From Methylosarcina fibrata AML-C10 (GTDB lineage: Bacteria; Pseudomonadota; Gammaproteobacteria; Methylococcales; Methylomonadaceae): 64,000 nt of DNA. This document shows positions 1-64,000 of this stretch, in pieces. The position numbers and the translations under genes are program-made. The notes under the pieces were generated by a model. The model was not told the DNA's origin and ran no database searches. It was given only the letters and a program-made list of their open reading frames with translations. Within the stretch, counting starts at the first letter, position 1, and each line of letters begins with the position of its first letter. The stretch spans positions 1,447,902 through 1,511,901 of the forward strand of contig NZ_KB889965.1 in the NCBI RefSeq assembly GCF_000372865.1, written 5' to 3'.

Positions 1-250
1 ACGCCAGAAAAACGCCTTCGCGCGCGCGGACTTCGGGCGCCATGTCGATCAGATCCCGGCCATCGTAGCTGACCGAACCCTTCGTCACGGTATAACCGCT
101 CTTGCCCGACAGGATATGCGCCAGCGTACTCTTGCCGGAACCGTTGGGGCCCATGATGGCATGGATTTCGCCGGGGTTCACCCCAAGATCGATGCCTTTG
201 AGGATGGGCTTGTCGTTCACGCTGACGTGAAGGTTTTCTATGTGGAGCAT
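1..250 (-). CDS. sufC: SufC, Fe-S assembly ATPase (5' part only, runs off the window)
   Basis: This is the first 83 codons of SufC, the ABC-type ATPase that works with the SufB/SufD scaffold in the cytoplasm to build iron-sulfur clusters. The ATG lies at 250 and the protein begins MLHIENLHV. The Walker A motif GPNGSGKST is at residues 34-42, followed by a segment typical of SufC ([14 protein letters not shown]). The rest, including the signature motif and Walker B, lies outside the window. It is in line with sufB but about 930 bp downstream of it, because toxin-antitoxin genes occupy the space. It has either its own promoter or a long shared transcript. Confidence 0.93.
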
Positions 251-267
251 GTTGATTTTTACCTGTG

Positions 268-458
268 TTATTTAACGGGTTTTACACCCAAATCTTTACA
301 AATCTTATTCGCCAAAATATCTTGAATTTCAGTATGCCTCGGAATCGCTGAACGTTTATTCTGTGCCGGATTATGCCGCCATAAATGCCGCCCGCCTTCT
401 CTTAAAAATTCGCAGCCTTGTGCACCGTCAGGTATTTGATCAGTTCGGCCCGCTTCAC
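268..458 (-). pseudogene. hicA: HicA-family mRNA interferase toxin, frameshifted
   Basis: The reading frame from GTG at 458 gives VKRAELIKYLTVH, the usual HicA N-terminus. Two extra bases at about 418-419 then throw it into a stop. The neighbouring frame continues with GCEFLREGGRH and ends IPRHTEIQDILANKICKDLG, the classic HicA C-terminus. The catalytic His of the dsRBD-like fold would be in REGGRH. The GTG start overlaps the TGA of the upstream hicB remnant as GTGA, so the pair was once translationally coupled. As read, no functional toxin can be made without frameshifting. A sequencing error is possible, but the partner antitoxin is also broken, so real decay is more likely. Confidence 0.85.
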
Positions 459-667
459 AGCGCAATCAGTTCTTCGTGATACCGGGTTTCTGCATTGGCT
501 AAAGCTTCTTCACGATTAAAAACCAAGGCTTCCTGCAAAGTGATTTTCAGGCTTTCGATCAATTCGTCATGCGTTGCGTTCTGACAATTGATGCCCGGAA
601 TCTATTCGATCCAGCCCAGCCACCAGTCGCCGTCCTGTTTGATTACTGCGGTGTAATGGTTATTCAT
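455..667 (-). pseudogene. hicB: HicB-family antitoxin with internal amber stop
   Basis: From ATG at 667 the frame reads MNNHYTAVIKQDGDWWLGWIE, then TAG at 602-604, then IPGINCQNATHDELIESL on to ELIAL and a TGA. Relatives usually read WIEEIPG at this point, so one glutamate codon has probably become a stop. The full frame would encode 70 residues, normal for a HicB partial RNase-H-like antitoxin. It sits upstream of the toxin remnant (antitoxin first), the opposite order to the intact module just before it. Antitoxin loss would be tolerated only if the toxin was dead too, which fits the frameshift in hicA. Confidence 0.82.
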
Positions 668-719
668 AAATCATCATTAAAAAATTGATGTGCCGTTTTA
701 TTCACTTAAACAGGATGGT

Positions 720-932
720 TCAGGCATACAATAAACGCCCTTTGGGTTCCGGAATTGGCCGGCCCAGTTCCACCGCAGTCTCTATCCACTCGGCAATGAC
801 TTGTTCGGCATTCCTGACGGCTTCCTGATAACTGTTCCCGTCCGCCATGCAACCGGCCAGTTCCGGCACTTCGGCGATATAAGCCTGATCTTCCTCGCTC
901 CAATAAATAATCATTTCATATTTGGTCATCAT
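720..932 (-). CDS. hicB: HicB-family antitoxin, intact
   Basis: A 70-residue HicB antitoxin that should bind and neutralise the HicA RNase encoded just upstream. The core is typical: a start like KYEMIIYWSEEDQAYIAEVP, then ELAGCMADGNSYQEAVRNA and a closing helix AEWIETAVELGRPIPEP. There is no separate DNA-binding tail. ATG codons at 932 and 929 both lie inside the last codons of hicA, a 17-bp or 14-bp overlap. The order is toxin then antitoxin. Both genes sit in the suf operon, so they may share its transcript. Confidence 0.9.
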   Translation of the reverse strand: MMTKYEMIIYWSEEDQAYIAEVPELAGCMADGNSYQEAVRNAEQVIAEWIETAVELGRPIPEPKGRLLYA

Positions 933-1179
933 CTAACCTCAAACGATAACGGACAATAATGTGCCGGATTTGCTTGACTTGATACGCTTTCGCCATTGAA
1001 CCGGTTGGCTGTATATTCAAAATTTCGGCAATTCCATCTTTAGTGAAAATATGATGGTCGCCCCGAATTCGTTCCTGAAAATCCAAACGCAACAACAATT
1101 GCCTCAATTCGAAAAACGGAATATTGGCATCGGAACGTCCATGAAGAATCCTCTGCAGGATCTTGTCGTATTTACCCAC
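916..1179 (-). CDS. hicA: HicA-family toxin, coupled to the sufB stop codon
   Basis: An 87-residue HicA-type mRNA interferase. The start is GTG at 1177-1179, which shares its first G with the sufB stop (TAGTG), so translation is probably coupled to SufB. The protein begins [14 protein letters not shown], has the helix FFELRQLLLRLDF, and carries the RGDHHIF motif with the candidate catalytic His, followed by QVKQIRHIIVRY. It overlaps hicB by 17 bp. Longer ORFs reading in from inside sufB are not credible starts. HicA proteins cleave mRNA; here the product would be made whenever SufB is made and held by HicB. Confidence 0.85.
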   Translation of the reverse strand: MGKYDKILQRILHGRSDANIPFFELRQLLLRLDFQERIRGDHHIFTKDGIAEILNIQPTGSMAKAYQVKQIRHIIVRYRLRLDDDQI

Positions 1180-2627
1180 TAACCAACCGAACCTTCCAGA
1201 CTCAATCCCAACAACGCCTGCGCTTCCACGGCGAACTCCATCGGCAGTTCCTTGAATACCGCCTTGCAGAAGCCGTTGACGATCATCGACACCGCATCTT
1301 CGGCCGACAGGCCGCGCTGCTGGCAGAAGAACAACTGGTCCTCGCTGATTTTCGAGGTCGTCGCTTCGTGTTCGACCTGAGCCGACGGCTGCCGGACTTC
1401 GACGTACGGAAAGGTATGCGCGCCGCAGCGGTCGCCGATCAGCAGCGAATCGCACTGGGTATAGTTACGGGCGTTTTCCGCGCTTTTCAACACCTTGACC
1501 AGACCGCGGTAAGTGTTCTGCGCCTTGCCCGCCGAGATGCCTTTCGATACGATCGTGCTGCGGGTATTTTTGCCGATATGGATCATTTTGGTGCCGGTAT
1601 CGGCCTGCTGAAAATTGTTGGTCAGCGCCACCGAATAAAACTCGCCGACCGAATTGTCGCCGGTCAGAATGCAGCTTGGATACTTCCAGGTGATCGCCGA
1701 ACCGGTTTCGACCTGGGTCCAGGACACCTTGGAATTTTCGCCCAGGCAATGAGCGCGTTTGGTTACAAAGTTGTAAATGCCGCCCTTGCCTTCCTTGTCG
1801 CCCGGATACCAGTTTTGCACGGTCGAATACTTGATCGTGGCGTCCTTCAGCGCGACCAGCTCGACCACCGCCGCATGCAGTTGGTTCTCGTCGCGCATCG
1901 GCGCGGTGCAGCCTTCCAGATAGGAGACGTGGCTGCCTTCGTCGGCGATGATCAGCGTCCGTTCGAACTGGCCGGTATTGGCGGCGTTGATCCGGAAATA
2001 GGTCGACAATTCCATCGGGCAGCGCACGCCTTTCGGGATGTAGACGAACGAACCGTCGGTGAACACCGCCGAATTCAGCGCCGCGAAAAAATTGTCGGTG
2101 TGCGGCACGACCGAGCCCAGATACTGCTTGACCAGTTCCGGATAATCGCGCAGCGCTTCCGAAATCGGGCAGAAAATAACGCCGGCTTCCTTCAGTTTGC
2201 CTTTGAACGTGGTCGCCACCGAGACGCTGTCGAACACCGCGTCGACCGCGACGCCGGCCAGCCGTTCCTGCTCGTCGAGAGGAATGCCCAGTTTTTTGTA
2301 GGCGCTGAGCACTTCGGGATCGATGTCGTCGAGGCTTTTCGGCCGGTCTTCCTTGCGTTTCGGCGCGGAATAATAGCTGATCGCCTGATAATCGATCGGG
2401 TCGAACTTGACGAAAGCCCATTCGGGACTCTTCATCGTCTGCCAGTGGCGGAACGCCTTCAGCCGGTATTCGAGCATGAACTCGGGTTCTTTCTTGACCT
2501 CCGACAGCTTGCGGATCACTTCTTCGTCGAGACCGGGAGGAAAGGTCTCGGTTTCCACCACGGTGACAAAGCCCTGTTTGTATTCCTGGCTGATCAGATT
2601 CTGGATTTCTTGAGCACTTGCGGACAT
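1179..2627 (-). CDS. sufB: SufB, Fe-S cluster scaffold protein
   Basis: A 482-residue SufB, normal length. It is the main scaffold subunit of the SufBCD complex, which receives sulfur and iron and builds clusters in the cytoplasm. Family hallmarks include the opening [44 protein letters not shown], and near the C-terminus [14 protein letters not shown], whose Cys lies where the family's cluster-assembly cysteine is expected. The C-terminal helix [17 protein letters not shown] contacts SufD/SufC in relatives. It lies 61 bp downstream of the Rrf2 regulator gene. Its stop overlaps the hicA start, so sufC is not its immediate neighbour as it usually is. Confidence 0.97.
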
Positions 2628-2688
2628 AAAAAACTCTCTATAAATTTCGGGTAAGCCATACCACCGGACAATACTGCGGGCTTTCTTG

Positions 2689-3138
2689 CTAACGATATAA
2701 ACTGGCCACCGGAATCAGGATCTCTTCGGGCACCATCGCAGGCCGAATCAGATCCGCCAGCGTTACCGACTCCAGGGCATCGTGGATGGCCTGATTGATC
2801 ACGCTCCAGTTGCTGCGAATCCCGCAGCCGGAAGCCTGCTCGCAGCCCTGATGGGAAATGCTGCATTCGGTCAGGGCGATCGGGCCTTCCAGCGCGCAGA
2901 TCACCGCCGCGACGGTAATGCGTTCCGGCTCGCTGGCCAGCGCATAACCGCCTTTGGCGCCGCGTGTGGAACTCAGCACTTCGGCGTTGACCAGCAGTTT
3001 CAATATCTTGCTGACCGTGGGCAGGGCGATGCCGGTCGCCGCCGCGATTTCCATGGCCGCATGCACCTGTTTGCTGTCTCTGGCCATGAAACTCAAGATA
3101 ACCGTGGCATAATCAGTCAACTTGCTTAATCGTAACAT
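2689..3138 (-). CDS. Rrf2-family regulator of the SUF operon (IscR/SufR-like)
   Basis: A 149-residue winged-helix regulator that probably senses cluster status and controls the downstream suf genes. The N-terminus [19 protein letters not shown] and the recognition region [12 protein letters not shown] are typical of the SUF-associated Rrf2 group. Three cysteines at residues 92, 99 and 105 match the Fe-S ligand region of IscR, though the first spacing is one residue longer (six between the first two instead of five). An Rrf2-type operator overlaps the -10 element 25-55 bp upstream of its start, so autoregulation is likely. It is first in the operon. ATG at 3138 is preceded by CAGGAGCGG. Confidence 0.93.
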
Positions 3139-3153
3139 ATCCCGCTCCTGAAA

Positions 3154-3192
3154 ATTGAGGACTATTTTAGTACTATTTAAAACCAGAGTAAA
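3154..3192 (-). promoter_or_regulatory. suf operon promoter with overlapping Rrf2/IscR-type operator
   Basis: Read on the minus strand, a -35 box TTTACT (3187-3192) is followed by a 17-bp spacer and a -10 box TAAAAT (3164-3169). The stretch 3154-3178 contains AGTACTAAAATAGTCCTC, whose core ACT-AAAA-TAGTC resembles the E. coli IscR type 1 site. The operator covers the -10 box, so binding of the cluster-loaded regulator should block transcription. The site is called by eye from consensus. Confidence 0.75.
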
Positions 3193-3353
3193 GAGGTTGG
3201 TTATTGGTAGAAAGAAAAAGTGAAAGGTTCAAGACGAAAAACGCAGCGCTTCCAGGCCGTTTTTACCGCGATGCCACGAAAACTCCAGCCGAACTTTTTC
3301 CAAATCTGGTATGATTGCGCCCCACTTTTCAATCATTGTCATAAGGATTCTTT

Positions 3354-3668
3354 ATGTCGGAATTTGTCAACGTATCCGTCGTCAAAAAAGCCAACGTCTA
3401 CTTCGACGGCAAGGTCAGCAGCCGTACCCTGCATTTTGCCGGCGGCGCGGTAAAAACCCTGGGCTTCATGCTACCCGGCGAATACACCTTTAATACGGCG
3501 GACCCGGAATTGATGGAAATCATCGACGGCGAACTCGAAGTGTTATTGCCCGGTTCGGACGAGTGGCAGCCGGTCGCCGCAGGCGGCTCTTTTCACGTGC
3601 CGGCTAATGCCCGGTTCACGGTAAAAATCAAAACGCCGACCGACTATTGCTGTTCCTTTCTCAAATAA
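3354..3668 (+). CDS. ppnP: PpnP, pyrimidine/purine nucleoside phosphorylase
   Basis: A 104-residue cupin-fold protein of the PpnP (YaiE/DUF1255) family, which phosphorolyses several nucleosides to the base and ribose-1-phosphate. Visible hallmarks are VKKANVYFDGKVSSRTL at the start, KTLGFMLPGEYTF, the MEIIDGELEVLLPG strand pair, GGSFHVPANARF and the end YCCSF. It is about 10 residues longer than the E. coli protein. The ATG follows an AAGGA ribosome site (TAAGGATTCTTT). It is divergent from the suf operon and appears to be transcribed alone. The call is secure because the family is small and distinctive. Confidence 0.95.
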   Translation: MSEFVNVSVVKKANVYFDGKVSSRTLHFAGGAVKTLGFMLPGEYTFNTADPELMEIIDGELEVLLPGSDEWQPVAAGGSFHVPANARFTVKIKTPTDYCCSFLK

Positions 3669-3793
3669 CGGGAACAGCGCCACCTTCGGCGACGGCTGCG
3701 GCTTTCGGGCGAAAATCAAGAATGAATAATCGCCCTGACCGGCCGGCCGTTGCCACTGGCATCTTTCGATTTTCACAGTAATTCTTTCCGATC

Positions 3794-4222
3794 ATGAGCT
3801 TCTGGAAAACGAAAAAACTCGGCGAAATGACGACCGAGGAATGGGAGTCGTTATGCGACCGCTGCGGCAAGTGCTGCCTGATCAAGCTGGAGGACGAAGA
3901 CACCCGCGAAATCCATTTTACCAGCGTCGTCTGTAAATACATCGACCTGAAAACCTGCCGATGCACCCGCTATGACGAGCGCACCCGGCTGGTTCCTCAG
4001 TGTCTGGATTTAAAACAGCATGACTTCGCCGAATTCAATTGGCTCCCTTCCACCTGCGCCTACCGCCTGCTGAGCGACGGCGAAGACCTGCCCGCCTGGC
4101 ATCCCTTGCTGACTGGGAACGGAAAAAGCGTCGAGAAGGCTGGCATTTCGATCAAAAGCTACGCGATGAAAGAAACCGAAATCGACCGTCCGGAAGAGCA
4201 CATCATCAGATGGCTGGATTGA
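3794..4222 (+). CDS. YcgN-family cysteine-cluster protein (UPF0260)
   Basis: A 142-residue cytoplasmic protein of the YcgN/UPF0260 family. Function is unknown. The conserved cysteine cluster CDRCGKCC is at residues 21-28. Further cysteines follow in VVCKYIDLKTCRCTRY and VPQCLDL, and then the family block LPSTCAYRLLSDGEDLPAWHPLLTG. The eight-Cys arrangement suggests a metal or Fe-S site (inference), which is notable so close to the suf genes, though it lies on the other strand. Length and ends match the family. It begins 125 bp after ppnP and could share its transcript. Confidence 0.92.
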   Translation: MSFWKTKKLGEMTTEEWESLCDRCGKCCLIKLEDEDTREIHFTSVVCKYIDLKTCRCTRYDERTRLVPQCLDLKQHDFAEFNWLPSTCAYRLLSDGEDLPAWHPLLTGNGKSVEKAGISIKSYAMKETEIDRPEEHIIRWLD

Positions 4223-4273
4223 GCAATCGGTGAATCCGATGAATTCGGCTCGTTCTTGCGCCCACCGTTTCGG

Positions 4274-4384
4274 TTATTCGGGACATCCTTGCCCCCTTTC
4301 CGGTCGATAGATTTCTTCAATTAAAGGTAGGCCGAGGGTCAGGATAAGACAGCTTTCCAGAATGGGCTTAATGAAAGAATGCAT
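4274..4384 (-). CDS. possible 36-residue hydrophobic protein
   Basis: A short frame from ATG at 4384 encodes MHSFIKPILESCLILTLGLP followed by LIEEIYRPERGQGCPE. A good ribosome site (AAGAGGAAT) lies 7 bp before this ATG. The first 20 residues could form a membrane segment, with a charged tail. The frame can be extended upstream to 106 residues, but the extension looks random and lacks a ribosome site. No known family is recognised. Confidence 0.3.
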   Translation of the reverse strand: MHSFIKPILESCLILTLGLPLIEEIYRPERGQGCPE

Positions 4385-4733
4385 GGCTATATTCCTCTTG
4401 AATTCGGCGGTGTGGTGTATTAATGCAGGGCGACCCCATGCCCGGTTTCTGTCCGCTATCCTTTCCGTTGCATGCGTTTTGGCCGGTTCAATCGGTACGC
4501 GATGAATCCGTATTGGATGTATTTTATTTTTATCAAACAGCCTCGTAACGGAGACAGCCGAAAAGGAAGGCATCCGGTTGCCGCTCCCCGACACATTACA
4601 GAATGAATGTAAAGGGTAAGAGAGATTATTCGATTTCTTCAGAGCTTCATTGAAAGCGCGATATGATTTCGTAGACGATCAAGATTCGGCCTTTATCACT
4701 TCGTTCCGACAGTGTACAAGAGGCCTGCCGACT
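4385..4733. other. intergenic region with no gene seen
   Basis: About 350 bp between the short ORF and the 3' end of the lipase gene. It is AT-richer than its surroundings. No convincing coding frame, RNA gene or strong hairpin was found. If the short ORF is real, its promoter would be here. Confidence 0.4.
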
Positions 4734-5906
4734 TTATAAATCCCGCAATCGGGCGCACAGGATTCGATAAAGCGCCTGGTGGGCTTCCACCATCGCATTG
4801 TCCAGCCCGCAACCGAAGACGACATCCAGATGATCGAATCGACGGCCTGTGCTGTCCTCCGCTTTTTCCCAGTACCATTTCCCCGTTTCGAGTTGTTCTC
4901 TCCGCAAAACGCCTTCGCCGCCGACCGGATGATTCCCCGCCGTGAAAGGATATCTCTGGGAAATAGAACTGACGGCGCCGTCGTTTTCCTGCCATTTTCC
5001 GGCCGTCAAGTCGCCGCTGCCCCAGCCGGGTATGGGCGGTTCATTGAAGCCGGGGAAAACTCCCTGGTACATTCCTGAAAGGGCCAGCAGAGGGTTTAAT
5101 CCCCATTCAGGAACTTGTCGTCCGAAAAGCTCTTCCTTTCGGGTTTGAGAGGTAACGAAGGACAGATAGTAGGTATCGGGATGCGTAGTAAACTGTTTGT
5201 TGGCTTTCCAGCAGCCCTGTAACGAAAGATCGAAGGCGAGATTATCCTCGCCTTGGGCAAAACGGCTAGCGCTGAGAGCTGAAGTCAAATCCTCCAGGTT
5301 GCCCGGCGTTTTATCGCCGAGCCACTGGTCCAGTTTGAAGTCGTAGAATTCCTTAACCGGTCCTTGAGCGGCCAAACCGATCACTTCGACCCCTTTCCCG
5401 AGAAAATGACCTACCGGGCCAGTCAGCAAGCCGGTGGATTGATCGCAGCCGAGCAGATAAGGCAGCGTCGACCCGTTCAAAACGCCCGCTATTGAAATAA
5501 TGGCTTCGATCCACCCCGCACTCGAACCGCAGTCCCAGTAATCTTCCGCCAGCAATCGCTGAAGCTGCATGCAGGTTTGGGCACCGGCACTGTGGCCGAC
5601 TAGAATGACGGGATTATCTTCCGACCAATCCTTGACGAAACACTGTCCGCCAAAACGTTTCGATGTCCTTTTGTGTCCTTCGTTCAGGCTATGTTGCGCC
5701 CCATAATCCACCGGTACGCCCTTGATTTGGGCGAATACCTCGCAGGCCCGGTCGTGAAAGGAGCTCACCGGCCCGCAGCAAGCCTCGTGAACCGCAAAAT
5801 CCTCCTTGAACGCCTCCATGGCATGGCCCCAATACGGCATCCCGCCCAGTTCTCCCGGTCCCCAACCGAACAAGCCGTGTACGAATACGATGTTTTTTGA
5901 TTTCAT
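4734..5906 (-). CDS. lipase of the family I.5/I.6 type (alpha/beta hydrolase)
   Basis: A 390-residue serine hydrolase resembling the thermophilic Bacillus and staphylococcal lipases (families I.5/I.6), which cut triacylglycerols. It starts directly in the fold with FVHGLFGW (residues 8-15, oxyanion region). The nucleophile is Ser106 in GHSAG, with probable catalytic Asp309 in ENDGAVSS and His359 in FDHLDVV, the usual spacing for the group. No signal peptide is visible, unlike most secreted members, so it may act in the cytoplasm or leave by another route. The start has a strong GGAGG site. It stands alone between long non-coding stretches. Substrate is inferred from family only. Confidence 0.87.
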   Translation of the reverse strand: MKSKNIVFVHGLFGWGPGELGGMPYWGHAMEAFKEDFAVHEACCGPVSSFHDRACEVFAQIKGVPVDYGAQHSLNEGHKRTSKRFGGQCFVKDWSEDNPVILVGHSAGAQTCMQLQRLLAEDYWDCGSSAGWIEAIISIAGVLNGSTLPYLLGCDQSTGLLTGPVGHFLGKGVEVIGLAAQGPVKEFYDFKLDQWLGDKTPGNLEDLTSALSASRFAQGEDNLAFDLSLQGCWKANKQFTTHPDTYYLSFVTSQTRKEELFGRQVPEWGLNPLLALSGMYQGVFPGFNEPPIPGWGSGDLTAGKWQENDGAVSSISQRYPFTAGNHPVGGEGVLRREQLETGKWYWEKAEDSTGRRFDHLDVVFGCGLDNAMVEAHQALYRILCARLRDL

Positions 5907-6518
5907 TGCTGGATCCTCCGTTTTTGATTATCGGGTCATGCCGGACAGAAGTCGAAACTGCCGGGCGCAAACCGAGGCATTTCGTTTATTGTCTTCTCCG
6001 GTTGTTGTCACAGTTGCATCGTGTTTCCGGGATAACCGGTGACCTCAAGCCAATGGCTTACATTTTGCCGGGCCAGCTCGAATTCCTGCAAAAACATCGC
6101 GCCGATCCTTCCGAAACACCGTTATGAACAAACCGGAGCCGCCGGAACGGCAAGCAGCCGGTGTGTTGCTGCCGACTATGACCGAATTGATTATCAAATA
6201 AAATATCCCATAAGCTCAGGCCTGATTTTTAAAAAACGGTCAAGTTATTCCCTTGGAATGATTGCCTTCCGCCTTCCGACCTTCCGTTCGTTATAAGGCT
6301 AATACTTTTATCGGCCGGTGCGTAGCCGTTCGTTACCCGTAGAAAAAAGGCCTAGATCGTACGGACAGTTGAAAGCCGGCACCCATGCGATTAATCTGTC
6401 ATTGCACCGGGACCGTCGTTTTTATTCGGCAGGCCGAACCGATCCGGGCGGCCGGAGAGCCGGCGAAACCGAGCGCCCCCGGCCTCGATGAATTGATACT
6501 TTTATTCAAGGTGAAACC
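5907..6518. other. 612-bp non-coding region between divergent genes
   Basis: It separates the lipase gene (minus) from the histidine kinase gene (plus), so it should hold both promoters. No coding frame with a ribosome site, no RNA gene and no clear palindrome was seen. Its length is unusual for this window. Confidence 0.5.
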
Positions 6519-8618
6519 GTGAACGGCATAGAGCAACAATTCCGCGATGAAATCGAGGTGGAACGCCTGTGGGTGGTCACGGGGCACGGCCAATACGTTT
6601 TTTTCTCGATGTTGCTGGTATCCGGCCTCCTGGTTTTCGGGCTCTGGGATACGGCTTCGCAGAAACTGCTGCTAGGCTGGTTTTTATTGCTGACTGCCAT
6701 CAATTTCTGCAAATGGATGGCGTTGAATTTTTACCACCGGCACAAGGAGGTGCTGAGCGCGAGCAGGAGACGATTCAAGCGGATCATCCTGACGATCGCC
6801 GCGTTGACCGGCCTGTGCTGGGGATTGTGCGTGATTTGGTTTATGACGCCCGCGCAACCGCTGAACGTCTTGCTCGTCAGCCTGACTCTGATCATCGAGA
6901 TCGTGGGCGCCATGCTCACCTGGACCTGCTATCTGCCCGCGGTGATCGCCATTTCGTTGCCGCCGGCCTTGCCTTTGGTCAGTCTGCTTCTGCTCCAGGG
7001 CGGCCAGATGTATGCCGCGGCCGCGCTCATTCTGGCCATTCTGACGGTATTAGGCGTGGTCAGCAGCTTGAAACTGGCGGACACGTTGAATCATGCATTG
7101 ATCCTGAATTTCGAGAACGTCGCGTTGCGCCGGGAATCCGAAGAGAAATCGGTGCTGCTGGAAACGGCTCTGGAAAACATGAGCCAGGGCATCAGCATGA
7201 CGGACGGCGACGACCGGCTGCGGATGTGGAACCGGCAATTCATCCGGCTGCTCGGCCCGGCGGGAGAACGCGTCTCGGCCGATGCCCATCTGGCCTCGAT
7301 TCTCCAGGCGGCCGACCCTCGCCTGACGATGGCTTCCGAAGACCGCTCCGAATACCGGTTGGCCGAAGGCCAAGTCTACGAGATCCGGCAGTCGAAACTG
7401 GCACAAGGAGGACGGGTGCTCACTTTCACCGACATCAGCGATTTAAACAAACGCGAACAGGCGCTTGAAAAAGCGCGTAAGGAAGCCGAGCAGGCGAATG
7501 CGGCCAAAACCCGTTTTCTGGCGGCCGCCAGCCACGATCTCAGGCAACCCATTCATGCCTTGGGCTTGTTTTTCGCCGAACTGTCGGACCGGGTTCATGG
7601 CCCGGAAACGGCACGAGTCATCGGCCAGATCGACGATGCCATCGCCTCCATCAATTCCATGCTGAATGCCTTGCTGGACATTTCCAAACTGGATGCCGGC
7701 GTCGTCAAACCCGCCGTCCAGCCGCTGGCTCTTCCCGGCCTGTTCGCCCGCCTGCAAACCGAATTTCAAGCGATTGCCTGGGAAAACCGCAACGACTTGC
7801 ACTTCCGTCCGGCGGGCGCCCTTGTGGAAACGGATCCGGCCATGCTCGAACGAATGCTGCGCAATCTGATAGGAAATGCTTTGCGCTATACCGAAAACGG
7901 CCGCGTTTTAGTAGGCGGCCGCCGGCGCGGAGACTGCGTCGAAATTCAGGTGATCGACAATGGACCGGGTATTCCGGAAGACCAACTGGATGACATTTTT
8001 ATCGAATTCCATCAGTTGCAGAATCCGGCGCGCGACCGGCGGCAGGGTCTGGGCCTGGGTCTGGCCATCGTCAAACGCCTTGCTGCGTTACTAGGCCATG
8101 AGATCAAAGTGGCTTCGCGCCGGGGCCGAGGTTCCTGTTTCTCGATCACCTTGCCGCTGACTCGCGCGGCAAACCAGCCGGCATCGGCGCATTCGTATGA
8201 ACAAGCCTATTATCCGAACGACTCGCTGTCGGGACGGCAGGTCTGGGTGGTGGAGGACGACACGGCCGTTCTGGCGGGCATGGAGGCGCTGCTGACTCGC
8301 TGGGGATGCCGGGTCATCACCGCCGCATCGCCGGCCGAAGCGGAGGAAAAACTGGCCGCTCACGGGCAGCCTCTGGAATTGCTGATCGTCGACTACCGTC
8401 TTCCGGGCACTGTCTCGGGCATCGACTTCGCAAGACGCCTGCAAGCCCGGTTGGACTGTCCGTTCGAAGTATTGGTCATTACCGGCGACACCGGTCCTGA
8501 ACGTTTACGCGACGCCGACGCCAGCGGTTATCCGCTGTTGCACAAGCCGGTGCAGCCCGCCAAGCTGCGCAGCACGCTGCACTATTTGACCGGCAAGCTG
8601 ATCAAAGGACATGCCTGA
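6519..8618 (+). CDS. hybrid sensor histidine kinase with membrane sensor and receiver domain
   Basis: A 699-residue inner-membrane kinase. Several hydrophobic segments fill residues about 25-200 and form the input region. A PAS-like domain follows (ETALENMSQGISMTDGDDRL). The HisKA box ASHDLRQPIHALGLFF places the phospho-acceptor at His339. The ATPase domain has the N box LRNLIGNALRYT, DNGPGIPE and the G2 box GLGLGLAIVKRL. A C-terminal receiver has its acceptor Asp625 in VDYRLPG. GTG at 6519 follows AAGGTG at good spacing. The convergent LuxR-type regulator next door is the likely output partner. The signal is unknown. Confidence 0.93.
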   Translation: MNGIEQQFRDEIEVERLWVVTGHGQYVFFSMLLVSGLLVFGLWDTASQKLLLGWFLLLTAINFCKWMALNFYHRHKEVLSASRRRFKRIILTIAALTGLCWGLCVIWFMTPAQPLNVLLVSLTLIIEIVGAMLTWTCYLPAVIAISLPPALPLVSLLLLQGGQMYAAAALILAILTVLGVVSSLKLADTLNHALILNFENVALRRESEEKSVLLETALENMSQGISMTDGDDRLRMWNRQFIRLLGPAGERVSADAHLASILQAADPRLTMASEDRSEYRLAEGQVYEIRQSKLAQGGRVLTFTDISDLNKREQALEKARKEAEQANAAKTRFLAAASHDLRQPIHALGLFFAELSDRVHGPETARVIGQIDDAIASINSMLNALLDISKLDAGVVKPAVQPLALPGLFARLQTEFQAIAWENRNDLHFRPAGALVETDPAMLERMLRNLIGNALRYTENGRVLVGGRRRGDCVEIQVIDNGPGIPEDQLDDIFIEFHQLQNPARDRRQGLGLGLAIVKRLAALLGHEIKVASRRGRGSCFSITLPLTRAANQPASAHSYEQAYYPNDSLSGRQVWVVEDDTAVLAGMEALLTRWGCRVITAASPAEAEEKLAAHGQPLELLIVDYRLPGTVSGIDFARRLQARLDCPFEVLVITGDTGPERLRDADASGYPLLHKPVQPAKLRSTLHYLTGKLIKGHA

Positions 8619-8645
8619 CCGGCTCGCGTTCCGGCCGGGTTTCGC

Positions 8646-9314
8646 TCATTCCTCGGAGACGGCAACAGGGCCCGGCACCAGACCGAGCCGCGACGCTTCG
8701 ATGACCGCTCCGGTCCGATTGCGGGCGCCAAGACAGCGCATGATGGCGGAAACATGCAGTTTGACCGTGCCTTCCGCCAAATTCAAAGTATTCGCAATGG
8801 ATTTGTTCGGTAGCCCGCGCGCCATCAGTTTAAGCACTTCGATCTGGCGGGAAGTCAGCGGAACGGGCGGTGCCTCAAACCCGCCGGCAGCAGGCGCCGA
8901 GAGCCGGGCTCCTTCCAATTTGCCCAGCAAGCGGGGCGGAACGTAGATGTCCCCCTGCAGGATCAGGCGCAGCGCGGCCAGCATCTCATGGCTGCTGCAC
9001 GACTTCGGAACATAGCCGACGGCCCCGCTGTCCAGGGCCCGTTTCACGTGGGAAGACGTTTCCGAACCCGAAAGCACGACGATCGGCACCGTCGGCGCCA
9101 GTTCCCGCAAGTTCGGCAAAGCGGTCAGGCCGTCGACGTCGGGCAGGTCGATGTCCAGCAGGACGAGATCGAGCGTGCGCATGCGGACGATCCATTGCGC
9201 CGCTTCCTCGGCATTGGCGGCTTCGAGCACGACGGTTTGCGGGTCGATTTGATGCAGCACGTGGAGCAGCGCTTCCCTGAACAAGGTATGGTCGTCTACC
9301 AGCAAGATATGCAT
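8646..9314 (-). CDS. LuxR/NarL-family response regulator
   Basis: A 222-residue two-component regulator. The receiver domain opens MHILLVDDHTLFREAL and has its phospho-acceptor at Asp54 (LLDIDLPDVDG), with the conserved Lys in VGYVPKSCS. The C-terminal LuxR helix-turn-helix is clear: LTSRQIEVLKLMARGLPNKS and EGTVKLHVSAIM. I use ATG at 9314, which has a GGAG site 8 bp upstream; a longer frame to 9836 adds random-looking sequence. It is convergent with the hybrid kinase, 27 bp from its stop, an arrangement in which the two usually work together. Target genes cannot be told from the sequence. Confidence 0.93.
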   Translation of the reverse strand: MHILLVDDHTLFREALLHVLHQIDPQTVVLEAANAEEAAQWIVRMRTLDLVLLDIDLPDVDGLTALPNLRELAPTVPIVVLSGSETSSHVKRALDSGAVGYVPKSCSSHEMLAALRLILQGDIYVPPRLLGKLEGARLSAPAAGGFEAPPVPLTSRQIEVLKLMARGLPNKSIANTLNLAEGTVKLHVSAIMRCLGARNRTGAVIEASRLGLVPGPVAVSEE

Positions 9315-9768
9315 ACAGTCAACTCCTATCCGATCGTTATGGGAACAGTCTCTCTCTTCCGGACAGCACGGCACTTCCGGTTGCTCCCGGAGCACCGCGC
9401 CGGACTCAAGCGCCAAAGGATAAAGCAGGATAATCGGCGCAAGGAAAGCGGGCTGCTTTACGATCGCCAGTATAACAAGAGCCTTCGGGGAACGCATAAT
9501 CGAATTAAGGGCGTTTCTGACCGTTAAATCGGAGAAAGATGACCCGGAAAATAGCCGGCGGCAAGCCGCTTGTTTTTTATCGGCGGTCTCGAATCCGTCA
9601 TAAATGTTCGCTACGCTTTTATTTTTGCCGGCGCTAACGGATAATCGGCTTTCCGAGCATCCTTGGTGATCGCCGTTCAGAGTGGTTTTAGAGCCTCCTC
9701 CGCTAAGCACAGGCTCCGCGACCACTCTCTCCCTCTTTGACGTCCGACAACTCGACGGGGCTTCTTCG
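9315..9768. other. 454-bp divergent intergenic region
   Basis: It lies between the response regulator (minus) and the glucan phosphorylase (plus) and should carry both promoters. A weak hairpin, GCGGC-AA-GCCGC with a T-rich tail, lies near 9558-9578. No small gene is convincing, and no operator could be assigned. Confidence 0.4.
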
Positions 9769-12288
9769 ATGAAAACAAGCGAATTTTTTCGGCCCGACAT
9801 GGCCAAGAGACTGGACGGCCTGGCCGAACTGGCCACCGATTGCCGTTATACCTGGGCGCACGGCGCCGATGAAATCTGGCGGGCTCTTAATGAAGAACTA
9901 TGGAATCTGACCCGAAATCCCTGGCTGGTGCTGCAATCGGTATCGCATGCGCATCTGGAAGAGCTGGCCGACGACCGGTATTTTCTCGAACAGCTCCGTT
10001 CCGCCGTCTCCGCGCATCGCCTCGCGTTGTCGGAAGCGCGCTGGTTTCAGCAATGCCACGAGCAAAAAGCCGAACTGAAAAAAATCGCTTATTTCAGCAT
10101 GGAGTTCGGGCTCAGCGAAGCGCTGCCGCTTTATTCCGGCGGCCTCGGACTGTTGGCGGGCGACCATTTGAAAGCCGCGAGCGATTTGGGCCTGCCGTTG
10201 GTCGGCGTGGGCCTTCTGTATCAGAACGGCTATTTTCGCCAGGATTTCGATGCGGACGGTAATCAGATTGCACTCTATCCGTCGAGCAACGTCAGCGACA
10301 TGCCGATCACGCCGGTGCGCGACGCCAACGGCGAATGGCTGCGCATTAAATTATTGACGCCGTATCAGCTTTGGGTCCGGGTCTGGCAAGCGCAAATCGG
10401 CCGCATCAGTTTATATCTATTGGACACCAACGATCCTATCAATCACCCGGTCGACCGCTGCATCGCCACCGAACTGTACGGCGGCGGTTCCACCCATCGG
10501 CTGGCGCAGGAGATTTTGCTGGGCATCGGCGGGTGGCGGGTATTGCGGGCCTTGGGCCATGTCCCCGACGTCTGCCATCTCAATGAAGGCCATGCCGCCT
10601 TCGTGGTGCTGGAACGTGCCCGCGATTTGATGCGCGAAATCAACATCGATTTCGCCGCCGCCCTGACCATCACCCGCGCCGGCAACCTGTTTACCACGCA
10701 CACGCCGGTCGAGGCCGGCTTCGATCGGTTCAACCCCGAACTCGTCAACACCCAGTTGGGCTTGTACGCGAAAGAACTGGACATCGATCTGGCCACTTTG
10801 TTAAGCCTGGGCAGAAAGCCCGGAAACAGCGATCCGAAAGAGCCTTTCAACATGGCCTATCTGGCCATCCACGGCAGCGCGGCGGTTAACGGCGTCAGCC
10901 GTCTGCACGGCGAAGTCAGCCGGGAAATTTTCAGCCCGTTGTTTCCGTCGTGGTCGAAATACGAAATCCCCGTCACGCATGTAACCAACGGCGTCCACGT
11001 GCCGACCTGGGACTCGAAAGAAGCGGACGAGCTGTGGACTCATTTTTGCGGCAAGGACCGCTGGCTGTACGACTCGGCCCGACTTACCGAACAGTTCCGG
11101 CCCGTCTCGGATCGGGAACTCTGGCAGTTGCGGGCGAACAACCGGGCCCGGCTGGTGCAGTTCGTCCGGGACGAATACGGCCGGGAACTGAACATTCACA
11201 GTAATCTGTCCGAAAGCGAACTCGAAAAACGGGTGCTCAGGATCTTCGATCCCAACGTCATGACCATCGGTTTCGCTCGTCGATTCGCGACCTACAAGCG
11301 CCCCAACCTGCTGTTGACCGATCCCGACCGGCTCGCCCGGATACTCTGCAATCCTTCCCGCCCCGTGCAACTGGTCATTTCCGGCAAAGCGCATCCGGCC
11401 GATCTTCCCGGCCAGCAGCTCATCAGAGCCTGGCAACAGTTCATGCACCGGCCGGAAATTCGCGAGCGCGCCGTCTTCCTCAGCGATTACGACATGATCA
11501 CCGCGGAATTTCTGGTCCAGGGTGTCGATTTGTGGATCAATACGCCCCGGCGCCCGTGGGAAGCCTGCGGCACCAGCGGCATGAAAATTCTGGTCAACGG
11601 CGGCCTGAATCTTTCAGAAATGGACGGCTGGTGGGCCGAAGCCTATACTCCCGAGGTAGGCTGGTCTTTAAATGGAGAAGAAGGAGAACACAGCGATCGG
11701 GAACAGGCGGAATTGCTGTATCGCCTGCTGGAAGAAGAAATCGTCCCCACTTTTTATGACCGTAACGAAAACGGTCTTCCCGAGCGGTGGACAAAAATCA
11801 TGCGCGCCAGCATGACCACTCTGACCCCTCATTTTTCGGCTAACCGGATGGCTCGCGAATACACCGAGCATTTTTATCTGCCGTTGTCCGGCAGCTATCG
11901 GGAAAGAGCCGCCGACGGCGCCGAACGGGGCATCGGTCTGGCCCACTGGCTGCAGCGGATAAACGTCTCCTGGGCGAAAATTCATGTTACCCAAGTACAA
12001 ATCGAGAATCGGGAGGCTGAGCATTTTTTCTGCCTGCACCTCTACCTGGGCGATCTGACTCCGGAAGACGTCTCCGTGCAATTGTTTTCGGAGCCCGCTC
12101 CGGGCATCACGGACTCTATCCATGACGTCGAAACCGGCCGGCCGATTCCCGGAGCCGTCAACGGTTACGTCTATGCCATTACGATTCCCGCCGTCCGCCC
12201 CATCGGCGACTATACGCCCAGAATCATACCCCGCCATGCCGGCTGCCGGGTGCCGATGGAGACACAGCGTATTTTATGGATAAAATAA
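9769..12288 (+). CDS. glgP: alpha-glucan (glycogen) phosphorylase, GT35
   Basis: An 839-residue PLP enzyme that releases glucose-1-phosphate from glycogen or maltodextrin ends. It belongs to the GlgP group typified by AYFSMEFGLSEALPLYSGGLG (this protein has IAYFSMEFGLSEALPLYSGG). Other blocks are HLNEGHAAFVVLERAR, FTTHTPVEAGFD, VTNGVHVPTW and FARRFATYKR. The PLP lysine should be Lys606 in CGTSGMKILVNGG. I chose ATG at 9769; an upstream frame adds 29 unlikely residues. GlgC is encoded 40 kb away, so glycogen genes are scattered. The gene looks monocistronic, with no operon partner downstream within 170 bp. Confidence 0.95.
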   Translation: MKTSEFFRPDMAKRLDGLAELATDCRYTWAHGADEIWRALNEELWNLTRNPWLVLQSVSHAHLEELADDRYFLEQLRSAVSAHRLALSEARWFQQCHEQKAELKKIAYFSMEFGLSEALPLYSGGLGLLAGDHLKAASDLGLPLVGVGLLYQNGYFRQDFDADGNQIALYPSSNVSDMPITPVRDANGEWLRIKLLTPYQLWVRVWQAQIGRISLYLLDTNDPINHPVDRCIATELYGGGSTHRLAQEILLGIGGWRVLRALGHVPDVCHLNEGHAAFVVLERARDLMREINIDFAAALTITRAGNLFTTHTPVEAGFDRFNPELVNTQLGLYAKELDIDLATLLSLGRKPGNSDPKEPFNMAYLAIHGSAAVNGVSRLHGEVSREIFSPLFPSWSKYEIPVTHVTNGVHVPTWDSKEADELWTHFCGKDRWLYDSARLTEQFRPVSDRELWQLRANNRARLVQFVRDEYGRELNIHSNLSESELEKRVLRIFDPNVMTIGFARRFATYKRPNLLLTDPDRLARILCNPSRPVQLVISGKAHPADLPGQQLIRAWQQFMHRPEIRERAVFLSDYDMITAEFLVQGVDLWINTPRRPWEACGTSGMKILVNGGLNLSEMDGWWAEAYTPEVGWSLNGEEGEHSDREQAELLYRLLEEEIVPTFYDRNENGLPERWTKIMRASMTTLTPHFSANRMAREYTEHFYLPLSGSYRERAADGAERGIGLAHWLQRINVSWAKIHVTQVQIENREAEHFFCLHLYLGDLTPEDVSVQLFSEPAPGITDSIHDVETGRPIPGAVNGYVYAITIPAVRPIGDYTPRIIPRHAGCRVPMETQRILWIK

Positions 12289-12462
12289 TGGCTTCCAAGC
12301 CGATTCCCGATACGTCCTCCGTGCGCGCCTGATCGTTCTCCCGTTTTCCAGGCTTGCGCTTGCGGGAGAGCCGTTCTTGTCCGCGGAGCCGAAGTGTTGC
12401 GAGACTTTGAACGAAACTGAAAAAACCGATAGACGATCGATGCAGCGAACGGATTGAACAAC

Positions 12463-13326
12463 ATGACGAACAGGCCACAACGCTCCGCTTCTCACCCGGC
12501 ACTGCCTTATTTCGACCACTTGCTCAAACTTCTTGAGCGGGAAGACCGCCGCGCCATCGAACAAAGCTTCGGACGTCATGTCCATTGGGGTTACTGGCAA
12601 ACGCCCGAACAGGCCGAACCGACTCCGGAAGATTTCGCCAGGGCGGCGGAAAATTTAACCGCCGAGCTCTGCCGGGCCGGACAAATAATCGACGGCCTGA
12701 GGGTTCTGGACGTCGGCTGCGGTTTTGGCGGCACGCTGGCCCATATCGACGAGCATTACTCGCGTATGACGCTGACCGGCCTGAATCTGGACGAGCGCCA
12801 GTTGCAAAGGGCCAGAAAATTGCTCCGGCCTTCTCCCGGCAATCATCTCGCCTTCGTTCAGGGCGATGCCTGCCGCCTGTCGTTTCCCGACCGCTCTTTC
12901 GACGTCGTGCTGGCGGTCGAATGCATTTTCCATTTTCCGAGCCGGGCACGTTTTTTTCAGGAAGCCTACCGAGTGCTGGCGCCCGGCGGCCGTCTGGCGC
13001 TGTCCGATTTCATTCCGACGCCGGCGATTGCGCCGTTGGCCGGCATCCGGCTGCCGGAGCGCCTGAGCCGGGGTTTTTACGGCCGCTGCAACGTGCAATG
13101 CACCGATCGCGGCTATCGCCGGCTGGCCGAGCAAAACCGGTTTGGAATCCTGACCGTCCGCGACATTACCTCTCAGACGCTGCCCACCTACGCTTATTTG
13201 CGGCGCTTGGCTCGGCAAACCTCGTTCTATAACGGCTTCGCCCTGATCGAAACGGCCGCCCTGGAAATGCTCAGCCGCCTGCGCTGGATGAACTACTGCA
13301 TCTATGCCTTCCGGAAGCGCGGCTGA
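12463..13326 (+). CDS. class I SAM-dependent methyltransferase
   Basis: A 287-residue methyltransferase. SAM-binding motif I is VLDVGCGFGGT (residues 81-91), motif II/III is DACRLSFPDRSFDVVLAVE, and the post-motif segment is VLAPGGRLALSDFIPTP. The N-terminal HVHWGYW and the FHFPSRARFFQEAYRVL stretch recall the sterol/tocopherol/UbiE-like branch that methylates small lipophilic or natural-product substrates, but the substrate is not known. An alternative TTG start 9 bp earlier is possible; neither start has a strong ribosome site. It sits between glgP and a small secreted protein gene, with no obvious functional link to either. Confidence 0.85.
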   Translation: MTNRPQRSASHPALPYFDHLLKLLEREDRRAIEQSFGRHVHWGYWQTPEQAEPTPEDFARAAENLTAELCRAGQIIDGLRVLDVGCGFGGTLAHIDEHYSRMTLTGLNLDERQLQRARKLLRPSPGNHLAFVQGDACRLSFPDRSFDVVLAVECIFHFPSRARFFQEAYRVLAPGGRLALSDFIPTPAIAPLAGIRLPERLSRGFYGRCNVQCTDRGYRRLAEQNRFGILTVRDITSQTLPTYAYLRRLARQTSFYNGFALIETAALEMLSRLRWMNYCIYAFRKRG

Positions 13327-13468
13327 GCTCAGGCTTTATTCGTTTGAGACATTCCCTCTCTTAATCCGCTGAAATTCTTTCCCCGCTCACCGGAAGACCG
13401 GTCCTGGAACTAATACCCTTACTTTCTGTCGTATTTTTGACACCATATTAGAATATAAGGAGGGTGTT

Positions 13469-13855
13469 ATGAAAACGCATAAAGAAAAAATGGTAAAGGT
13501 CTGGATTATGTTGGCTTTTTCATTGATGGCTATTCTGGCTTCGATGAGTGCCGGCGCACGAGAAGATATCGATCATGAAAGCGAAACCGGGATAATTTAT
13601 CAGAACAGCTTCGGCCACCACGGCATTTACGGTTATCCGAGCAGCGTACCGAGCAAGGCTTCCGATAGTCCGGAAATCGTTTATGTCAGCCTGGCGTACG
13701 GCCCGGCTATTTATAGCTATGTCCATCCCGGTACGGAAAAGGTCGTGCCGTGGAATGTCGAGTACGTGGATCCCGCCTACGGTCCGGCAATTTACAGTTA
13801 CGATCGGGCGCAAAAGAACGGCGAGGTAAAAGTATTACCGTTCCTGTATCAATGA
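13469..13855 (+). CDS. small secreted protein with AYGPAIYSY repeats
   Basis: A 128-residue protein of unknown function. A signal peptide is evident (KVWIMLAFSLMAILASMSAGA, with likely cleavage before RED), so it is exported. The mature part has two copies of a motif, YVSLAYGPAIYSYVHPG and YVDPAYGPAIYSYDRAQ, about 35 residues apart, and an earlier related stretch HHGIYGYPSS. It is rich in Tyr, Pro and Gly. The ATG has an excellent AGGAGG site. No known family is recognised. A long inverted repeat follows 9 bp after the stop. Confidence 0.75.
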   Translation: MKTHKEKMVKVWIMLAFSLMAILASMSAGAREDIDHESETGIIYQNSFGHHGIYGYPSSVPSKASDSPEIVYVSLAYGPAIYSYVHPGTEKVVPWNVEYVDPAYGPAIYSYDRAQKNGEVKVLPFLYQ

Positions 13856-13864
13856 TCTTTGACG

Positions 13865-13957
13865 GAAACGCCTTCCCGGAAGCGAATATCGAAGAGTTTG
13901 TCGGAAATGACCGTTAAAAACTCTCGTCCGTTGCTGCTTTAACCGGGAAGGCGTTTC
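13865..13957. repeat. 15-bp perfect inverted repeat with nested stem
   Basis: GAAACGCCTTCCCGG (13865-13879) is exactly complementary to CCGGGAAGGCGTTTC (13943-13957). The 63-nt loop contains a second 7-bp perfect stem, AGAGTTT with AAACTCT. It begins 9 bp after the stop of the small secreted protein. It may be a terminator, an mRNA-stabilising structure or a mobile palindromic element; the long loop is unlike a simple terminator. Confidence 0.7.
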
Positions 13958-14100
13958 TACCAAGAAACATTCATTAAAATGGACAGACGGCTATCCGGAG
14001 CGTCGGTTTATCTTTTTCTGAAAAATATATAAAGTAAAGCGGACCCGTAACTTTTTCCGGATGCCGTAACCCTTTCGGCAACGAACGCCAGGCTCACAGC

Positions 14101-15459
14101 ATGACTTGCACCAAACCGCGCATCAAAGTCGTCATCATGGGCGCCGCAGGGCGCGATTTTCATAATTTCAACGTCGTTTACCGAGACGATCCGTCGACCG
14201 AAGTCGTTGCCTTTACCGCCGCCCAGATTCCGGATATTGCCGGTCGGCGATATCCGCCGCTGCTGGCCGGACCCCATTATCCCGGCGGCATTCCGATCGC
14301 CGATGAAGCCGATTTAGCCGCGCTATGCCGTACCCATGCGGTCGACCGGGTGATCTTTTCGTACAGCGACGTCGCGCACGAGCAAGTGATGCACAAAGCC
14401 TCTCTGGTGCTGGCCAACGGCGCCGATTTCATGCTGCTGGGCCCGAACCGGACCATGCTCCGGGCCCGCGTTCCGGTGATCGCCTGCTGCGCCGTGCGCA
14501 CCGGCTGCGGCAAATCGCAGACGACGCGCTGGCTGTCGCGCCGGTTGAAAGCCTGCGGCCTCAAGGTGGCGGTCATTCGTCACCCGATGCCTTACGGCGA
14601 TCTCGAAAAACAGGCCGTGCAGCGTTTTGCCGACCGAAGCGATCTGGATCGGGCAGACTGTACGATCGAAGAGCGCGAAGAATACGAACCGCATCTGGCG
14701 GCCGGCAACGTCGTATTCGCCGGCGTCGATTATGCCAAAATCGTCGCTCTGGCCGAACAGGAAGCCGACGTCATTCTTTGGGACGGCGGCAACAACGACT
14801 TTTCGTTCATCCGCCCCGACCTGCACATCGTTCTGGTCGATCCTCTGCGTCCCGGCAACGAAACCAGCCATCATCCGGGCGAGGCGGTGTTGCGCATGGC
14901 GGACGTCGTTCTGATCGGCAAAGTGAATTCGGCCGCCGAGGCCGATGTTCAGAAGGTCGCCGACAACGTGCGGGCGATCGTTCCCCAGGCGCCGGTGATC
15001 CGCGGCGCTTCGATCGTGCAATTGAGCCGGCCCGAACGGGTTCGGGGGAAACGGGCGCTCGTGGTCGAGGACGGTCCGACGCTCACGCACGGCGGCATGC
15101 CGTACGGTGCGGGCTACGTCGCCGCCGTCGAGGCGCGGGCGGCCGAAATCGTCGATCCCAGGAATTACGCGGCTCCGGAGATCAGCGAAATCTACCGCCA
15201 ATACTCTCATATCGGCAAAGTTCTGCCGGCAGTCGGCTACCATCCCAAACAGTTGCTCGACCTGCAACAGACCCTCCAGGCCGCCGACGCCGACGTCGTC
15301 GTAACCGCGACGCCGTGCGATCTGGCCGCCCTGATCGACATCGGCAAACCGGTCGTTCGGGCCGCTTACGAATACGCCGAAACGACGGAGCCCGGCCTTG
15401 GCGAACTGGTCGAATCGTTTCTGATGAAAAAAGGGTTGATAGCGGCCGAAACACGGTAG
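14101..15459 (+). CDS. cyclic 2,3-diphosphoglycerate synthetase-like P-loop protein
   Basis: A 452-residue protein of the family annotated as cyclic 2,3-diphosphoglycerate synthetase. In methanogens that enzyme makes cDPG from 2,3-bisphosphoglycerate with ATP; the role in bacteria is not established. The N-terminal domain (IKVVIMGAAGRDFHNFNVVY) resembles an NAD-type Rossmann or GTPase fold. A P-loop RTGCGKSQTT is at residues 133-142, followed by ILWDGGNNDF and VLVDPLRPG. The C-terminal segment has VVTATPCDLAALIDIGKPV. It is convergent with a carbamate kinase gene 32 bp away; the pairing hints at carbamoyl- or acyl-phosphate metabolism (inference). Confidence 0.82.
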   Translation: MTCTKPRIKVVIMGAAGRDFHNFNVVYRDDPSTEVVAFTAAQIPDIAGRRYPPLLAGPHYPGGIPIADEADLAALCRTHAVDRVIFSYSDVAHEQVMHKASLVLANGADFMLLGPNRTMLRARVPVIACCAVRTGCGKSQTTRWLSRRLKACGLKVAVIRHPMPYGDLEKQAVQRFADRSDLDRADCTIEEREEYEPHLAAGNVVFAGVDYAKIVALAEQEADVILWDGGNNDFSFIRPDLHIVLVDPLRPGNETSHHPGEAVLRMADVVLIGKVNSAAEADVQKVADNVRAIVPQAPVIRGASIVQLSRPERVRGKRALVVEDGPTLTHGGMPYGAGYVAAVEARAAEIVDPRNYAAPEISEIYRQYSHIGKVLPAVGYHPKQLLDLQQTLQAADADVVVTATPCDLAALIDIGKPVVRAAYEYAETTEPGLGELVESFLMKKGLIAAETR

Positions 15460-15491
15460 GCCTTGTCCGGGCCGCTAATAAGAATTTTGGG

Positions 15492-16424
15492 CTACGGTCG
15501 GCAGTGGATCCCATGGCAATCCGACGAGATCAGGGTGCCGGCAGTTCCTTTGAGAATATTCCCCGCCTCGTTCAGTCGGCCGATGCCGGCCCGCCCTCCG
15601 GTCCGTTCCACGAATTCGCAGGCGGCCTCGACTTTCGGCGCCATCGACCCTTCGGCAAAAATTATTTTCCGAAGGGCTTCCGGAGAAGCGGCGCGGACCG
15701 GTCGGGCTCTTGTCGCGCCCCAGTCCAGATACACGGCATCGACGTCGGTCAGCATCAGGAACAGGTCGGCGCCCAGCTCGCGGGCCAGCAGCGCGCTGGC
15801 CAGATCCTTGTCGATGACCGCTTCGACGCCGGCCAACCGCCCCTGTCCGTCCCGCACGACCGGAATGCCTCCGCCGCCTGCGCAAATCACGATAATGCCG
15901 GCGGCCACGAGCAATTCGATCACGTCGAGTTCCAGAATTCTCCGGGGGCGCGGCGACGGCACCACACGCCGGTAATTTTCTCCGTCCCGGGCGATCTGCC
16001 AGCCACGATCTTTTACCAGTTTGTCCGCCGCCGGTCCGGAGTAAACGGGACCGATCGGTTTACCGGGTGCGGCAAAAGCCGGATCGTCCGCGGCCACTTC
16101 AATCTGGGTCAACAAAGTGGCGCAGCGGCGCGATGCGGGCAGACGGTTGCGCAGCTCCTGTTCGATCAAATAGCCGATCATGCCTTCGGTTTCGGCGTCG
16201 AGAATATCCAGAGGATAACTTTCATCGGGATTGTAGGCCGCGCCCTGCAATGCCAGCAGGCCGACCTGCGGGCCGTTGCCGTGAGTGATGATGAGCTCGT
16301 GCTTGTTGGCCAGCGGCGCCAGCGCGGCGGCAGCGGCCTGAACGTTTCGGCGCTGGTTTTCCGGCGTCAGGGCTTCGCCCCGGCGCAGCAGCGCATTGCC
16401 GCCCAACGCGGCGACGATTCTCAC
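15492..16424 (-). CDS. arcC: carbamate kinase
   Basis: A 310-residue cytoplasmic kinase that interconverts carbamoyl phosphate plus ADP with carbamate plus ATP. Hallmarks: RIVAALGGNALLRRGE at the start, IITHGNGPQVGLLALQ, ICAGGGGIPVV, the KDLASALLARELGAD block, LTDVDAVYLDWG and, near the end, GSMAPKVEAACEFVE with TLISSD. I use GTG at 16424 (AGGGGA site, 7 bp spacing); a 14-residue upstream extension is unlikely. No arginine deiminase or ornithine transcarbamylase gene is adjacent, so this is not a standard arc operon. Its only close neighbour is the convergent cDPG-synthetase-like gene. Confidence 0.94.
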   Translation of the reverse strand: MRIVAALGGNALLRRGEALTPENQRRNVQAAAAALAPLANKHELIITHGNGPQVGLLALQGAAYNPDESYPLDILDAETEGMIGYLIEQELRNRLPASRRCATLLTQIEVAADDPAFAAPGKPIGPVYSGPAADKLVKDRGWQIARDGENYRRVVPSPRPRRILELDVIELLVAAGIIVICAGGGGIPVVRDGQGRLAGVEAVIDKDLASALLARELGADLFLMLTDVDAVYLDWGATRARPVRAASPEALRKIIFAEGSMAPKVEAACEFVERTGGRAGIGRLNEAGNILKGTAGTLISSDCHGIHCRP

Positions 16425-16568
16425 GGCGCGTCCCCTATCCCTCGTCCGGCGCCGAAATGCCGGCATCGGCCGTACAGTGCATCAAACATCGGATTCATTC
16501 TCTTAAAAGAAAGAAAACTCAAAATCAGGCCGTCCCTGTCTCTAAAAGCCCTGGTTCATGCCATACCG

Positions 16569-18575
16569 CTAAACCAGAACCCGCTCCTGCAACAACTTGA
16601 TCTCGTCGCGGATTTTCGCCGCCTGCTCGAACTCCAGATCCTTTGCATGCCGGTACATGGCTTCTTCAAGCTGCCTGATTTTCTTGCCGAGCTGCTTCGG
16701 CGTCATGGCCTGATAATGCGGCTGGGCTTCGGCGACTTTTTTACCGGCGATAGCCGGCGCAAATCCCGAACCCGGAATGGCGGTCTGCAGAATGTCGGTC
16801 ACCGATTTATAAACGGTGGCCGGCGTGATTCGATGGTCTTCGTTGAATCTCCGCTGTTTTTCGCGGCGCCGCTCGGTTTCGTCGATCGCCTGCTGCATCG
16901 ATTTGGTGATCCGGTCGGCGTACAGAATCGCCTTGCCGTGCACGTTGCGCGCCACCCGGCCGATGGTCTGCACCAGCGATACCGTGGAGCGGAGGAAGCC
17001 TTCCTTGTCGGCGTCCAGGATCGCGACCAGCGACACCTCCGGAATGTCGAGGCCTTCGCGCAACAGATTGATCCCGACCAGTACGTCGAACTGGCCGAGG
17101 CGCAGGTCGCGGATGATTTCGACCCGTTCGACGGTTTCGACGTCGGAGTGCAGATAGCGGACCCGGATGCCGTGTTCGCCGAGGTATTCGGTCAAATCTT
17201 CGGCCATGCGCTTGGTCAGCGTGGTCACCAGCACCCGTTCTTTCAGGGCAATCCGCTTCGTGATTTCCGACAACAAATCGTCGACCTGGGTCGTCGCCGG
17301 CCGCACTTCGACTTCGGGATCGAGCAAGCCCGTGGGCCTGACCACCTGTTCGACGAAAACGCCCGAATGCTCCTTTTCGTAAGGACCCGGCGTCGCCGAA
17401 ACATAAATCCGCTGCGGCGATTTGAGTTCGAATTCAGCGAAGGTCAAGGGCCGGTTGTCGAGCGCCGAAGGCAGCCGGAAACCGTATTCGACCAAAGTTT
17501 CCTTGCGCGATCGGTCGCCCTTGTACATCGCCCCGATCTGGGGAACGGTGACGTGGCTTTCGTCGATCACGATGATCGCGTTGTCGGGCAGATAATCGAA
17601 CATCGTCGGGGGCGGCTCGCCCGCGCTCCGTCCCGACAGATAACGCGAATAATTTTCGATGCCCGAACAATACCCCATCTCCAGAATCATTTCGATGTCG
17701 AATAGCGTTCTTTGTTCCAGGCGCTGCGCTTCGACCAGCTTGTTCAACGAGCGCAATTGCTCGAGGCGCTGCTTGAGTTCGATTTTGATCCGGTCGACCG
17801 CGGTCAACAATTGCTCGCGCGGCGTGACGTAATGGTTCTTCGGATACACGGTGTAGCGGGCCACTCGGCGCAAAATTTCGCCGGTTAGAGGATCGAACAA
17901 CGACAGGCGCTCGACCTCGTCGTCGAACAACTCCACCCTGAGCGCTTCCTGATCGGACTCCGCCGGGAAGATGTCGATCACTTCGCCGCGCACCCGGTAG
18001 GTGGCCCGGCGCAAATCCAGATCGTTGCGCGTGTATTGCATTTCGGCGAGGCGGCGCAGAATGCTGCGCTGATCGATTAGATCGCCCTTGACCAGATGCA
18101 GCACCATCTTGAAATAGGACTCCGGCTCGCCCAGGCCGTAGATCGCCGACACAGTCGCCACCACCACGGTATCCTCGCGTTCGATCAGGGCTTTGGTCGC
18201 CGACAGCCGCATTTGTTCGATGTGTTCGTTCAGCGACGCATCCTTGTCGATATAGGTATCGGAGGCCGGCACATAGGCTTCCGGCTGGTAATAATCGTAA
18301 TAGGAGACGAAATATTCGACGCTGTTTTCCGGAAAGAACTCCTTCATTTCGCCGTACAACTGCGCGGCCAGGGTTTTGTTGGGCGCCAGAATCATCGCCG
18401 GGCGCTGCACCTGTTGGATCACATTGGCGATGGTGAAGGTTTTACCGGAACCGGTGACGCCCAGCAGAGTCTGATGGACTTCGCCGTCGCCGAGGCCTTC
18501 GATCAGTTTTGCAATCGCCGACGGCTGGTCTCCGGCCGGCTGAAACCGGCTGTGCAGTTTAAATTCTTTTTTCAC
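16569..18575 (-). CDS. uvrB: UvrB, excinuclease ABC subunit B
   Basis: A 668-residue nucleotide excision repair helicase-like protein that verifies damage after UvrA loads it and then recruits UvrC. Walker A is GVTGSGKTF with Lys45. The beta-hairpin region reads [20 protein letters not shown]. Helicase motifs include [43 protein letters not shown] and QTIGRVARN. The C-terminal UVR motif for UvrC binding is [20 protein letters not shown]. Length and ends are standard. It is divergent from the aminotransferase gene, with about 107 bp between starts. Confidence 0.98.
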
Positions 18576-18615
18576 TCGCTATTTACTCGAAAAATTGTTT
18601 TTTAACAACAGATTG

Positions 18616-18644
18616 TTAGCAAATTCGGACACTTGGGGTATAAT
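18616..18644 (+). promoter_or_regulatory. sigma-70 promoter of the aminotransferase gene
   Basis: A perfect -10 box TATAAT (18639-18644) is preceded at 17 bp by TTAGCA (18616-18621), a partial -35 match. Transcription would start near 18651 and leave a leader of about 30 nt before ATG at 18683. The -10 call is strong, the -35 moderate. Confidence 0.7.
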
Positions 18645-18682
18645 TCCCTATGTTTTTACACATCGATTTTACACGGCGGAAC

Positions 18683-19864
18683 ATGAGCATCAAACTTTCT
18701 AACAGAGTCCAGTCAGTCAAACCTTCACCCACTCTGGCGATTACCGCCCGAGCCGCGCAAATGCGCGCGGCCGGCAAGGACATCGTCGGCCTCGGCGCGG
18801 GCGAACCCGATTTCGATACGCCCGAGCACATCAAGGCGGCCGCCGTTCAGGCACTCGCCAAAGGCTTTACCAAATACACCGCTGTGGACGGCATCCCCAG
18901 CCTGAAAAAAGCCATCATCGACAAATTCAAAAAGGACAACGGCCTGGACTATCAAGCCAAACAGATTCTGGTATCCTGCGGCGGCAAACAAAGCTCCTTC
19001 AATCTGACCCAGGCTTTGTTGAATCCGGGCGACGAAGTGATCATTCCGGCCCCGTTCTGGGTTTCCTACCCCGACATGGTGCTGCTGGCCGATGGCGTTC
19101 CGGTAATTATCGACACCACCCAGGCCCAGCGGTTCAAAATTTCGCCGGAGCAACTGCGCGCCGCGATCACTCCGAAGACCCGGCTGATTTTCATCAACAG
19201 CCCGTCCAATCCTTCCGGCATCGCCTATACGCTGGACGAATTGAAGGTCTTGGGCAACGTGCTGAAAGAGCATCCGAACATCATTATCGCCACCGACGAC
19301 ATGTACGAGCACATCCTCTGGAAGGAAGGCACTTTCGTCAACATTTTGAACGCGCATCCCGATCTGTACGACCGCACCGTCGTGATGAACGGCGTGTCGA
19401 AAGCCTATTCGATGACCGGATGGCGCATCGGTTACGCGGCGGGGCCGGCCGACCTGATCGAAGCGATGACGACCGTGCAGTCGCAAAGCACTTCCAATCC
19501 GACTTCGATCTCGCAAGTAGCGGCGGAAGCGGCGCTGACCGGCGATCAAAGCTTCATTCACGACATGTGCGTCGAATTCAAGCAACGCCATGATTACGTG
19601 GTTGCCGAACTGAACAAGATCGACGGCATCGACTGCATGGAAACCGACGGCACTTTTTACGTCTTCCCCAACGTCGAAAAACTGCTGGCGCGCCTGGACG
19701 GGATCGACGACGATCTGGCGTTTTCCGAATATCTGATCGAACAGGCCGGCGTCGCGCTGGTGCCCGGCTCCGCCTTCGGCACGCCCGGCCATATCCGGAT
19801 TTCGATCGCCACCAGCATGGCCAATCTGGAAAAAGCGCTGGAGCGGATCCGAAACGCCGTTTAA
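18683..19864 (+). CDS. aspC: PLP-dependent aspartate-type aminotransferase (class I/II)
   Basis: A 393-residue aminotransferase of the Ib-type aspartate/prephenate group, which transfers amino groups between aspartate (or aromatic relatives) and 2-oxoglutarate. Seen in the sequence: IVGLGAGEPDFDTPEHI, the phosphate-binding region SCGGKQSSFNL, NSPSNPSGIAYT, and the PLP lysine Lys240 in GVSKAYSMTGWRIGY. The final Arg-containing block is PGSAFGTPGHIRISIA. ATG at 18683 has a GGCGGA site; an 11-residue upstream extension would start almost on the transcription start. It is monocistronic, with a hairpin right after the stop. The exact substrate is not decidable here. Confidence 0.92.
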   Translation: MSIKLSNRVQSVKPSPTLAITARAAQMRAAGKDIVGLGAGEPDFDTPEHIKAAAVQALAKGFTKYTAVDGIPSLKKAIIDKFKKDNGLDYQAKQILVSCGGKQSSFNLTQALLNPGDEVIIPAPFWVSYPDMVLLADGVPVIIDTTQAQRFKISPEQLRAAITPKTRLIFINSPSNPSGIAYTLDELKVLGNVLKEHPNIIIATDDMYEHILWKEGTFVNILNAHPDLYDRTVVMNGVSKAYSMTGWRIGYAAGPADLIEAMTTVQSQSTSNPTSISQVAAEAALTGDQSFIHDMCVEFKQRHDYVVAELNKIDGIDCMETDGTFYVFPNVEKLLARLDGIDDDLAFSEYLIEQAGVALVPGSAFGTPGHIRISIATSMANLEKALERIRNAV

Positions 19865-19871
19865 ATTTCAT

Positions 19872-19896
19872 CGCGGGCAAAATTTATTTGCCCGCG
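19872..19896 (+). terminator. hairpin after the aminotransferase gene
   Basis: A perfect 10-bp stem, CGCGGGCAAA with TTTGCCCGCG, and a 5-nt ATTTA loop begin 7 bp after the stop codon. The T-tract is weak on this strand. It may serve both this gene and the convergent gloA gene. Confidence 0.7.
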
Positions 19897-19987
19897 CTTC
19901 AAGGTCTTGGCCTTTCAATCCGGGCAAAGCCAAATCGTCTACTCAGACCGGACTGCCTTTATCGGGCAGTCCCTTTCCCGATGTTGA

Positions 19988-20428
19988 TCACCAGCTTCCG
20001 GTATTCGCCATCGATGCCCACGGTTCCTGCGGAGCCAAAGCTTCCCCTTTCTGTAAAAATTCAATCGATATCAGATCGGGCGAGCGCACGAAAGCCATGT
20101 GGCCGTCACGGGGCGGCCGATTGATCACGACGCCCGCTTCCATCAGTTTTCGGCAGGTTTGATAAATGTCGTCGACTTCAAAGGCAAGATGGCCGAAATT
20201 GCGGCCGCCGGCATACTCTTCCGGATCCCAGTTGAAAGTCAGCTCGATTTCGGGCGCGTGCGTTTTCTCCGCCTGCTCGGTATCGAGCGGCGCATGCAGA
20301 TACACCAGGGTAAAACGTCCGGCCTCGCTGTGATAACGTCGGCTCTCGACCAGCCCCAGTTTGTTGCAATAAAAGTCCAGCGATTCGTCCAGATCGCGCA
20401 CCCGGATCATCGTATGTAAATAGCGCAT
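19988..20428 (-). CDS. gloA: lactoylglutathione lyase (glyoxalase I)
   Basis: A 146-residue VOC-fold metalloenzyme that converts the methylglyoxal-glutathione adduct to S-lactoylglutathione in the cytoplasm. Signature regions: [20 protein letters not shown], with His5 a metal ligand, then LELTF-type segment [30 protein letters not shown] with the second His, and DLISIEFLQ with the final Glu ligand. ATG at 20428 follows CAGGAG. It is 25 bp after the K+ channel gene and likely the last gene of a tag-channel-gloA operon. K+ channels gated by glutathione adducts protect E. coli from electrophiles, so the neighbourhood is suggestive (inference). Confidence 0.94.
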
Positions 20429-20453
20429 GGCATCGGCTCCTGATTGAAGATAT

Positions 20454-21347
20454 TTAAGAATAGTCACCCAATTGATGACCGCAATATTTGCAGAATTCCG
20501 CGTCGAAATCATGGCCTGTTCTGCCGCAATCGGGACAGGCGTCGTTTCTGATTTTTTCCTCGTTGTACGTTTTGATCAGTTCGGCGCTGTAAATGCCGGT
20601 CGGCACCGCAATGATGCCGTAACCCATGATCATGATGAGCGACGCCAAAAACTGGCCGAGCGGCGTTTGCGGAGAAATGTCCCCGTAACCCACGGTGGTC
20701 AGGGTGACGATCGCCCAGTAAATGGAGACCGGAATGCTGGTGAAGCCCGCCTCGCTGCTTTCGACGACGTACATCAGGGTGCCGCAGACCACCACCAGCA
20801 TGAGCACGGCGTAAAGAAACACCGTGATCTTGCGGACGCTTTTACTTAACGCCGCCATCATCAACTGGGCTTCCGACAGATACTCCGACAATTTGAAGAT
20901 CCGGAAAATCCTGAGCAGCCGAAGGACCCGGATCGACAGCAGACCCTGGCCTCCGGGAACCACCAGAATGAGATAGGACGGCAGAATGGCCAGCAAATCC
21001 ACCAGTCTGAAGAAACTTTTAAAATACAGCCAGGGCCTTCGCACCGTGATCAGACGAAGAACGTACTCGATCGTGAACAGGACGGTGAAAAACCATTCCA
21101 TAACAAAGAGCGCCTCGGTATGACGCTTGTGAATGAAATCGACGCTTTCCAGCATGACCACCAGCACGCTGAGCAGGATGCAGATGCTCAAGCCCAGATC
21201 GAAAATTTTCCCTTTCAGCGTCTCCGAACCGAAAATGATGGTGTTCAGGGATTCCCGCCAGGGAGAGAGGGAATTTCCTTCGTTGTAGCGAGCTTTATTG
21301 CTTGGCAGATTCTTTGCCGGCCTTTTATCGTGCCGTTGGAAACTCAT
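20454..21347 (-). CDS. voltage-gated-type potassium channel with C-terminal zinc ribbon
   Basis: A 297-residue inner-membrane protein of the voltage-gated ion channel superfamily. Six transmembrane segments are visible, with an S4-like charged helix [13 protein letters not shown], the pore helix and a TVGYGD selectivity filter, so K+ is the expected ion. The C-terminus is unusual: CPDC and CKYC pairs (Cys271, 274, 286, 289) form a zinc-ribbon-like tail. The gene overlaps tag by 4 bp (ATGA) and is followed by gloA. The tail may help tetramer assembly or metal/redox sensing (inference). Family and ion preference are well supported; gating is not known. Confidence 0.9.
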
Positions 21348-21943
21348 CTTTCGTCTGAAAAATCGAGAGTGCGAGGAAACCGGGTTTTAATTTCATGATG
21401 CCTGAAACAGTCGATCGTATGATCGTTGACCATGCCGGTCGCCTGCATGTGGGCATAACAAATCGTGCTGCCGACGAACTTGAAACCTCTTTTCTTGAGA
21501 TCGTTGCTGATGATCTCGGAGACGCGGGTCGACGCCGGAAGTTCCTCGTGGCGGGTCCAGGCGTTGTGTACGGGCTCGCCGTTGACGAATCGCCAGATGT
21601 ACTCGTCGAAACTGCCGAACTCCTGTTGAACCCTGATAAAGGCCCGGGCATTGTTGACCGCCGCCCGGATTTTCAACCGATTCCGGACGATGCCGGGATC
21701 GACGAGCAGTGCTTCGATCCTGGCCTCGTCGAAAGCCGCCACCGCTTCCGCGTCGAAATCGGCAAAAGCCTTCCGGTAACCTTCCCGCTTGTTTAAAATG
21801 GTCGACCAGCTTAACCCGGCCTGCGCACCTTCCAGCACCAGAAACTCGAAGAGCCGCCGGTCGTCGTGCACCGGCACGCCCCATTCCAGATCGTGATAAC
21901 GTTCCATCAGCGGGCTGCTCAGCGCCCAACGGCATTTGTTCAT
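21344..21943 (-). CDS. tag: DNA-3-methyladenine glycosylase I
   Basis: A 199-residue base-excision repair enzyme that removes 3-methyladenine from alkylated DNA. It begins MNKCRWALSSPLMERYHDLEWG, with Cys4 and His17 matching the zinc ligands of E. coli Tag, and the other pair is in NDHTIDCFRHHE. Core blocks are LFEFLVLEGAQAGLSWSTIL, FVGSTICYAHMQATGMVNDH and GFKFVGST. The ATG at 21943 fits the family N-terminus; a 35-residue upstream extension is not conserved in appearance. It overlaps the channel gene start by 4 bp, so it is first in a three-gene operon. Confidence 0.95.
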   Translation of the reverse strand: MNKCRWALSSPLMERYHDLEWGVPVHDDRRLFEFLVLEGAQAGLSWSTILNKREGYRKAFADFDAEAVAAFDEARIEALLVDPGIVRNRLKIRAAVNNARAFIRVQQEFGSFDEYIWRFVNGEPVHNAWTRHEELPASTRVSEIISNDLKKRGFKFVGSTICYAHMQATGMVNDHTIDCFRHHEIKTRFPRTLDFSDER

Positions 21944-22071
21944 GACATCACTCGATTTCGAAAGACGGAAATAATATGCCAACGGCAAAACGGCTGTAAA
22001 GGCCGGCAAGTTGACAATAGGCCGATTAATCCTCATGATCAACGGCAAAAAACCACGAGTCCTGTTCGCCC

Positions 22072-23607
22072 ATGAGTACCGACACCCTGCAATTGCGCCG
22101 CATCGCCATCGACACGTATCACGAAAACGTCGCTTACCTGCACAGAGAATGTCCCATTTACCGCGCCGAAGGCTTTCAGGCGCTGTCGAAAATATTGGTC
22201 AGTGCCAACGGCAGCAAAGTCCTGGCGGTGCTCAACGTGGTCGACGACAACGGCATCGTGCTGCCGGATCAGTTGGGCCTATCCGAGCAGGCCTTCCAGC
22301 AGCTCAGCATGAGCGAAGGGACCTTGGTCACGGTCTATCATGCCGAACCGCCGAAATCGATGGATGCGGTCCGGCGCAAAATCAACGGCGAGCGTCTCGA
22401 TCTGGACGATTTCATGCTGATTACCAACGATATCGTCGAAAGCCGCTATTCCAAAATGGAAATGGCCGCCTTTCTGGTCGCGACCGGACAGAACAATCTC
22501 GACCGCGACGAACTGCTCTATCTGACCCGGGCCATGCTGGCCTCCGGCGACCGGATGGACTGGGAAGAAGCGCTGGTGGCGGACAAGCATTGCATCGGCG
22601 GTATTCCCGGCAACCGGACGTCCATGCTGGTCGTTCCCATCGTCGCCGCCCACGGCATGTTGATTCCGAAAACCTCCAGCCGCGCGATTACGTCGCCGGC
22701 AGGCACCGCCGACACCATGGAAATGCTGGCGGAAGTCAACCTCACGCCCGGCCAGTTGCACGACATCGTACGCAAGGAACGCGGCTGCCTGGCCTGGGGT
22801 GGCACCGCCCGGCTGGCGCCGGTCGACGACATGCTGATTTCGGTCGAGCGGCCTCTGGGCATCGATTCGCAAGGGCAAATGGTGGCTTCCATTCTATCGA
22901 AAAAACTGGCCGCCGGCTCCACGCATCTCCTGGTCGACATTCCGGTCGGGCCGACCGCGAAAGTTCGGCAAATGCGCCAGGCGCTGGCCCTGCGCAAGTT
23001 GTTCGAATTTGTCGGCGACCGGATCAATCTTCATCTGGAAGTGATGATTACCGACGGCCGCCAGCCGATCGGCCGCGGCATCGGCCCGGTGCTGGAAGCG
23101 CGGGACGTCATGCAGGTGCTGCAGAACGATCCTGAAGCGCCCGCCGATCTGCGCCAGAAATCGCTGCAACTGGCCGGAAGGATTCTCGAATTCGATCCCG
23201 ACGTGCGCGGCGGGCAAGGCTATGCCATCGCCAGAGACATTCTGGAATCCGGGCGCGCCTGCGTCAAGATGAATGCCTTGATCAAGGCGCAAGGCCAAAA
23301 ACCGGTCGATTTCCGTCCCGGTTCGTTGTGCCATGAAGTCATTGCCGACGGCGACGGCATCGTCACCGAGATAGACAACCTACAGATGGCGAAAATCGCC
23401 CGTCTGGCCGGCGCCCCGATGATGAGAAGAGCAGGCGTCGATTTATTGAAAAAGCTGGGCAACCCGGTCAAGAAAGGCGACATCCTGTACCGGATTTATG
23501 CCGAGTTCCCGGCCGACTTTAAATTCGCCCGGCAACTGGCCACGCAAAATAACGGTTATACTTTCGGCAGCGATGTCGAACTGATCAAACCGCTGCTTGC
23601 TTATTAA
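22072..23607 (+). CDS. thymidine/AMP phosphorylase family protein
   Basis: A 511-residue phosphorylase of the type found in archaea as AMP phosphorylase (deoA-like, with an extra N-terminal domain) and in some bacteria as a putative thymidine phosphorylase. The N-terminal 90 residues form the additional domain. The catalytic core has [41 protein letters not shown] (phosphate site), [20 protein letters not shown] and [19 protein letters not shown]. The C-terminal domain ends [16 protein letters not shown]. The archaeal enzyme makes ribose-1,5-bisphosphate from AMP. The next gene, 15 bp on, encodes a PRPP synthetase-like protein, so the two probably act on linked sugar phosphates (inference). 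Confidence 0.88.
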
Positions 23608-23622
23608 AACTTTACCGCCCTT

Positions 23623-24501
23623 ATGCTGATACTCGCCTTTCCGGATTATCTTGACCAGACCCGGGCTCTTGCAGCTCATTTGCAAGCGCCTGTCGCCGAA
23701 GTGTATCTGCACCGTTTTCCCGACGGCGAAAGCTTCGTCGAACTGCCGGCCTCTCTGCCCGAGCACGTCGTTTTCTGCCGCAGCCTGAATCAGCCGAACG
23801 ATAAGCTGGTTGAACTGCTCCTCGGCGCATCGACGGCCAAGGCAATGGGAGCCAAACGGCTTTCGCTGGTGGCGCCTTACCTGTGCTACATGCGCCAGGA
23901 TTTCGCCAACCGCCCGGGAGTCGCCGTCAGCCAGAAGATCATCGGCCGCCTTTTGGCCGATCTGTTCGACGAGGTTCTGACCGTCGATCCCCACTTGCAC
24001 CGGACTCCGACGCTCGCTCAGGCCATTCCCTGCAAAACGCCGGTGACGCTGTCCGCCTCCGACGCCATCGCCGGGTTTCTCGCCGGACAATTCGAACAGG
24101 CGCTGCTTTTGGGGCCTGACAGCGAGTCGGAACAATGGGTGGCATCGATCGGGAAGAAAACCGGCTTTGATTACGCCGTAGCTACGAAAAAGCGGCTGGG
24201 CGACAAGGAAATCGAACTTACCCTGCCCGAGCGCGATTATCGAGGTCAACCCGTCGTCATCGTCGACGACATGGCCAGCACCGGCAGAACGCTGGCTTCG
24301 GCATCGAGAAGTTTACAGGCGCAAGCGGCCCCCGCCGTCTATGCCGTGGTCACCCATGCGGTCTTTTGCGGCGATGCCGAGGCACAAATCCGTCAAGCCG
24401 GCGTCCAGGCCGTCTGGAGCACCGACAGCATCAATCACCCGACTTCACGCATCCGGCTCGGTCCACTGCTGGCCGAAGCTCTGGCCGCTCTCCGCTCTTG
24501 A
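23623..24501 (+). CDS. ribose-phosphate pyrophosphokinase-like protein
   Basis: A 292-residue PRPP synthetase homologue, shorter than the usual 310-320. It has the N-terminal subdomain FPDGESFVELP, an APYLCYMRQDF loop, TVDPHLHR (metal/ribose-5-phosphate region) and the PRPP-binding signature VVIVDDMASTGRTLASAS. It resembles the divergent synthetases seen in archaea and in some bacteria beside the AMP-phosphorylase-type gene. It likely forms a two-gene operon with the preceding phosphorylase. Either true PRPP synthesis or a related transfer onto ribose phosphates is possible. A strong hairpin 75 bp after the stop should end the transcript. Confidence 0.87.
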   Translation: MLILAFPDYLDQTRALAAHLQAPVAEVYLHRFPDGESFVELPASLPEHVVFCRSLNQPNDKLVELLLGASTAKAMGAKRLSLVAPYLCYMRQDFANRPGVAVSQKIIGRLLADLFDEVLTVDPHLHRTPTLAQAIPCKTPVTLSASDAIAGFLAGQFEQALLLGPDSESEQWVASIGKKTGFDYAVATKKRLGDKEIELTLPERDYRGQPVVIVDDMASTGRTLASASRSLQAQAAPAVYAVVTHAVFCGDAEAQIRQAGVQAVWSTDSINHPTSRIRLGPLLAEALAALRS

Positions 24502-24575
24502 TCCGGCCCGATGGCGTCTTGATCCGGATTTGCCATGGACACGGCAGAAGAGACTGATTTACATTTCCCGTAACA

Positions 24576-24606
24576 GACCTGTCAGGTTTTAGAAACCTGG
24601 CAGGTC
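24576..24606. terminator. 14-bp palindromic hairpin between convergent genes
   Basis: GACCTGTCAGGTTT pairs with AAACCTGGCAGGTC (one T-G wobble) around a 3-nt loop. It lies midway between the ends of the phosphorylase/PRPP operon and the esterase gene, so it can serve both strands as a terminator. The CCTGTCAGGTTT core resembles a palindrome that recurs in many bacterial genomes, so it may also be a dispersed repeat. Confidence 0.75.
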
Positions 24607-24628
24607 CTTATTCATGCGGCCTGTCTTG

Positions 24629-25768
24629 CTACCTCTGAGAAATTGAAATCGAAACTTTCGCCGGCGCGCTGCTCAAGCTGCCGTTGTTCGCCGTAAAGGT
24701 AAAGCTGTCCGTACCGGTCACATTGCGCGTCGGCGTATAAGTCAATACAGAGCCGGAAAGTGAGCTTAGCGTTCCTTTAAGCGGTTGCGTGGCAATGCTG
24801 TAGGTCAAAGAATTGCCTTCCGGATCGGAACCGCTCAGCGTAATGGTTTTGGCGGTATTTTTCTTGATTCTCACGCTCTGAGTATTGGCGGTGGGCGCTA
24901 AATTCGACGGTGTTTCCACGCCCATGACCCGATCAAGAAAAGCCTCGATATATGCGGCGACGGTCGGGTTCGGGGTTGAGCTCTCCTGAGTGCTGCCTAT
25001 GTTGAGAAACAGCTTGACGTCGCCATGGCCGCTTCCGGAAACGAGGTGATACTCGCTGTCGGCGCCTGCGCCAAGCAAAGCGGTATTCAAATCCCGGGAA
25101 GCCTGCCAGGGTGCGAGCGTATCCTTGTCACCGGCAATCAACAGAGTCATCAGGGCGCCCGTAGTTACGTAATTGATGGGATTGGCGTTTTGATAATTGC
25201 CGGCTCCGGCATAAGCCTGGTAATTGGTCAGACTGCTCCCCGCCAGAAGATCGTAGCTGTAAACGCCGCTGGTTCCGATCATCGCCACGATCGGCGCGGC
25301 AGGATAAGCCGTGGAACCACCGAACCCGCCGGAAACATTTTGCGCCAGAGAGGCCAGCATGCCGAGATGTCCGCCGGCAGAGTGTCCGTAAATAATGAAC
25401 TCCTGCGCTCCGTAATTGGTTTGCAGATAGTTGAGCAATCGGAGAATATTGTCCGGGTCGGTCGGATATTGGGCCGGGGTGGGGTATTCCATATTGACGG
25501 ATGGAAATCCATGGTCACGGAACCATTTTGCCTCGTTGGCAAATTGTTCTTTCTGTCCTCCGATCCATCCGCCGCCGTGAACGACGAGCACAAAGGTATC
25601 GGGAAACCCTTTTGCCGTATAAAAATCGAATATCTGTTTAGGATCGCTTCCATAAGATACATTGGCCAGATCCGTCGAAGGCAATCGGTCATTACAGGAT
25701 AACGCAGAGGAAAACATGGCAATTCCTGCATACACAATGGCCAGGAATTTTTTATTATGTTTTTTCAT
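24629..25768 (-). CDS. secreted alpha/beta-hydrolase (esterase/lipase) with Ig-like C-terminus
   Basis: A 379-residue exported esterase-like protein. The N-terminus KKFLAIVYAGIAMFSSALSC is a signal sequence; Cys25 may be a lipid anchor, though the lipobox ALSC is not canonical. The hydrolase domain has HGGGWIGG (oxyanion, BD-FAE/HSL-like), GHSAGGHLG with the nucleophile Ser, AGDKDTLAPW with the Asp and SGSGHGD with the His. After residue 290 a cadherin/Ig-like domain follows (SVRIKKNTAKTITLSGSDPEG to the end FTFTANNGSLSSAPAKVS), a type often used for surface attachment. The substrate is unknown. Confidence 0.86.
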   Translation of the reverse strand: MKKHNKKFLAIVYAGIAMFSSALSCNDRLPSTDLANVSYGSDPKQIFDFYTAKGFPDTFVLVVHGGGWIGGQKEQFANEAKWFRDHGFPSVNMEYPTPAQYPTDPDNILRLLNYLQTNYGAQEFIIYGHSAGGHLGMLASLAQNVSGGFGGSTAYPAAPIVAMIGTSGVYSYDLLAGSSLTNYQAYAGAGNYQNANPINYVTTGALMTLLIAGDKDTLAPWQASRDLNTALLGAGADSEYHLVSGSGHGDVKLFLNIGSTQESSTPNPTVAAYIEAFLDRVMGVETPSNLAPTANTQSVRIKKNTAKTITLSGSDPEGNSLTYSIATQPLKGTLSSLSGSVLTYTPTRNVTGTDSFTFTANNGSLSSAPAKVSISISQR

Positions 25769-26347
25769 AAGGCATTTCCTTTATGGAATTTAAATTAAGA
25801 CTGGAAGTATATAACGGGCATCTTAAGTGGAGCTTACGCGAATCATGGCCTTGTAAAGGACACTTGAAGAGACGGAGAATGCCGGAGAGGAATGGAAATA
25901 AAATCAGTGACGCGTCCTGGTTAGCGCCAATACCTGCCGGCCACCCCAGCCGTTACACCCTGGCGTATTTTGCGGAACCTATGGAGTCTTCAACCAGGAC
26001 GCCGTCAATTGTCGTTTGCCTGGCATGAAAGAATGACCCGGGATAACGTCCGCGATCTTGTGGTGATCAAAGTGTCGGCACGGACTCGTTTCAGCCTTTA
26101 TTTTGCCTGACTTTCAAAGCCGGCTTTTTATCCTTGGGCCAACGGCTGCGGAGTTGTCAATCAAACGGATCTTTTTATTCGCCATTTTCAAGGATTTGAA
26201 GGCGCCAAGAAAAACTTCGGCATGCCGATTGTCTGATTTATTGTTTTCCGGGACGGGAGTGAATTTGGAGAAACAGGATCGCCGGTTTACCATGCTTGAT
26301 CGAAAGCTAGTAAACCGGCGACGAGAGGTAGTTTTTCGAAGCAACTC
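25769..26347. other. 579-bp non-coding region
   Basis: It lies upstream of the esterase gene and downstream of the beta-propeller gene, which are both on the minus strand. Short frames exist on both strands (26103-26351 and 26114-26344) but lack ribosome sites and overlap each other. It should hold the esterase promoter and the end of the propeller transcript. Confidence 0.45.
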
Positions 26348-27934
26348 TTAATTGGTCACGTTAAAACTGTGCTCCGCGGAGGTGGAAAGGCCGCTCGAAG
26401 TGTTGATGATCGAAAAGCCTCTCGGGCCGGTCGGTGCGCCGCTCAAGATGTTCAGGTTCAGTTTGACCGCGGTGGAACTCACATACTCTACCGATTCGAT
26501 CGCGCACCCTGCCGGACGAGGCAACACGGCCGCGGTGAAGTCGGGCTCGAATCCGGAACCGGTCAGGGTGACGGTCACTTTTGTACCCTTCTGGCCTGAA
26601 GCCGGCGAAATGCTGGAAATTGCGGGTCCTTCACAGGCATCGCCGGTGCCGTCGTTATCGCTGTCGATCTGGTCGGCGTTCGCTACGGCCGGGCAATTAT
26701 CCAGAGCATCGGCAATGCCGTCCGCATCGCCGTCGGGATCGGCTACCGGCACGTCGACGGCCAGCAACGTCCAGGCATTTTTATCGGTAGGCAGCGTGGC
26801 GACGACTTGCTCCAGCGCGGTGTCGATCACCGATACCGTGCCGTCGGGCGGATTGGCTACGAAAGCGCGGCTGCCGATGCTGTCCAGAACCGTCCAGTAA
26901 GGACCTGTGCCTACGGGGATTTTTTTCGTTACCGACAGCGTGGGAACGTCGATGACCACGGTCGAATTGCTGTTGGCCGGCGAAAGATAAGCTTTCTGGC
27001 TATCTGGCGACACCACGATCTCCCAGGGCGTCGGGCCCACGGCCAGCGTAGCCAGTACGGGATGCTCTCCGGTAGGCGATGTGTCGTTGCCGCCGTTATA
27101 CCACCAGTCCCACCAATCCCACCAATCATTTGAATTGCCCGAATTGCTGCTGCTTTCCATTTCGGTCGTGTCGACAATCGATACGGTCCCGTCGCCGTGA
27201 TTGACCACGAACACCTTGGTGCCGTCGGGCGATATGTTCAGATTGACCGGCGAATTGCCGACCGGCGTCTTCGCTATAACGGACTGTGTCGCCAGATCCA
27301 CCGTGGCCAAAGAATTTTCCCCCCAAACGCAGATATAGATCCGGCTGCCGTCCGGAGAGAGCACCATGCCGGTGGGATACGAACCCACTTTGAGTGTTTT
27401 TTTGACCGTATGACTGGCCACCTCGATGATATCGACTTTGTTGGAATCCCTGCCGCCGACATAAACGTATTGACCGTCCGGCGTCGCATTGATGAATCTG
27501 GGATTGTCCGAGACGCCGATGGTTTTGATGACGGTGTTGGTGGCGGTGTCGATTACCGACACCGTGTTCTCTTTATTATTGGACACATACACTTCGGATC
27601 CGTCCGGAGTGATCGTGGAAAATTCGGGTTCGTTGCCGACGGGCACCGAGGCCAGAACGGTATTGGATTCGGTATCGATTACCGAAACGAAATCCCCTTC
27701 CCTGTTGTTGACATAGACTCTGGTACCGTCGGGGCTGGCGGCCAGACGGGTGGGGTGCCCACCGCCGACCAGAATGGTTTTGAGCACCGTGTTGCTGCCC
27801 GGATCCACCACGCTGACGGTGCCGGGCACCGTATTGTTTGCTACATAGGTCAACGTTTTGGTCGCCGCTCCGGCAACCTGGGCGCCTTCCAGAATCAAGA
27901 GAAGCGACAATGCGGATATCTGTGAAATTTTCAT
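26348..27934 (-). CDS. exported YVTN beta-propeller protein with Trp-rich insert, Ca-binding repeats and IPT domain
   Basis: A 528-residue secreted protein of the YVTN/SMP-30-like beta-propeller class. A signal peptide covers residues 1-23 (ending VAGAA). About eight blade repeats of the form VSVIDTATNTVIKTIGV plus SPDGTRVYV follow. In the sixth blade an unusual insert reads NDWWDWWDWWYNGGND, with seven Trp in fourteen residues. After the propeller come thrombospondin type 3-like Asp-rich repeats (DPDGDADGIADALDNCP, DSDNDGTGDAC) that should bind calcium, then an IPT/TIG domain (ISSISPASGQKGTKVTVTLT). Such proteins act at the cell surface in adhesion or matrix; ligand unknown. It is probably monocistronic. 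Confidence 0.9.
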   Translation of the reverse strand: MKISQISALSLLLILEGAQVAGAATKTLTYVANNTVPGTVSVVDPGSNTVLKTILVGGGHPTRLAASPDGTRVYVNNREGDFVSVIDTESNTVLASVPVGNEPEFSTITPDGSEVYVSNNKENTVSVIDTATNTVIKTIGVSDNPRFINATPDGQYVYVGGRDSNKVDIIEVASHTVKKTLKVGSYPTGMVLSPDGSRIYICVWGENSLATVDLATQSVIAKTPVGNSPVNLNISPDGTKVFVVNHGDGTVSIVDTTEMESSSNSGNSNDWWDWWDWWYNGGNDTSPTGEHPVLATLAVGPTPWEIVVSPDSQKAYLSPANSNSTVVIDVPTLSVTKKIPVGTGPYWTVLDSIGSRAFVANPPDGTVSVIDTALEQVVATLPTDKNAWTLLAVDVPVADPDGDADGIADALDNCPAVANADQIDSDNDGTGDACEGPAISSISPASGQKGTKVTVTLTGSGFEPDFTAAVLPRPAGCAIESVEYVSSTAVKLNLNILSGAPTGPRGFSIINTSSGLSTSAEHSFNVTN

Positions 27935-28448
27935 ACCGTGTTTTCCTTAAACTTCAATGTTAATCACTGGCAACCGAACCGATCGAGCGTGTCCATGGAT
28001 TTTGACCACCAACCTCCTTCCTGGAATACGTTTCCGACGACTCTCTCCGGTTCTTACCGTCAGGTCATTTCGACGTCAATGTATCTCCTCCACTGCTTCC
28101 AATTCCTGAAAGACCGCTTCCGAGAACATGGGATCAGTGTAAATTAACCCTGTATCTTGAACATCCGGCGAATGTCACGATTTTTATGGTGATTTGTCCC
28201 TCGGAATTTCGGTACGAATCGGGATCTTTGTCCCATCGGCCAGCGGCTGAAAAACCGAAGCTATAACGGAAATTTATAGAAATGGGAAGTTTGGCGATGG
28301 GCTTCGTCGAATCATGCCGGAAAGAAGCCGGCAGTTCCTTGATGCCGAACTGTTTGTTAACATGGGTAGAGGCGAATTCATTCGCCCTCCCCGTGATATG
28401 AAAATGTTCCAGGAATTTCCGCTGCAAAAGCGGCGCCGACCGGCGGCG
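27935..28448. other. 514-bp non-coding region
   Basis: It lies between the propeller gene start and the end of the SIMPL gene. No convincing ORF or RNA gene was seen. It carries the short palindrome listed at 28371-28386 and should hold the propeller gene promoter in its left part. Confidence 0.45.
28371..28386. repeat. GGCGAATTCATTCGCC palindrome
   Basis: Arms GGCGAAT and ATTCGCC are perfect around a 2-nt centre and sit in a wider imperfect palindrome (AGAGG and CCTCC at the flanks). Part of it recurs in inverse orientation near 38038-38051 (CGAATGAATTCGCC). Copies in two intergenic spots suggest a dispersed repeat family. Confidence 0.45.
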
Positions 28449-29168
28449 TCAATCCGACAAATAATATTCCACGGTGGAGACAACCCGGATTTTCTTGATG
28501 TGCGGATTGTTTTTGTCGCGGGGATCAATCGTGAACTGTCCCTGCGAGGCCTGCTTGATTTTTCCGAGCTTGCTGTTCGAGTCTTCCGCAAACTTGAGCG
28601 CCACCTCCCTGGCCTTGGTGGTGGCTTCCTGGATCATTTCCGGCTTTATCTGGTTCAGACCGGTGAACAGATATTCGGTCGGATTGTCGTAGTCTCCGCC
28701 TTTAAAGGCGATTCCCTGCTTGCCCAATTCCGCCAGATCGTTCATCGCCTGCCGGACTTTGGCGACTTTCGAGGAATAGACCGTCACCGTCTGCACGGCG
28801 GTATAGCGAAATTCGTCCTTCTGGCCGCTGCTGAACTGCTGGGCCGACTTGTCGGTAATCGACGGCAGGGAATGGGAAATTTCGGCCGGCTCGATGCCTT
28901 TCGAAACCAGAAAGCCTTCGATGCTCTTTTTGGCGGTTTCGATCGATTTGTAAAGCGCGCCGAGGTCGTTGCCGGCCTCGGTGAAAACGATCGGCCAGAT
29001 CACGATATCGGCCGGCATCTCCCGCTCGGACAGGCCTTTGACCGCAACACTGCGCTCGTACTCCTTGAAGTGGACGGCGGCCCGGCCGAGCAGATAACCC
29101 AGCGAGGTCAGTCCAAGAAAAATCGACAATCCCAAAATCACGGCGTTTGCTTTATTGGTTTGATTCAT
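28449..29168 (-). CDS. SIMPL-domain (DUF541) membrane-anchored protein
   Basis: A 239-residue protein with one N-terminal transmembrane segment (VILGLSIFLGLTSLGYLLG) and a periplasmic SIMPL/DUF541 domain. Typical features are VAVKGLSEREMPADI at the domain start, KKSIEGFLVSKGIEPAEIS, YTAVQTVTVYSSKVAKV and LNQIKPEMIQEATTKAREVA, ending KIRVVSTVEYYLSD. The family has been linked to oxidative and surface stress, but no activity is defined. ATG at 29168 has an AAGGGG site; a seven-residue upstream extension starts with TTG and is less likely. It stands alone. Confidence 0.9.
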   Translation of the reverse strand: MNQTNKANAVILGLSIFLGLTSLGYLLGRAAVHFKEYERSVAVKGLSEREMPADIVIWPIVFTEAGNDLGALYKSIETAKKSIEGFLVSKGIEPAEISHSLPSITDKSAQQFSSGQKDEFRYTAVQTVTVYSSKVAKVRQAMNDLAELGKQGIAFKGGDYDNPTEYLFTGLNQIKPEMIQEATTKAREVALKFAEDSNSKLGKIKQASQGQFTIDPRDKNNPHIKKIRVVSTVEYYLSD

Positions 29169-29503
29169 TGCTTGGCCCCTTCTGTTCAATAAGATATTTC
29201 TCCGGTCCTCGACAGTCTCCGGAATCGGCTGCTATTAAATACCAACACAGACTTATTCACCAGTTTTTTACTTCATTTTCGGGCCGGTACCGTAGCTTAC
29301 AGGCGTGCGTAGCTAATCGTTACGATGGGATTCGTGCCTCAACCCATGGTTCTACCAGGCTGGTGCGCGAATAGGATAGAGTGGGACACCGGGAACGGTG
29401 AGCCAGGATTGGTTCGAAACGGAGAAGGAGGCGGTGGCTGCTTGCGGAAAGCAATGCGAGGCCAAATTGAAAAAAGGGTATCGGTCCAGAATATGGAGCA
29501 GCT
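29169..29503. other. 335-bp non-coding region
   Basis: Between the SIMPL gene and the end of the mrr gene. No gene is supported. The right side becomes lower in GC, continuing into mrr. Confidence 0.4.
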
Positions 29504-30418
29504 TTATTCGAAGAACTCTTCGTCGATCTTTCTGATATGGATAGTGTCTTCAATCCTGCATCCGACATTATGGCGGATCATAAGCCTAGCGAACTGTTCG
29601 CCATCAATGAGAACAATTCTTTTGCTTAAAAAGTCTGCGGTTTCCTTGGCTGACGGCGAGAAAGTCGAGGTCGTCACAAACAGGCCCTTTGCAGCTTTAT
29701 GACGGTCGAGACTTCCGAAGAAGTCGCGAATATCACCCGCTCCAACGGTGTTGCCTGCGGCGTATCGTTTGGCTTGAATGTAAACGCGGTCCAAGCCAAG
29801 CGCGTCCTGATCGATGACGCCATCAACTCCGTTATCGCCGCTACGCCCTAAAGCCCGCCCTGCCTCGGTTGCCGATCCACCATAACCCATGTTCAGGAGC
29901 AAATTGACGATAAGCCGCTCAAAGAAATCCGATGGTGAATTACGGATACGGTCCAGCAAGTCTTGCGCAAGAGAGGCTTCGATCTTGCGATGAGCCTCCC
30001 TCATGATCTCATCGGGAGTTTGTTTTTGATCCTCCAAAGAAGAAACGTCGCCATCCATCCTGTCTTCCGTTGTATTTGTTCTTTCTCTGAATTGTTTGAA
30101 TTCCTCATATTGCAAAAGGAATGCGTTATCTATACGGGAGGGGCTGGACTTCAAGGCATCCAAACCTCGCTGCGTGATCTTGAAATGGCCGCGCCGCGTG
30201 ATCGCCACAAGACCAGCCTTGTTGAGATAGGATTTTGCCCAATGGACACGGTTGCTGAATAAAGTTTGCTTCCCGGAAGGCAGGAGTTCCGTGCGTTCAT
30301 CAGGAGTAAGTCCTAACTGATTGGCAAGTTCTTCGACCACCTGCCCGATCCGGATTTCGCCTTTCGATGAAGTCTGGAGGACGGGAAGCATGAGTGACTG
30401 GTAGTCTGGTATAGGCAT
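29504..30418 (-). CDS. mrr: Mrr-type restriction endonuclease
   Basis: A 304-residue Mrr homologue, a type IV-like nuclease that cuts modified or foreign DNA. The N-terminal winged-helix domain is recognisable: YQSLMLPVLQTSSKGEIRI, then WAKSYLNKAGLVAITRRGHF. The C-terminal PD-(D/E)XK nuclease has FFERLIVNLLLNMGYGG, GDNGVDGVIDQD and VYIQAKRYA, where the Asp and the Gln-x-Lys are the metal and catalytic positions. No methyltransferase gene is adjacent, as expected for Mrr. Base composition is lower in GC than most neighbours, which suggests transfer. It is followed by a decayed addiction module. Confidence 0.92.
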   Translation of the reverse strand: MPIPDYQSLMLPVLQTSSKGEIRIGQVVEELANQLGLTPDERTELLPSGKQTLFSNRVHWAKSYLNKAGLVAITRRGHFKITQRGLDALKSSPSRIDNAFLLQYEEFKQFRERTNTTEDRMDGDVSSLEDQKQTPDEIMREAHRKIEASLAQDLLDRIRNSPSDFFERLIVNLLLNMGYGGSATEAGRALGRSGDNGVDGVIDQDALGLDRVYIQAKRYAAGNTVGAGDIRDFFGSLDRHKAAKGLFVTTSTFSPSAKETADFLSKRIVLIDGEQFARLMIRHNVGCRIEDTIHIRKIDEEFFE

Positions 30419-30449
30419 GCCGATTCTTTGCTATTGGGTTCGGATATTA

Positions 30450-30828
30450 TTATGAATAGCGCTCGGTATTATTCCGCAGCCATTGCTCAAGCGCTTCAAA
30501 TCTGAATTCATTCCCTTCGTATAATTCGGCGAGAAACGCATAAGTGCTTTGCGCGTCGGCGGTGATCTCGACGCCGTTGATCGCCAGAAAGGTATAAACA
30601 CAGGCAAAGGCCGTGCGTTTGTTGCCGTCGATAAAGGGATGGTTTTGCGATAGACTTTCCCACAATGCCGCGGCCTCGCCGATCACATCGGCGTAATAAC
30701 CCGATTGCATACGAAACAACGCCGCCTCAAGCTGGCCCGGATCGCGGATACCGTGCGCACCGCCGTAGATTTCGATTTGGATCCGCATGGATCGCCAGAA
30801 CCTCGGCAACCGTCAGATAATCGGTCAT
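30450..30828 (-). pseudogene. doc: Doc-type (Fic-fold) toxin, frameshifted near the N-terminus
   Basis: The ATG at 30828 overlaps the antitoxin stop as ATGA and gives MTDYLTVAEVLAIHAD, the usual start of death-on-curing proteins. One extra base (GG at 30779-30780, forward strand) then shifts the frame. The rest continues in the next frame as QIEIYGGAHGIRD to the Fic motif NHPFIDGNKRTAF and the C-terminal helix. Intact relatives transfer phosphate to EF-Tu and stop translation. A shorter protein could start inside at MRIQIEIYGG and keep the Fic motif but lose the first helix. It is either an inactivated toxin or a sequencing error. Confidence 0.82.
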
Positions 30829-31052
30829 TTGGCCAGTTTTTCATAAAGATCGGCATAGCGGCCATGACTGGCTTGATAGATGGCCATGACGTGCGCGCGC
30901 GGGCGGGTTTTGCGGTGTTTTTCCAGCAAATCGGCCAAAGCCTCATCGACCAGCGCCTGTATCTGACGACCTTCGGTTTTGGCCAATTCCCGCACCTCGG
31001 CCAATAAGGCTGAATCCACTTGCGTGGCGAATTTTTCGCGAACTTCCGGCAT
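30825..31052 (-). CDS. RHH-like antitoxin paired with the Doc-type toxin
   Basis: A 75-residue protein. Its start, MPEVREKFATQVDSALLAEV, followed by AKTEGRQIQALVDEALADLL, fits a ribbon-helix-helix DNA-binding fold. The C-terminal part (RAHVMAIYQASHGRYADLYEKL) would wrap the toxin. ATG at 31052 has a strong GAGGAGG site; an 11-residue upstream frame is not needed. The stop overlaps the toxin start by 4 bp. A 10-bp perfect inverted repeat just upstream is a likely autoregulatory operator. The antitoxin is intact although its toxin appears frameshifted. Confidence 0.8.
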   Translation of the reverse strand: MPEVREKFATQVDSALLAEVRELAKTEGRQIQALVDEALADLLEKHRKTRPRAHVMAIYQASHGRYADLYEKLAK

Positions 31053-31090
31053 GGCGGCCTCCTCTAAATCAGGTTTTGCGGACATTGCAA

Positions 31091-31114
31091 TCTATCATGA
31101 AGCGTCATGATAGA
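31091..31114 (-). promoter_or_regulatory. palindromic operator of the RHH/Doc module
   Basis: TCTATCATGA and TCATGATAGA form a perfect inverted repeat with a 4-nt centre, 39-62 bp upstream of the antitoxin start. A possible -10 box TATATT lies beside it (31117-31122, minus strand). The position fits repression by the antitoxin or the antitoxin-toxin complex. Confidence 0.75.
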
Positions 31115-31383
31115 TCAATATAAGCGATTTTAAGAGACATTTTATAATGTGGCCGCGTTCGCGTTCTCCAAATTAGTTTTTAAAATCAACGTCATCGTGC
31201 GGCGTTTCCGTCAACCCGCATGGTCGAGTAGTCCCCAAGGAACTGCCCCTTGAGGCTCTCACGGAACCGGACGTGAAACTCTCGCTCCATCCGGCCCTTA
31301 TCATTCAACCTTAAATTTACCAATGGGCAAACAACCCGGGATTTCTCCCTTTGAAAGCACTGACTCGTCTAATGGCTTGCCCA

Positions 31384-31484
31384 GCCAGTAGCCCGGATGA
31401 AACGCAGTGGAATCCGGGATAATCGGGGCCCATTCGCCCCGGATTCCGCAAGCTCCATCCGGGCTACCGGCTACTGGCTTTTTT
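31384..31484. repeat. imperfect palindrome of the TAGCCCGGATG...CATCCGGGCTA type
   Basis: The left arm GCCAGTAGCCCGGAT (31384-31398) matches the right side ATCCGGGCTA (31457-31466) and CTACTGGC (31471-31478), with a short insert between the two right blocks. Inside lie a second pair, GGAATCCGGG with CCCCGGATTCC, and a GGGGC/GCCCC hairpin. Six T follow at 31479-31484. The sequence is of a kind I know as dispersed in proteobacterial genomes, next to words like CGCAGTGGAATCCGGG. It may also work as a terminator on the plus strand. The rest of the 31.1-31.6 kb gap shows no gene. Confidence 0.7.
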
Positions 31485-31573
31485 GTAGCCGGCAATCACT
31501 TGGCAAAGCATTAGAAATGCCGATGCCGTAAATCGCCTAAATCCGGTTGCCGCATGAGAATGCACTTCATGAC

Positions 31574-32047
31574 TCACCCCCAAAGCAACGGCTTTTCGAC
31601 CATCAGATAAACGATCGCCACCATCGCGGAGAACGCCGGCACGCCCAGCCAGAACCAGTAGCGGGCATAGCGGAAATAACGTTCGGATAGCGAAAGATTC
31701 CGTCCGGCGGCCTCCTCAGCCATGTTGCGCATGCGGATTTGCAGCACCACCACCGGCAGCCAGCAGGCCCCCGCAATCAGATACAGCACGATCGAAACCA
31801 AGAGCCAGGGCGTCATCAGCGGCAAACCGCTTTGCGCAAGCATCAGGTAGCCGGTTATCGGCTGGATCACGACGGTCGGCGTGGTAAACCACCAATCGGC
31901 CAGAACGACGTGGCGGTTGGTCGCCGCAATTGCCCGCACGTCGCCGTGGCGGTCGGCCATGAATTTGTAGAAGGCGCTGCCAAGCCCGGTACCGAACAAC
32001 AGCACCAGGCTAAAGATGTGCAGGGTTTTCACGGTGAGATAACTCAT
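31574..32047 (-). CDS. DUF2269 family membrane protein
   Basis: A 157-residue inner-membrane protein with four predicted transmembrane helices. It begins MSYLTVKTLHIFSLVLLFGTG and contains the conserved region WWFTTPTVVIQPITGYLML and WLLVSIVLYLIAGACWLPVV, then the charged loop AGRNLSLSERYFRYARYWF, all typical of DUF2269. No activity is known. The ATG overlaps the stop of the reductase gene upstream by 4 bp, so it is the third gene of the gbsR operon. Conserved His in TLHIFSL and TNRHVVL could bind a cofactor, but that is inference. Confidence 0.88.
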   Translation of the reverse strand: MSYLTVKTLHIFSLVLLFGTGLGSAFYKFMADRHGDVRAIAATNRHVVLADWWFTTPTVVIQPITGYLMLAQSGLPLMTPWLLVSIVLYLIAGACWLPVVVLQIRMRNMAEEAAGRNLSLSERYFRYARYWFWLGVPAFSAMVAIVYLMVEKPLLWG

Positions 32048-33333
32048 GGCTTTTCCTCTTCAAGGACTAACAATACGAAGCTTGCTGCCAGCAACGGCAG
32101 GTTTTTGGTCAAGGGCCCGAACGGATGCGCCCAGTACTCGGGCAGGGTTGCCGTAATCACGATCATGTAAATCAGCATCAGCGCCACCTGACAATAAACA
32201 ACCGGTCTTAACCGCCAGCCGATCAGCGTGGCGACGCCGAGGGCGAAATCCAGCGCCGATGCGCCGTAAAGAAAGACCGGATGCAGCATGGCCGGAACGC
32301 CGACCTGTTCGAGCAGCCGGTAGCTGTCGGCCACGGGATACACGAAAGCGGACACCCAGCCCGTCCACAGCCAGACGAACGAGATCGCCAGCCGGAGCAT
32401 CGGCCTCATGAAATACAGCCGGGCATGCCAGCGATCGGCCTGACCGTGGGCGGATTCGCGCAAGGCCTGATCCAGGCTTTTCGGCAGGCGCCCCAGCCGT
32501 TTCGCGAACGGTTCGGCATCGGCCGTGTTGCCCTGTTTCAGCATGACGACCGCTTCCTTGTTCAACGCGGGTTCGTTCAGCCAGGCGCCGACGAGAGGCA
32601 GCGCCTTGACCAGGACTTCGGGCGCCGAAAAGAACTTCGCTTCGGGCTTCCCGAGCCACAGCCTTTGTTTTTGCAGCAAATCGGCAAGAGTGACCGGAGC
32701 AGGCCCCACGGCATTTATACTAAGGCGAGAAGGAACGCCATCCTGCAGGCAGCTCAGCACCAGATCGACCAGATCGTCGATATGGACCGGTTGCAGCCAT
32801 TGCCGGCCGTCGCCGAGCAGCGGAATGCGGGGCAGCGCCGCCAGCCCCCGCAGCAGACCCATCGATTTGGCTCCCGGACCGTAAACCAGAGAAGGCTTAA
32901 TGATGAACCAGTCGAGATCGAGCCGGCTCAGTTCTTCGTCCGCCCTGCCCTTGCTTGCGTAATAGCCGGTGGCGCCGGCGCTGTCGGCTCCCGCGGCGGA
33001 AATCTGGATGACGCGTCCGACTCCCGCCCGTTCGCTCGCCTTGAACAAAGCCAGCGGCGCGTCGGTATGGATACGGCCGAACGACTGGGCCGGCGTTTCC
33101 TGGATGAGACCGACCGCGTTAATGACGGCATCGATGCCGTTCAGATGGGGCTGCCAATCCGCGATGGCGACGGCCTGGCCGAAGTCGATTGGCAGCGTTT
33201 CGATGTCGGGATAGAGTTCCCTCAATCGCTCAGGGCTGCGGGTACAGGCAATAATATGATGGCCCTGCGCGTACAGTTTCCGGAGAAGATGCCCTCCGAT
33301 AAAGCCGGTCGCGCCGGCAAGCAAAATTTTCAT
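32044..33333 (-). CDS. NAD(P)-dependent epimerase/reductase fused to a DoxX-like membrane domain
   Basis: A 429-residue two-part protein. Residues 1-300 are an extended SDR domain: MKILLAGATGFIGGHLL (Gly-rich dinucleotide loop at 7-14), INAVGLIQE, QISAAGADS and the YYASKGRADEEL Tyr-x3-Lys motif. Residues about 315-425 contain four hydrophobic helices of the DoxX-like type (LAISFVWLWTGWVSAFVYP, LDFALGVATLIGWRLRPVV). ATG at 33333 has a GGAG site; the 15-residue upstream frame is unlikely. It overlaps DUF2269 by 4 bp and follows the GbsR-type regulator by 76 bp. The fusion points to redox work at the inner membrane (inference). Confidence 0.88.
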   Translation of the reverse strand: MKILLAGATGFIGGHLLRKLYAQGHHIIACTRSPERLRELYPDIETLPIDFGQAVAIADWQPHLNGIDAVINAVGLIQETPAQSFGRIHTDAPLALFKASERAGVGRVIQISAAGADSAGATGYYASKGRADEELSRLDLDWFIIKPSLVYGPGAKSMGLLRGLAALPRIPLLGDGRQWLQPVHIDDLVDLVLSCLQDGVPSRLSINAVGPAPVTLADLLQKQRLWLGKPEAKFFSAPEVLVKALPLVGAWLNEPALNKEAVVMLKQGNTADAEPFAKRLGRLPKSLDQALRESAHGQADRWHARLYFMRPMLRLAISFVWLWTGWVSAFVYPVADSYRLLEQVGVPAMLHPVFLYGASALDFALGVATLIGWRLRPVVYCQVALMLIYMIVITATLPEYWAHPFGPLTKNLPLLAASFVLLVLEEEKP

Positions 33334-33409
33334 TGGGTATACTCCGATAGTTCCGTCATTTGAGAAATGAGCGGGCAAACATAAATTCTGCCCGATCGAA
33401 AGCGGGGCC

Positions 33410-33943
33410 TCAGGGTTTTACCTTCAGTAATTTCACGACGCTGTCGCCCAGCCTGACCAGTTGCATCAGGGTGTCGTTCGGCAGTTTTCTGAGCCGGTCG
33501 TACCAGTTCGTCATCACCTCCAGAAAATTCAACATGTCGGCGATGCGTTTTTTCACTTCGGGATCGGTTTCGGCGTCCCGGTCGGCCTCTATGCACAGAT
33601 CGCGCAACAAGGTCAGGGTCGGGTCGATTTCCCGGCGCCGGCGCGCTTCCACCACCTGATTGAACATATCCTGCACGTCTTTGTGCGCTTCGAAGTGATC
33701 GCGCCGGTCGCCGACCACCACGTGGATGACTTTAATCAGGCCCCAGCTTTGCAGTTCCTTTAAACTGGTCGATACGTTCGAGCGGGCCAGAGACAGCGTT
33801 TCGGCGATTTCTTCGGCATTCAACGGCTTGGGCGACAAATAAAGCAGGGCATGGACCTGGGCGACCGAACGGTTCACGCCCCAGCGCGTCCCCATCTCTC
33901 CCCAGTGCAGAATAAAGCGTTCCATCGGCGGCGTCAGTTTCAT
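33410..33943 (-). CDS. GbsR/MarR-family transcriptional regulator
   Basis: A 177-residue winged-helix regulator of the GbsR branch of MarR proteins. The start MKLTPPMERFILHWGEMGTRWG and the recognition region AEEIAETLSLARSNVSTSLKEL plus KVIHVVVGDRRDHFEA are typical. The C-terminal helices (LTLLRDLCIEADRDAETDPE) form the dimer. A 13-bp perfect inverted repeat lies 8-35 bp before the ATG, overlapping the leader, so it probably represses itself and the reductase and DUF2269 genes. GbsR in Bacillus senses choline, but the ligand here is unknown. Confidence 0.9.
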   Translation of the reverse strand: MKLTPPMERFILHWGEMGTRWGVNRSVAQVHALLYLSPKPLNAEEIAETLSLARSNVSTSLKELQSWGLIKVIHVVVGDRRDHFEAHKDVQDMFNQVVEARRRREIDPTLTLLRDLCIEADRDAETDPEVKKRIADMLNFLEVMTNWYDRLRKLPNDTLMQLVRLGDSVVKLLKVKP

Positions 33944-33950
33944 AATTTTC

Positions 33951-33978
33951 TTTAATTTCTGTATTTACAGAAATTAAA
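33951..33978 (-). promoter_or_regulatory. palindromic operator before the GbsR gene
   Basis: TTTAATTTCTGTA and TACAGAAATTAAA form a perfect 13-bp inverted repeat with a TT centre. It ends 8 bp before the regulator start codon, covering the ribosome-site region and probably the promoter. Size and symmetry fit a MarR-type dimer site. Confidence 0.85.
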
Positions 33979-34169
33979 AACCATACCGGCGCCGATGTCA
34001 AGAAGTTGAACGGACCGGCGGATAACAGGATCTAAAGGTCGACAGTACTTTAACGAATCCGGATGAGCTTGCCCGGTTCTCACGTATTTTTATGCGAAGG
34101 CCAAGTAAAGATAGGGTTCTCGAGACAGTAAGCGTACAATGCAATCGTCAACATCAGAGGCAAACCATC

Positions 34170-34556
34170 ATGAAAAAAACAAGTTTAGCGCCGGCCCTGC
34201 TGGCTTTATCTCTCTTTACAAGCTCCGTTCTGGCCGATATCGAACTGAAATCCAAAGACGAGATAGCGGGCACCTGGAAACTGCAATACACCAAAAACTC
34301 GGCAACGGCCAAAGAAAACATTAACCGGGAAGACACCTGGGTATTCAAGGACGGCAAGGTCACCATCCTCAACATTCCGCGCGAAGGCAGCCATTATGAC
34401 CAGCAGCCCGTCACTTACGAAATCGACAACGGCAAACTGAAAATCCCTTACGTGGGCAGATCCGGCTTCGATACCTTCTCTTTGGTCGAAATCAACGACA
34501 AGGCCATGGTTCTGAAAGGTAAATTCGGCGAAATTTATTATTTCACCAAAAAATAG
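34170..34556 (+). CDS. small exported protein, lipocalin-like core
   Basis: A 128-residue protein with a clear signal peptide (MKKTSLAPALLALSLFTSSV, then LA, cleavage before DIELK). The mature part DEIAGTWKLQYTK, TWVFKDGKVTILNI, VTYEIDNGKLKIPYVG and AMVLKGKFGEIYYF alternates short strands and looks like a small beta-barrel of the lipocalin-like type; this is inference from pattern only. ATG at 34170 has an AGAGG site 9 bp upstream; the frame can extend 26 residues further but then lacks the signal sequence at the start. No family is firmly recognised. A hairpin terminator follows. Confidence 0.7.
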   Translation: MKKTSLAPALLALSLFTSSVLADIELKSKDEIAGTWKLQYTKNSATAKENINREDTWVFKDGKVTILNIPREGSHYDQQPVTYEIDNGKLKIPYVGRSGFDTFSLVEINDKAMVLKGKFGEIYYFTKK

Positions 34557-34569
34557 AATGTTAAGAATC

Positions 34570-34601
34570 CTGGATTATTGCCGGAGACGGCAGTAATCCA
34601 G
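34570..34601. terminator. 14-bp hairpin between convergent genes
   Basis: CTGGATTATTGCCG pairs with CGGCAGTAATCCAG (one T-G wobble) around a GAGA loop. It lies 13 bp after the small exported protein and 11 bp before the end of rhlE, so it can end both transcripts. Confidence 0.8.
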
Positions 34602-34612
34602 TACCGCCTCAT

Positions 34613-35764
34613 TTAACGAGCGGTTTCTCTGCCTTCAAACCCCGCAATCTTTCCGCGCGCTATTTTCGCGCCGATCAGTTTTTCGACCAGGCGCAGCGCG
34701 TTGTTTTCGTCCTGAGAAATCAGCGACACCGCAAGCCCACCCCGCCCGGCCCGTCCGGTGCGACCGATGCGGTGCACGTAATCGGCGGAAGAACGCGGCA
34801 ATTCATAGTTGACGACGTGCGGCAGATGGGCAATGTCGATCCCGCGCGCGGCCACGTCGGTGGCGACCAGAACGCGAATCTCTCCGGCCTTGAAACCGGC
34901 CAAAGCGCTGGTTCGGGCGCCCTGGCTTTTGTTGCCGTGTATCGCTTTCGCGGAAATTTGAGCGGAATTAAGTTTTTCGGTCAGGCGGTTGGCGCCGTGT
35001 TTGGTGCTGGTAAAAACCAGAACCTGCCGCCAGCCGTTGCTTTTGATCAGATGCGTCAGGAGCGCGGTTTTCGCGGTCTTGTCGACCGAATAGGCAATCT
35101 GCTCGACCGTATCGGCCGGTGCGTTTTCAACCGCGACTTCGATCTGCACCGGATTGACCAGCAATTTTTGCGTCAATTGGCGGATGTCGGCGGAAAACGT
35201 GGCCGAGAACAGCAGGTTTTGCCGCTTTTTGGGCAACAAAGCCAGAATTTTATTGATGTCCCGGATAAAGCCCATGTCCAGCATGCGGTCCGCTTCATCC
35301 AGCACCAGGATTTCGACTTGATTCAATTTGACCGCGTTCTGGGCAACCAGATCGAGCAGGCGCCCCGGCGTCGCGGTCAGGATGTCGACGCCACCGCGCA
35401 GGCGCATCATCTGCGGATTGATGTTGACGCCGCCGAACACAACGTCCGATTTCAGCCGCGGCATCAGATGCGCTCCGTATTTGACGACCGATTCGCCCAC
35501 CTGGGCGGCCAGTTCGCGGGTCGGCGTTAAAATGAGCGCTCGCACTGGGCGATTGCGGTCGTAATGTTTATCCGCCAGGCGATGCAGGATCGGCAGGGTA
35601 AAGCCCGCGGTTTTTCCGGTGCCGGTCTGGGCGGCCGCCAGCAGATCGCGGCCCGACAACACCGAAGGAATGGCTTTTTGCTGTATCGGCGTGGGCGTGG
35701 TGTATCCTGAGTCGCCGACGGCGCGCAACAAGGGCTCGGACAGGCCGAGAGAAGAAAATGACAT
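34613..35764 (-). CDS. rhlE: RhlE-type DEAD-box RNA helicase
   Basis: A 383-residue ATP-dependent RNA helicase of the RhlE group, involved in ribosome assembly and RNA turnover. It has the Q motif with [11 protein letters not shown], Walker [13 protein letters not shown] (Lys51), [17 protein letters not shown], the DEAD box [15 protein letters not shown] in [24 protein letters not shown] and [15 protein letters not shown]. The C-terminal tail is very short (about 20 residues after the core), shorter than E. coli RhlE. ATG at 35764 has a GAGAA site. The RRM-protein gene lies 145 bp upstream on the same strand, a pairing that suggests RNA work in the cold (inference). Confidence 0.94.
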
Positions 35765-35909
35765 AGAAATTCTCGATTGGGAGGGATCAACATCCCTGTA
35801 GGGTTGGATTACGGCGCGCATCGGTGATTGGAACCGGACAATCGAAACGGTCCCGCCTTAGCGACCGCGCCGCATCTCGAAAAAGGCAGAAGAAATTTTA
35901 AGAAAACCG

Positions 35910-36173
35910 CTACCGGCGTCTGCCTTTTCTGCCGGAAGAGTCTTCAAAGTTGACTTTGAGCGGCTTGCCGCCATACAGAAAGCCGCTGAGTTTGGCGATG
36001 GCTGCTCTGGCTTCGTGGCCTTCCATGCCGATATAGCCAAAACCCTTGCATCTGCCGCTGAACAGATCGGTGACGAGTTCGATGGAATGCACTCTGCCGA
36101 ACTCCGAGAATAAAGCCGTGACACTGGCTTCGGTCGCGTCGCTGGGCAGGTTTCCCACAAATAATCTTTTCAA
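35910..36173 (-). CDS. RRM-type RNA-binding protein
   Basis: An 87-residue single RNA recognition motif protein. RNP2 is KRLFVGNLP at the N-terminus and RNP1 is CKGFGYIGM at residues about 43-51; the helix DATEASVTALFSEFG and the end GGKPLKVNFEDSSGRKGRRR complete the fold, with a basic tail. I chose TTG at 36173, with AAGGA 6-7 bp upstream, because it gives the usual N-terminus; the longer ATG frame from 36278 has unrelated residues. It lies before rhlE on the same strand. Cyanobacterial and other bacterial relatives are often cold-induced; here that is inference. Confidence 0.88.
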   Translation of the reverse strand: MKRLFVGNLPSDATEASVTALFSEFGRVHSIELVTDLFSGRCKGFGYIGMEGHEARAAIAKLSGFLYGGKPLKVNFEDSSGRKGRRR

Positions 36174-36606
36174 AAGGTGTCCTTGGTGTGTGTGAAAAAG
36201 ACTGTATGCGACCGGCGTTTTAACCCGGCATACAGCAAAGGGCGCTACGCTGATGGATTCGTCGCAGAAAAGAGGCAAGTCATCAGTTTGCTTGCAATCC
36301 CCTGGGCAAGCATAGCGTGAATTCGGGATTGGAGAAGACGTTTCATCGATTTCAACGATCTCCTCTGCCTCCAGTGTTGAAGGGGGACTTGGTATTGCGG
36401 CGACAATCCAAAGATCTGGCCGGCTTCAGTCATTCATAACAATAGAACTAGACCAAAGCTTAACTAGAAAGTTCACTACCTTTCCGATTATATGACACTT
36501 AGTCTCTTTACATCAATGTACGATACGCTTCATTTGATTCGTAGCCTGCTCCCCGAAGGAAAAATCCCGGACCGGCTTTTGAGTAAGACTAAATGGTGCG
36601 TCGACG
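36174..36606. other. 433-bp leader region before the RRM gene
   Basis: No gene is supported. Because RRM and cold-shock mRNAs often have long structured leaders, the part near 36180-36440 (minus strand) could be a 5' untranslated region. No clear promoter was identified, so this remains a guess. Confidence 0.4.
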
Positions 36607-37374
36607 TTATTGGAGCAGAAAGGTGGCAAAGAGATCCCATACGCCCGTCGTCGCCAGTTGCATGATCAGCGCGTCGGAGAGCACGAGTCCGCCGTATCCC
36701 CACACCAGCCAGGGATTTAAAGACCGCGTCGGCAGCCATTTAACCGCCAGGAAGAGCGCGCCGATTGCTAAAGTCGTAAAAAACGGCCCGAATACCGCTT
36801 CCCAGATCGTGCCCTGATACAGGCTGTTGAGGAAATCGATGCGACTGACCGCGGCCGACATAACGGCCAGGGTGGCCAGCAGCATCATCGATCGGTGAAC
36901 CTCCGGTTGCCGCCGTTTGCTCACGCCGAGAATGACGAAACCGGAGAAGATCAGAATACTGATGATCGGCACAGCCAGAAATTGTTTCGAAGCCAAACCC
37001 CAGATTCTCAAATCGGGCGGACTGAGAAGCGTCGATTCGATCCCGAGCCGAAAGCTAAGGACGACCATGACGGCCGCAAGCCCGGCCCCGATTCGGCCGA
37101 GCAGCCGGTGAACGCGGCGGTTACCGGCCAGAATCAGGAGCGGCTGGGCCACAAACAGCACCATCCACGACGTCATGCCGATGCCGTGCAGAATCAGCAA
37201 CGTCCGGATCGGCGGGGCGAGTTCACGGCCGGGATAGGCTTTGCCGTACAGATAGAACTGCCGGAAACCAAGAAACATCAGTATCAACAGCAATACCGAT
37301 ACGCCCGGATAAAACAGGCGGCGATAATTCGGCGAAGGCAGCTCCTTCGCCATGAGCTTTTCGAGCATTGGCAT
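36607..37374 (-). CDS. polytopic membrane protein of unknown function
   Basis: A 255-residue inner-membrane protein with about seven hydrophobic helices, from VSVLLLILMFLGFRQFYLYG to NPWLVWGYGGLVLSDALIM. Conserved-looking histidines sit in TLLILHGIGMTSWMVLF, RRVHRLLGRIG and QPEVHRSMMLL; the spacing recalls DUF2306 and b-type haem membrane proteins, but this is inference. Three nearby start codons are possible (37374, 37368 and one later); none has a strong ribosome site. It stands between the RRM gene and the rhodanese gene on the same strand with long gaps. Confidence 0.7.
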   Translation of the reverse strand: MPMLEKLMAKELPSPNYRRLFYPGVSVLLLILMFLGFRQFYLYGKAYPGRELAPPIRTLLILHGIGMTSWMVLFVAQPLLILAGNRRVHRLLGRIGAGLAAVMVVLSFRLGIESTLLSPPDLRIWGLASKQFLAVPIISILIFSGFVILGVSKRRQPEVHRSMMLLATLAVMSAAVSRIDFLNSLYQGTIWEAVFGPFFTTLAIGALFLAVKWLPTRSLNPWLVWGYGGLVLSDALIMQLATTGVWDLFATFLLQ

Positions 37375-37561
37375 GGGATGAGTTTTTCTTGTTGTTATGA
37401 TCGGCAGTTGTTTGCATGTTAAGCCCGAGTTTTCCTCACCGGCCTACTCTCAAGCGGTCATTATGGTAAAACCTGAGCGCGGCGCTCGGAAACTCGCTGC
37501 AAAGCGGCATTATAACGCCGCGCCGATAGAATGCAATCGGTATCGGTACGATTGAATCCGC

Positions 37562-37945
37562 TCATTCAAAATCCAGTCCTTCTTTTTTCCAGGCCTCCGT
37601 GCCGCCTTCCAGATTGGTCAGGTTACGGTAACCCAATTCATACAGAGATTTTGCCGCTTCGTTGCCCATGCGTCCGCTTCTGCAATAGAGATAAATCGCG
37701 GCATTTTTATCTTGAGGCAGCTTGTCCAGGTGTTTCCCGATTTCGTCGTACGGAATGAACAGATCGGTGCCGCGGATATGGCGTTGTTCCGGCGTATGCA
37801 CGTCCACCAGAAAAACATCTTCGCTCTGCATGAGCCGGTTGAGTTCGGCCGGCGTTATCATCGTCAGATAATCGGGCTTTTGCTCCCGGCAGCCGGCAAC
37901 GGTAACAAGAAAACACAGGAGAAAAAGGAAATTTTTAGCAGCCAT
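37562..37945 (-). CDS. rhodanese-domain lipoprotein
   Basis: A 127-residue exported protein. MAAKNFLFLLCFLVTVAGC is a lipoprotein signal with lipobox VAGC (Cys19), so the mature protein should be membrane-tethered in the periplasm. The rhodanese fold follows: ITPAELNRLMQSEDVFLVDVH, RHIRGTDLFIPYDEIG, the catalytic loop YCRSGRMGNEAA with the sulfur-carrying Cys, and YELGYRNLTNLEGGTEAW. Rhodanese domains move sulfane sulfur or act as phosphatase-like folds. A longer frame from 38305 reads through the hsp20 terminator and is not real. Substrate unknown. Confidence 0.88.
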   Translation of the reverse strand: MAAKNFLFLLCFLVTVAGCREQKPDYLTMITPAELNRLMQSEDVFLVDVHTPEQRHIRGTDLFIPYDEIGKHLDKLPQDKNAAIYLYCRSGRMGNEAAKSLYELGYRNLTNLEGGTEAWKKEGLDFE

Positions 37946-38066
37946 GGATTTGAAGTTCGTAAAATAAAAGTTTTGAAAGCCGGGGTCTGGTACGGACAGG
38001 AGAAAATTGTCTCGCCCGGGTTTGTGTATGCCGAAGTCGAATGAATTCGCCGCTACCCGGCCGCTG

Positions 38067-38093
38067 AAAAAAACGGAGCCCTGGGGCTCCGTT
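38067..38093 (-). terminator. rho-independent terminator of hsp20
   Basis: On the minus strand, AACGGAGCC pairs with GGCTCCGTT around a 4-nt loop and is followed by seven T (A-run at 38067-38073 on the plus strand). It begins 3 bp after the hsp20 stop. Confidence 0.88.
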
Positions 38094-38096
38094 CGT

Positions 38097-38531
38097 TTAT
38101 TCGTGAGATGCGATGCTGATTTTCTTGGGCTTGACCGCTTCCCTTTTAGGTATGACGATCTCCAGCACGCCGTACTTCGATTTGGCGCTGATCGCTTCGG
38201 CATTGGCGGTATCGGGCAGACTGAATCGGCGGTAAAAAGATCCGTAAGTCCGCTCGATGCGCTTGTAGCCTTCGTGTTGGGCTTTGGCCCCGGTTTGCTT
38301 TTCACCTTTGATGGTCAAGACGCCGTTTTCCATGCTGACGTCGATGTCTTCGGGCCTGACTCCGGGAACGTCGGCCTGCAGCACGAATTTGTCGGGTTCT
38401 TCCTTGATGTCGACCGCCGGAGACCATTCGGCCGTCGCGACGGCGCCTTCGCCCGCACCGGCTTCGCGAGCGCGTTCCAGCTCTTTCTGCAATTGATCCA
38501 ATAAACTCCAGGGTTGGTAGGTATAGGCCAT
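38097..38531 (-). CDS. Hsp20/alpha-crystallin small heat-shock protein
   Basis: A 144-residue ATP-independent chaperone that holds unfolding proteins until DnaK/ClpB take over. The N-terminal WSLLDQLQKELERA is followed by the alpha-crystallin domain: SPAVDIKEEPDKFVLQADVP, GVRPEDIDVSMENGVLTI, the YKRIERTYGSFYRRFSLP strand and YGVLEIVIPK with the C-terminal PKKISI anchor. GAGGAAG lies before the ATG. A sigma-32 type promoter sits 44-72 bp upstream and a terminator directly downstream, so it is a single-gene heat-shock unit. Confidence 0.95.
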   Translation of the reverse strand: MAYTYQPWSLLDQLQKELERAREAGAGEGAVATAEWSPAVDIKEEPDKFVLQADVPGVRPEDIDVSMENGVLTIKGEKQTGAKAQHEGYKRIERTYGSFYRRFSLPDTANAEAISAKSKYGVLEIVIPKREAVKPKKISIASHE

Positions 38532-38574
38532 AACAGCTTCCTCATGGTGATCGTTTTACTTCGGTTGCCCGGTA

Positions 38575-38603
38575 AAATCGGGGCGGCTCTGCGGCTTTTC
38601 AAG
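38575..38603 (-). promoter_or_regulatory. sigma-32 (heat-shock) promoter of hsp20
   Basis: On the minus strand CTTGAAA (38597-38603) is followed, after 13 bp, by CCCCGATTT (38575-38583). This closely matches the RpoH consensus CTTGAAA-N(11-16)-CCCCATNT. Transcription would begin about 35 nt before the ATG. Confidence 0.88.
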
Positions 38604-38642
38604 ACGAAGCTCTGCAAATTGCGAAAAATGTTCTCCGCCTTG

Positions 38643-39092
38643 CTAAAACGACACTAACGATATCAAGTAAAGGCCCACTCCTAAAATCACCAGCCATTTG
38701 ATCTTGTCCAGGGCGTCTATGGAATGCCAGTAAGAAACGGTACGGAGTTTATAATTGGCACAAGCCTGGGTCAGCCTGTCCAGACAGCGGCGGCCCCAGG
38801 AGATCAGCCCACGCAGCAGGCGATAGCCGATATAAAGGCCGGGAACCAGCATGATGTAAAAAACAATCGTTTGAGTGACGTGCAGGCTGGTTTCGAAAAA
38901 ATGCTCGATCAGATGATCCAGCCCCATTTCGATCGCCTCGAACATCAAATGGCCCAATTCAAGCGATACTTCGAGAATATGATGAAACAGTTCGAGTAAA
39001 AATCCGAAAATTTCCGCAGGGAAAAGAATAAGGAGCAACACTCCAAGCAGAACGGACCCGTAATAAATTTTTCGATAAAGGGATGGATTCAT
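38643..39092 (-). CDS. hypothetical membrane protein
   Basis: A 149-residue protein of unknown function. An N-terminal hydrophobic helix (IYYGSVLLGVLLLILFP), a His/Glu-rich amphipathic stretch (LFHHILEVSLELGHLMF and MGLDHLIEHFFETSLHV), a second membrane helix (TIVFYIMLVPGLYIGYRLL) and a third at the C-terminus (IKWLVILGVGLYLISLV) are visible. The His-Glu pairs could bind metal, but that is inference. It is upstream of hsp20 on the same strand, yet hsp20 has its own promoter in between. Confidence 0.6.
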   Translation of the reverse strand: MNPSLYRKIYYGSVLLGVLLLILFPAEIFGFLLELFHHILEVSLELGHLMFEAIEMGLDHLIEHFFETSLHVTQTIVFYIMLVPGLYIGYRLLRGLISWGRRCLDRLTQACANYKLRTVSYWHSIDALDKIKWLVILGVGLYLISLVSF

Positions 39093-39393
39093 TGGCGATC
39101 CTGATAATCCACAACATTTAAATCAAAGACCGGACTCCGTGCCTGTCTCCGATTTCAGAAATCCGGACCGACGCCGATTCCTTCTCCGAAAAAACGACAG
39201 CAGGCGTCTGTCTACGGTTCATACTCCGCCCCCCATTCCTGATGACTCATCCCGCAAGATGAAATCATCCGATCAACACGCATGGAATGCGATCCACCGG
39301 GCACGGCGCCGGCAACAGAAAGTTGCCGGCTCCTCTTGATTGATCCCGGATAAATGACCCGGCCACGCCATGAGAGTTTCCTTGATCGATCGA
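39093..39393. other. 301-bp non-coding region
   Basis: It lies between the hypothetical membrane protein gene and the end of purL. No gene was seen. It contains the hairpin at 39308-39330 listed separately. Confidence 0.45.
39308..39330 (-). terminator. possible purL terminator hairpin
   Basis: GCCGGCAAC and GTTGCCGGC form a perfect 9-bp stem with an AGAAA loop, 63 bp after the purL stop. No T-run follows on the minus strand, so it may be a pause or decay-blocking hairpin rather than a full terminator. Confidence 0.5.
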
Positions 39394-42300
39394 TTATCCC
39401 AGCCACACCCTGGCGTTCCGGAACATTCTCATCCAGGGACCGTACTCGCCCCAATCGTCCGGATGCCACGAATTCTGCACGGTCCGGAAGCAGCGCTCCG
39501 GATGAGGCATCATGATGGTGAAACGGCCGTCGGCCGTGGTCAGACCGGCAATGCCGAACGGTGAACCGTTGGGATTGGCGGGAAAATCGGCGGTTTTCGC
39601 TCCGTAATGATCGACATGGCATAAGGCCACGGCCTGCCGTTCCAGAGCGGTCAGAGGATCGATCGAAAATTCGGCGCGTCCTTCCCCGTGCGCGACGGCG
39701 ACCGGCATTCTGGAGCCCGCCATGCCGGCGAACAGGATCGACGGCGACTTCTGTACTTCCACCATCGACACCCGGGCTTCAAATTGTTCCGACGTATTGC
39801 GCAGGAAGCGCGGCCACAATTCGGCACCCGGAATGATGTCCTTCAATCCCGACATCATCTGGCAGCCGTTGCAGACGCCGAGGCCGAAGGTGTCCTGCCT
39901 TAGGAAGAATTCGGCGAACTGATCGCGCGCGCGCGAATTGAACAGAATCGATTTGGCCCAGCCGCCGCCTGCGCCCAGCACGTCGCCGTAGGAAAATCCG
40001 CCGCAGGCGGCCAGTCCGGTGAACTCGGCAAGGCTCACCCTGCCGCCGAGAATGTCGGTCATGTGCACGTCGATGCTGGTGAAGCCGGCGCGGTCGAACG
40101 CCGCCGCCATCTCGACATGGCCGTTGACGCCCTGCTCGCGCAGAATCGCAATGCGGGGCCTGGCGGACGCAATAAACGGCGCGGCAACGTCCTCTTTGAC
40201 GTCGAAGGTCAAATGGGCGTTGAGCCCCGGATCCTTGTCGTCCCGAATGCGCTCGAACTGCTGTCTGGCGCACTCCGGATTATCGCGCAGAGCCTGCATC
40301 CGGTAACTGACTTCCGACCAGCAGGATTGAAGTTCCCCGCGGCTGGACGCGTACAGGGCTTTGCCGCCCTGAACGACCGTCAATTGCGGCCGATCGGTCA
40401 CCTCGGCGACGACGTGGCTGCAATGGCCGAGACCCGCCTCCGCCAGAAGCGCCATGACGGCATCCAGATCGCTGCGGCGAACCTGGATCACGGCACCGAG
40501 TTCTTCATTGAACAAAATACCCGGCACGTCATTGCCCAGGCCGTCCAGCATCAGCTCCACGCCTTTTCGGCCGGCAAACATCATCTCGGCGACCGCCGCC
40601 AAGAGGCCGCCGTCGGAACGGTCGTGATAGGCCAGCAATTTGCCCTGATCATTCAACGTTTGGATCGTTCCGAAAAAAGCTTTGAAACCGGCAACATGGT
40701 CCAGATCGGGGCACTCGTCGCCCATTTGTCCGCAAACCTGGGCCAGCACTGAACCGCCCAGGCGGTTTCTGCCTTCGCCGAGGTCGATCAAAACCAAGAC
40801 GCTGCCTTCTTCGACGTGCCGCAGTTGCGGCGTCAGGGTTCTGCCGACGTCGGAGACCGGCGCGAAGGCCGTGATAATCAACGACAGCGGCGCGGTCATG
40901 ACTTTTTCGCCCTGCCCGTCCCGCCACACGGTTTTCATCGACAGCGAATCCTTGCCGACCGGTATCGCAATGCCGAGCGCCGGGCATAATTCCATGCCGA
41001 CGGCTTTGACCGTGTCGAACAGCGCCGCGTCCTCGCCTTCGAAACCGGCCGCCGCCATCCAGTTGGCCGACAATTTGACGTCGGACAAGGACGCCACCCT
41101 GGCCGCCGCCAGATTGGTCAGCGCCTCGCCGATCGCCATCCGTCCCGAGGCCGGCGCATCGATGACGGCCAACGGCGTTCTCTCGCCCATCGCCATCGCC
41201 TCGCCGGTCAGCGCGTGAAAGCCCGAGGCCGTGACCGCGACGTCGGCGACCGGCACCTGCCAGGGACCGACCATTTGATCTCTGGCGACGAGGCCTGTCA
41301 CCGAGCGGTCGCCGATATGGATCAGAAAGCTTTTATCGGCCACGGCCGGAAAGGACAGCACGCGCTGGATCGCTTGTTCGAGGTCGATGCCGGCAAGATC
41401 CAGCGGCGCCAGGCGTTTGGCCCGGCGCTGGATCGTCCGTTGCATTTTCGGCGGTTTGCCGAACAGAATCGGCATCGGCAAGTCGACCGGCTTCTCGCCG
41501 AGCAGCGCATCGTTCAGCAGAAGATGCTCTTCGGAGGTGGCCTCGCCGATGACGGCATAGGGGCAGTGTTCCCGCTCGCAAAACGAGCGGAACAGTTCGA
41601 GAGAGTCCGGGCGGATGGCGACCACGTAGCGCTCCTGCGACTCGTTGCACCAGATCTGCATCGGCGACATGCCCTTGTCGGCATTGTGCACTTCGCGCAA
41701 TTCGAAGCGCCCGCCCCGGCCTGAGTCGTGAATGATTTCCGGCACCGCGTTGGACAAGCCGCCCGCGCCGATGTCGTGAATCGAGATGATCGGCGATTCG
41801 CCGCCCAGGGCATTGCAATGGTTGATCACTTCCTGGCAGCGCCGCTCCATTTCGGGGTTTTCGCGCTGCACCGAGGCGAAATCCAGATCCTCGGAGCCGG
41901 CCCCCGAGGCCTGAGAAGATGCCGCGCCGCCACCCAGCCCGATCAGCATGGCCGGCCCGCCCAGAATGATGATCAAGGATCCCGGCGGTATTTCCTGTTT
42001 GTTGACCAGCATGGGTCGAATGTTGCCCATGCCGCCGGCGATCATGATGGGTTTGTGGTAGCCCTGAAGCTGCCGGCCGTCGCTTCCGGGCGTGGGCTGC
42101 TCGAAACTGCGGAAATAACCGGCCAGATTGGGACGGCCGAATTCGTTGTTGAAGGCGGCGCCGCCGATGGGGCCTTCCAGCATGATGTCCAGCGCCGAAG
42201 CGATGCGGCCCGGCTTGCCGTGATCGGCTTCCCAGGGCTGAGGAAAACCCGGAATTTTCAAATGGGACACGGAAAATCCGGTCAGTCCGGCCTTGGGCGT

Positions 42301-43275
42301 CGAGCCGCGCCCGGTCGCCCCTTCGTCCCGGATTTCGCCGCCGGAGCCGGTGGCCGCTCCCGGATGGGGCGAGATCGCGGTCGGATGATTGTGCGTTTCG
42401 ACTTTCATCAGAAGATGCGCGGCCTCCTCGACATAACCGTATTGGCCGGTCACCGGGTGGCGCAGGAACACCCGAGTCTCCGGCCCCGCGACGACCGACG
42501 CGTTGTCGCTGTAGGCGGACAGGATGCCCCCGGGGCTTTTTTCGGCGGTATTGCGAATCATCCGGAACAGGGACTGCGCCTGTTCCACGCCGTCGATCGT
42601 CCAGGACGCGTTAAAGATCTTGTGCCGGCAATGTTCGGAATTGGCCTGGGCGAACATCATCAATTCGACGTCGGTCGGATTCCTGCCCAGCTCCCGGAAA
42701 CTGTGCGTCAGATAATTGATTTCATCGTCCGACAGGGCCAGGCCCAAATCGCCGTTGGCCTGAACCAGTGCCTCGCGCCCGCGTTCGACGACCGCCACTC
42801 TCGACAAAGGCTGAGGCTCGTGATGGCTGAACAAATCCGGTTCGGCCTCGCCGAGCAGCACGCTCTGGGTCATCCTGTCGTGCACCAGAGACGCCACCTG
42901 TTGCAAAACCGCATCGGCCAGCGGCGCGCCCGCTTCCAGTCGGTATTCGACGCCCCGCTCGATGCGGTTGACTTTGGCCAGGCCGCACCGGTTCGCGATC
43001 TCGGAGGCCTTACTGGACCAGGGGGAAATCGTGCCCGGCCTCGGCACAACCAACAATCTTTCTCCTCCCGAGACGGTATTTCCCTGTCCGGATCCATAGG
43101 CGAGCAATTGCCGGAGCAGATCGTCTTCGAGCTCGTTCAAGCGCTCGCTCAAATCGACAAAGTGCAGATAAACCGCCGAAACCGAGTGGATGGAGGCGTC
43201 GGCGTCTTGCAGCCTGTCTAACAATTTGCGGATACGAAAGTCGGAGAGAGCGGAGGTTCCAGGGATAATTAACAT
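39394..43275 (-). CDS. purL: phosphoribosylformylglycinamidine synthase
   Basis: A 1,293-residue single-chain PurL of the proteobacterial type, catalysing the fourth step of purine synthesis: FGAR plus glutamine plus ATP to FGAM. The N-terminal PurS-like region spans about 1-150. The synthetase core has [50 protein letters not shown] and the repeated ATPase half ([15 protein letters not shown]). The C-terminal class I glutaminase has [10 protein letters not shown] with the catalytic Cys, and the MPHPERCFR His-Glu pair. It lies 115 bp after bamC on the same strand and may have its own promoter there. Confidence 0.98.
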
Positions 43276-43390
43276 GAGACGGTGACAATAATGAAATTAA
43301 AAATACCTTGTGGACAGTAGAAGACCCGTTTGCCGCCTCCGGGAAGAAAGCCCGGCCCGGACCGGCTACCGATCGGCAACGGAACAAGCC

Positions 43391-44278
43391 CTATCGGGCC
43401 CGATCGGCATTGATCGTTTTCTGTATCAACTTCAGCAAGCGCAGGGCCGCCTCGTTTGCCATCGGCTTTCCTGCCCGATTGAGGACGGCCAGATCGGTCC
43501 GCTGATGATCCTCGACCAGTTTGAGCCAGTACTGATTATCCTTAGCTTCAACCCCGCCGAATATAAACAGGAATTCGTCCAGGAAAGAATCTTCCCTGTA
43601 TGGTTTCTCTTCCGGATCATACCGGACGATGAACAAACCGTCTTCGGCATTCCGTTCGATCACTTCCAGAGAGTTTCGGCTCAACGCTTTGCCGACCTCG
43701 TTCCAGGCGACGACTTTTCCTGCGGGGATTCTGAGCCGGCTTTCGCCGTCGTCGTAAACCACGAACTCCACGCGCATTGCTTCGCTTTTGGCGGACGTCT
43801 GATCGTCAGGCTCGGCCGAGGGCGCGACCGTCTCGGCCGAGCCTTCGGCTTCCGTAGGAGCGGCATCCTCGGGGCGCGCTTCGGACTCCGGCGATGCCGG
43901 TTCCGGGCTTGAGGACTCCGTTTCGGAACGAGCCTGTCCGGACGCATTCGGCTCGATGTTCGAAGCCGGCTCGGCGTCGGCCCCGGAATCGGCCGGATTC
44001 TCACTCTTTATGGGCGGCAAATTGGCTTCGTCGAAGCGGCTCTCGGTCCGTGTTGAGGTGGCCGCGTCCGGTGGCGCGGTTTCCGCTGAAGGCGTTTCCG
44101 GCCGTTTGAAAACAGGATTTTCGCTGAGTTGCGGCGGAACCACCAGCGGCGGAATTTCGGTGGTGTACTGGTAATCCTTTTCCTTGTCCGGGAAAAGTCC
44201 TTGAATATAGCTGCAAGCCGACAAATTGACGAAAGCAGCCGCAAAAATAACGGGCAGAACCGGGCGTAGCGTCATCAT
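43391..44278 (-). CDS. bamC: BamC-like outer-membrane assembly lipoprotein
   Basis: A 295-residue lipoprotein of the BAM complex that inserts beta-barrels into the outer membrane. Signal and lipobox end at LSAC (Cys22). After it comes the BamC unstructured lasso (FPDKEKDYQYTTEIPPLVVP). Residues about 60-165 are a Glu/Ser/Pro/Ala-rich low-complexity spacer, much longer than in E. coli. The C-terminal helix-grip domain begins MRVEFVVYDDGESRLRIP and includes VGKALSRNSLEVIERN and NQYWLKLVEDHQRT. It directly follows dapA (3 bp between them), the classic dapA-bamC order. The spacer is a clear deviation from the standard. Confidence 0.9.
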   Translation of the reverse strand: MMTLRPVLPVIFAAAFVNLSACSYIQGLFPDKEKDYQYTTEIPPLVVPPQLSENPVFKRPETPSAETAPPDAATSTRTESRFDEANLPPIKSENPADSGADAEPASNIEPNASGQARSETESSSPEPASPESEARPEDAAPTEAEGSAETVAPSAEPDDQTSAKSEAMRVEFVVYDDGESRLRIPAGKVVAWNEVGKALSRNSLEVIERNAEDGLFIVRYDPEEKPYREDSFLDEFLFIFGGVEAKDNQYWLKLVEDHQRTDLAVLNRAGKPMANEAALRLLKLIQKTINADRAR

Positions 44279-44281
44279 GCC

Positions 44282-45157
44282 TCAAATCACTTCGGCCTGG
44301 CGCATCGCATCGCGCACCGCGTCATGGCAGTCGGGCGTCAGCCAGGTCAACGGCAGACGGATGCCTTTTTTCATCAGGCCCATTTCGGCGACGGCCCATT
44401 TCACCGGGATCGGGTTGGATTGAATGAACAGAGTTTTATGCAGGGCCGCCAGTTTTTGGTCGATTTTCAAGGCCTTCTCGCGGTCGCCCGCGAGCGCGGC
44501 GGCGATCATCTCGTGCACCAGGCGGGGCGCCACGTTGCCGGTCACGGTGATGCTGCCGTTGCCGCCCAGCAAGCAAAACTCGCGACTGGTCGCGTCGTCG
44601 CCGGTGTAAAGGGCAAATTCATCGCCGCTCAGCTCCCGGATCTTTGCGACTCGGGAAAGATCGCCGGTCGCTTCCTTGACGCCGACGATGTTTTTCAGAC
44701 GGGACAGGCGGCCGACGGTTTCCGGCAACATGTCGCAGGCGGTCCGGCCCGGTACGTTGTATAAAATCTGGGGAATATCGACCGCATCGTTGATGGCTTT
44801 ATGATGCAGGTACAGGCCTTCCTGGGTCGGCTTGTTGTAGTACGGCGTCACGATCAGGCAGGCATCCGCGCCCAATTCCCGAGCTTTCCGGGTCAGAGCG
44901 ATGGCTTCGGTCGTCGAGTTGGCGCCGGTGCCGGCGATCACCGGAATTCTGCCTCGTGCGTAGTCGATCACCGATTTGATCACGTCGCAATGCTCCGCTT
45001 CGTCCAGCGTGGCCGACTCTCCGGTCGTGCCGACCGCGACCACCGCGTCGGTCCCTTCGGCAATGTGAAATTCGATCAATCTTCTCAGACTTTCCTTATC
45101 CACCGCGCCGGTTTCATCCATCGGCGTGACTAATGCAACGATACTACCTTGAATCAT
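44282..45157 (-). CDS. dapA: 4-hydroxy-tetrahydrodipicolinate synthase
   Basis: A 291-residue aldolase-type enzyme of lysine and cell-wall (DAP) synthesis that condenses pyruvate with aspartate semialdehyde. Start [17 protein letters not shown]; the [16 protein letters not shown] motif holds Thr44/Thr45; Tyr133 is in ILYNVPGRT; the Schiff-base Lys161 is in [11 protein letters not shown]. All are at the standard positions. It is the first gene of the dapA-bamC operon. Feedback inhibition by lysine is common in the family but cannot be judged here. Confidence 0.97.
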
Positions 45158-45422
45158 GAACTCTCTCGAACGGAAATGTTACTTTTAAATAATTTGGACA
45201 TTATACCAAGCAAAGAGTCAAAAAGATAAAAGCGCATCGACGTAGGCCGGACTTTTCAGACAGACGGCGAAAGCCGAAAACCGTCATTTTTCTTTTCGCG
45301 GTTAAGACAGATTTAATGACTTTCAATTCAAATGACATTGAATTCATAAGAAAATTTGAATCCCATACAAACTTCATAGCATCAGCGTCATCGTATGCAG
45401 AATGACCAAGCGGAGGTATCCC

Positions 45423-45833
45423 ATGCAAAACAATACCTGGTATTCCGGGTTTGCAAAAACCGCAGCCCGTTTCTGTGGCCAGCCGCGCGTGTTTATCGTG
45501 GCCGTCGGCATTATTGCGGTTTGGGCAATTGTCGGACCCGTCTTTCACTTCAGCGACACCTGGCAACTGGTAGTCAATACCGGCACCACGATTGTCACGT
45601 TCCTGATGGTATTTTTAATCCAGAACACGCAAAACCGCGACACGGAAGCCATCCAGCTCAAGCTCGACGAGCTGATCCGGGCCACCAAAGGCGCTCATAA
45701 TACGCTTCTGGGTCTGGAAGAACTGGCCGAGGACGAGATGGAAGCGTTTCGAAAAAAATATCGGGCGCTCGCCAGAGAAGCCAAAAAAGAACTGGATCAG
45801 GGATACCGCGATACCGGCACGCCGGAACCTTAA
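45423..45833 (+). CDS. low-affinity iron permease family protein
   Basis: A 136-residue inner-membrane protein of the family related to yeast Fet4. Two transmembrane helices are visible: VFIVAVGIIAVWAIVGPVF and LVVNTGTTIVTFLMVFLI, followed by QNTQNRDTEAIQLKLDELIR, which is very typical, and a charged C-terminal coil. ATG at 45423 has a GGAGG site; a 7-residue upstream frame is unlikely. Iron transport is inferred from the yeast relatives and is not proven in bacteria. It is divergent from dapA. Confidence 0.87.
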   Translation: MQNNTWYSGFAKTAARFCGQPRVFIVAVGIIAVWAIVGPVFHFSDTWQLVVNTGTTIVTFLMVFLIQNTQNRDTEAIQLKLDELIRATKGAHNTLLGLEELAEDEMEAFRKKYRALAREAKKELDQGYRDTGTPEP

Positions 45834-45925
45834 GCCGCGGATACTTTTCCGCATCGACAACGTTTTCAGACACTGTTCAAGGAGCATCGAATACAGCCAT
45901 CGGCATGGCTCCCGGAGCCGGCCCG

Positions 45926-46360
45926 TCAACCGGTCGGATTCTCTCTTTCCTTCCTTGCTTCGATGATCGATTGTTGAAGTTCCCGAAGCATCGCCATCGT
46001 CTCCGCTTCAAACTCCAGGCTCAAAGCGTCGCCGATTTCATTCAGCAACTGCGAGTCGATCTCGTCCAGGCTAGTCAGCAGCACTTCTTCTCCATCTTCC
46101 GCAAAAGACGCTTTGATTTGCGTCACCATCTCCTCGACCGCCACTTTTTCGGGATCGGGCGATGACGGCATGTCGCCCAGTCGGTACATCCTGGGCGCCA
46201 GTTTATCGACCAGCGTTTCCCGATGCAGAGCCCGTTTGTGGAGACAGGATTTCAGTCGTTCATCGTGGCCGGCATCGGCGACCCAGTGATAATGTTCGAT
46301 CGATTTGCGGCTTGAGTTGATCACCGTATCGAGCGCAACTTGTTTTTCAGTTCTCAGCAT
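45926..46360 (-). CDS. DUF2383-like four-helix protein (ferritin-like)
   Basis: A 144-residue helical protein. Conserved-looking residues include RKSIEHYHWVADAGHDERLK, HKRALHRETLVDKL and an Asp/Glu-rich second half (VTQIKASFAEDGEEVLLTSL), typical of the PA2169/DUF2383 ferritin-like group. A metal-binding bundle is possible but not shown. ATG at 46360 overlaps the end of the lipid kinase gene by 14 bp, so it is the last gene of an overlapping four-gene operon (AsmA, small ORF, kinase, this gene). Confidence 0.75.
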   Translation of the reverse strand: MLRTEKQVALDTVINSSRKSIEHYHWVADAGHDERLKSCLHKRALHRETLVDKLAPRMYRLGDMPSSPDPEKVAVEEMVTQIKASFAEDGEEVLLTSLDEIDSQLLNEIGDALSLEFEAETMAMLRELQQSIIEARKERENPTG

Positions 46361-47264
46361 GGCCGGTTTTCTCCTGTTTGAAATAATGCTCGGGAACATA
46401 CACCTGCAGACCGTTCGGCCGCAGTTCGAAACAGGCGGGCGTCTGCGAAATGAATTCCCCGTCCGCCCAGATGTCCAGAATCTTTGACGTATGGATCCGG
46501 ATGCGCTCGCCGCTGCGCAGAAAAACTCCTTCGCGGCCTTGCAACTTCCCGCCCAGCATGACGACGCTATGGCTGAGAAAGCTCCAGAAACTTTGCGGTT
46601 CGAGGCTGAACAACCCCAATTTGTGGTCGTCGACCGCCGCTTCTTCCGATAGCGCCATGCCGCCTCCGTAGAAACGGCCGTTGGCCACGGTGATGTGAAT
46701 CGAATGCACGCTGAAGCTTTCGCCGTCGCAGACGATATCCGCACGATAAGAACGCATCGACCGAAAGGAGTCGATCAGGCTTTTGGCGTAACTGAAGCGT
46801 CCCCAGCGGGATTTCAGGTCGGGGGTCAGGTTGCGGTTTACTCGGACGCCCAGCCCGATATGCGCGGCATTGATAAAAAAACGGTCATTCACCTTGCCGA
46901 GATCGATGGCATGCAGGCGGCCCTCGGCAATGATCGCAGCGGCGGCTTCGGGAGATTCCGGAATAGCCAGAGTGCGGGCCAGATCGTTGGCCGTGCCCGT
47001 CGGCAGAATGCCCAGCGCAAGGCCGCATTCGGAAAGCGTTCCGGCCGCCGAGCTCATGGTTCCGTCTCCGCCCGCCAGAACGACGGCGGCGACTTCGTTC
47101 CGGCGCTGCCTGATCAATTCGTTAATATGGGCAGGATCTTCGGATTCTTCTTTGATCAGAACCATTCCGGATTCTTCAAGAATCCGGACGGCGCCTTCGA
47201 GCTCATTCGGTTGTGCCCTGCCGCTTTTTTGATTGGCGATGAAAAGCGCCTTGCGTTCAGTCAT
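46347..47264 (-). CDS. diacylglycerol/lipid kinase (YegS-like)
   Basis: A 305-residue lipid kinase of the DAGK catalytic family, which transfers phosphate from ATP to a lipid hydroxyl. N-terminal RKALFIANQKSGRA (nucleotide loop), AGGDGTMSSAA at residues 64-74, and LGILPTGTANDLARTLAIP are the main motifs; the second lobe has FFINAAHIGLGVRVNR and ANGRFYGGGM with LRIHTSKILDIWADGE-type strands. No membrane helix is visible, so it acts on the inner face. It overlaps the small upstream ORF by 8 bp and the DUF2383-like gene by 14 bp. Its exact lipid substrate is unknown. Confidence 0.9.
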   Translation of the reverse strand: MTERKALFIANQKSGRAQPNELEGAVRILEESGMVLIKEESEDPAHINELIRQRRNEVAAVVLAGGDGTMSSAAGTLSECGLALGILPTGTANDLARTLAIPESPEAAAAIIAEGRLHAIDLGKVNDRFFINAAHIGLGVRVNRNLTPDLKSRWGRFSYAKSLIDSFRSMRSYRADIVCDGESFSVHSIHITVANGRFYGGGMALSEEAAVDDHKLGLFSLEPQSFWSFLSHSVVMLGGKLQGREGVFLRSGERIRIHTSKILDIWADGEFISQTPACFELRPNGLQVYVPEHYFKQEKTGHAEN

Positions 47265-47466
47265 TCAAGCCGTTCCGGTCGGATAAAACGTTGATCTTGC
47301 GCCCGAAGGCTCTTCCGAAAATCGTCGGACTTGCCCGCAAGTTAAAGCCATTGTTCGCTCGAATCGGGAACAGATGCTCGGACAATGTTTTTCCGGAATC
47401 GTTTAAGCCGTAAAGCGTTTTGCCATTGTCGAGAACCAATCTCCGCCCGTTCAGCCGCCCGGTCAT
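47257..47466 (-). CDS. possible 69-residue protein in the AsmA-lipid kinase operon
   Basis: A short frame from ATG at 47466 fills the 198-bp gap exactly. It overlaps the AsmA stop by ATGA and the start of the lipid kinase gene by 8 bp, as the other genes in this operon do. It reads MTGRLNGRRLVLDNGKTL and so on, with basic and Asn/Gly-rich stretches. No family was recognised. The overlap pattern is the main evidence; the frame could still be chance. Confidence 0.45.
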   Translation of the reverse strand: MTGRLNGRRLVLDNGKTLYGLNDSGKTLSEHLFPIRANNGFNLRASPTIFGRAFGRKINVLSDRNGLND

Positions 47467-49394
47467 TTCACGGCGCCTCGTTTGCGTTTGAGTCGAGGCG
47501 GTTCCGTCTTGCTCTTTTTGGCTGCATCGATCAGCGCATGACATTCGCTGTTTTCCTCCAAACCCAGTTCGATCCAAGGAATAATCGCGGCTGCCGGCGT
47601 CAACAGCGCGCCGAGCGCGACGGAAGCGGCAGCCTTCGCTCCCAGAGTCTTGGGATCCGGATAGACGTCGGGTTCCTTGAAAGAGCCTTTGATGATCAGC
47701 GGCGCCTGGGCGCTCAGGATCGTCGGCGTCTTGGGATGAGCGGTCAGCACCAGATCGAGCGTTTCATCGCCGAGGTTGACTCCGCCTGTCCCGACGATAT
47801 TGCTTTTGTTGGTATCCACCAGCAAAAGCTGAGGTTCCATGAGGCCTTGGCTCACGCTGAAATCGGCGATGACGCAGTGGATCGGAATGCTCGGATCGTG
47901 GGTCAACACCAATGCAAGCGATCTGGCGATATCGAGGCCGATCAATTCGACCAGAAGGTTGCTGATGCGGCCGTTTTCCATGATCAGCGCCACGTCGCCG
48001 TCGGCATGGCCCAGCATTTCCGCTACCGAATTGCCGATGGCGGCAAGATTGGCGCGGCCCAGAAAGCTGCCCGCGCTCTGTTCCGCAAAACGGGTCCCGG
48101 CCAGTAATCTTTTGAATGGAACTTTGCGAATTTCGAGATTGGCCTTGGTCTCGATCTTTTCCTCTCGGGCGTCCAGGCTGATGCGGGAGGTGATCTTGCC
48201 GACGTCGATGCCGAAATTCAAAGGATCCAGCGTTAACCGGCCGTGCTCCAGCTTCAGATGAGCCACGAATTCGTCGACCGGAAAATTGGGCGTGATGATG
48301 TTCTTACTGCGCAATTTAACGTCGGCGTCGCCCGCCCGCAACGCTTTGGGATCGTACGGATCGTCGGGAAACAGCCGCCGGCTTTCTTCTTTTTTCGGCG
48401 CCGTATCGGCTCCCAGGAAGCCGGCCAGATCCTTCATGTCGAGCCTCTTCGAAGCGAGGTCCGCCCGCAGAAAAGGCCGCCGGTCTCGAGTGCTGTAGGT
48501 CAGGTCGCCGGCCAGGTCGCTGCTGCCGACGTCGCCTTGAAAATTCTTTACGTTCCATTGCTCCCCCTTGCGCGTGACGTGGCCCGAAAGCCGATAGGGC
48601 GGCGTTTTCGGCAGCGACACGCCGAGCAAAGGCTGCAATTCGGACAAATCGGGGCCTTTCAAGGTGAGATTCAAATCGGGTTCCTCGAATTGCGCCGGGT
48701 CTTTCACCGTGCCTTTGGCCGTAATCAGGGTTTCCCCCAGAGCCAATTCGATATCGACCGGATAAGGCATCTTTTTTTCCTTGAGTTCCGACAACGCACC
48801 TCCGGTAGCTTCGATCTTCAGCTTCGCCTCCTGGTAGCGGCCTCGGCCCTGTATTTTGACGAACTGTTGCCGGGCCGAGGCGATGCCGCTCGCCACCGAA
48901 ACGTCGATCTCGGTGACCGGATCCCGGTAGAGAAGTTGACCGTCGTCGATCGCCAGCAAGCCGATTTCGGGAAGGCTCGCCGATTCGTCACCGGATTCCT
49001 GTTCGGCGCTCCCGAACTCCCAATTGACCTCTCCCTTGCCGTTCTTTTCCAGGACGAGCCGGGGCTTGATCAGGCGAACCTCGGGAAGTACCACCTTGCC
49101 GCCCAATAGATCCTTGAGGCGAATGCTGAATTCGAGCCGATCGAGAGTGAACATTTCGGGCCGGCTGCCCCAGGGCGTATTGGCCAGTTCGATTTGATCG
49201 ACGGTAATGCGCGGTGTGGTCGACACGTCGACGGACAGATCGCCCTTGATCGCAAAGCGCCGATCCAACGAAGTGCTGATCGCAGACGACAGCGGGCCAC
49301 GCAGCCAGTTCCAGTCGAAAAAGGCCGCCAGCAGCACGCCGGCAATGACCAGCACCGCAATGACGATTCCCGTCCATTTCAAGATTTGTCGCAT
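47463..49394 (-). CDS. AsmA-family protein
   Basis: A 643-residue inner-membrane anchored, mostly periplasmic protein. The N-terminus WTGIVIAVLVIAGVLLAAFF is the single membrane helix. The AsmA N-terminal domain follows (STSLDRRFAIKGDLSVDVST and TPRITVDQIELANTPWG), and the C-terminal AsmA_2-like part ends AAIIPWIELGLEENSECHAL. AsmA-like proteins form long grooves that move phospholipid toward the outer membrane. ATG at 49394 has a GGGAGAG site. The lipid kinase in the same operon fits a lipid-related role (inference). Confidence 0.9.
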   Translation of the reverse strand: MRQILKWTGIVIAVLVIAGVLLAAFFDWNWLRGPLSSAISTSLDRRFAIKGDLSVDVSTTPRITVDQIELANTPWGSRPEMFTLDRLEFSIRLKDLLGGKVVLPEVRLIKPRLVLEKNGKGEVNWEFGSAEQESGDESASLPEIGLLAIDDGQLLYRDPVTEIDVSVASGIASARQQFVKIQGRGRYQEAKLKIEATGGALSELKEKKMPYPVDIELALGETLITAKGTVKDPAQFEEPDLNLTLKGPDLSELQPLLGVSLPKTPPYRLSGHVTRKGEQWNVKNFQGDVGSSDLAGDLTYSTRDRRPFLRADLASKRLDMKDLAGFLGADTAPKKEESRRLFPDDPYDPKALRAGDADVKLRSKNIITPNFPVDEFVAHLKLEHGRLTLDPLNFGIDVGKITSRISLDAREEKIETKANLEIRKVPFKRLLAGTRFAEQSAGSFLGRANLAAIGNSVAEMLGHADGDVALIMENGRISNLLVELIGLDIARSLALVLTHDPSIPIHCVIADFSVSQGLMEPQLLLVDTNKSNIVGTGGVNLGDETLDLVLTAHPKTPTILSAQAPLIIKGSFKEPDVYPDPKTLGAKAAASVALGALLTPAAAIIPWIELGLEENSECHALIDAAKKSKTEPPRLKRKRGAVK

Positions 49395-49642
49395 CGTTTC
49401 TCTCCCGGCACATGAAAAAAACTCCGCTTCCCCGGCAGGCCGGGAGTTTTCCTCCCGAAGAAGCCACAATAAACACTATTAAAGTGTTCCGTTCGAACTT
49501 CGCCTTTCGGTGGGCCGGAAGGCGCAAACTATTGAATCGAAAAAAAGCTTGTCCAATCTTCAGGAAACTTTCCGTTTCCTTTCAGATTGAGGCCCTGAGG
49601 CCCGAATGGCTAACTCTTTCTGCACACTTGAACGCCGACCGT

Positions 49643-50866
49643 TCAATAAATCAGCCCCACCGGCCGATTCCCGCGCGGAACGACGGTAATGCCCGAAGCA
49701 TCGACATAATAGTGTTGAGCGTCTTGCTCACGATCGAAGCCGATTCGGGAGCCCGGTTCGATGATGTTTTTCTTGTCGACGACGGTTCGCCGCAGCTTGC
49801 TGCCCTTGCCGATCTTTACGTAATCGAGAATGATGCACTCGTCCAGTTCCACGCCTTCCTCCAGCACCACCTCGCGCCCGACGATGGAGCGGCGGACCGA
49901 CGCGGCGCCCACCCAGCAGCCGGATCCGATCAGACTGTCTTCCACGCAAAGCCCGACAATTTTTGCGCAGGGACCGTCGTAGCGGGAAGAACGAACGGGC
50001 CAGTGCGGATTGAACAAATCGAACAGTGGCTTTTGTCCGAGAAGATCCAGATGCGCTTTCCAGTAGGATTCGAGCGTGCCGACGTCGCGCCAGTAAGCGG
50101 TTTCTTCATACGCTTTGGTGCCCGGCACCCGGTTGGAGGTGAAATCGTAAGCCAGCATGCGGTGCGTCTGAAACAGGCGGGGCAGGATTTCGCTGCCGAA
50201 GTCGACCTCCTTCCGCTGGTGCGCCTCCTCGACGATGCTCCTCAATTTTTCGGTCTTGAACAGATAATTGCCCATCGACACATAAGCTCTCCCGGAGTCG
50301 CCGGGCATCGGTTTCGGCTGGGCCGGCTTTTCCCGGAAAGCGCAAATCCGGCCTGCCTCGTCGGTTTCCAGCACTCCGAACGAGGTCGCTTCGGCCAACG
50401 GCACCGAACGCGCCGCCACGGTGATGTCCGCATCGTTGGCGCAATGAAACTCCGCCATTTGCCGTACGTCCATGCGGTAGACGTGATCGGAGCCGAATAC
50501 GGCCACCAGATCGGATTGATGCCGGTCCAGCAGCTCGAGGTTTTGATAAACGGCATTGGCCGTGCCTTGAAACCAGTCGTCGCCAAGATGCCTTTGCGGC
50601 GGCACTTCCATGACGAAACCGGTGGAAACCCGGGACGTTTCCCAGCTCTTGTGCAGGTGCTCGATCAGAGACTGGGACTTGTACTGGACCAGCACGTAAA
50701 TCAAATCCACGCTCGAATTGATCAGATTGCTGATCACGAAGTCCACCAGACGGTATTTTCCTCCGAACGGAACCGCCGGCTTCGAACGATGGGAAGTGAG
50801 CGGATGAAGACGGGCGCCTTCCCCGCCGGCAAGCACCAGCGCCACTATTCTATCGGTATTTTCCAT
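49643..50866 (-). CDS. glgC: glucose-1-phosphate adenylyltransferase
   Basis: A 407-residue enzyme that makes ADP-glucose from glucose-1-phosphate and ATP, the committed step of glycogen synthesis. Motifs: VLAGGEGARLHPLTSHRSKP, GGKYRLVDFVISNLINS, FGSDHVYRMD, FREKPAQPKP and, in the left-handed helix domain, SLIGSGCWVGAASVRRSIVG. The final stretch is RNRPVGLIY-like (PRGNRPVGLIY). ATG at 50866 has a GAGG site; the 17-residue upstream frame is unlikely. Allosteric control by sugar phosphates and AMP is usual, but the effector cannot be read here. It is not next to glgA or glgB. Confidence 0.95.
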   Translation of the reverse strand: MENTDRIVALVLAGGEGARLHPLTSHRSKPAVPFGGKYRLVDFVISNLINSSVDLIYVLVQYKSQSLIEHLHKSWETSRVSTGFVMEVPPQRHLGDDWFQGTANAVYQNLELLDRHQSDLVAVFGSDHVYRMDVRQMAEFHCANDADITVAARSVPLAEATSFGVLETDEAGRICAFREKPAQPKPMPGDSGRAYVSMGNYLFKTEKLRSIVEEAHQRKEVDFGSEILPRLFQTHRMLAYDFTSNRVPGTKAYEETAYWRDVGTLESYWKAHLDLLGQKPLFDLFNPHWPVRSSRYDGPCAKIVGLCVEDSLIGSGCWVGAASVRRSIVGREVVLEEGVELDECIILDYVKIGKGSKLRRTVVDKKNIIEPGSRIGFDREQDAQHYYVDASGITVVPRGNRPVGLIY

Positions 50867-51192
50867 AACGGCCTCGGCAAAATCTGAAAAATGGCCGCGT
50901 CTTGAACGCGGTTTCAATTTTAGACGGCGGTCGGGGTGTCGAGTTCACCCGGGCAAGGACTGCTTAAATAACCTGTTTTTGCCTGGCAGAGAAAGAAAGA
51001 GAGGCCCGGCTTCGGGTGGTGGATACCCCAGGACACAAATGCGCCTGGCTTAACTGCAATAATCTGCTTCCCGTTCCGGCCGGCCTTTTGTTAATCTTTC
51101 CGGATGCGGCAGAGCGTCTTCCCGGCAATCGAAGCGGCTCGACCTTTCAAAGGTCGCAACATTCTTCTTATCATCAACAAATCGGCCGATGC
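50867..51192. other. 326-bp divergent intergenic region
   Basis: It lies between glgC (minus) and the DapA-family aldolase gene (plus), so it should hold both promoters. An upstream frame of the aldolase crosses part of it but is not credible. No operator was identified. Confidence 0.4.
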
Positions 51193-52101
51193 ATGTTTGA
51201 CTTATCCGCTCCCGTCGTGGCTTTGCTGACACCCTTCGACCGCAAGGGCAGGATCGACCGGCGGGCTTTCGCGCCCTATTTGTCGGCGCTTTCCGGCTGG
51301 GGCGTGCGCTCGGCCGTATGCAACGGCACGACCGCCGAATTTCCGTCGCTGACTCTGACCGAGCGGCAAAACCTTCTCGAATTCGCGAGAGGCCATTTTT
51401 CGGGAACGCTGATCAATAACGTCAGCTCGACCTGCGTGAAAGACAGCCGGAAACTGATCCGCGGCACGCAAGGACTCGGCGATGCCGTTTTGCTGCTGCC
51501 TCCGTATTATTATGCCGGAGCTGGTCACGAAGGGCTGTGCCGCTTTTTTGCCGAAACGCTGGCGGGTGTTTCGCTGCCGGTCTTTCTGTATAATTTTCCG
51601 CAGCATACCGGCAATCCGGTCGACGGCCATTTGATAGGCAGGCTTCTCGGCCGGGGCATCGAACTGGCTGGAATCAAGGATTCGAGCGGCCGCCTGGAAC
51701 ATGCCGCCGCTTATCAAGCGCAATTTCCGCAACTGAAAATATTCCATGCGAACGACTTCGAAGCCCTGGCAGCCTTGCAAGCCGGCTTGACGGGATCGGT
51801 CAGCGGCGGCGCCAATCCCCTGCCCGAATTTTTGCTTGCCGTCCGAAAATATTTCGGCGCTGCGGACGGCAAGGCGCAAGCGCTTCAGCGCGCTTTCAAC
51901 GTCTGGAACGATTACCGGACCGGAAGCTCTTTTCCCGAGATTCCTCTGGTGAAAGCAGCGATGGGCGCGCGTCTTGCCGACTTCCCGATCCACGTCCGGG
52001 CGCCGTTTACCGCCCTTCCCGCCGAAGCCCTGGGCCCGGTTCGGGCAAAAGTCGAAGCATGTCTGGCCGCGCTGGACGTCGTTCTTGACAATCGGTCGTG
52101 A
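51193..52101 (+). CDS. DapA/NanA-family (DHDPS-like) aldolase
   Basis: A 302-residue class I aldolase of the dihydrodipicolinate synthase/N-acetylneuraminate lyase family. It begins FDLSAPVVALLTPFDRKG, has CNGTTAEFPSLTLTER in place of the DapA TTGES motif, Tyr133 in FLYNFPQHTGN and the Schiff-base Lys162 in LAGIKDSSGR. The altered TTAEF motif argues against lysine synthesis and fits enzymes cleaving 2-keto-3-deoxy sugar acids (inference). ATG at 51193 has no strong ribosome site; the longer frame adds 59 unlikely residues. The second DapA-like gene in the window, dapA, lies 6 kb away. Confidence 0.85.
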   Translation: MFDLSAPVVALLTPFDRKGRIDRRAFAPYLSALSGWGVRSAVCNGTTAEFPSLTLTERQNLLEFARGHFSGTLINNVSSTCVKDSRKLIRGTQGLGDAVLLLPPYYYAGAGHEGLCRFFAETLAGVSLPVFLYNFPQHTGNPVDGHLIGRLLGRGIELAGIKDSSGRLEHAAAYQAQFPQLKIFHANDFEALAALQAGLTGSVSGGANPLPEFLLAVRKYFGAADGKAQALQRAFNVWNDYRTGSSFPEIPLVKAAMGARLADFPIHVRAPFTALPAEALGPVRAKVEACLAALDVVLDNRS

Positions 52102-52190
52102 AAGCGCCCCCCCGAACGTGTCCCAATAAAGAAGATAGGTCTTAAAAGCTGAATCGCTGAAAACTCGGCGGCTTTTCAATGCTTACTGCA

Positions 52191-52919
52191 TCACAAGTAA
52201 ATCTGCGCCATCCGCCGCCAGAATCGGCCCTGGTGGGCCCGCCCGTCCCATTCGTGCAGAACGTGCCCGATGCCTTTGGACCACAACAGATGGCTCAGAT
52301 GGTGATTGTTGCCGAGAAACGGATCCTCTTTGCCGACCGCGAGCACGATGTCCATCCGGCGCAAATGCTCGAGGCGCCAGGGACAATCGAGACCCGAAAG
52401 AAAATGGGTAGGCGTGTTGAAGTAGATGTTGTCGTCATAATAGCCGTTAAACAGGTTGTGGAAGCTTTCCACTGCCAGCGTCAGATCGTAGCGGCCGGAA
52501 AACGCACACAGCTTCTGAAACAGATGCGGGTGGCGAAAAGCGATGTTGGCGGCATGAAAAGCACCCAGGCTGCAACCGTGTGCAATCGTGCAGGGATGGG
52601 CGTTCCTGCTCGCGAGAAAGGGCAGAACCTCCTGCAGTACGTATTCCTCGAACTGGATATGGCGCTGAATCCGGTCTGCCGGATGGCGCCAATCGCAGTA
52701 AAAAGTCTCCCGGTCGATACTGTCCACGCACGCCAGTTGCAGATGCCCCGCGTTGATTTTATCGGCCAACACGTCGACGATGCCGAGATTTTCATATTCG
52801 TAAAAACGCCCTTCCCTCGTCGGAAAGATCAGAACTTTCGCTCCGGCATGGCCGAACAACAGCAATTCCATGTTCCGTTCAAGGCGGTGACTATACCAAT
52901 AGTGGTATTCCCGATTCAT
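52191..52919 (-). CDS. esterase D-like alpha/beta-hydrolase
   Basis: A 242-residue putative esterase. The nucleophile is in HGCSLGAFHAA (Ser117), with the rest of the fold showing EEYVLQEVLPFLAS before it, AVGKEDPFLGNN (Asp region) and HEWDGRAHQG with the probable catalytic His. The YCDWRHPADRIQRHIQFEEY block is typical of this putative-esterase group. No signal peptide is visible. The ATG overlaps the stop of the acetylxylan-esterase-like gene upstream by 4 bp, so the two are co-transcribed. Substrate unknown; the neighbours point to modified sugars. Confidence 0.83.
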   Translation of the reverse strand: MNREYHYWYSHRLERNMELLLFGHAGAKVLIFPTREGRFYEYENLGIVDVLADKINAGHLQLACVDSIDRETFYCDWRHPADRIQRHIQFEEYVLQEVLPFLASRNAHPCTIAHGCSLGAFHAANIAFRHPHLFQKLCAFSGRYDLTLAVESFHNLFNGYYDDNIYFNTPTHFLSGLDCPWRLEHLRRMDIVLAVGKEDPFLGNNHHLSHLLWSKGIGHVLHEWDGRAHQGRFWRRMAQIYL

Positions 52920-53854
52920 AATTCGCTGAAAAAATGATGCAATTCCGCTAACAACGCGTTTTCCTGTTCAACCCGGCGGGGATAATCCAGATGGCCCTTG
53001 TCGAGAACGAACAAACGTTTTTCTCCAGGCAACCCATTGTAAATGCTGAACTGGCCCGGCGGTGCCACGGCCGGGTCGGCCAGCGCCGCCGCCACGTGCA
53101 CGGGAATACGGATATATTGCGCGGCAACGGCGGCATCGTAATAGCTCAAGATGTCGAGAATATGACCGTGCTCTCGCTGATAAACCTGTACCGCGGCGGC
53201 ACTGCCCGTGCTCGGCAGTTGCAGGCGCAGAGGATGATGGCCGAAGGTAGGCACATTGAAATGGGCGCGCCGGATGCGAAGATCCCAGGGCAGCGCCAGC
53301 GCGCCGATGCCGCCGCCGAAGCTGATGCCCAGATAAGCCACATGACCGGCCACTGCGGGAAACAGCCGGAGCAAAGCGGACACCGCCAGCCACAGGTCTT
53401 CCACACAGCCACCCAGAATGTATCGGTCTTTTTTATGAATGTTGTGCAGGACGTGGTAGTGGGGATTGTCCGAAATGGGCCAGCGGCGGCTGCGCGACAG
53501 GCCGCGAAAACAGGGAAACAAAAAGGCGGCGCCGGCAATGGGAAGATGGTAATCCGGTCCGTCCCGGCCGCCGTAACCGTGCCCGACCACCACGCCTCGG
53601 GTCACCGGGCCGCGTTTGGGAATCAGCGCCCAGCCGCCGATTTCGAAATCGCCGGTGGATCGATAGGCAAGGTCGTAACAGTCGTAATCCGGATGCGATC
53701 CGTTGCCGGGAGTGAGCCGCGGTTGCGGCTCCAATTGCATGGCCCGCTCGTATCGGCTCCGCCAGAACGACTCGAAATCCCAGGGCTGGGGCGGCGGAGC
53801 GATGCGCAGCAGTTGCTCCAAAGTATATCCGTAAGAAGGGTCGAAACCGGGCAT
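52916..53854 (-). CDS. acetylxylan esterase (AXE1) family hydrolase
   Basis: A 312-residue carbohydrate esterase of the AXE1 (CE7-like) family, which removes acetyl groups from sugars or antibiotics. The opening TLEQLLRIAPPPQPWDFESFW, the VVVGHGYGGRDG oxyanion loop, the nucleophile in YLGISFGGGIGAL (Ser178), ALADPAVAPPGQFSIYN (Asp) and DKGHLDYP (His) are visible. No signal sequence, so it is probably cytoplasmic, as CE7 enzymes are. It is co-transcribed with the esterase that follows it (4-bp overlap). Confidence 0.87.
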   Translation of the reverse strand: MPGFDPSYGYTLEQLLRIAPPPQPWDFESFWRSRYERAMQLEPQPRLTPGNGSHPDYDCYDLAYRSTGDFEIGGWALIPKRGPVTRGVVVGHGYGGRDGPDYHLPIAGAAFLFPCFRGLSRSRRWPISDNPHYHVLHNIHKKDRYILGGCVEDLWLAVSALLRLFPAVAGHVAYLGISFGGGIGALALPWDLRIRRAHFNVPTFGHHPLRLQLPSTGSAAAVQVYQREHGHILDILSYYDAAVAAQYIRIPVHVAAALADPAVAPPGQFSIYNGLPGEKRLFVLDKGHLDYPRRVEQENALLAELHHFFSEL

Positions 53855-54096
53855 GAAAAAAAAAGTGACATTTGAAGAAGAAATTGTACATTAAGAATAG
53901 AGTAAAAAGGACCTCCTTCGGTGAAAGTCTTGCTTTGCCCGCCTTTTCCACGCTCCGGCAGAAAAAGGAAGATTTTGTCGCAGGGGAAGCTTGTTGTTCA
54001 GAGAAGGCTATTTTTTTGCCTTTCAAGCTCAGACAGGGTAATTACGCCGGATGCCGGGATGGGTCGTACCTGAATGACGGATTCCCGTGCCATGCC

Positions 54097-54948
54097 TCAG
54101 CCTCCGGTTTCGAAGCCGGGATACAGCGTCATGCCGCCGTCGACGAACAGGCTGACCCCATGGACGTAATCCGCATCGTCGGAAGCCAACCAGACCACGG
54201 CGCGGGCGACGTCCTCGGGTTCGCCGATGCGTTTGTAAGGCACCAGTTTCATCAATTCCGCATACGCTTCCTGCGTCCCCCACGCATCCCTATTGATAGG
54301 GGTGCGGATGGCGCCCGGACAGACGCTGTTGATCCGGATGCGATACGGCGCGACCTCCTGGGCGATGCTTTTGGTCATCAACATTACGCCGCCCTTGGAA
54401 GCGGCATAATTGACGTGACCGGCCCAGGGAATGACCTCGTGCACCGAACTCATGCTGATGATCTTGCCCGCCGCGCAGGAAACTGCGGGCACCACGCCGC
54501 GGCGCTTGAATTCCCGCACCGCTTCACGGGCGCATAAAAATTGGCCGGTCAGATTGACGCCAAGGACCGTGTTCCACTGGCTCAGCGTCATTTCTTCAAA
54601 CGGGGAATCTTTCTGCAGGCCGGCATTGTTGACCAGAATGTCGATAGTGCCGAATTCGGCAATCGCCCGTCGAAACATGGCCTGGACCTGTTCTTCATCG
54701 GAAACGTCCGCCTTGACGGCGATGGCGGCGCCACCTTTGGCCTCGATTTCCTCGACGAGGTCACGTGCGCCCGCATCGTTGGAAGCATAATTGATAACTA
54801 CGGAGGCCCCTTCCTGTGCCATATGAATGGCGACGGCCCTGCCGATTCCGGAGACGGCGCCGGTAACCAGAGCTTTTTGTCCTCGTAGCATTTGGCGGAC
54901 CGGGCAGAAAGGCATGACGACGTCGGGCAAGGGTTCAGAGTTGCTCAT
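54097..54948 (-). CDS. short-chain dehydrogenase (glucose 1-dehydrogenase-like)
   Basis: A 283-residue NAD(P)-dependent oxidoreductase. The cofactor loop is ALVTGAVSGIGRAVA, the NAG motif NNAGLQKDSPFEE, and the catalytic Tyr-x3-Lys is NYAASKGGV. The C-terminal part VDGGMTLYPGFETGG and the region ITLINPICREAW-like PGAIRTPINRDAW resemble glucose/gluconate 1-dehydrogenases. ATG at 54948 has an ideal GGAGA site. Only 45 bp separate it from the GH63-type gene upstream, so co-transcription is likely. Sugar oxidation is inferred. Confidence 0.87.
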   Translation of the reverse strand: MSNSEPLPDVVMPFCPVRQMLRGQKALVTGAVSGIGRAVAIHMAQEGASVVINYASNDAGARDLVEEIEAKGGAAIAVKADVSDEEQVQAMFRRAIAEFGTIDILVNNAGLQKDSPFEEMTLSQWNTVLGVNLTGQFLCAREAVREFKRRGVVPAVSCAAGKIISMSSVHEVIPWAGHVNYAASKGGVMLMTKSIAQEVAPYRIRINSVCPGAIRTPINRDAWGTQEAYAELMKLVPYKRIGEPEDVARAVVWLASDDADYVHGVSLFVDGGMTLYPGFETGG

Positions 54949-54993
54949 CGGGAAATCTCCTTGGCAATGGTTGGTGAAAGAGGGCATGACGGC

Positions 54994-57633
<2,640 letters not shown>

Positions 57634-57774
57634 GTCAATAAGTTCCTCTCTCGGTTACGTGTAAAGCTTTTTCGCAATGGCTATGCCAACAGTTTCGAGC
57701 CAGAACACGAACAATCGGCGCGAGTCGTGGTCAGAACTAAGTCACCGATAGCGTGCTGTATCTGCGCAATGTGA

Positions 57775-58545
57775 TCATGTGAGTCCCAGGCCGCCATCGA
57801 CGGTGATCACCTGTCCGGTGACCCATTCGGAGCCGGGATCTGCGAGCGATACGATCCATCGGGCGACTTCCTCCGGGATGCCTCTGCGGCCGAGCGGAAT
57901 CTGTTCGCGCTCCCGCTCCTTGACGACCTCGGCCTGGTCCGGAGAGAGTCCCATCATTTCTGTCAACGCCCAGGTCTCAGTGGGACCGGCCGCGACCGCG
58001 TTGACGCGCACGCCTTGCGACGCAAGCTCAAGCGCCCAGCAACGCGTCAAGTGATCCAGCGCGGCCTTGCTCGCCGCGTAGTGGGATAGTCCGGCCGCCG
58101 GTTTCTGGCCGAACGTACTCGATACGTTGACGATGGCCCCTTTCGACGCCGTCAGGTAGGGAAGCGCCGCCGCGGACAGCAGACTCGGCCCGAGCACATT
58201 GACGGCGAAGATCCTGGCGATCTTCTCGGCCGTGCCGTCCGCCATCGGAAGAATTGCACCGGCCCCGGCATTGTTCACCAGGATGTCCAGGCGTCCCCAG
58301 ATACTGAGCGTTTCGTTGATCGTTCGGGCGGCGTCGGCCGGCACTGAAACGTCCGCCGTGAACCCTGCGATGTTCGGATGGTCGCTCATCGCCTCCTTGA
58401 TGGAGCCGGCGCGTCGCCCGGTGATAACGATCTTCGCTCCTTGCTTTGCGAAGCCAAGCGCCGCGGCGCGCCCGATGCCCGAGGTTCCACCCGTAACGAT
58501 GACGACCTTGTCCTTCAATCCCTGCATGTCAAGCCGTGTGAACAT
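57775..58545 (-). CDS. short-chain dehydrogenase/reductase
   Basis: A 256-residue classical SDR. Cofactor loop VVIVTGGTSGIGRAA, NNAGAGAILPMADG, catalytic Ser in VNVSSTFGQ and YAASKAALDHL for Tyr-x3-Lys. The end VTGQVITVDGGLGLT is standard. ATG at 58545 has an AGGAG site. It sits beside a broken FMN reductase fragment and opens the accessory zone; base usage differs from the core genes. The substrate is unknown. Function in redox detoxification is plausible given the neighbours (inference). Confidence 0.88.
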   Translation of the reverse strand: MFTRLDMQGLKDKVVIVTGGTSGIGRAAALGFAKQGAKIVITGRRAGSIKEAMSDHPNIAGFTADVSVPADAARTINETLSIWGRLDILVNNAGAGAILPMADGTAEKIARIFAVNVLGPSLLSAAALPYLTASKGAIVNVSSTFGQKPAAGLSHYAASKAALDHLTRCWALELASQGVRVNAVAAGPTETWALTEMMGLSPDQAEVVKEREREQIPLGRRGIPEEVARWIVSLADPGSEWVTGQVITVDGGLGLT

Positions 58546-58811
58546 CTGGTGCTCCTGGGTTGATATGAATACTTGCGCTTGAACCGCTCAGGGTTGTGCC
58601 CGTGCGAGCCACGCCTAAGAATAGGAAATACAGTGGGCCGAATCGCCCATTTCGACCCCATGCGAATTGGGGAAGAAACGCAGTCAAGCTCAAAGATGGC
58701 TATGGCCGCACCTTCAGGTACAAGCTGCGCTGCCGCGCGCAGAGCGGCGCGATTGTACGACCCACGACGAAGACTGCCGGCGATGCCGAGAATGTGAGCG
58801 GGTTTGTTCAT
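58515..58811 (-). pseudogene. truncated NADPH-dependent FMN reductase fragment
   Basis: From ATG at 58811 the frame starts ILGIAGSLRRGSYNRAALRA and continues AAQLVPEGAAIAIFEL, the phosphate-binding N-terminus of FMN reductases. After about 42 residues (near 58685) the similarity stops and unrelated sequence runs on, overlapping the SDR start. Relatives need about 180 residues, so this is a remnant left by deletion. Confidence 0.75.
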
Positions 58812-58930
58812 GCATGCTCTCCTTTGATTCATTCTATGTCGTTCGCGAATAAGTTTTTTTCGTCACTATCGACGACAAGGACGGACAGCAGGTATTCGCC
58901 CGATGCAGCGGGCAAGTTCCCTGCGCCGTT

Positions 58931-59374
58931 TCAGTACCGTCCGAATGTCAGCAACTCCTGTCGGCACGCTTCGCTAAAGTCCCGTAGCGGATCGACGTGC
59001 CTATCGATCCAATTTGCCCGCATCTCTTCCATCGTAATGTTCGGCGCAAGATAGGTATCGACGATGATGCGAACCACGGAGTCGGCGGCCTCGACGACGT
59101 GCGGCGACGAGATAAGGCGTATTCGGTTCGTCAGCGCGTAAATACCGATCAATCCGGTGATATCGTCTCGTCTGTTTTGCAGAGCATCGGAATACAGCTT
59201 TGCCGCCTCGTCCAGAAACCTGCCGAACAGCGCGGCTCGGCTCTCCCTCTCGGCGGCAAGCCGCTGGCACTTGGCTTGTGCCTGTTGCGTTATCCATGAG
59301 GTTGCAAACGAAGTCAGTCCGCCGATGGCGGTTCCCGCCAGCGCTGCAAAGGCCGATATGTATGCTCCGTCCAT
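58931..59374 (-). CDS. hypothetical protein with N-terminal membrane helix
   Basis: A 147-residue protein. MDGAYISAFAALAGTAIGGL and the following AISW-like stretch (TSFATSWITQQ) form a membrane anchor, and the rest is helical: RESRAALFGRFLDEAAKLYSDAL then RDDITGLIGIYALTNRIRL. No function is known. I recognise the pattern as a conserved hypothetical type. It lies in the accessory zone between the FMN reductase fragment and the cupin gene on the same strand. Confidence 0.65.
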   Translation of the reverse strand: MDGAYISAFAALAGTAIGGLTSFATSWITQQAQAKCQRLAAERESRAALFGRFLDEAAKLYSDALQNRRDDITGLIGIYALTNRIRLISSPHVVEAADSVVRIIVDTYLAPNITMEEMRANWIDRHVDPLRDFSEACRQELLTFGRY

Positions 59375-59393
59375 CGAGGTCCACCGGCTCTGC

Positions 59394-59810
59394 TCATTTT
59401 TCGATCGGAGTCGTCAGTTCCGTCTCGTTCGTATCCGCGACGAACACCGCGAGAAGCTTGGCCGGCTTTGTCTCGCTGGCATTGGCGCTGACGCCGTGGC
59501 GGTCGCCGGGCAGCTCGGAGAAACTCTGCCCTGCTTCGTAAGTCGTCACCGGTCCGTCGTTGACTTGACTGCGGATTGCGCCCTCAAGCACGGTCGCGTA
59601 GATGAAAGCGGAATTGGCATGCCGATGGCCGGGCGAGTAGCCGCCCGGGCCGTATTCGACCAGCACGCCCTTGATGCTCTTGCCGGGAACGTTCGGCAGC
59701 TCGTGCTGGTAGACGAGGGTCACCTTGGCGCTCTTCGACTTCGCCTCATTGGCGAGAAGGTTGCTGAACGGCAGGGTGGCGACGAGCAGCGAATACAAAA
59801 TGCGTTTCAT
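59394..59810 (-). CDS. exported cupin-domain protein
   Basis: A 138-residue protein with a signal peptide (MKRILYSLLVATLPFSNLLA). The cupin fold follows with the metal-binding motif GHRHANSAFIYATVLEGAI and SELPGDRHGVSANAS, so it could bind metal and act as a small oxygenase or binding protein. ATG at 59810 has GGAGAG at 7 bp; the longer frame is unlikely. It is 32 bp after the NAD(P)H-binding gene on the same strand and probably shares its transcript. Confidence 0.83.
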   Translation of the reverse strand: MKRILYSLLVATLPFSNLLANEAKSKSAKVTLVYQHELPNVPGKSIKGVLVEYGPGGYSPGHRHANSAFIYATVLEGAIRSQVNDGPVTTYEAGQSFSELPGDRHGVSANASETKPAKLLAVFVADTNETELTTPIEK

Positions 59811-59842
59811 AAAAGTCTCTCCTTCGGTAGGTGGATAGAAAA

Positions 59843-60598
59843 TCAGGCTCTCACCTGGGAGCGGCGGAACCATTCGTCGAACCCGATGCGGCCGAGGCGC
59901 GCTTCGCCCAGCGGCACGAGCGAACGCTCCTCGACGCGGCCGCCGAAGTAGCGGGCCTCGGGGTCGCTCACGACCTCGCGCGGGTCGCCGACGGCCTTCA
60001 AGTAACGGGCGACGATTTCGTTGAACGGGGCCCGTTCCGGGCCGGCGATCTCGACGATGCCGTTTCGCGGAGCCGCGAGCGCCACATCGGCGACGATGGC
60101 GGCCACGTCGTCCGCCGCGATGGGCTGGAACAGGCCGGGCGAAAGCCTGACCGTATTGCCGTCCGTGCTCGAAGCGGCGATGCCGCCGAGAAATTCCAGA
60201 AACTGGGTCGAGCGGATGATGGTGTAGGGGATGCCGGAAGCCTCGATCAGTTTTTCTTGCGCGACCTTGGCCCGGAAATAGCCATTGTCGGGCGTCCGGT
60301 CGGTTCCGACGATGGATAACGCGACATGGTGCCGGACGCCGGCCGCGGCCTCCGCCGCGAGCAGGTTGCGGCCGGAGGTCTCGAAGAATTCCAGCACCGC
60401 CCCGTCTTCAAATGAAGGCGAATTGGCGAGGTCGATCACTCCCTGCGCACCGGCCACGGCCTCCTGGAGGCCTTCGCCGGTGAGGGTGTTGACGCCGGTA
60501 TTGGGCGAGGCGGCGACAACCTCGTGGCCGCCCTGGCGTAGTATGGCGACGGTTTTCGAGCCGATCAGGCCGGTTCCGCCGATGACGATGATTTTCAT
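59843..60598 (-). CDS. NAD(P)H-binding (NmrA/atypical SDR) protein
   Basis: A 251-residue Rossmann-fold protein. The dinucleotide loop is MKIIVIGGTGLIGSKTVAIL. Further blocks are GVIDLANSPSFEDG, HHVALSIVGTDRT and the PYTIIRSTQFLEFL region, as in NmrA-like quinone or NADPH sensors. ATG at 60598 has GAGGAGA upstream. It is divergent from the truncated winged-helix regulator gene, which may once have controlled it. Confidence 0.85.
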   Translation of the reverse strand: MKIIVIGGTGLIGSKTVAILRQGGHEVVAASPNTGVNTLTGEGLQEAVAGAQGVIDLANSPSFEDGAVLEFFETSGRNLLAAEAAAGVRHHVALSIVGTDRTPDNGYFRAKVAQEKLIEASGIPYTIIRSTQFLEFLGGIAASSTDGNTVRLSPGLFQPIAADDVAAIVADVALAAPRNGIVEIAGPERAPFNEIVARYLKAVGDPREVVSDPEARYFGGRVEERSLVPLGEARLGRIGFDEWFRRSQVRA

Positions 60599-60844
60599 GT
60601 TGGTCTCCTCTGTGACGTGTTTGATCGTGGGCACAGAATACCGAACCATCGGGCGAAATTCTTTGCGGTGAGCTTGAATTATGATTTAATTTCACTTGTT
60701 TATTCGTCCAGGAAAGCCACTGACGAGTGGTGTCCGACGACTTCGGCCCGGCACGACGATGCTCCCGACGCTGCTTGCCCCAACCGATGGCATCGGCTTG
60801 TCTCGGCCAAGTCCCGACCGCTGCACGCGTCAAGGAGAACCGGA

Positions 60845-61067
60845 ATGCAGTATCTATTTGAAGATTGCGTGCTCGACCCTGAACGTCGGGAACTCATGCG
60901 CGCATCCGAAGCCATTGCCGTCGGGCCGCAAGTTTTCGATCTGTTGCTCTATCTGGTGCAGAATCGCGAGCACGTCGTCAGCAAGGACGCCCTCCTGAAA
61001 ACGGTGTGGAAGGAGTGGATCGTCTCCGAATCGACCCTCGCCAGCCACGCTAATTCGGCGCAGGCGC
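60845..61067 (+). pseudogene. truncated winged-helix (Trans_reg_C) regulator
   Basis: From ATG at 60845 the frame begins MQYLFEDCVLDPERRELMR and shows a clean OmpR/CadC-type winged-helix domain (PQVFDLLLYLVQNREHVVS and KDALLKTVWKEW). Relatives continue STLASRINAARKAIGD; here STLASHANSAQAP runs into sequence that is the 3' end of the ohr gene read backwards. The effector part is missing. A deletion ending near 61045-61067 is the simplest cause. Confidence 0.75.
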
Positions 61068-61499
61068 CTACGCCGTTACCTGCACCGCCTGACCGTTCGC
61101 TTGCAGCTTCACCTCGATGTTGCCGCACGTCGCCTTGGAGTAAGGGCAGATGGTGTGCGCCTTGGCGACGAGCGCTTCGGCCTGCGTCTGGGGGATGCCT
61201 TGCAGCTCGGCGTTCAAGGTCACGTCCAGAAAATAGCCGCTCTCGTCCTGATTCAGGTTCACCGTCGCGGTGACCTTGACGTTGCCGGGCTTGAGGACAA
61301 TCTTCGCGAGGCCTGCGGCTGCCCCGATTGCGCCGCCGAAGCAGGCCGAGTAGCCGGCCCCGAACAACTGTTCCGGGTTGGTGCCGGGGCCGTTTGAACC
61401 GGGCGGGGAAAGGTCGAGGTTGATCTTGCCGTCCGGGCTGGCGGCTTTGCCGGCACGGCCCGCGGTGGCGCTGGCGGTTTCGGATGCGAGTAGAGTCAT
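61068..61499 (-). CDS. ohr: Ohr/OsmC-family organic peroxide resistance protein
   Basis: A 143-residue thiol peroxidase that reduces organic hydroperoxides. The redox cysteines lie in GYSACFGGAIG and KAHTICPYSKATCGN; TNPEQLFGAGYSA is a family signature. ATG at 61499 has an AGGAGAA site. The 48-residue upstream frame is not needed. Its 3' end directly abuts the broken regulator gene, so the original neighbours were deleted. Upstream, a frameshifted gene remnant is on the same strand. Confidence 0.9.
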   Translation of the reverse strand: MTLLASETASATAGRAGKAASPDGKINLDLSPPGSNGPGTNPEQLFGAGYSACFGGAIGAAAGLAKIVLKPGNVKVTATVNLNQDESGYFLDVTLNAELQGIPQTQAEALVAKAHTICPYSKATCGNIEVKLQANGQAVQVTA

Positions 61500-61512
61500 G
61501 GCTGTTCTCCTG

Positions 61513-61783
61513 TCAAGTTGCGTTGGGATTGATTTGTTTGGACGAACCATCGCCCGGCAGAGCCCAGATCGCGTCGGGGACCGGGTCAGGGCGAAGGTCG
61601 CGCTCCATGGCTTCCCGGAACAGCCTGACCACCGGCCGGCCACGGGCGGGCAAAGACACGCAGGTGCTCGACCTGCCCTGCACCGTCTTCGGCGACGTGC
61701 AGGTCAAACTGGATCGGGTGGCCGTCGACGGCGCCGTCATAGGGGACGATGTAGCGCCCGTCCGGGTTCCAGAATTCCTCCAC
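61513..61783 (-). pseudogene. frameshifted remnant of an NTF2/SnoaL-like protein
   Basis: One frame gives EEFWNPDGRYIVPYDGAVDG and HPIQFDLHVAEDGAGQVEHL up to RVFARPWPA. The next frame continues RPVVRLFREAMERDLRP to the end PGDGSSKQINPNAT. Joined, they look like the C-terminal half of a small NTF2/SnoaL-type protein. No intact start is visible. It is probably debris in the accessory zone. Family assignment is tentative. Confidence 0.55.
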
Positions 61784-61860
61784 GTTTCGGGACAGGCCGA
61801 CGTGAGAACTTAATAGCCCCGGCTGTCAAGCTCCGAATCTGGCCGAATCCCTGCAAACTG

Positions 61861-61869
61861 TGTTATAAT
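61861..61869 (+). promoter_or_regulatory. extended -10 promoter of the csdA gene
   Basis: TGTTATAAT is an extended -10 element (TG-N-TATAAT). No good -35 box is seen at 16-18 bp, as is common for extended -10 promoters. The resulting leader would be about 65-70 nt before the csdA ATG at 61943. Confidence 0.65.
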
Positions 61870-61942
61870 GATCAGTTAAACATTTCTTCAGGCACATCAG
61901 CCGGCGCTTGTCATCCATCTCTTCTTACAAGGTAACCTTTTC

Positions 61943-63691
61943 ATGTCCAACGACGTTTCACTATTACCCTCTTTCCGCGATTTGGCACTGATCGATCCGG
62001 TGCTGAAAGCGCTGGATGATGTCGGTTATGAAACACCCTCCCCGATTCAGGCCCAATGCATTCCATACATGCTCGAAGGCCGAGACGTTCTCGGCCAGGC
62101 GCAAACGGGAACCGGCAAGACCGCGGCGTTTGCCCTGCCCATTCTGTCCCGCATCGATCTGAAGCGGAAAGAGCCCCAGGTGCTGGTGCTGGCGCCGACG
62201 CGCGAACTGGCCATTCAGGTGGCCGAAGCGTTTCAGCGCTATGCCGCGCACATGAAAGGCTTCCATGTCCTGCCGATCTATGGCGGGCAGGACTACACCT
62301 CGCAATTGCGGCAACTTGGCCGGGGCGCCCACGTGGTCGTGGGCACGCCGGGGCGGGTCATGGACCACATGCGGCGAGGCACCTTGAAACTGGACAATCT
62401 GAGCGTGCTGGTTCTCGACGAAGCCGACGAAATGCTGCGCATGGGCTTTATCGACGACGTCGAATGGATTCTCGAACAAACGCCCGACACCCGACAGACG
62501 GCCTTGTTCTCCGCGACCATGCCGGCGCCGATCCGAAAAATCGCCCACGATTATCTCAACAACCCCGAACAGATCACGATCAAGGTCGCCACGATGACGG
62601 CGGAAAACATCCGCCAGCGCTACTGGGTGGTCAGCGGCATCCACAAACTGGACGCCCTGACCCGCATTCTGGAAGTCGAAACCTTCGACGGCATGATCAT
62701 TTTCGTCCGAACCAAGACCGCCACGGTCGAGCTCGCGGAAAAACTGGAAGCCCGTGGCTTTTCCGCCGCCGCGATCAACGGCGACATGTCGCAGGCACTC
62801 AGGGAACGCGCCATCGCCAACCTCAAAAGCGGCAAGCTGGACATCCTGATCGCGACCGACGTGGCCGCGCGCGGACTCGACGTGGACCGGATCACCCACG
62901 TGGTCAATTACGACATTCCCTACGATACCGAATCGTACATCCACCGTATCGGACGGACCGGCCGCGCCGGTCGCACCGGCGACGCCATCCTGTTCGTCGC
63001 GCCCAGAGAGCGGCGGCTGCTCAGCAACATCGAGAAAGCCACCAAACAAAAAGTGGAAGAGATGGGCCTGCCGTCCACCGAAGCCATCAACAACAAGCGC
63101 ATCGCCCGCTTCAAGCAGAACATAACCGATACTCTGGCTGAGGAAGGGCTGAGCTTCTACACTCAACTGATCGAGCAGTACCAGCAGGAACATAACGTGA
63201 GCGCGCTGGAAATCGCATCGGCCTTGGCCAAACTGGTGCAGGGCGACACGCCCTTGCTGATGCAGAACCCGCCGAAAAAACCGGCGGAGTTCCGGGAAGA
63301 AAAAGGACATCGGGAAGGCAAACCCGGCAAGGAGCGCAAACCCCGGCGCAGCTTCGGCGCGGACATCGAAATGGAGCTGTTCCGCATCGAAGTGGGCCAT
63401 ATCCACGGCGTCAAGCCGGGCAACATCGTCGGCGCCATCGCCAACGAGACCGGAATCGACGGCGACCACATCGCCCGCATCAAGATCGAGAACGATTACA
63501 GCACCGTCGAGCTTCCGGCCGGCATGCCGAAAGAACTGTTGAAGGAATTGAAAAAAATCCGGGTGGCCGGCCAGCCGCTGAACATTTCCAGAATGGCCGA
63601 CTCCGCCGGTAACCAGGCCAAGGAAGCCGCCGCCAAGAAACTGGCGAAAAGCAAAAAACGCGTGGGCTCCACTTCGAAGCGGGCCAAATAG
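61943..63691 (+). CDS. deaD: CsdA/DeaD-type DEAD-box RNA helicase
   Basis: A 582-residue RNA helicase of the DeaD/CsdA group, acting in ribosome assembly and mRNA unwinding in the cold. The helicase core shows the Q motif [28 protein letters not shown] (Lys59), [52 protein letters not shown] and [14 protein letters not shown]. The C-terminal DbpA-like RNA-binding domain is EMELFRIEVGHIHGVKPGNI, then ARIKIENDYSTVELP, with a Lys-rich tail. ATG follows AAGG at 10 bp. It is the second DEAD-box helicase here after RhlE. Confidence 0.96.
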   Translation: MSNDVSLLPSFRDLALIDPVLKALDDVGYETPSPIQAQCIPYMLEGRDVLGQAQTGTGKTAAFALPILSRIDLKRKEPQVLVLAPTRELAIQVAEAFQRYAAHMKGFHVLPIYGGQDYTSQLRQLGRGAHVVVGTPGRVMDHMRRGTLKLDNLSVLVLDEADEMLRMGFIDDVEWILEQTPDTRQTALFSATMPAPIRKIAHDYLNNPEQITIKVATMTAENIRQRYWVVSGIHKLDALTRILEVETFDGMIIFVRTKTATVELAEKLEARGFSAAAINGDMSQALRERAIANLKSGKLDILIATDVAARGLDVDRITHVVNYDIPYDTESYIHRIGRTGRAGRTGDAILFVAPRERRLLSNIEKATKQKVEEMGLPSTEAINNKRIARFKQNITDTLAEEGLSFYTQLIEQYQQEHNVSALEIASALAKLVQGDTPLLMQNPPKKPAEFREEKGHREGKPGKERKPRRSFGADIEMELFRIEVGHIHGVKPGNIVGAIANETGIDGDHIARIKIENDYSTVELPAGMPKELLKELKKIRVAGQPLNISRMADSAGNQAKEAAAKKLAKSKKRVGSTSKRAK

Positions 63692-63708
63692 GGGAACCGC
63701 TTTCGAGG

Positions 63709-64000
63709 CTAGCGCGCGTTCCGGTTCATCAGGTTCCAGATCGAGCCCACGTCCGACCTCGGTATCGCTAAATAAAGCGTAATCGCAATCTGCTCGATCG
63801 CAGCCAAAAGGCAGATGACCGCCGCCGTCCGGAACGGCCAGGCAGGCCCGCCCAGGAACAGCACATACAAGGTCAGTCCCACCGATGCGGCCGCCAGCTT
63901 GACTCCCCACGTGTGATAGCTGGTCAGTTGCCCGAATTTGAGGAATCCGGCGATCGGGGGCAGCAGGAAGCTGGCGATGATGAAGCTCACGAACAGCGCT
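63709..64000 (-). CDS. probable CDP-alcohol phosphatidyltransferase, C-terminal part
   Basis: The frame is open at the window edge and ends at 63709. About 97 residues of a hydrophobic protein remain: LFVSFIIASFLLPPIAG, then LKFGQLTSYHTWGVKLAA, then two helices (SVGLTLYVLFLGGPAWPF and TAAVICLLAAIEQIAITL). The LTSYHTWG block is what I recall from CDP-alcohol phosphatidyltransferases of phospholipid synthesis. The catalytic region lies beyond the window, so the call is moderate. It is convergent with deaD. Confidence 0.6.
   Translation of the reverse strand, partial: ALFVSFIIASFLLPPIAGFLKFGQLTSYHTWGVKLAAASVGLTLYVLFLGGPAWPFRTAAVICLLAAIEQIAITLYLAIPRSDVGSIWNLMNRNAR

Follow-up and report, generated by a model that had tools for sequence, protein, structure and literature searches.

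Results

A multi-domain YVTN propeller gene

The window analysed here is a 64,000-nt stretch of contig NZ_KB889965.1 from Methylosarcina fibrata AML-C10 (assembly GCF_000372865.1). Its list of open reading frames (ORFs), read together with the translations, shows that the ORF at 26348–27934 on the minus strand, on which every feature of this protein lies, is a real gene encoding a YVTN beta-propeller protein of 528 aa with thrombospondin type 3 and IPT-like parts. The N-terminus is hydrophobic, from which we assign a probable Sec signal peptide to residues 1–23 (27866–27934), and the protein is probably secreted. It is followed by a propeller of eight repeats (residues 24–398; 26741–27865), a thrombospondin type 3, calcium-type repeat (residues 399–435; 26630–26740) and an IPT/TIG-like domain (residues 437–513; 26396–26626). 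Membership in the YVTN family is clear, as TIGR02276 matches eight stretches at 234 bits against a cut-off of 27.85. More specific propeller families score under their cut-offs, namely the PQQ-dependent catabolism-associated beta-propeller TIGR03866 (192.3 bits, cut-off 287.3) and YncE (NF052280; 107 bits, cut-off 400).

A sequence-only reading of this gene had named calcium-binding repeats, an IPT domain and a surface location. The repeats are confirmed by PF02412, which scores 28.3 bits at residues 399–422 against a gathering score of 25, and phmmer additionally matches residues 399–435 to cartilage oligomeric matrix protein. The IPT domain is present as a match (PF01833), but at 20.3 bits it falls just below the curated cut-off of 20.9 in this protein, while scoring 21.5 bits in the closest paralog. 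This architecture can fairly be read as that of a multi-domain propeller that is secreted or located at the surface. We found no description of the protein in the literature searched, nor any work there that combines a propeller, thrombospondin type 3 repeats and a methanotroph. The available text of PMC9291206 places a YVTN gene next to xoxF1; among the nine window proteins scanned with Pfam there is no gene cluster of that type.

Several neighbouring genes can be described. Downstream, at 24629–25768 on the minus strand, lies a gene whose esterase-like product (BD-FAE) carries a bacterial Ig domain. One SIMPL-family (DUF541) gene adjoins the propeller gene (28449–29189) and another is found some 2 kb from a paralog pair (L082:3879–4628); two paralogs also have fn3-domain proteins encoded nearby (L084:3365–4720 and L085:7826–8740). 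Inspection by eye of four regions, which surround six other paralogs, showed no gene adjoining every copy. The minus strand at 29504–31085 of the window carries a gene for an Mrr-type restriction endonuclease beside a Fic/DOC gene (PF02661, 45.9 bits, cut-off 24), together with a small ORF that has a sub-threshold match to a ribbon-helix-helix antitoxin family (PF20605, 24.4 bits, cut-off 27.2).

A tryptophan-rich tandem repeat within an enlarged loop

The sixth of the eight YVTN repeats is interrupted, at the place given in the sequence-only reading, by the insert NDWWDWWDWWYNGGND (residues 269–284; 27083–27130). That reading counted seven Trp in 14 residues; the insert actually holds six, of ten in the whole protein. 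Its core, WWDWWDWW (residues 271–278; 27101–27124), lies inside a 9-bp tandem repeat at 27101–27127 that has 3.0 copies and 94% matches. Each unit reads GAT or GAC followed by TGG and TGG, and one synonymous base differs between units. The repeat sits where one of the blade-6 hairpins is extended by Ser/Asn/Gly-rich sequence, and the enlarged hairpin loop, delimited by loop lengths in the alignment and by low pLDDT, spans residues 257–292 (27059–27166). At 36 residues, it is larger than the stretch to which attention was originally drawn.

The density of tryptophan is extreme, as had been claimed, and exceeds what composition would give by chance. Six Trp within eight residues were never seen in 20,000 shuffles of the protein, a null that leaves out repeat slippage and so measures composition only, and when the window's 125 ORFs that start with ATG and reach 100 aa are compared, with the propeller gene and spurious ORFs included, the next-highest density is three in eight residues. 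An origin by copying from elsewhere in the genome was rejected, as the insert DNA occurs only once in the genome, the best other match having an E value of 0.39.

Predicted structure of the propeller

The full protein, folded with AlphaFold2 with no alignment, reaches a pLDDT of 65.6, with residues 260–291 under 50. Residues 24–398 folded alone give 32 strands at a pLDDT of 83.2 and a pTM of 0.83, and one segment of this model falls under pLDDT 50, model residues 237–267, which correspond to residues 260–290 of the protein. Blocks of residues within the loop score 41–48, and the other propeller blocks score 77–96, except for two, which score 61 at the edge of the loop and 59 in blade 7. Eight repeats by sequence, the 32 predicted strands and the fits to known eight-bladed folds together point to an eight-bladed propeller. 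In VIA-align, the top rows are chains of cytochrome cd1 (Z 38.7, 2.6 Å over 341 residues), whose domain we take to have eight blades, and the designed eight-bladed protein Tako8 also fits (Z 32.8, 2.1 Å over 296 residues). With the weaker full-length model, the seven-bladed design 7bie ranks high in Foldseek as well. The matches from both programs are matches of fold and say nothing of function.

In the full-length model, the loop joins strands 250–255 and 293–298, which the repeat pattern would make strands three and four of blade 6. Over residues 269–279 the model draws a short helix, at pLDDT under 50. Burial of the motif, which would count against a binding role, is not seen in the model; a pLDDT under 50 is evidence neither of exposure nor of a bound state, and in a single-sequence fold such a value cannot tell disorder from missing information. 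The model suggests that the loop is a flexible excursion from its blade.

Outside the loop, three tryptophans are invariant in all 13 aligned proteins described below: Trp304 (27023–27025), Trp347 (26894–26896) and Trp388 (26771–26773). In the model they lie at or just before strands 303–308, 348–353 and 390–396, in blades 6, 7 and 8. This strand position usually lines the central opening of a propeller. From their conservation in the alignment, these residues are more likely candidates than the insert for a ligand-binding or structural role shared across the family.

The insert compared with paralogs

The genome holds 39 matches to the protein, counting the gene itself and split pieces, and at least 13 related YVTN proteins (G000:C1, loci L034–L044) are scattered through it singly or in small groups. 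We aligned the protein with 12 paralogs that are 37–64% identical to it; more distant loci were left out, with L045–L049, which are more distant YVTN proteins or share only the C-terminal part, and an antisense ORF of L043 dropped by eye. Two of the paralogs, L039 and L040, lie near 3.94 Mb and 2.58 Mb, are each 498 residues long and show eight differences, so that the 12 paralogs amount to about 11 independent rows. Their likeness suggests a recent event, either duplication or gene conversion. Of the 12 paralogs, nine were found to have a thrombospondin type 3 repeat.

None of the 12 paralogs carries the six Trp or shares the insert at that place, and a conserved family of Trp-rich inserts was thus not found. 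The loop is 36 residues long in the protein under study, 11 in its most similar paralog and four in the other 11, one of which (L042) has two extra residues immediately ahead of the stretch counted. The paralog with the intermediate loop (L034; G000:C1:4849082–4850602) is 63.8% identical over 503 aligned residues and has the same domains; its 11 loop residues include no Trp. The order of these lengths is read from identity alone. On the right side of the insert, the flank NDTS..HPVLA matches this closest paralog in frame.

Beyond this genome, only one of 320 other genomes matched at an E value of 1e-45 or better in a class-level sample of 321, with at most four candidates scored per genome, and because of this the set of related YVTN proteins in this genome looks like a lineage-specific expansion. 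A protein search of plasmids returned 622 records, the best places all under 60% identity and none covering 80% of the query. A DNA search of plasmids with 24000–28500 of the window returned eight records, seven at 60–80% identity and one at 95–99%; the five listed cover 4–6% of the query, and the 95–99% record is not among them. A scan of genome contigs, for which WWDWWDWW was one of six patterns, gave 65 matching stretches, 13 of them confirmed as relatives; among the matches listed, which lie at query residues 344–473, the insert is not covered.

The motif in other genomes

The sequence-only reading had proposed a search for WWDWW in other YVTN proteins. Across 237 genomes of the family, which include no other genome of the genus, the motif occurs at 14 places in 13 genomes, two of the places being in the loop described here, against five places for a reversed control. 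At the other 12 places, the frame that reads Trp is open for only 9–69 residues, and we rejected them as protein motifs; no credible coding case was found in the other 236 family genomes. Of 398 sampled genomes of the phylum, this one alone has the longer pattern WW[DN]WW[DN]WW, at the place described here, against two places for the reversed control. Within its own genome, WWxWW occurs at seven places, two of them in the loop (control, none), and the five others fall in frames of 821 (a WWWWW run), 30, 39, 68 and 143 residues. The 821-residue frame (L080; G000:C1:4234219–4234233) contains KWWWWWND and is apparently unrelated to the propeller. A literature search on WWDWW gave nothing evidently about the motif of this protein.

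As a credible coding sequence, the motif is thus absent from the close relatives covered, namely the 12 paralogs and the family genomes of other genera, and among the relatives examined the insert looks private to this copy. The underlying DNA is another matter. The pattern WWxWWxWW occurs at 49 places in 26 of the 237 family genomes against 42 for the control, so that DNA of this kind is not rare. We checked 12 such TGGTGGNNNTGGTGGNNNTGGTGG loci, one per genome, from 12 of the other 25 genomes; the Trp frame is open for 6–110 residues, and the longest open frame is Gly-rich in six and not of the Gly-rich kind in six. Given these counts, TGGTGG-type repeat DNA appears to arise readily in the family and often to code for Gly; here it is read as Asp-Trp-Trp.

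Discussion

The protein is an ordinary member of its family, a secreted-looking YVTN propeller of eight repeats, and we consider it likely that its Trp-rich insert is a recent, tolerated expansion of a low-complexity loop in which slippage tripled a 9-bp unit. In this copy, a hairpin that is already slightly extended in the most similar paralog would have expanded, the blade-6 loop growing from four to 36 residues as a segment rich in Ser, Asn, Gly and Asp. Replication slippage would have carried the 9-bp unit for Asp-Trp-Trp to three copies within a loop that, as an excursion from the blade, could be tolerated. The six tryptophans would most likely be a by-product, or at most confer a mild, non-specific stickiness, and the conserved ligand site of the family, if there is one, would more likely involve the invariant tryptophans of blades 6, 7 and 8. 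Slippage accounts for the repeat unit; it does not account for the first Asp-Trp-Trp codons or for the rest of the extension. In addition, six tryptophans in a secreted loop may be costly, and for that reason their retention may reflect selection.

How the repeat arose could be explained in other ways. Two compensating indels could have shifted Gly-rich DNA into the present frame, and this origin gains some appeal from the next frame, in which the 9-bp unit encodes IGGIGGTGG and the +1 translation reads MIGGIGGTGGITAATT, as well as from the six of 12 family loci with a Gly-rich longest frame. It is nevertheless quite unlikely, as the residues on both sides of the repeat are already rich in Ser, Asn and Gly in the present frame and the other six loci lack a longest frame of the Gly-rich kind; moreover, the in-frame match of the right flank to the closest paralog makes a frame shift unnecessary. 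Repeat DNA is also the usual place for errors of sequencing and assembly, which is what favours an artefact here, but the 528-codon frame is not interrupted in the loop and the genome stands in two contigs at 99.99% completeness, so we give an artefact next to no weight.

Other readings would give the loop a function. The sequence-only reading proposed a specific ligand, which finds no support in an insert that is missing from the 12 aligned paralogs, has no other credible coding case in the family and phylum genomes searched and is written in 9-bp repeat DNA. A broader version, in which the loop is a recently gained, exposed and sticky Asp-Trp-Trp patch that lets this one paralog bind a polysaccharide, a lipid or a hydrophobic surface, is doubtful. 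It would fit the extreme Trp density, the short helix predicted at low pLDDT over residues 269–279 and the multi-domain architecture, and the alternation with Asp and the Ser/Asn/Gly-rich flanks would be expected to keep such a patch soluble. Set against this are the absence of the insert from the 12 aligned paralogs and from the sampled genomes of the family and phylum, and a PDB search with the 31-residue loop that was empty up to an E value of 10, on which we rejected a solved loop of similar sequence. It is very unlikely, though of interest, that the repeat is an adhesive module tuned by slippage, by which a population adjusts the surface stickiness of one propeller paralog; its copy number would shift in steps of three residues with the frame intact.

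Copper or another metal, also suggested in the sequence-only reading, could in principle be bound through Trp or oxidised Trp, as in MopE-type proteins of methanotrophs. We take the organism to be a methane oxidiser because its genome has one match to the pmoA family (PF02461, E 3.2e-128), and this setting counts in favour of copper. Kynurenine, moreover, derives from Trp. In the available text of the work on methanotroph copper proteins, the secreted MopE and the surface protein CorA both bind copper, and the MopE site consists of two His and a kynurenine. NCBIfam additionally returns weak matches to the copper enzyme L-NosZ (NF052460; 108.5 bits, cut-off 700) and to the zinc chaperone AztD (18.3 bits, cut-off 400), but these stretches (residues 33–246 and 33–149) lie outside the insert, fit the repeats that propellers share and are far below the cut-offs. 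A MopE-like site is not evident, since residues 257–290 contain no His (the protein has His at 60, 175, 246, 291 and 522). As the insert is also private and the ten Pfam families listed for the protein include no copper-binding one, we found nothing to support the copper idea and regard it as highly improbable.

Expansion of a tolerant loop by slippage, the reading that we prefer, carries a caution, namely that a striking cluster of residues seen in a single protein can turn out to be repeat DNA within a loop that accepts it. Should the loop have a binding partner after all, it would cleanly exemplify the appearance of a new binding patch within one paralog, with the short-looped sister paralog as a built-in control, and if the repeat were an adhesive module, it would show a propeller family being diversified by a novel route.

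To cytochrome cd1 nitrite reductase and Tako8, the likeness is of fold only, at 15–17% identity, and there is no sign of heme binding here. Set beside MopE and CorA, the copper-binding proteins of methanotrophs, this protein differs in having no Pfam match to a copper family and no His in residues 257–290 of its loop. The best sequence match among solved structures, and the top Foldseek row for the full-length model, is the YVTN propeller of an archaeal surface layer protein (PDB 1l0q, E 6.8e-60). Where that protein carries a PKD domain, the one described here instead has eight repeats, a thrombospondin type 3 repeat, an IPT-like domain and the enlarged loop of blade 6.
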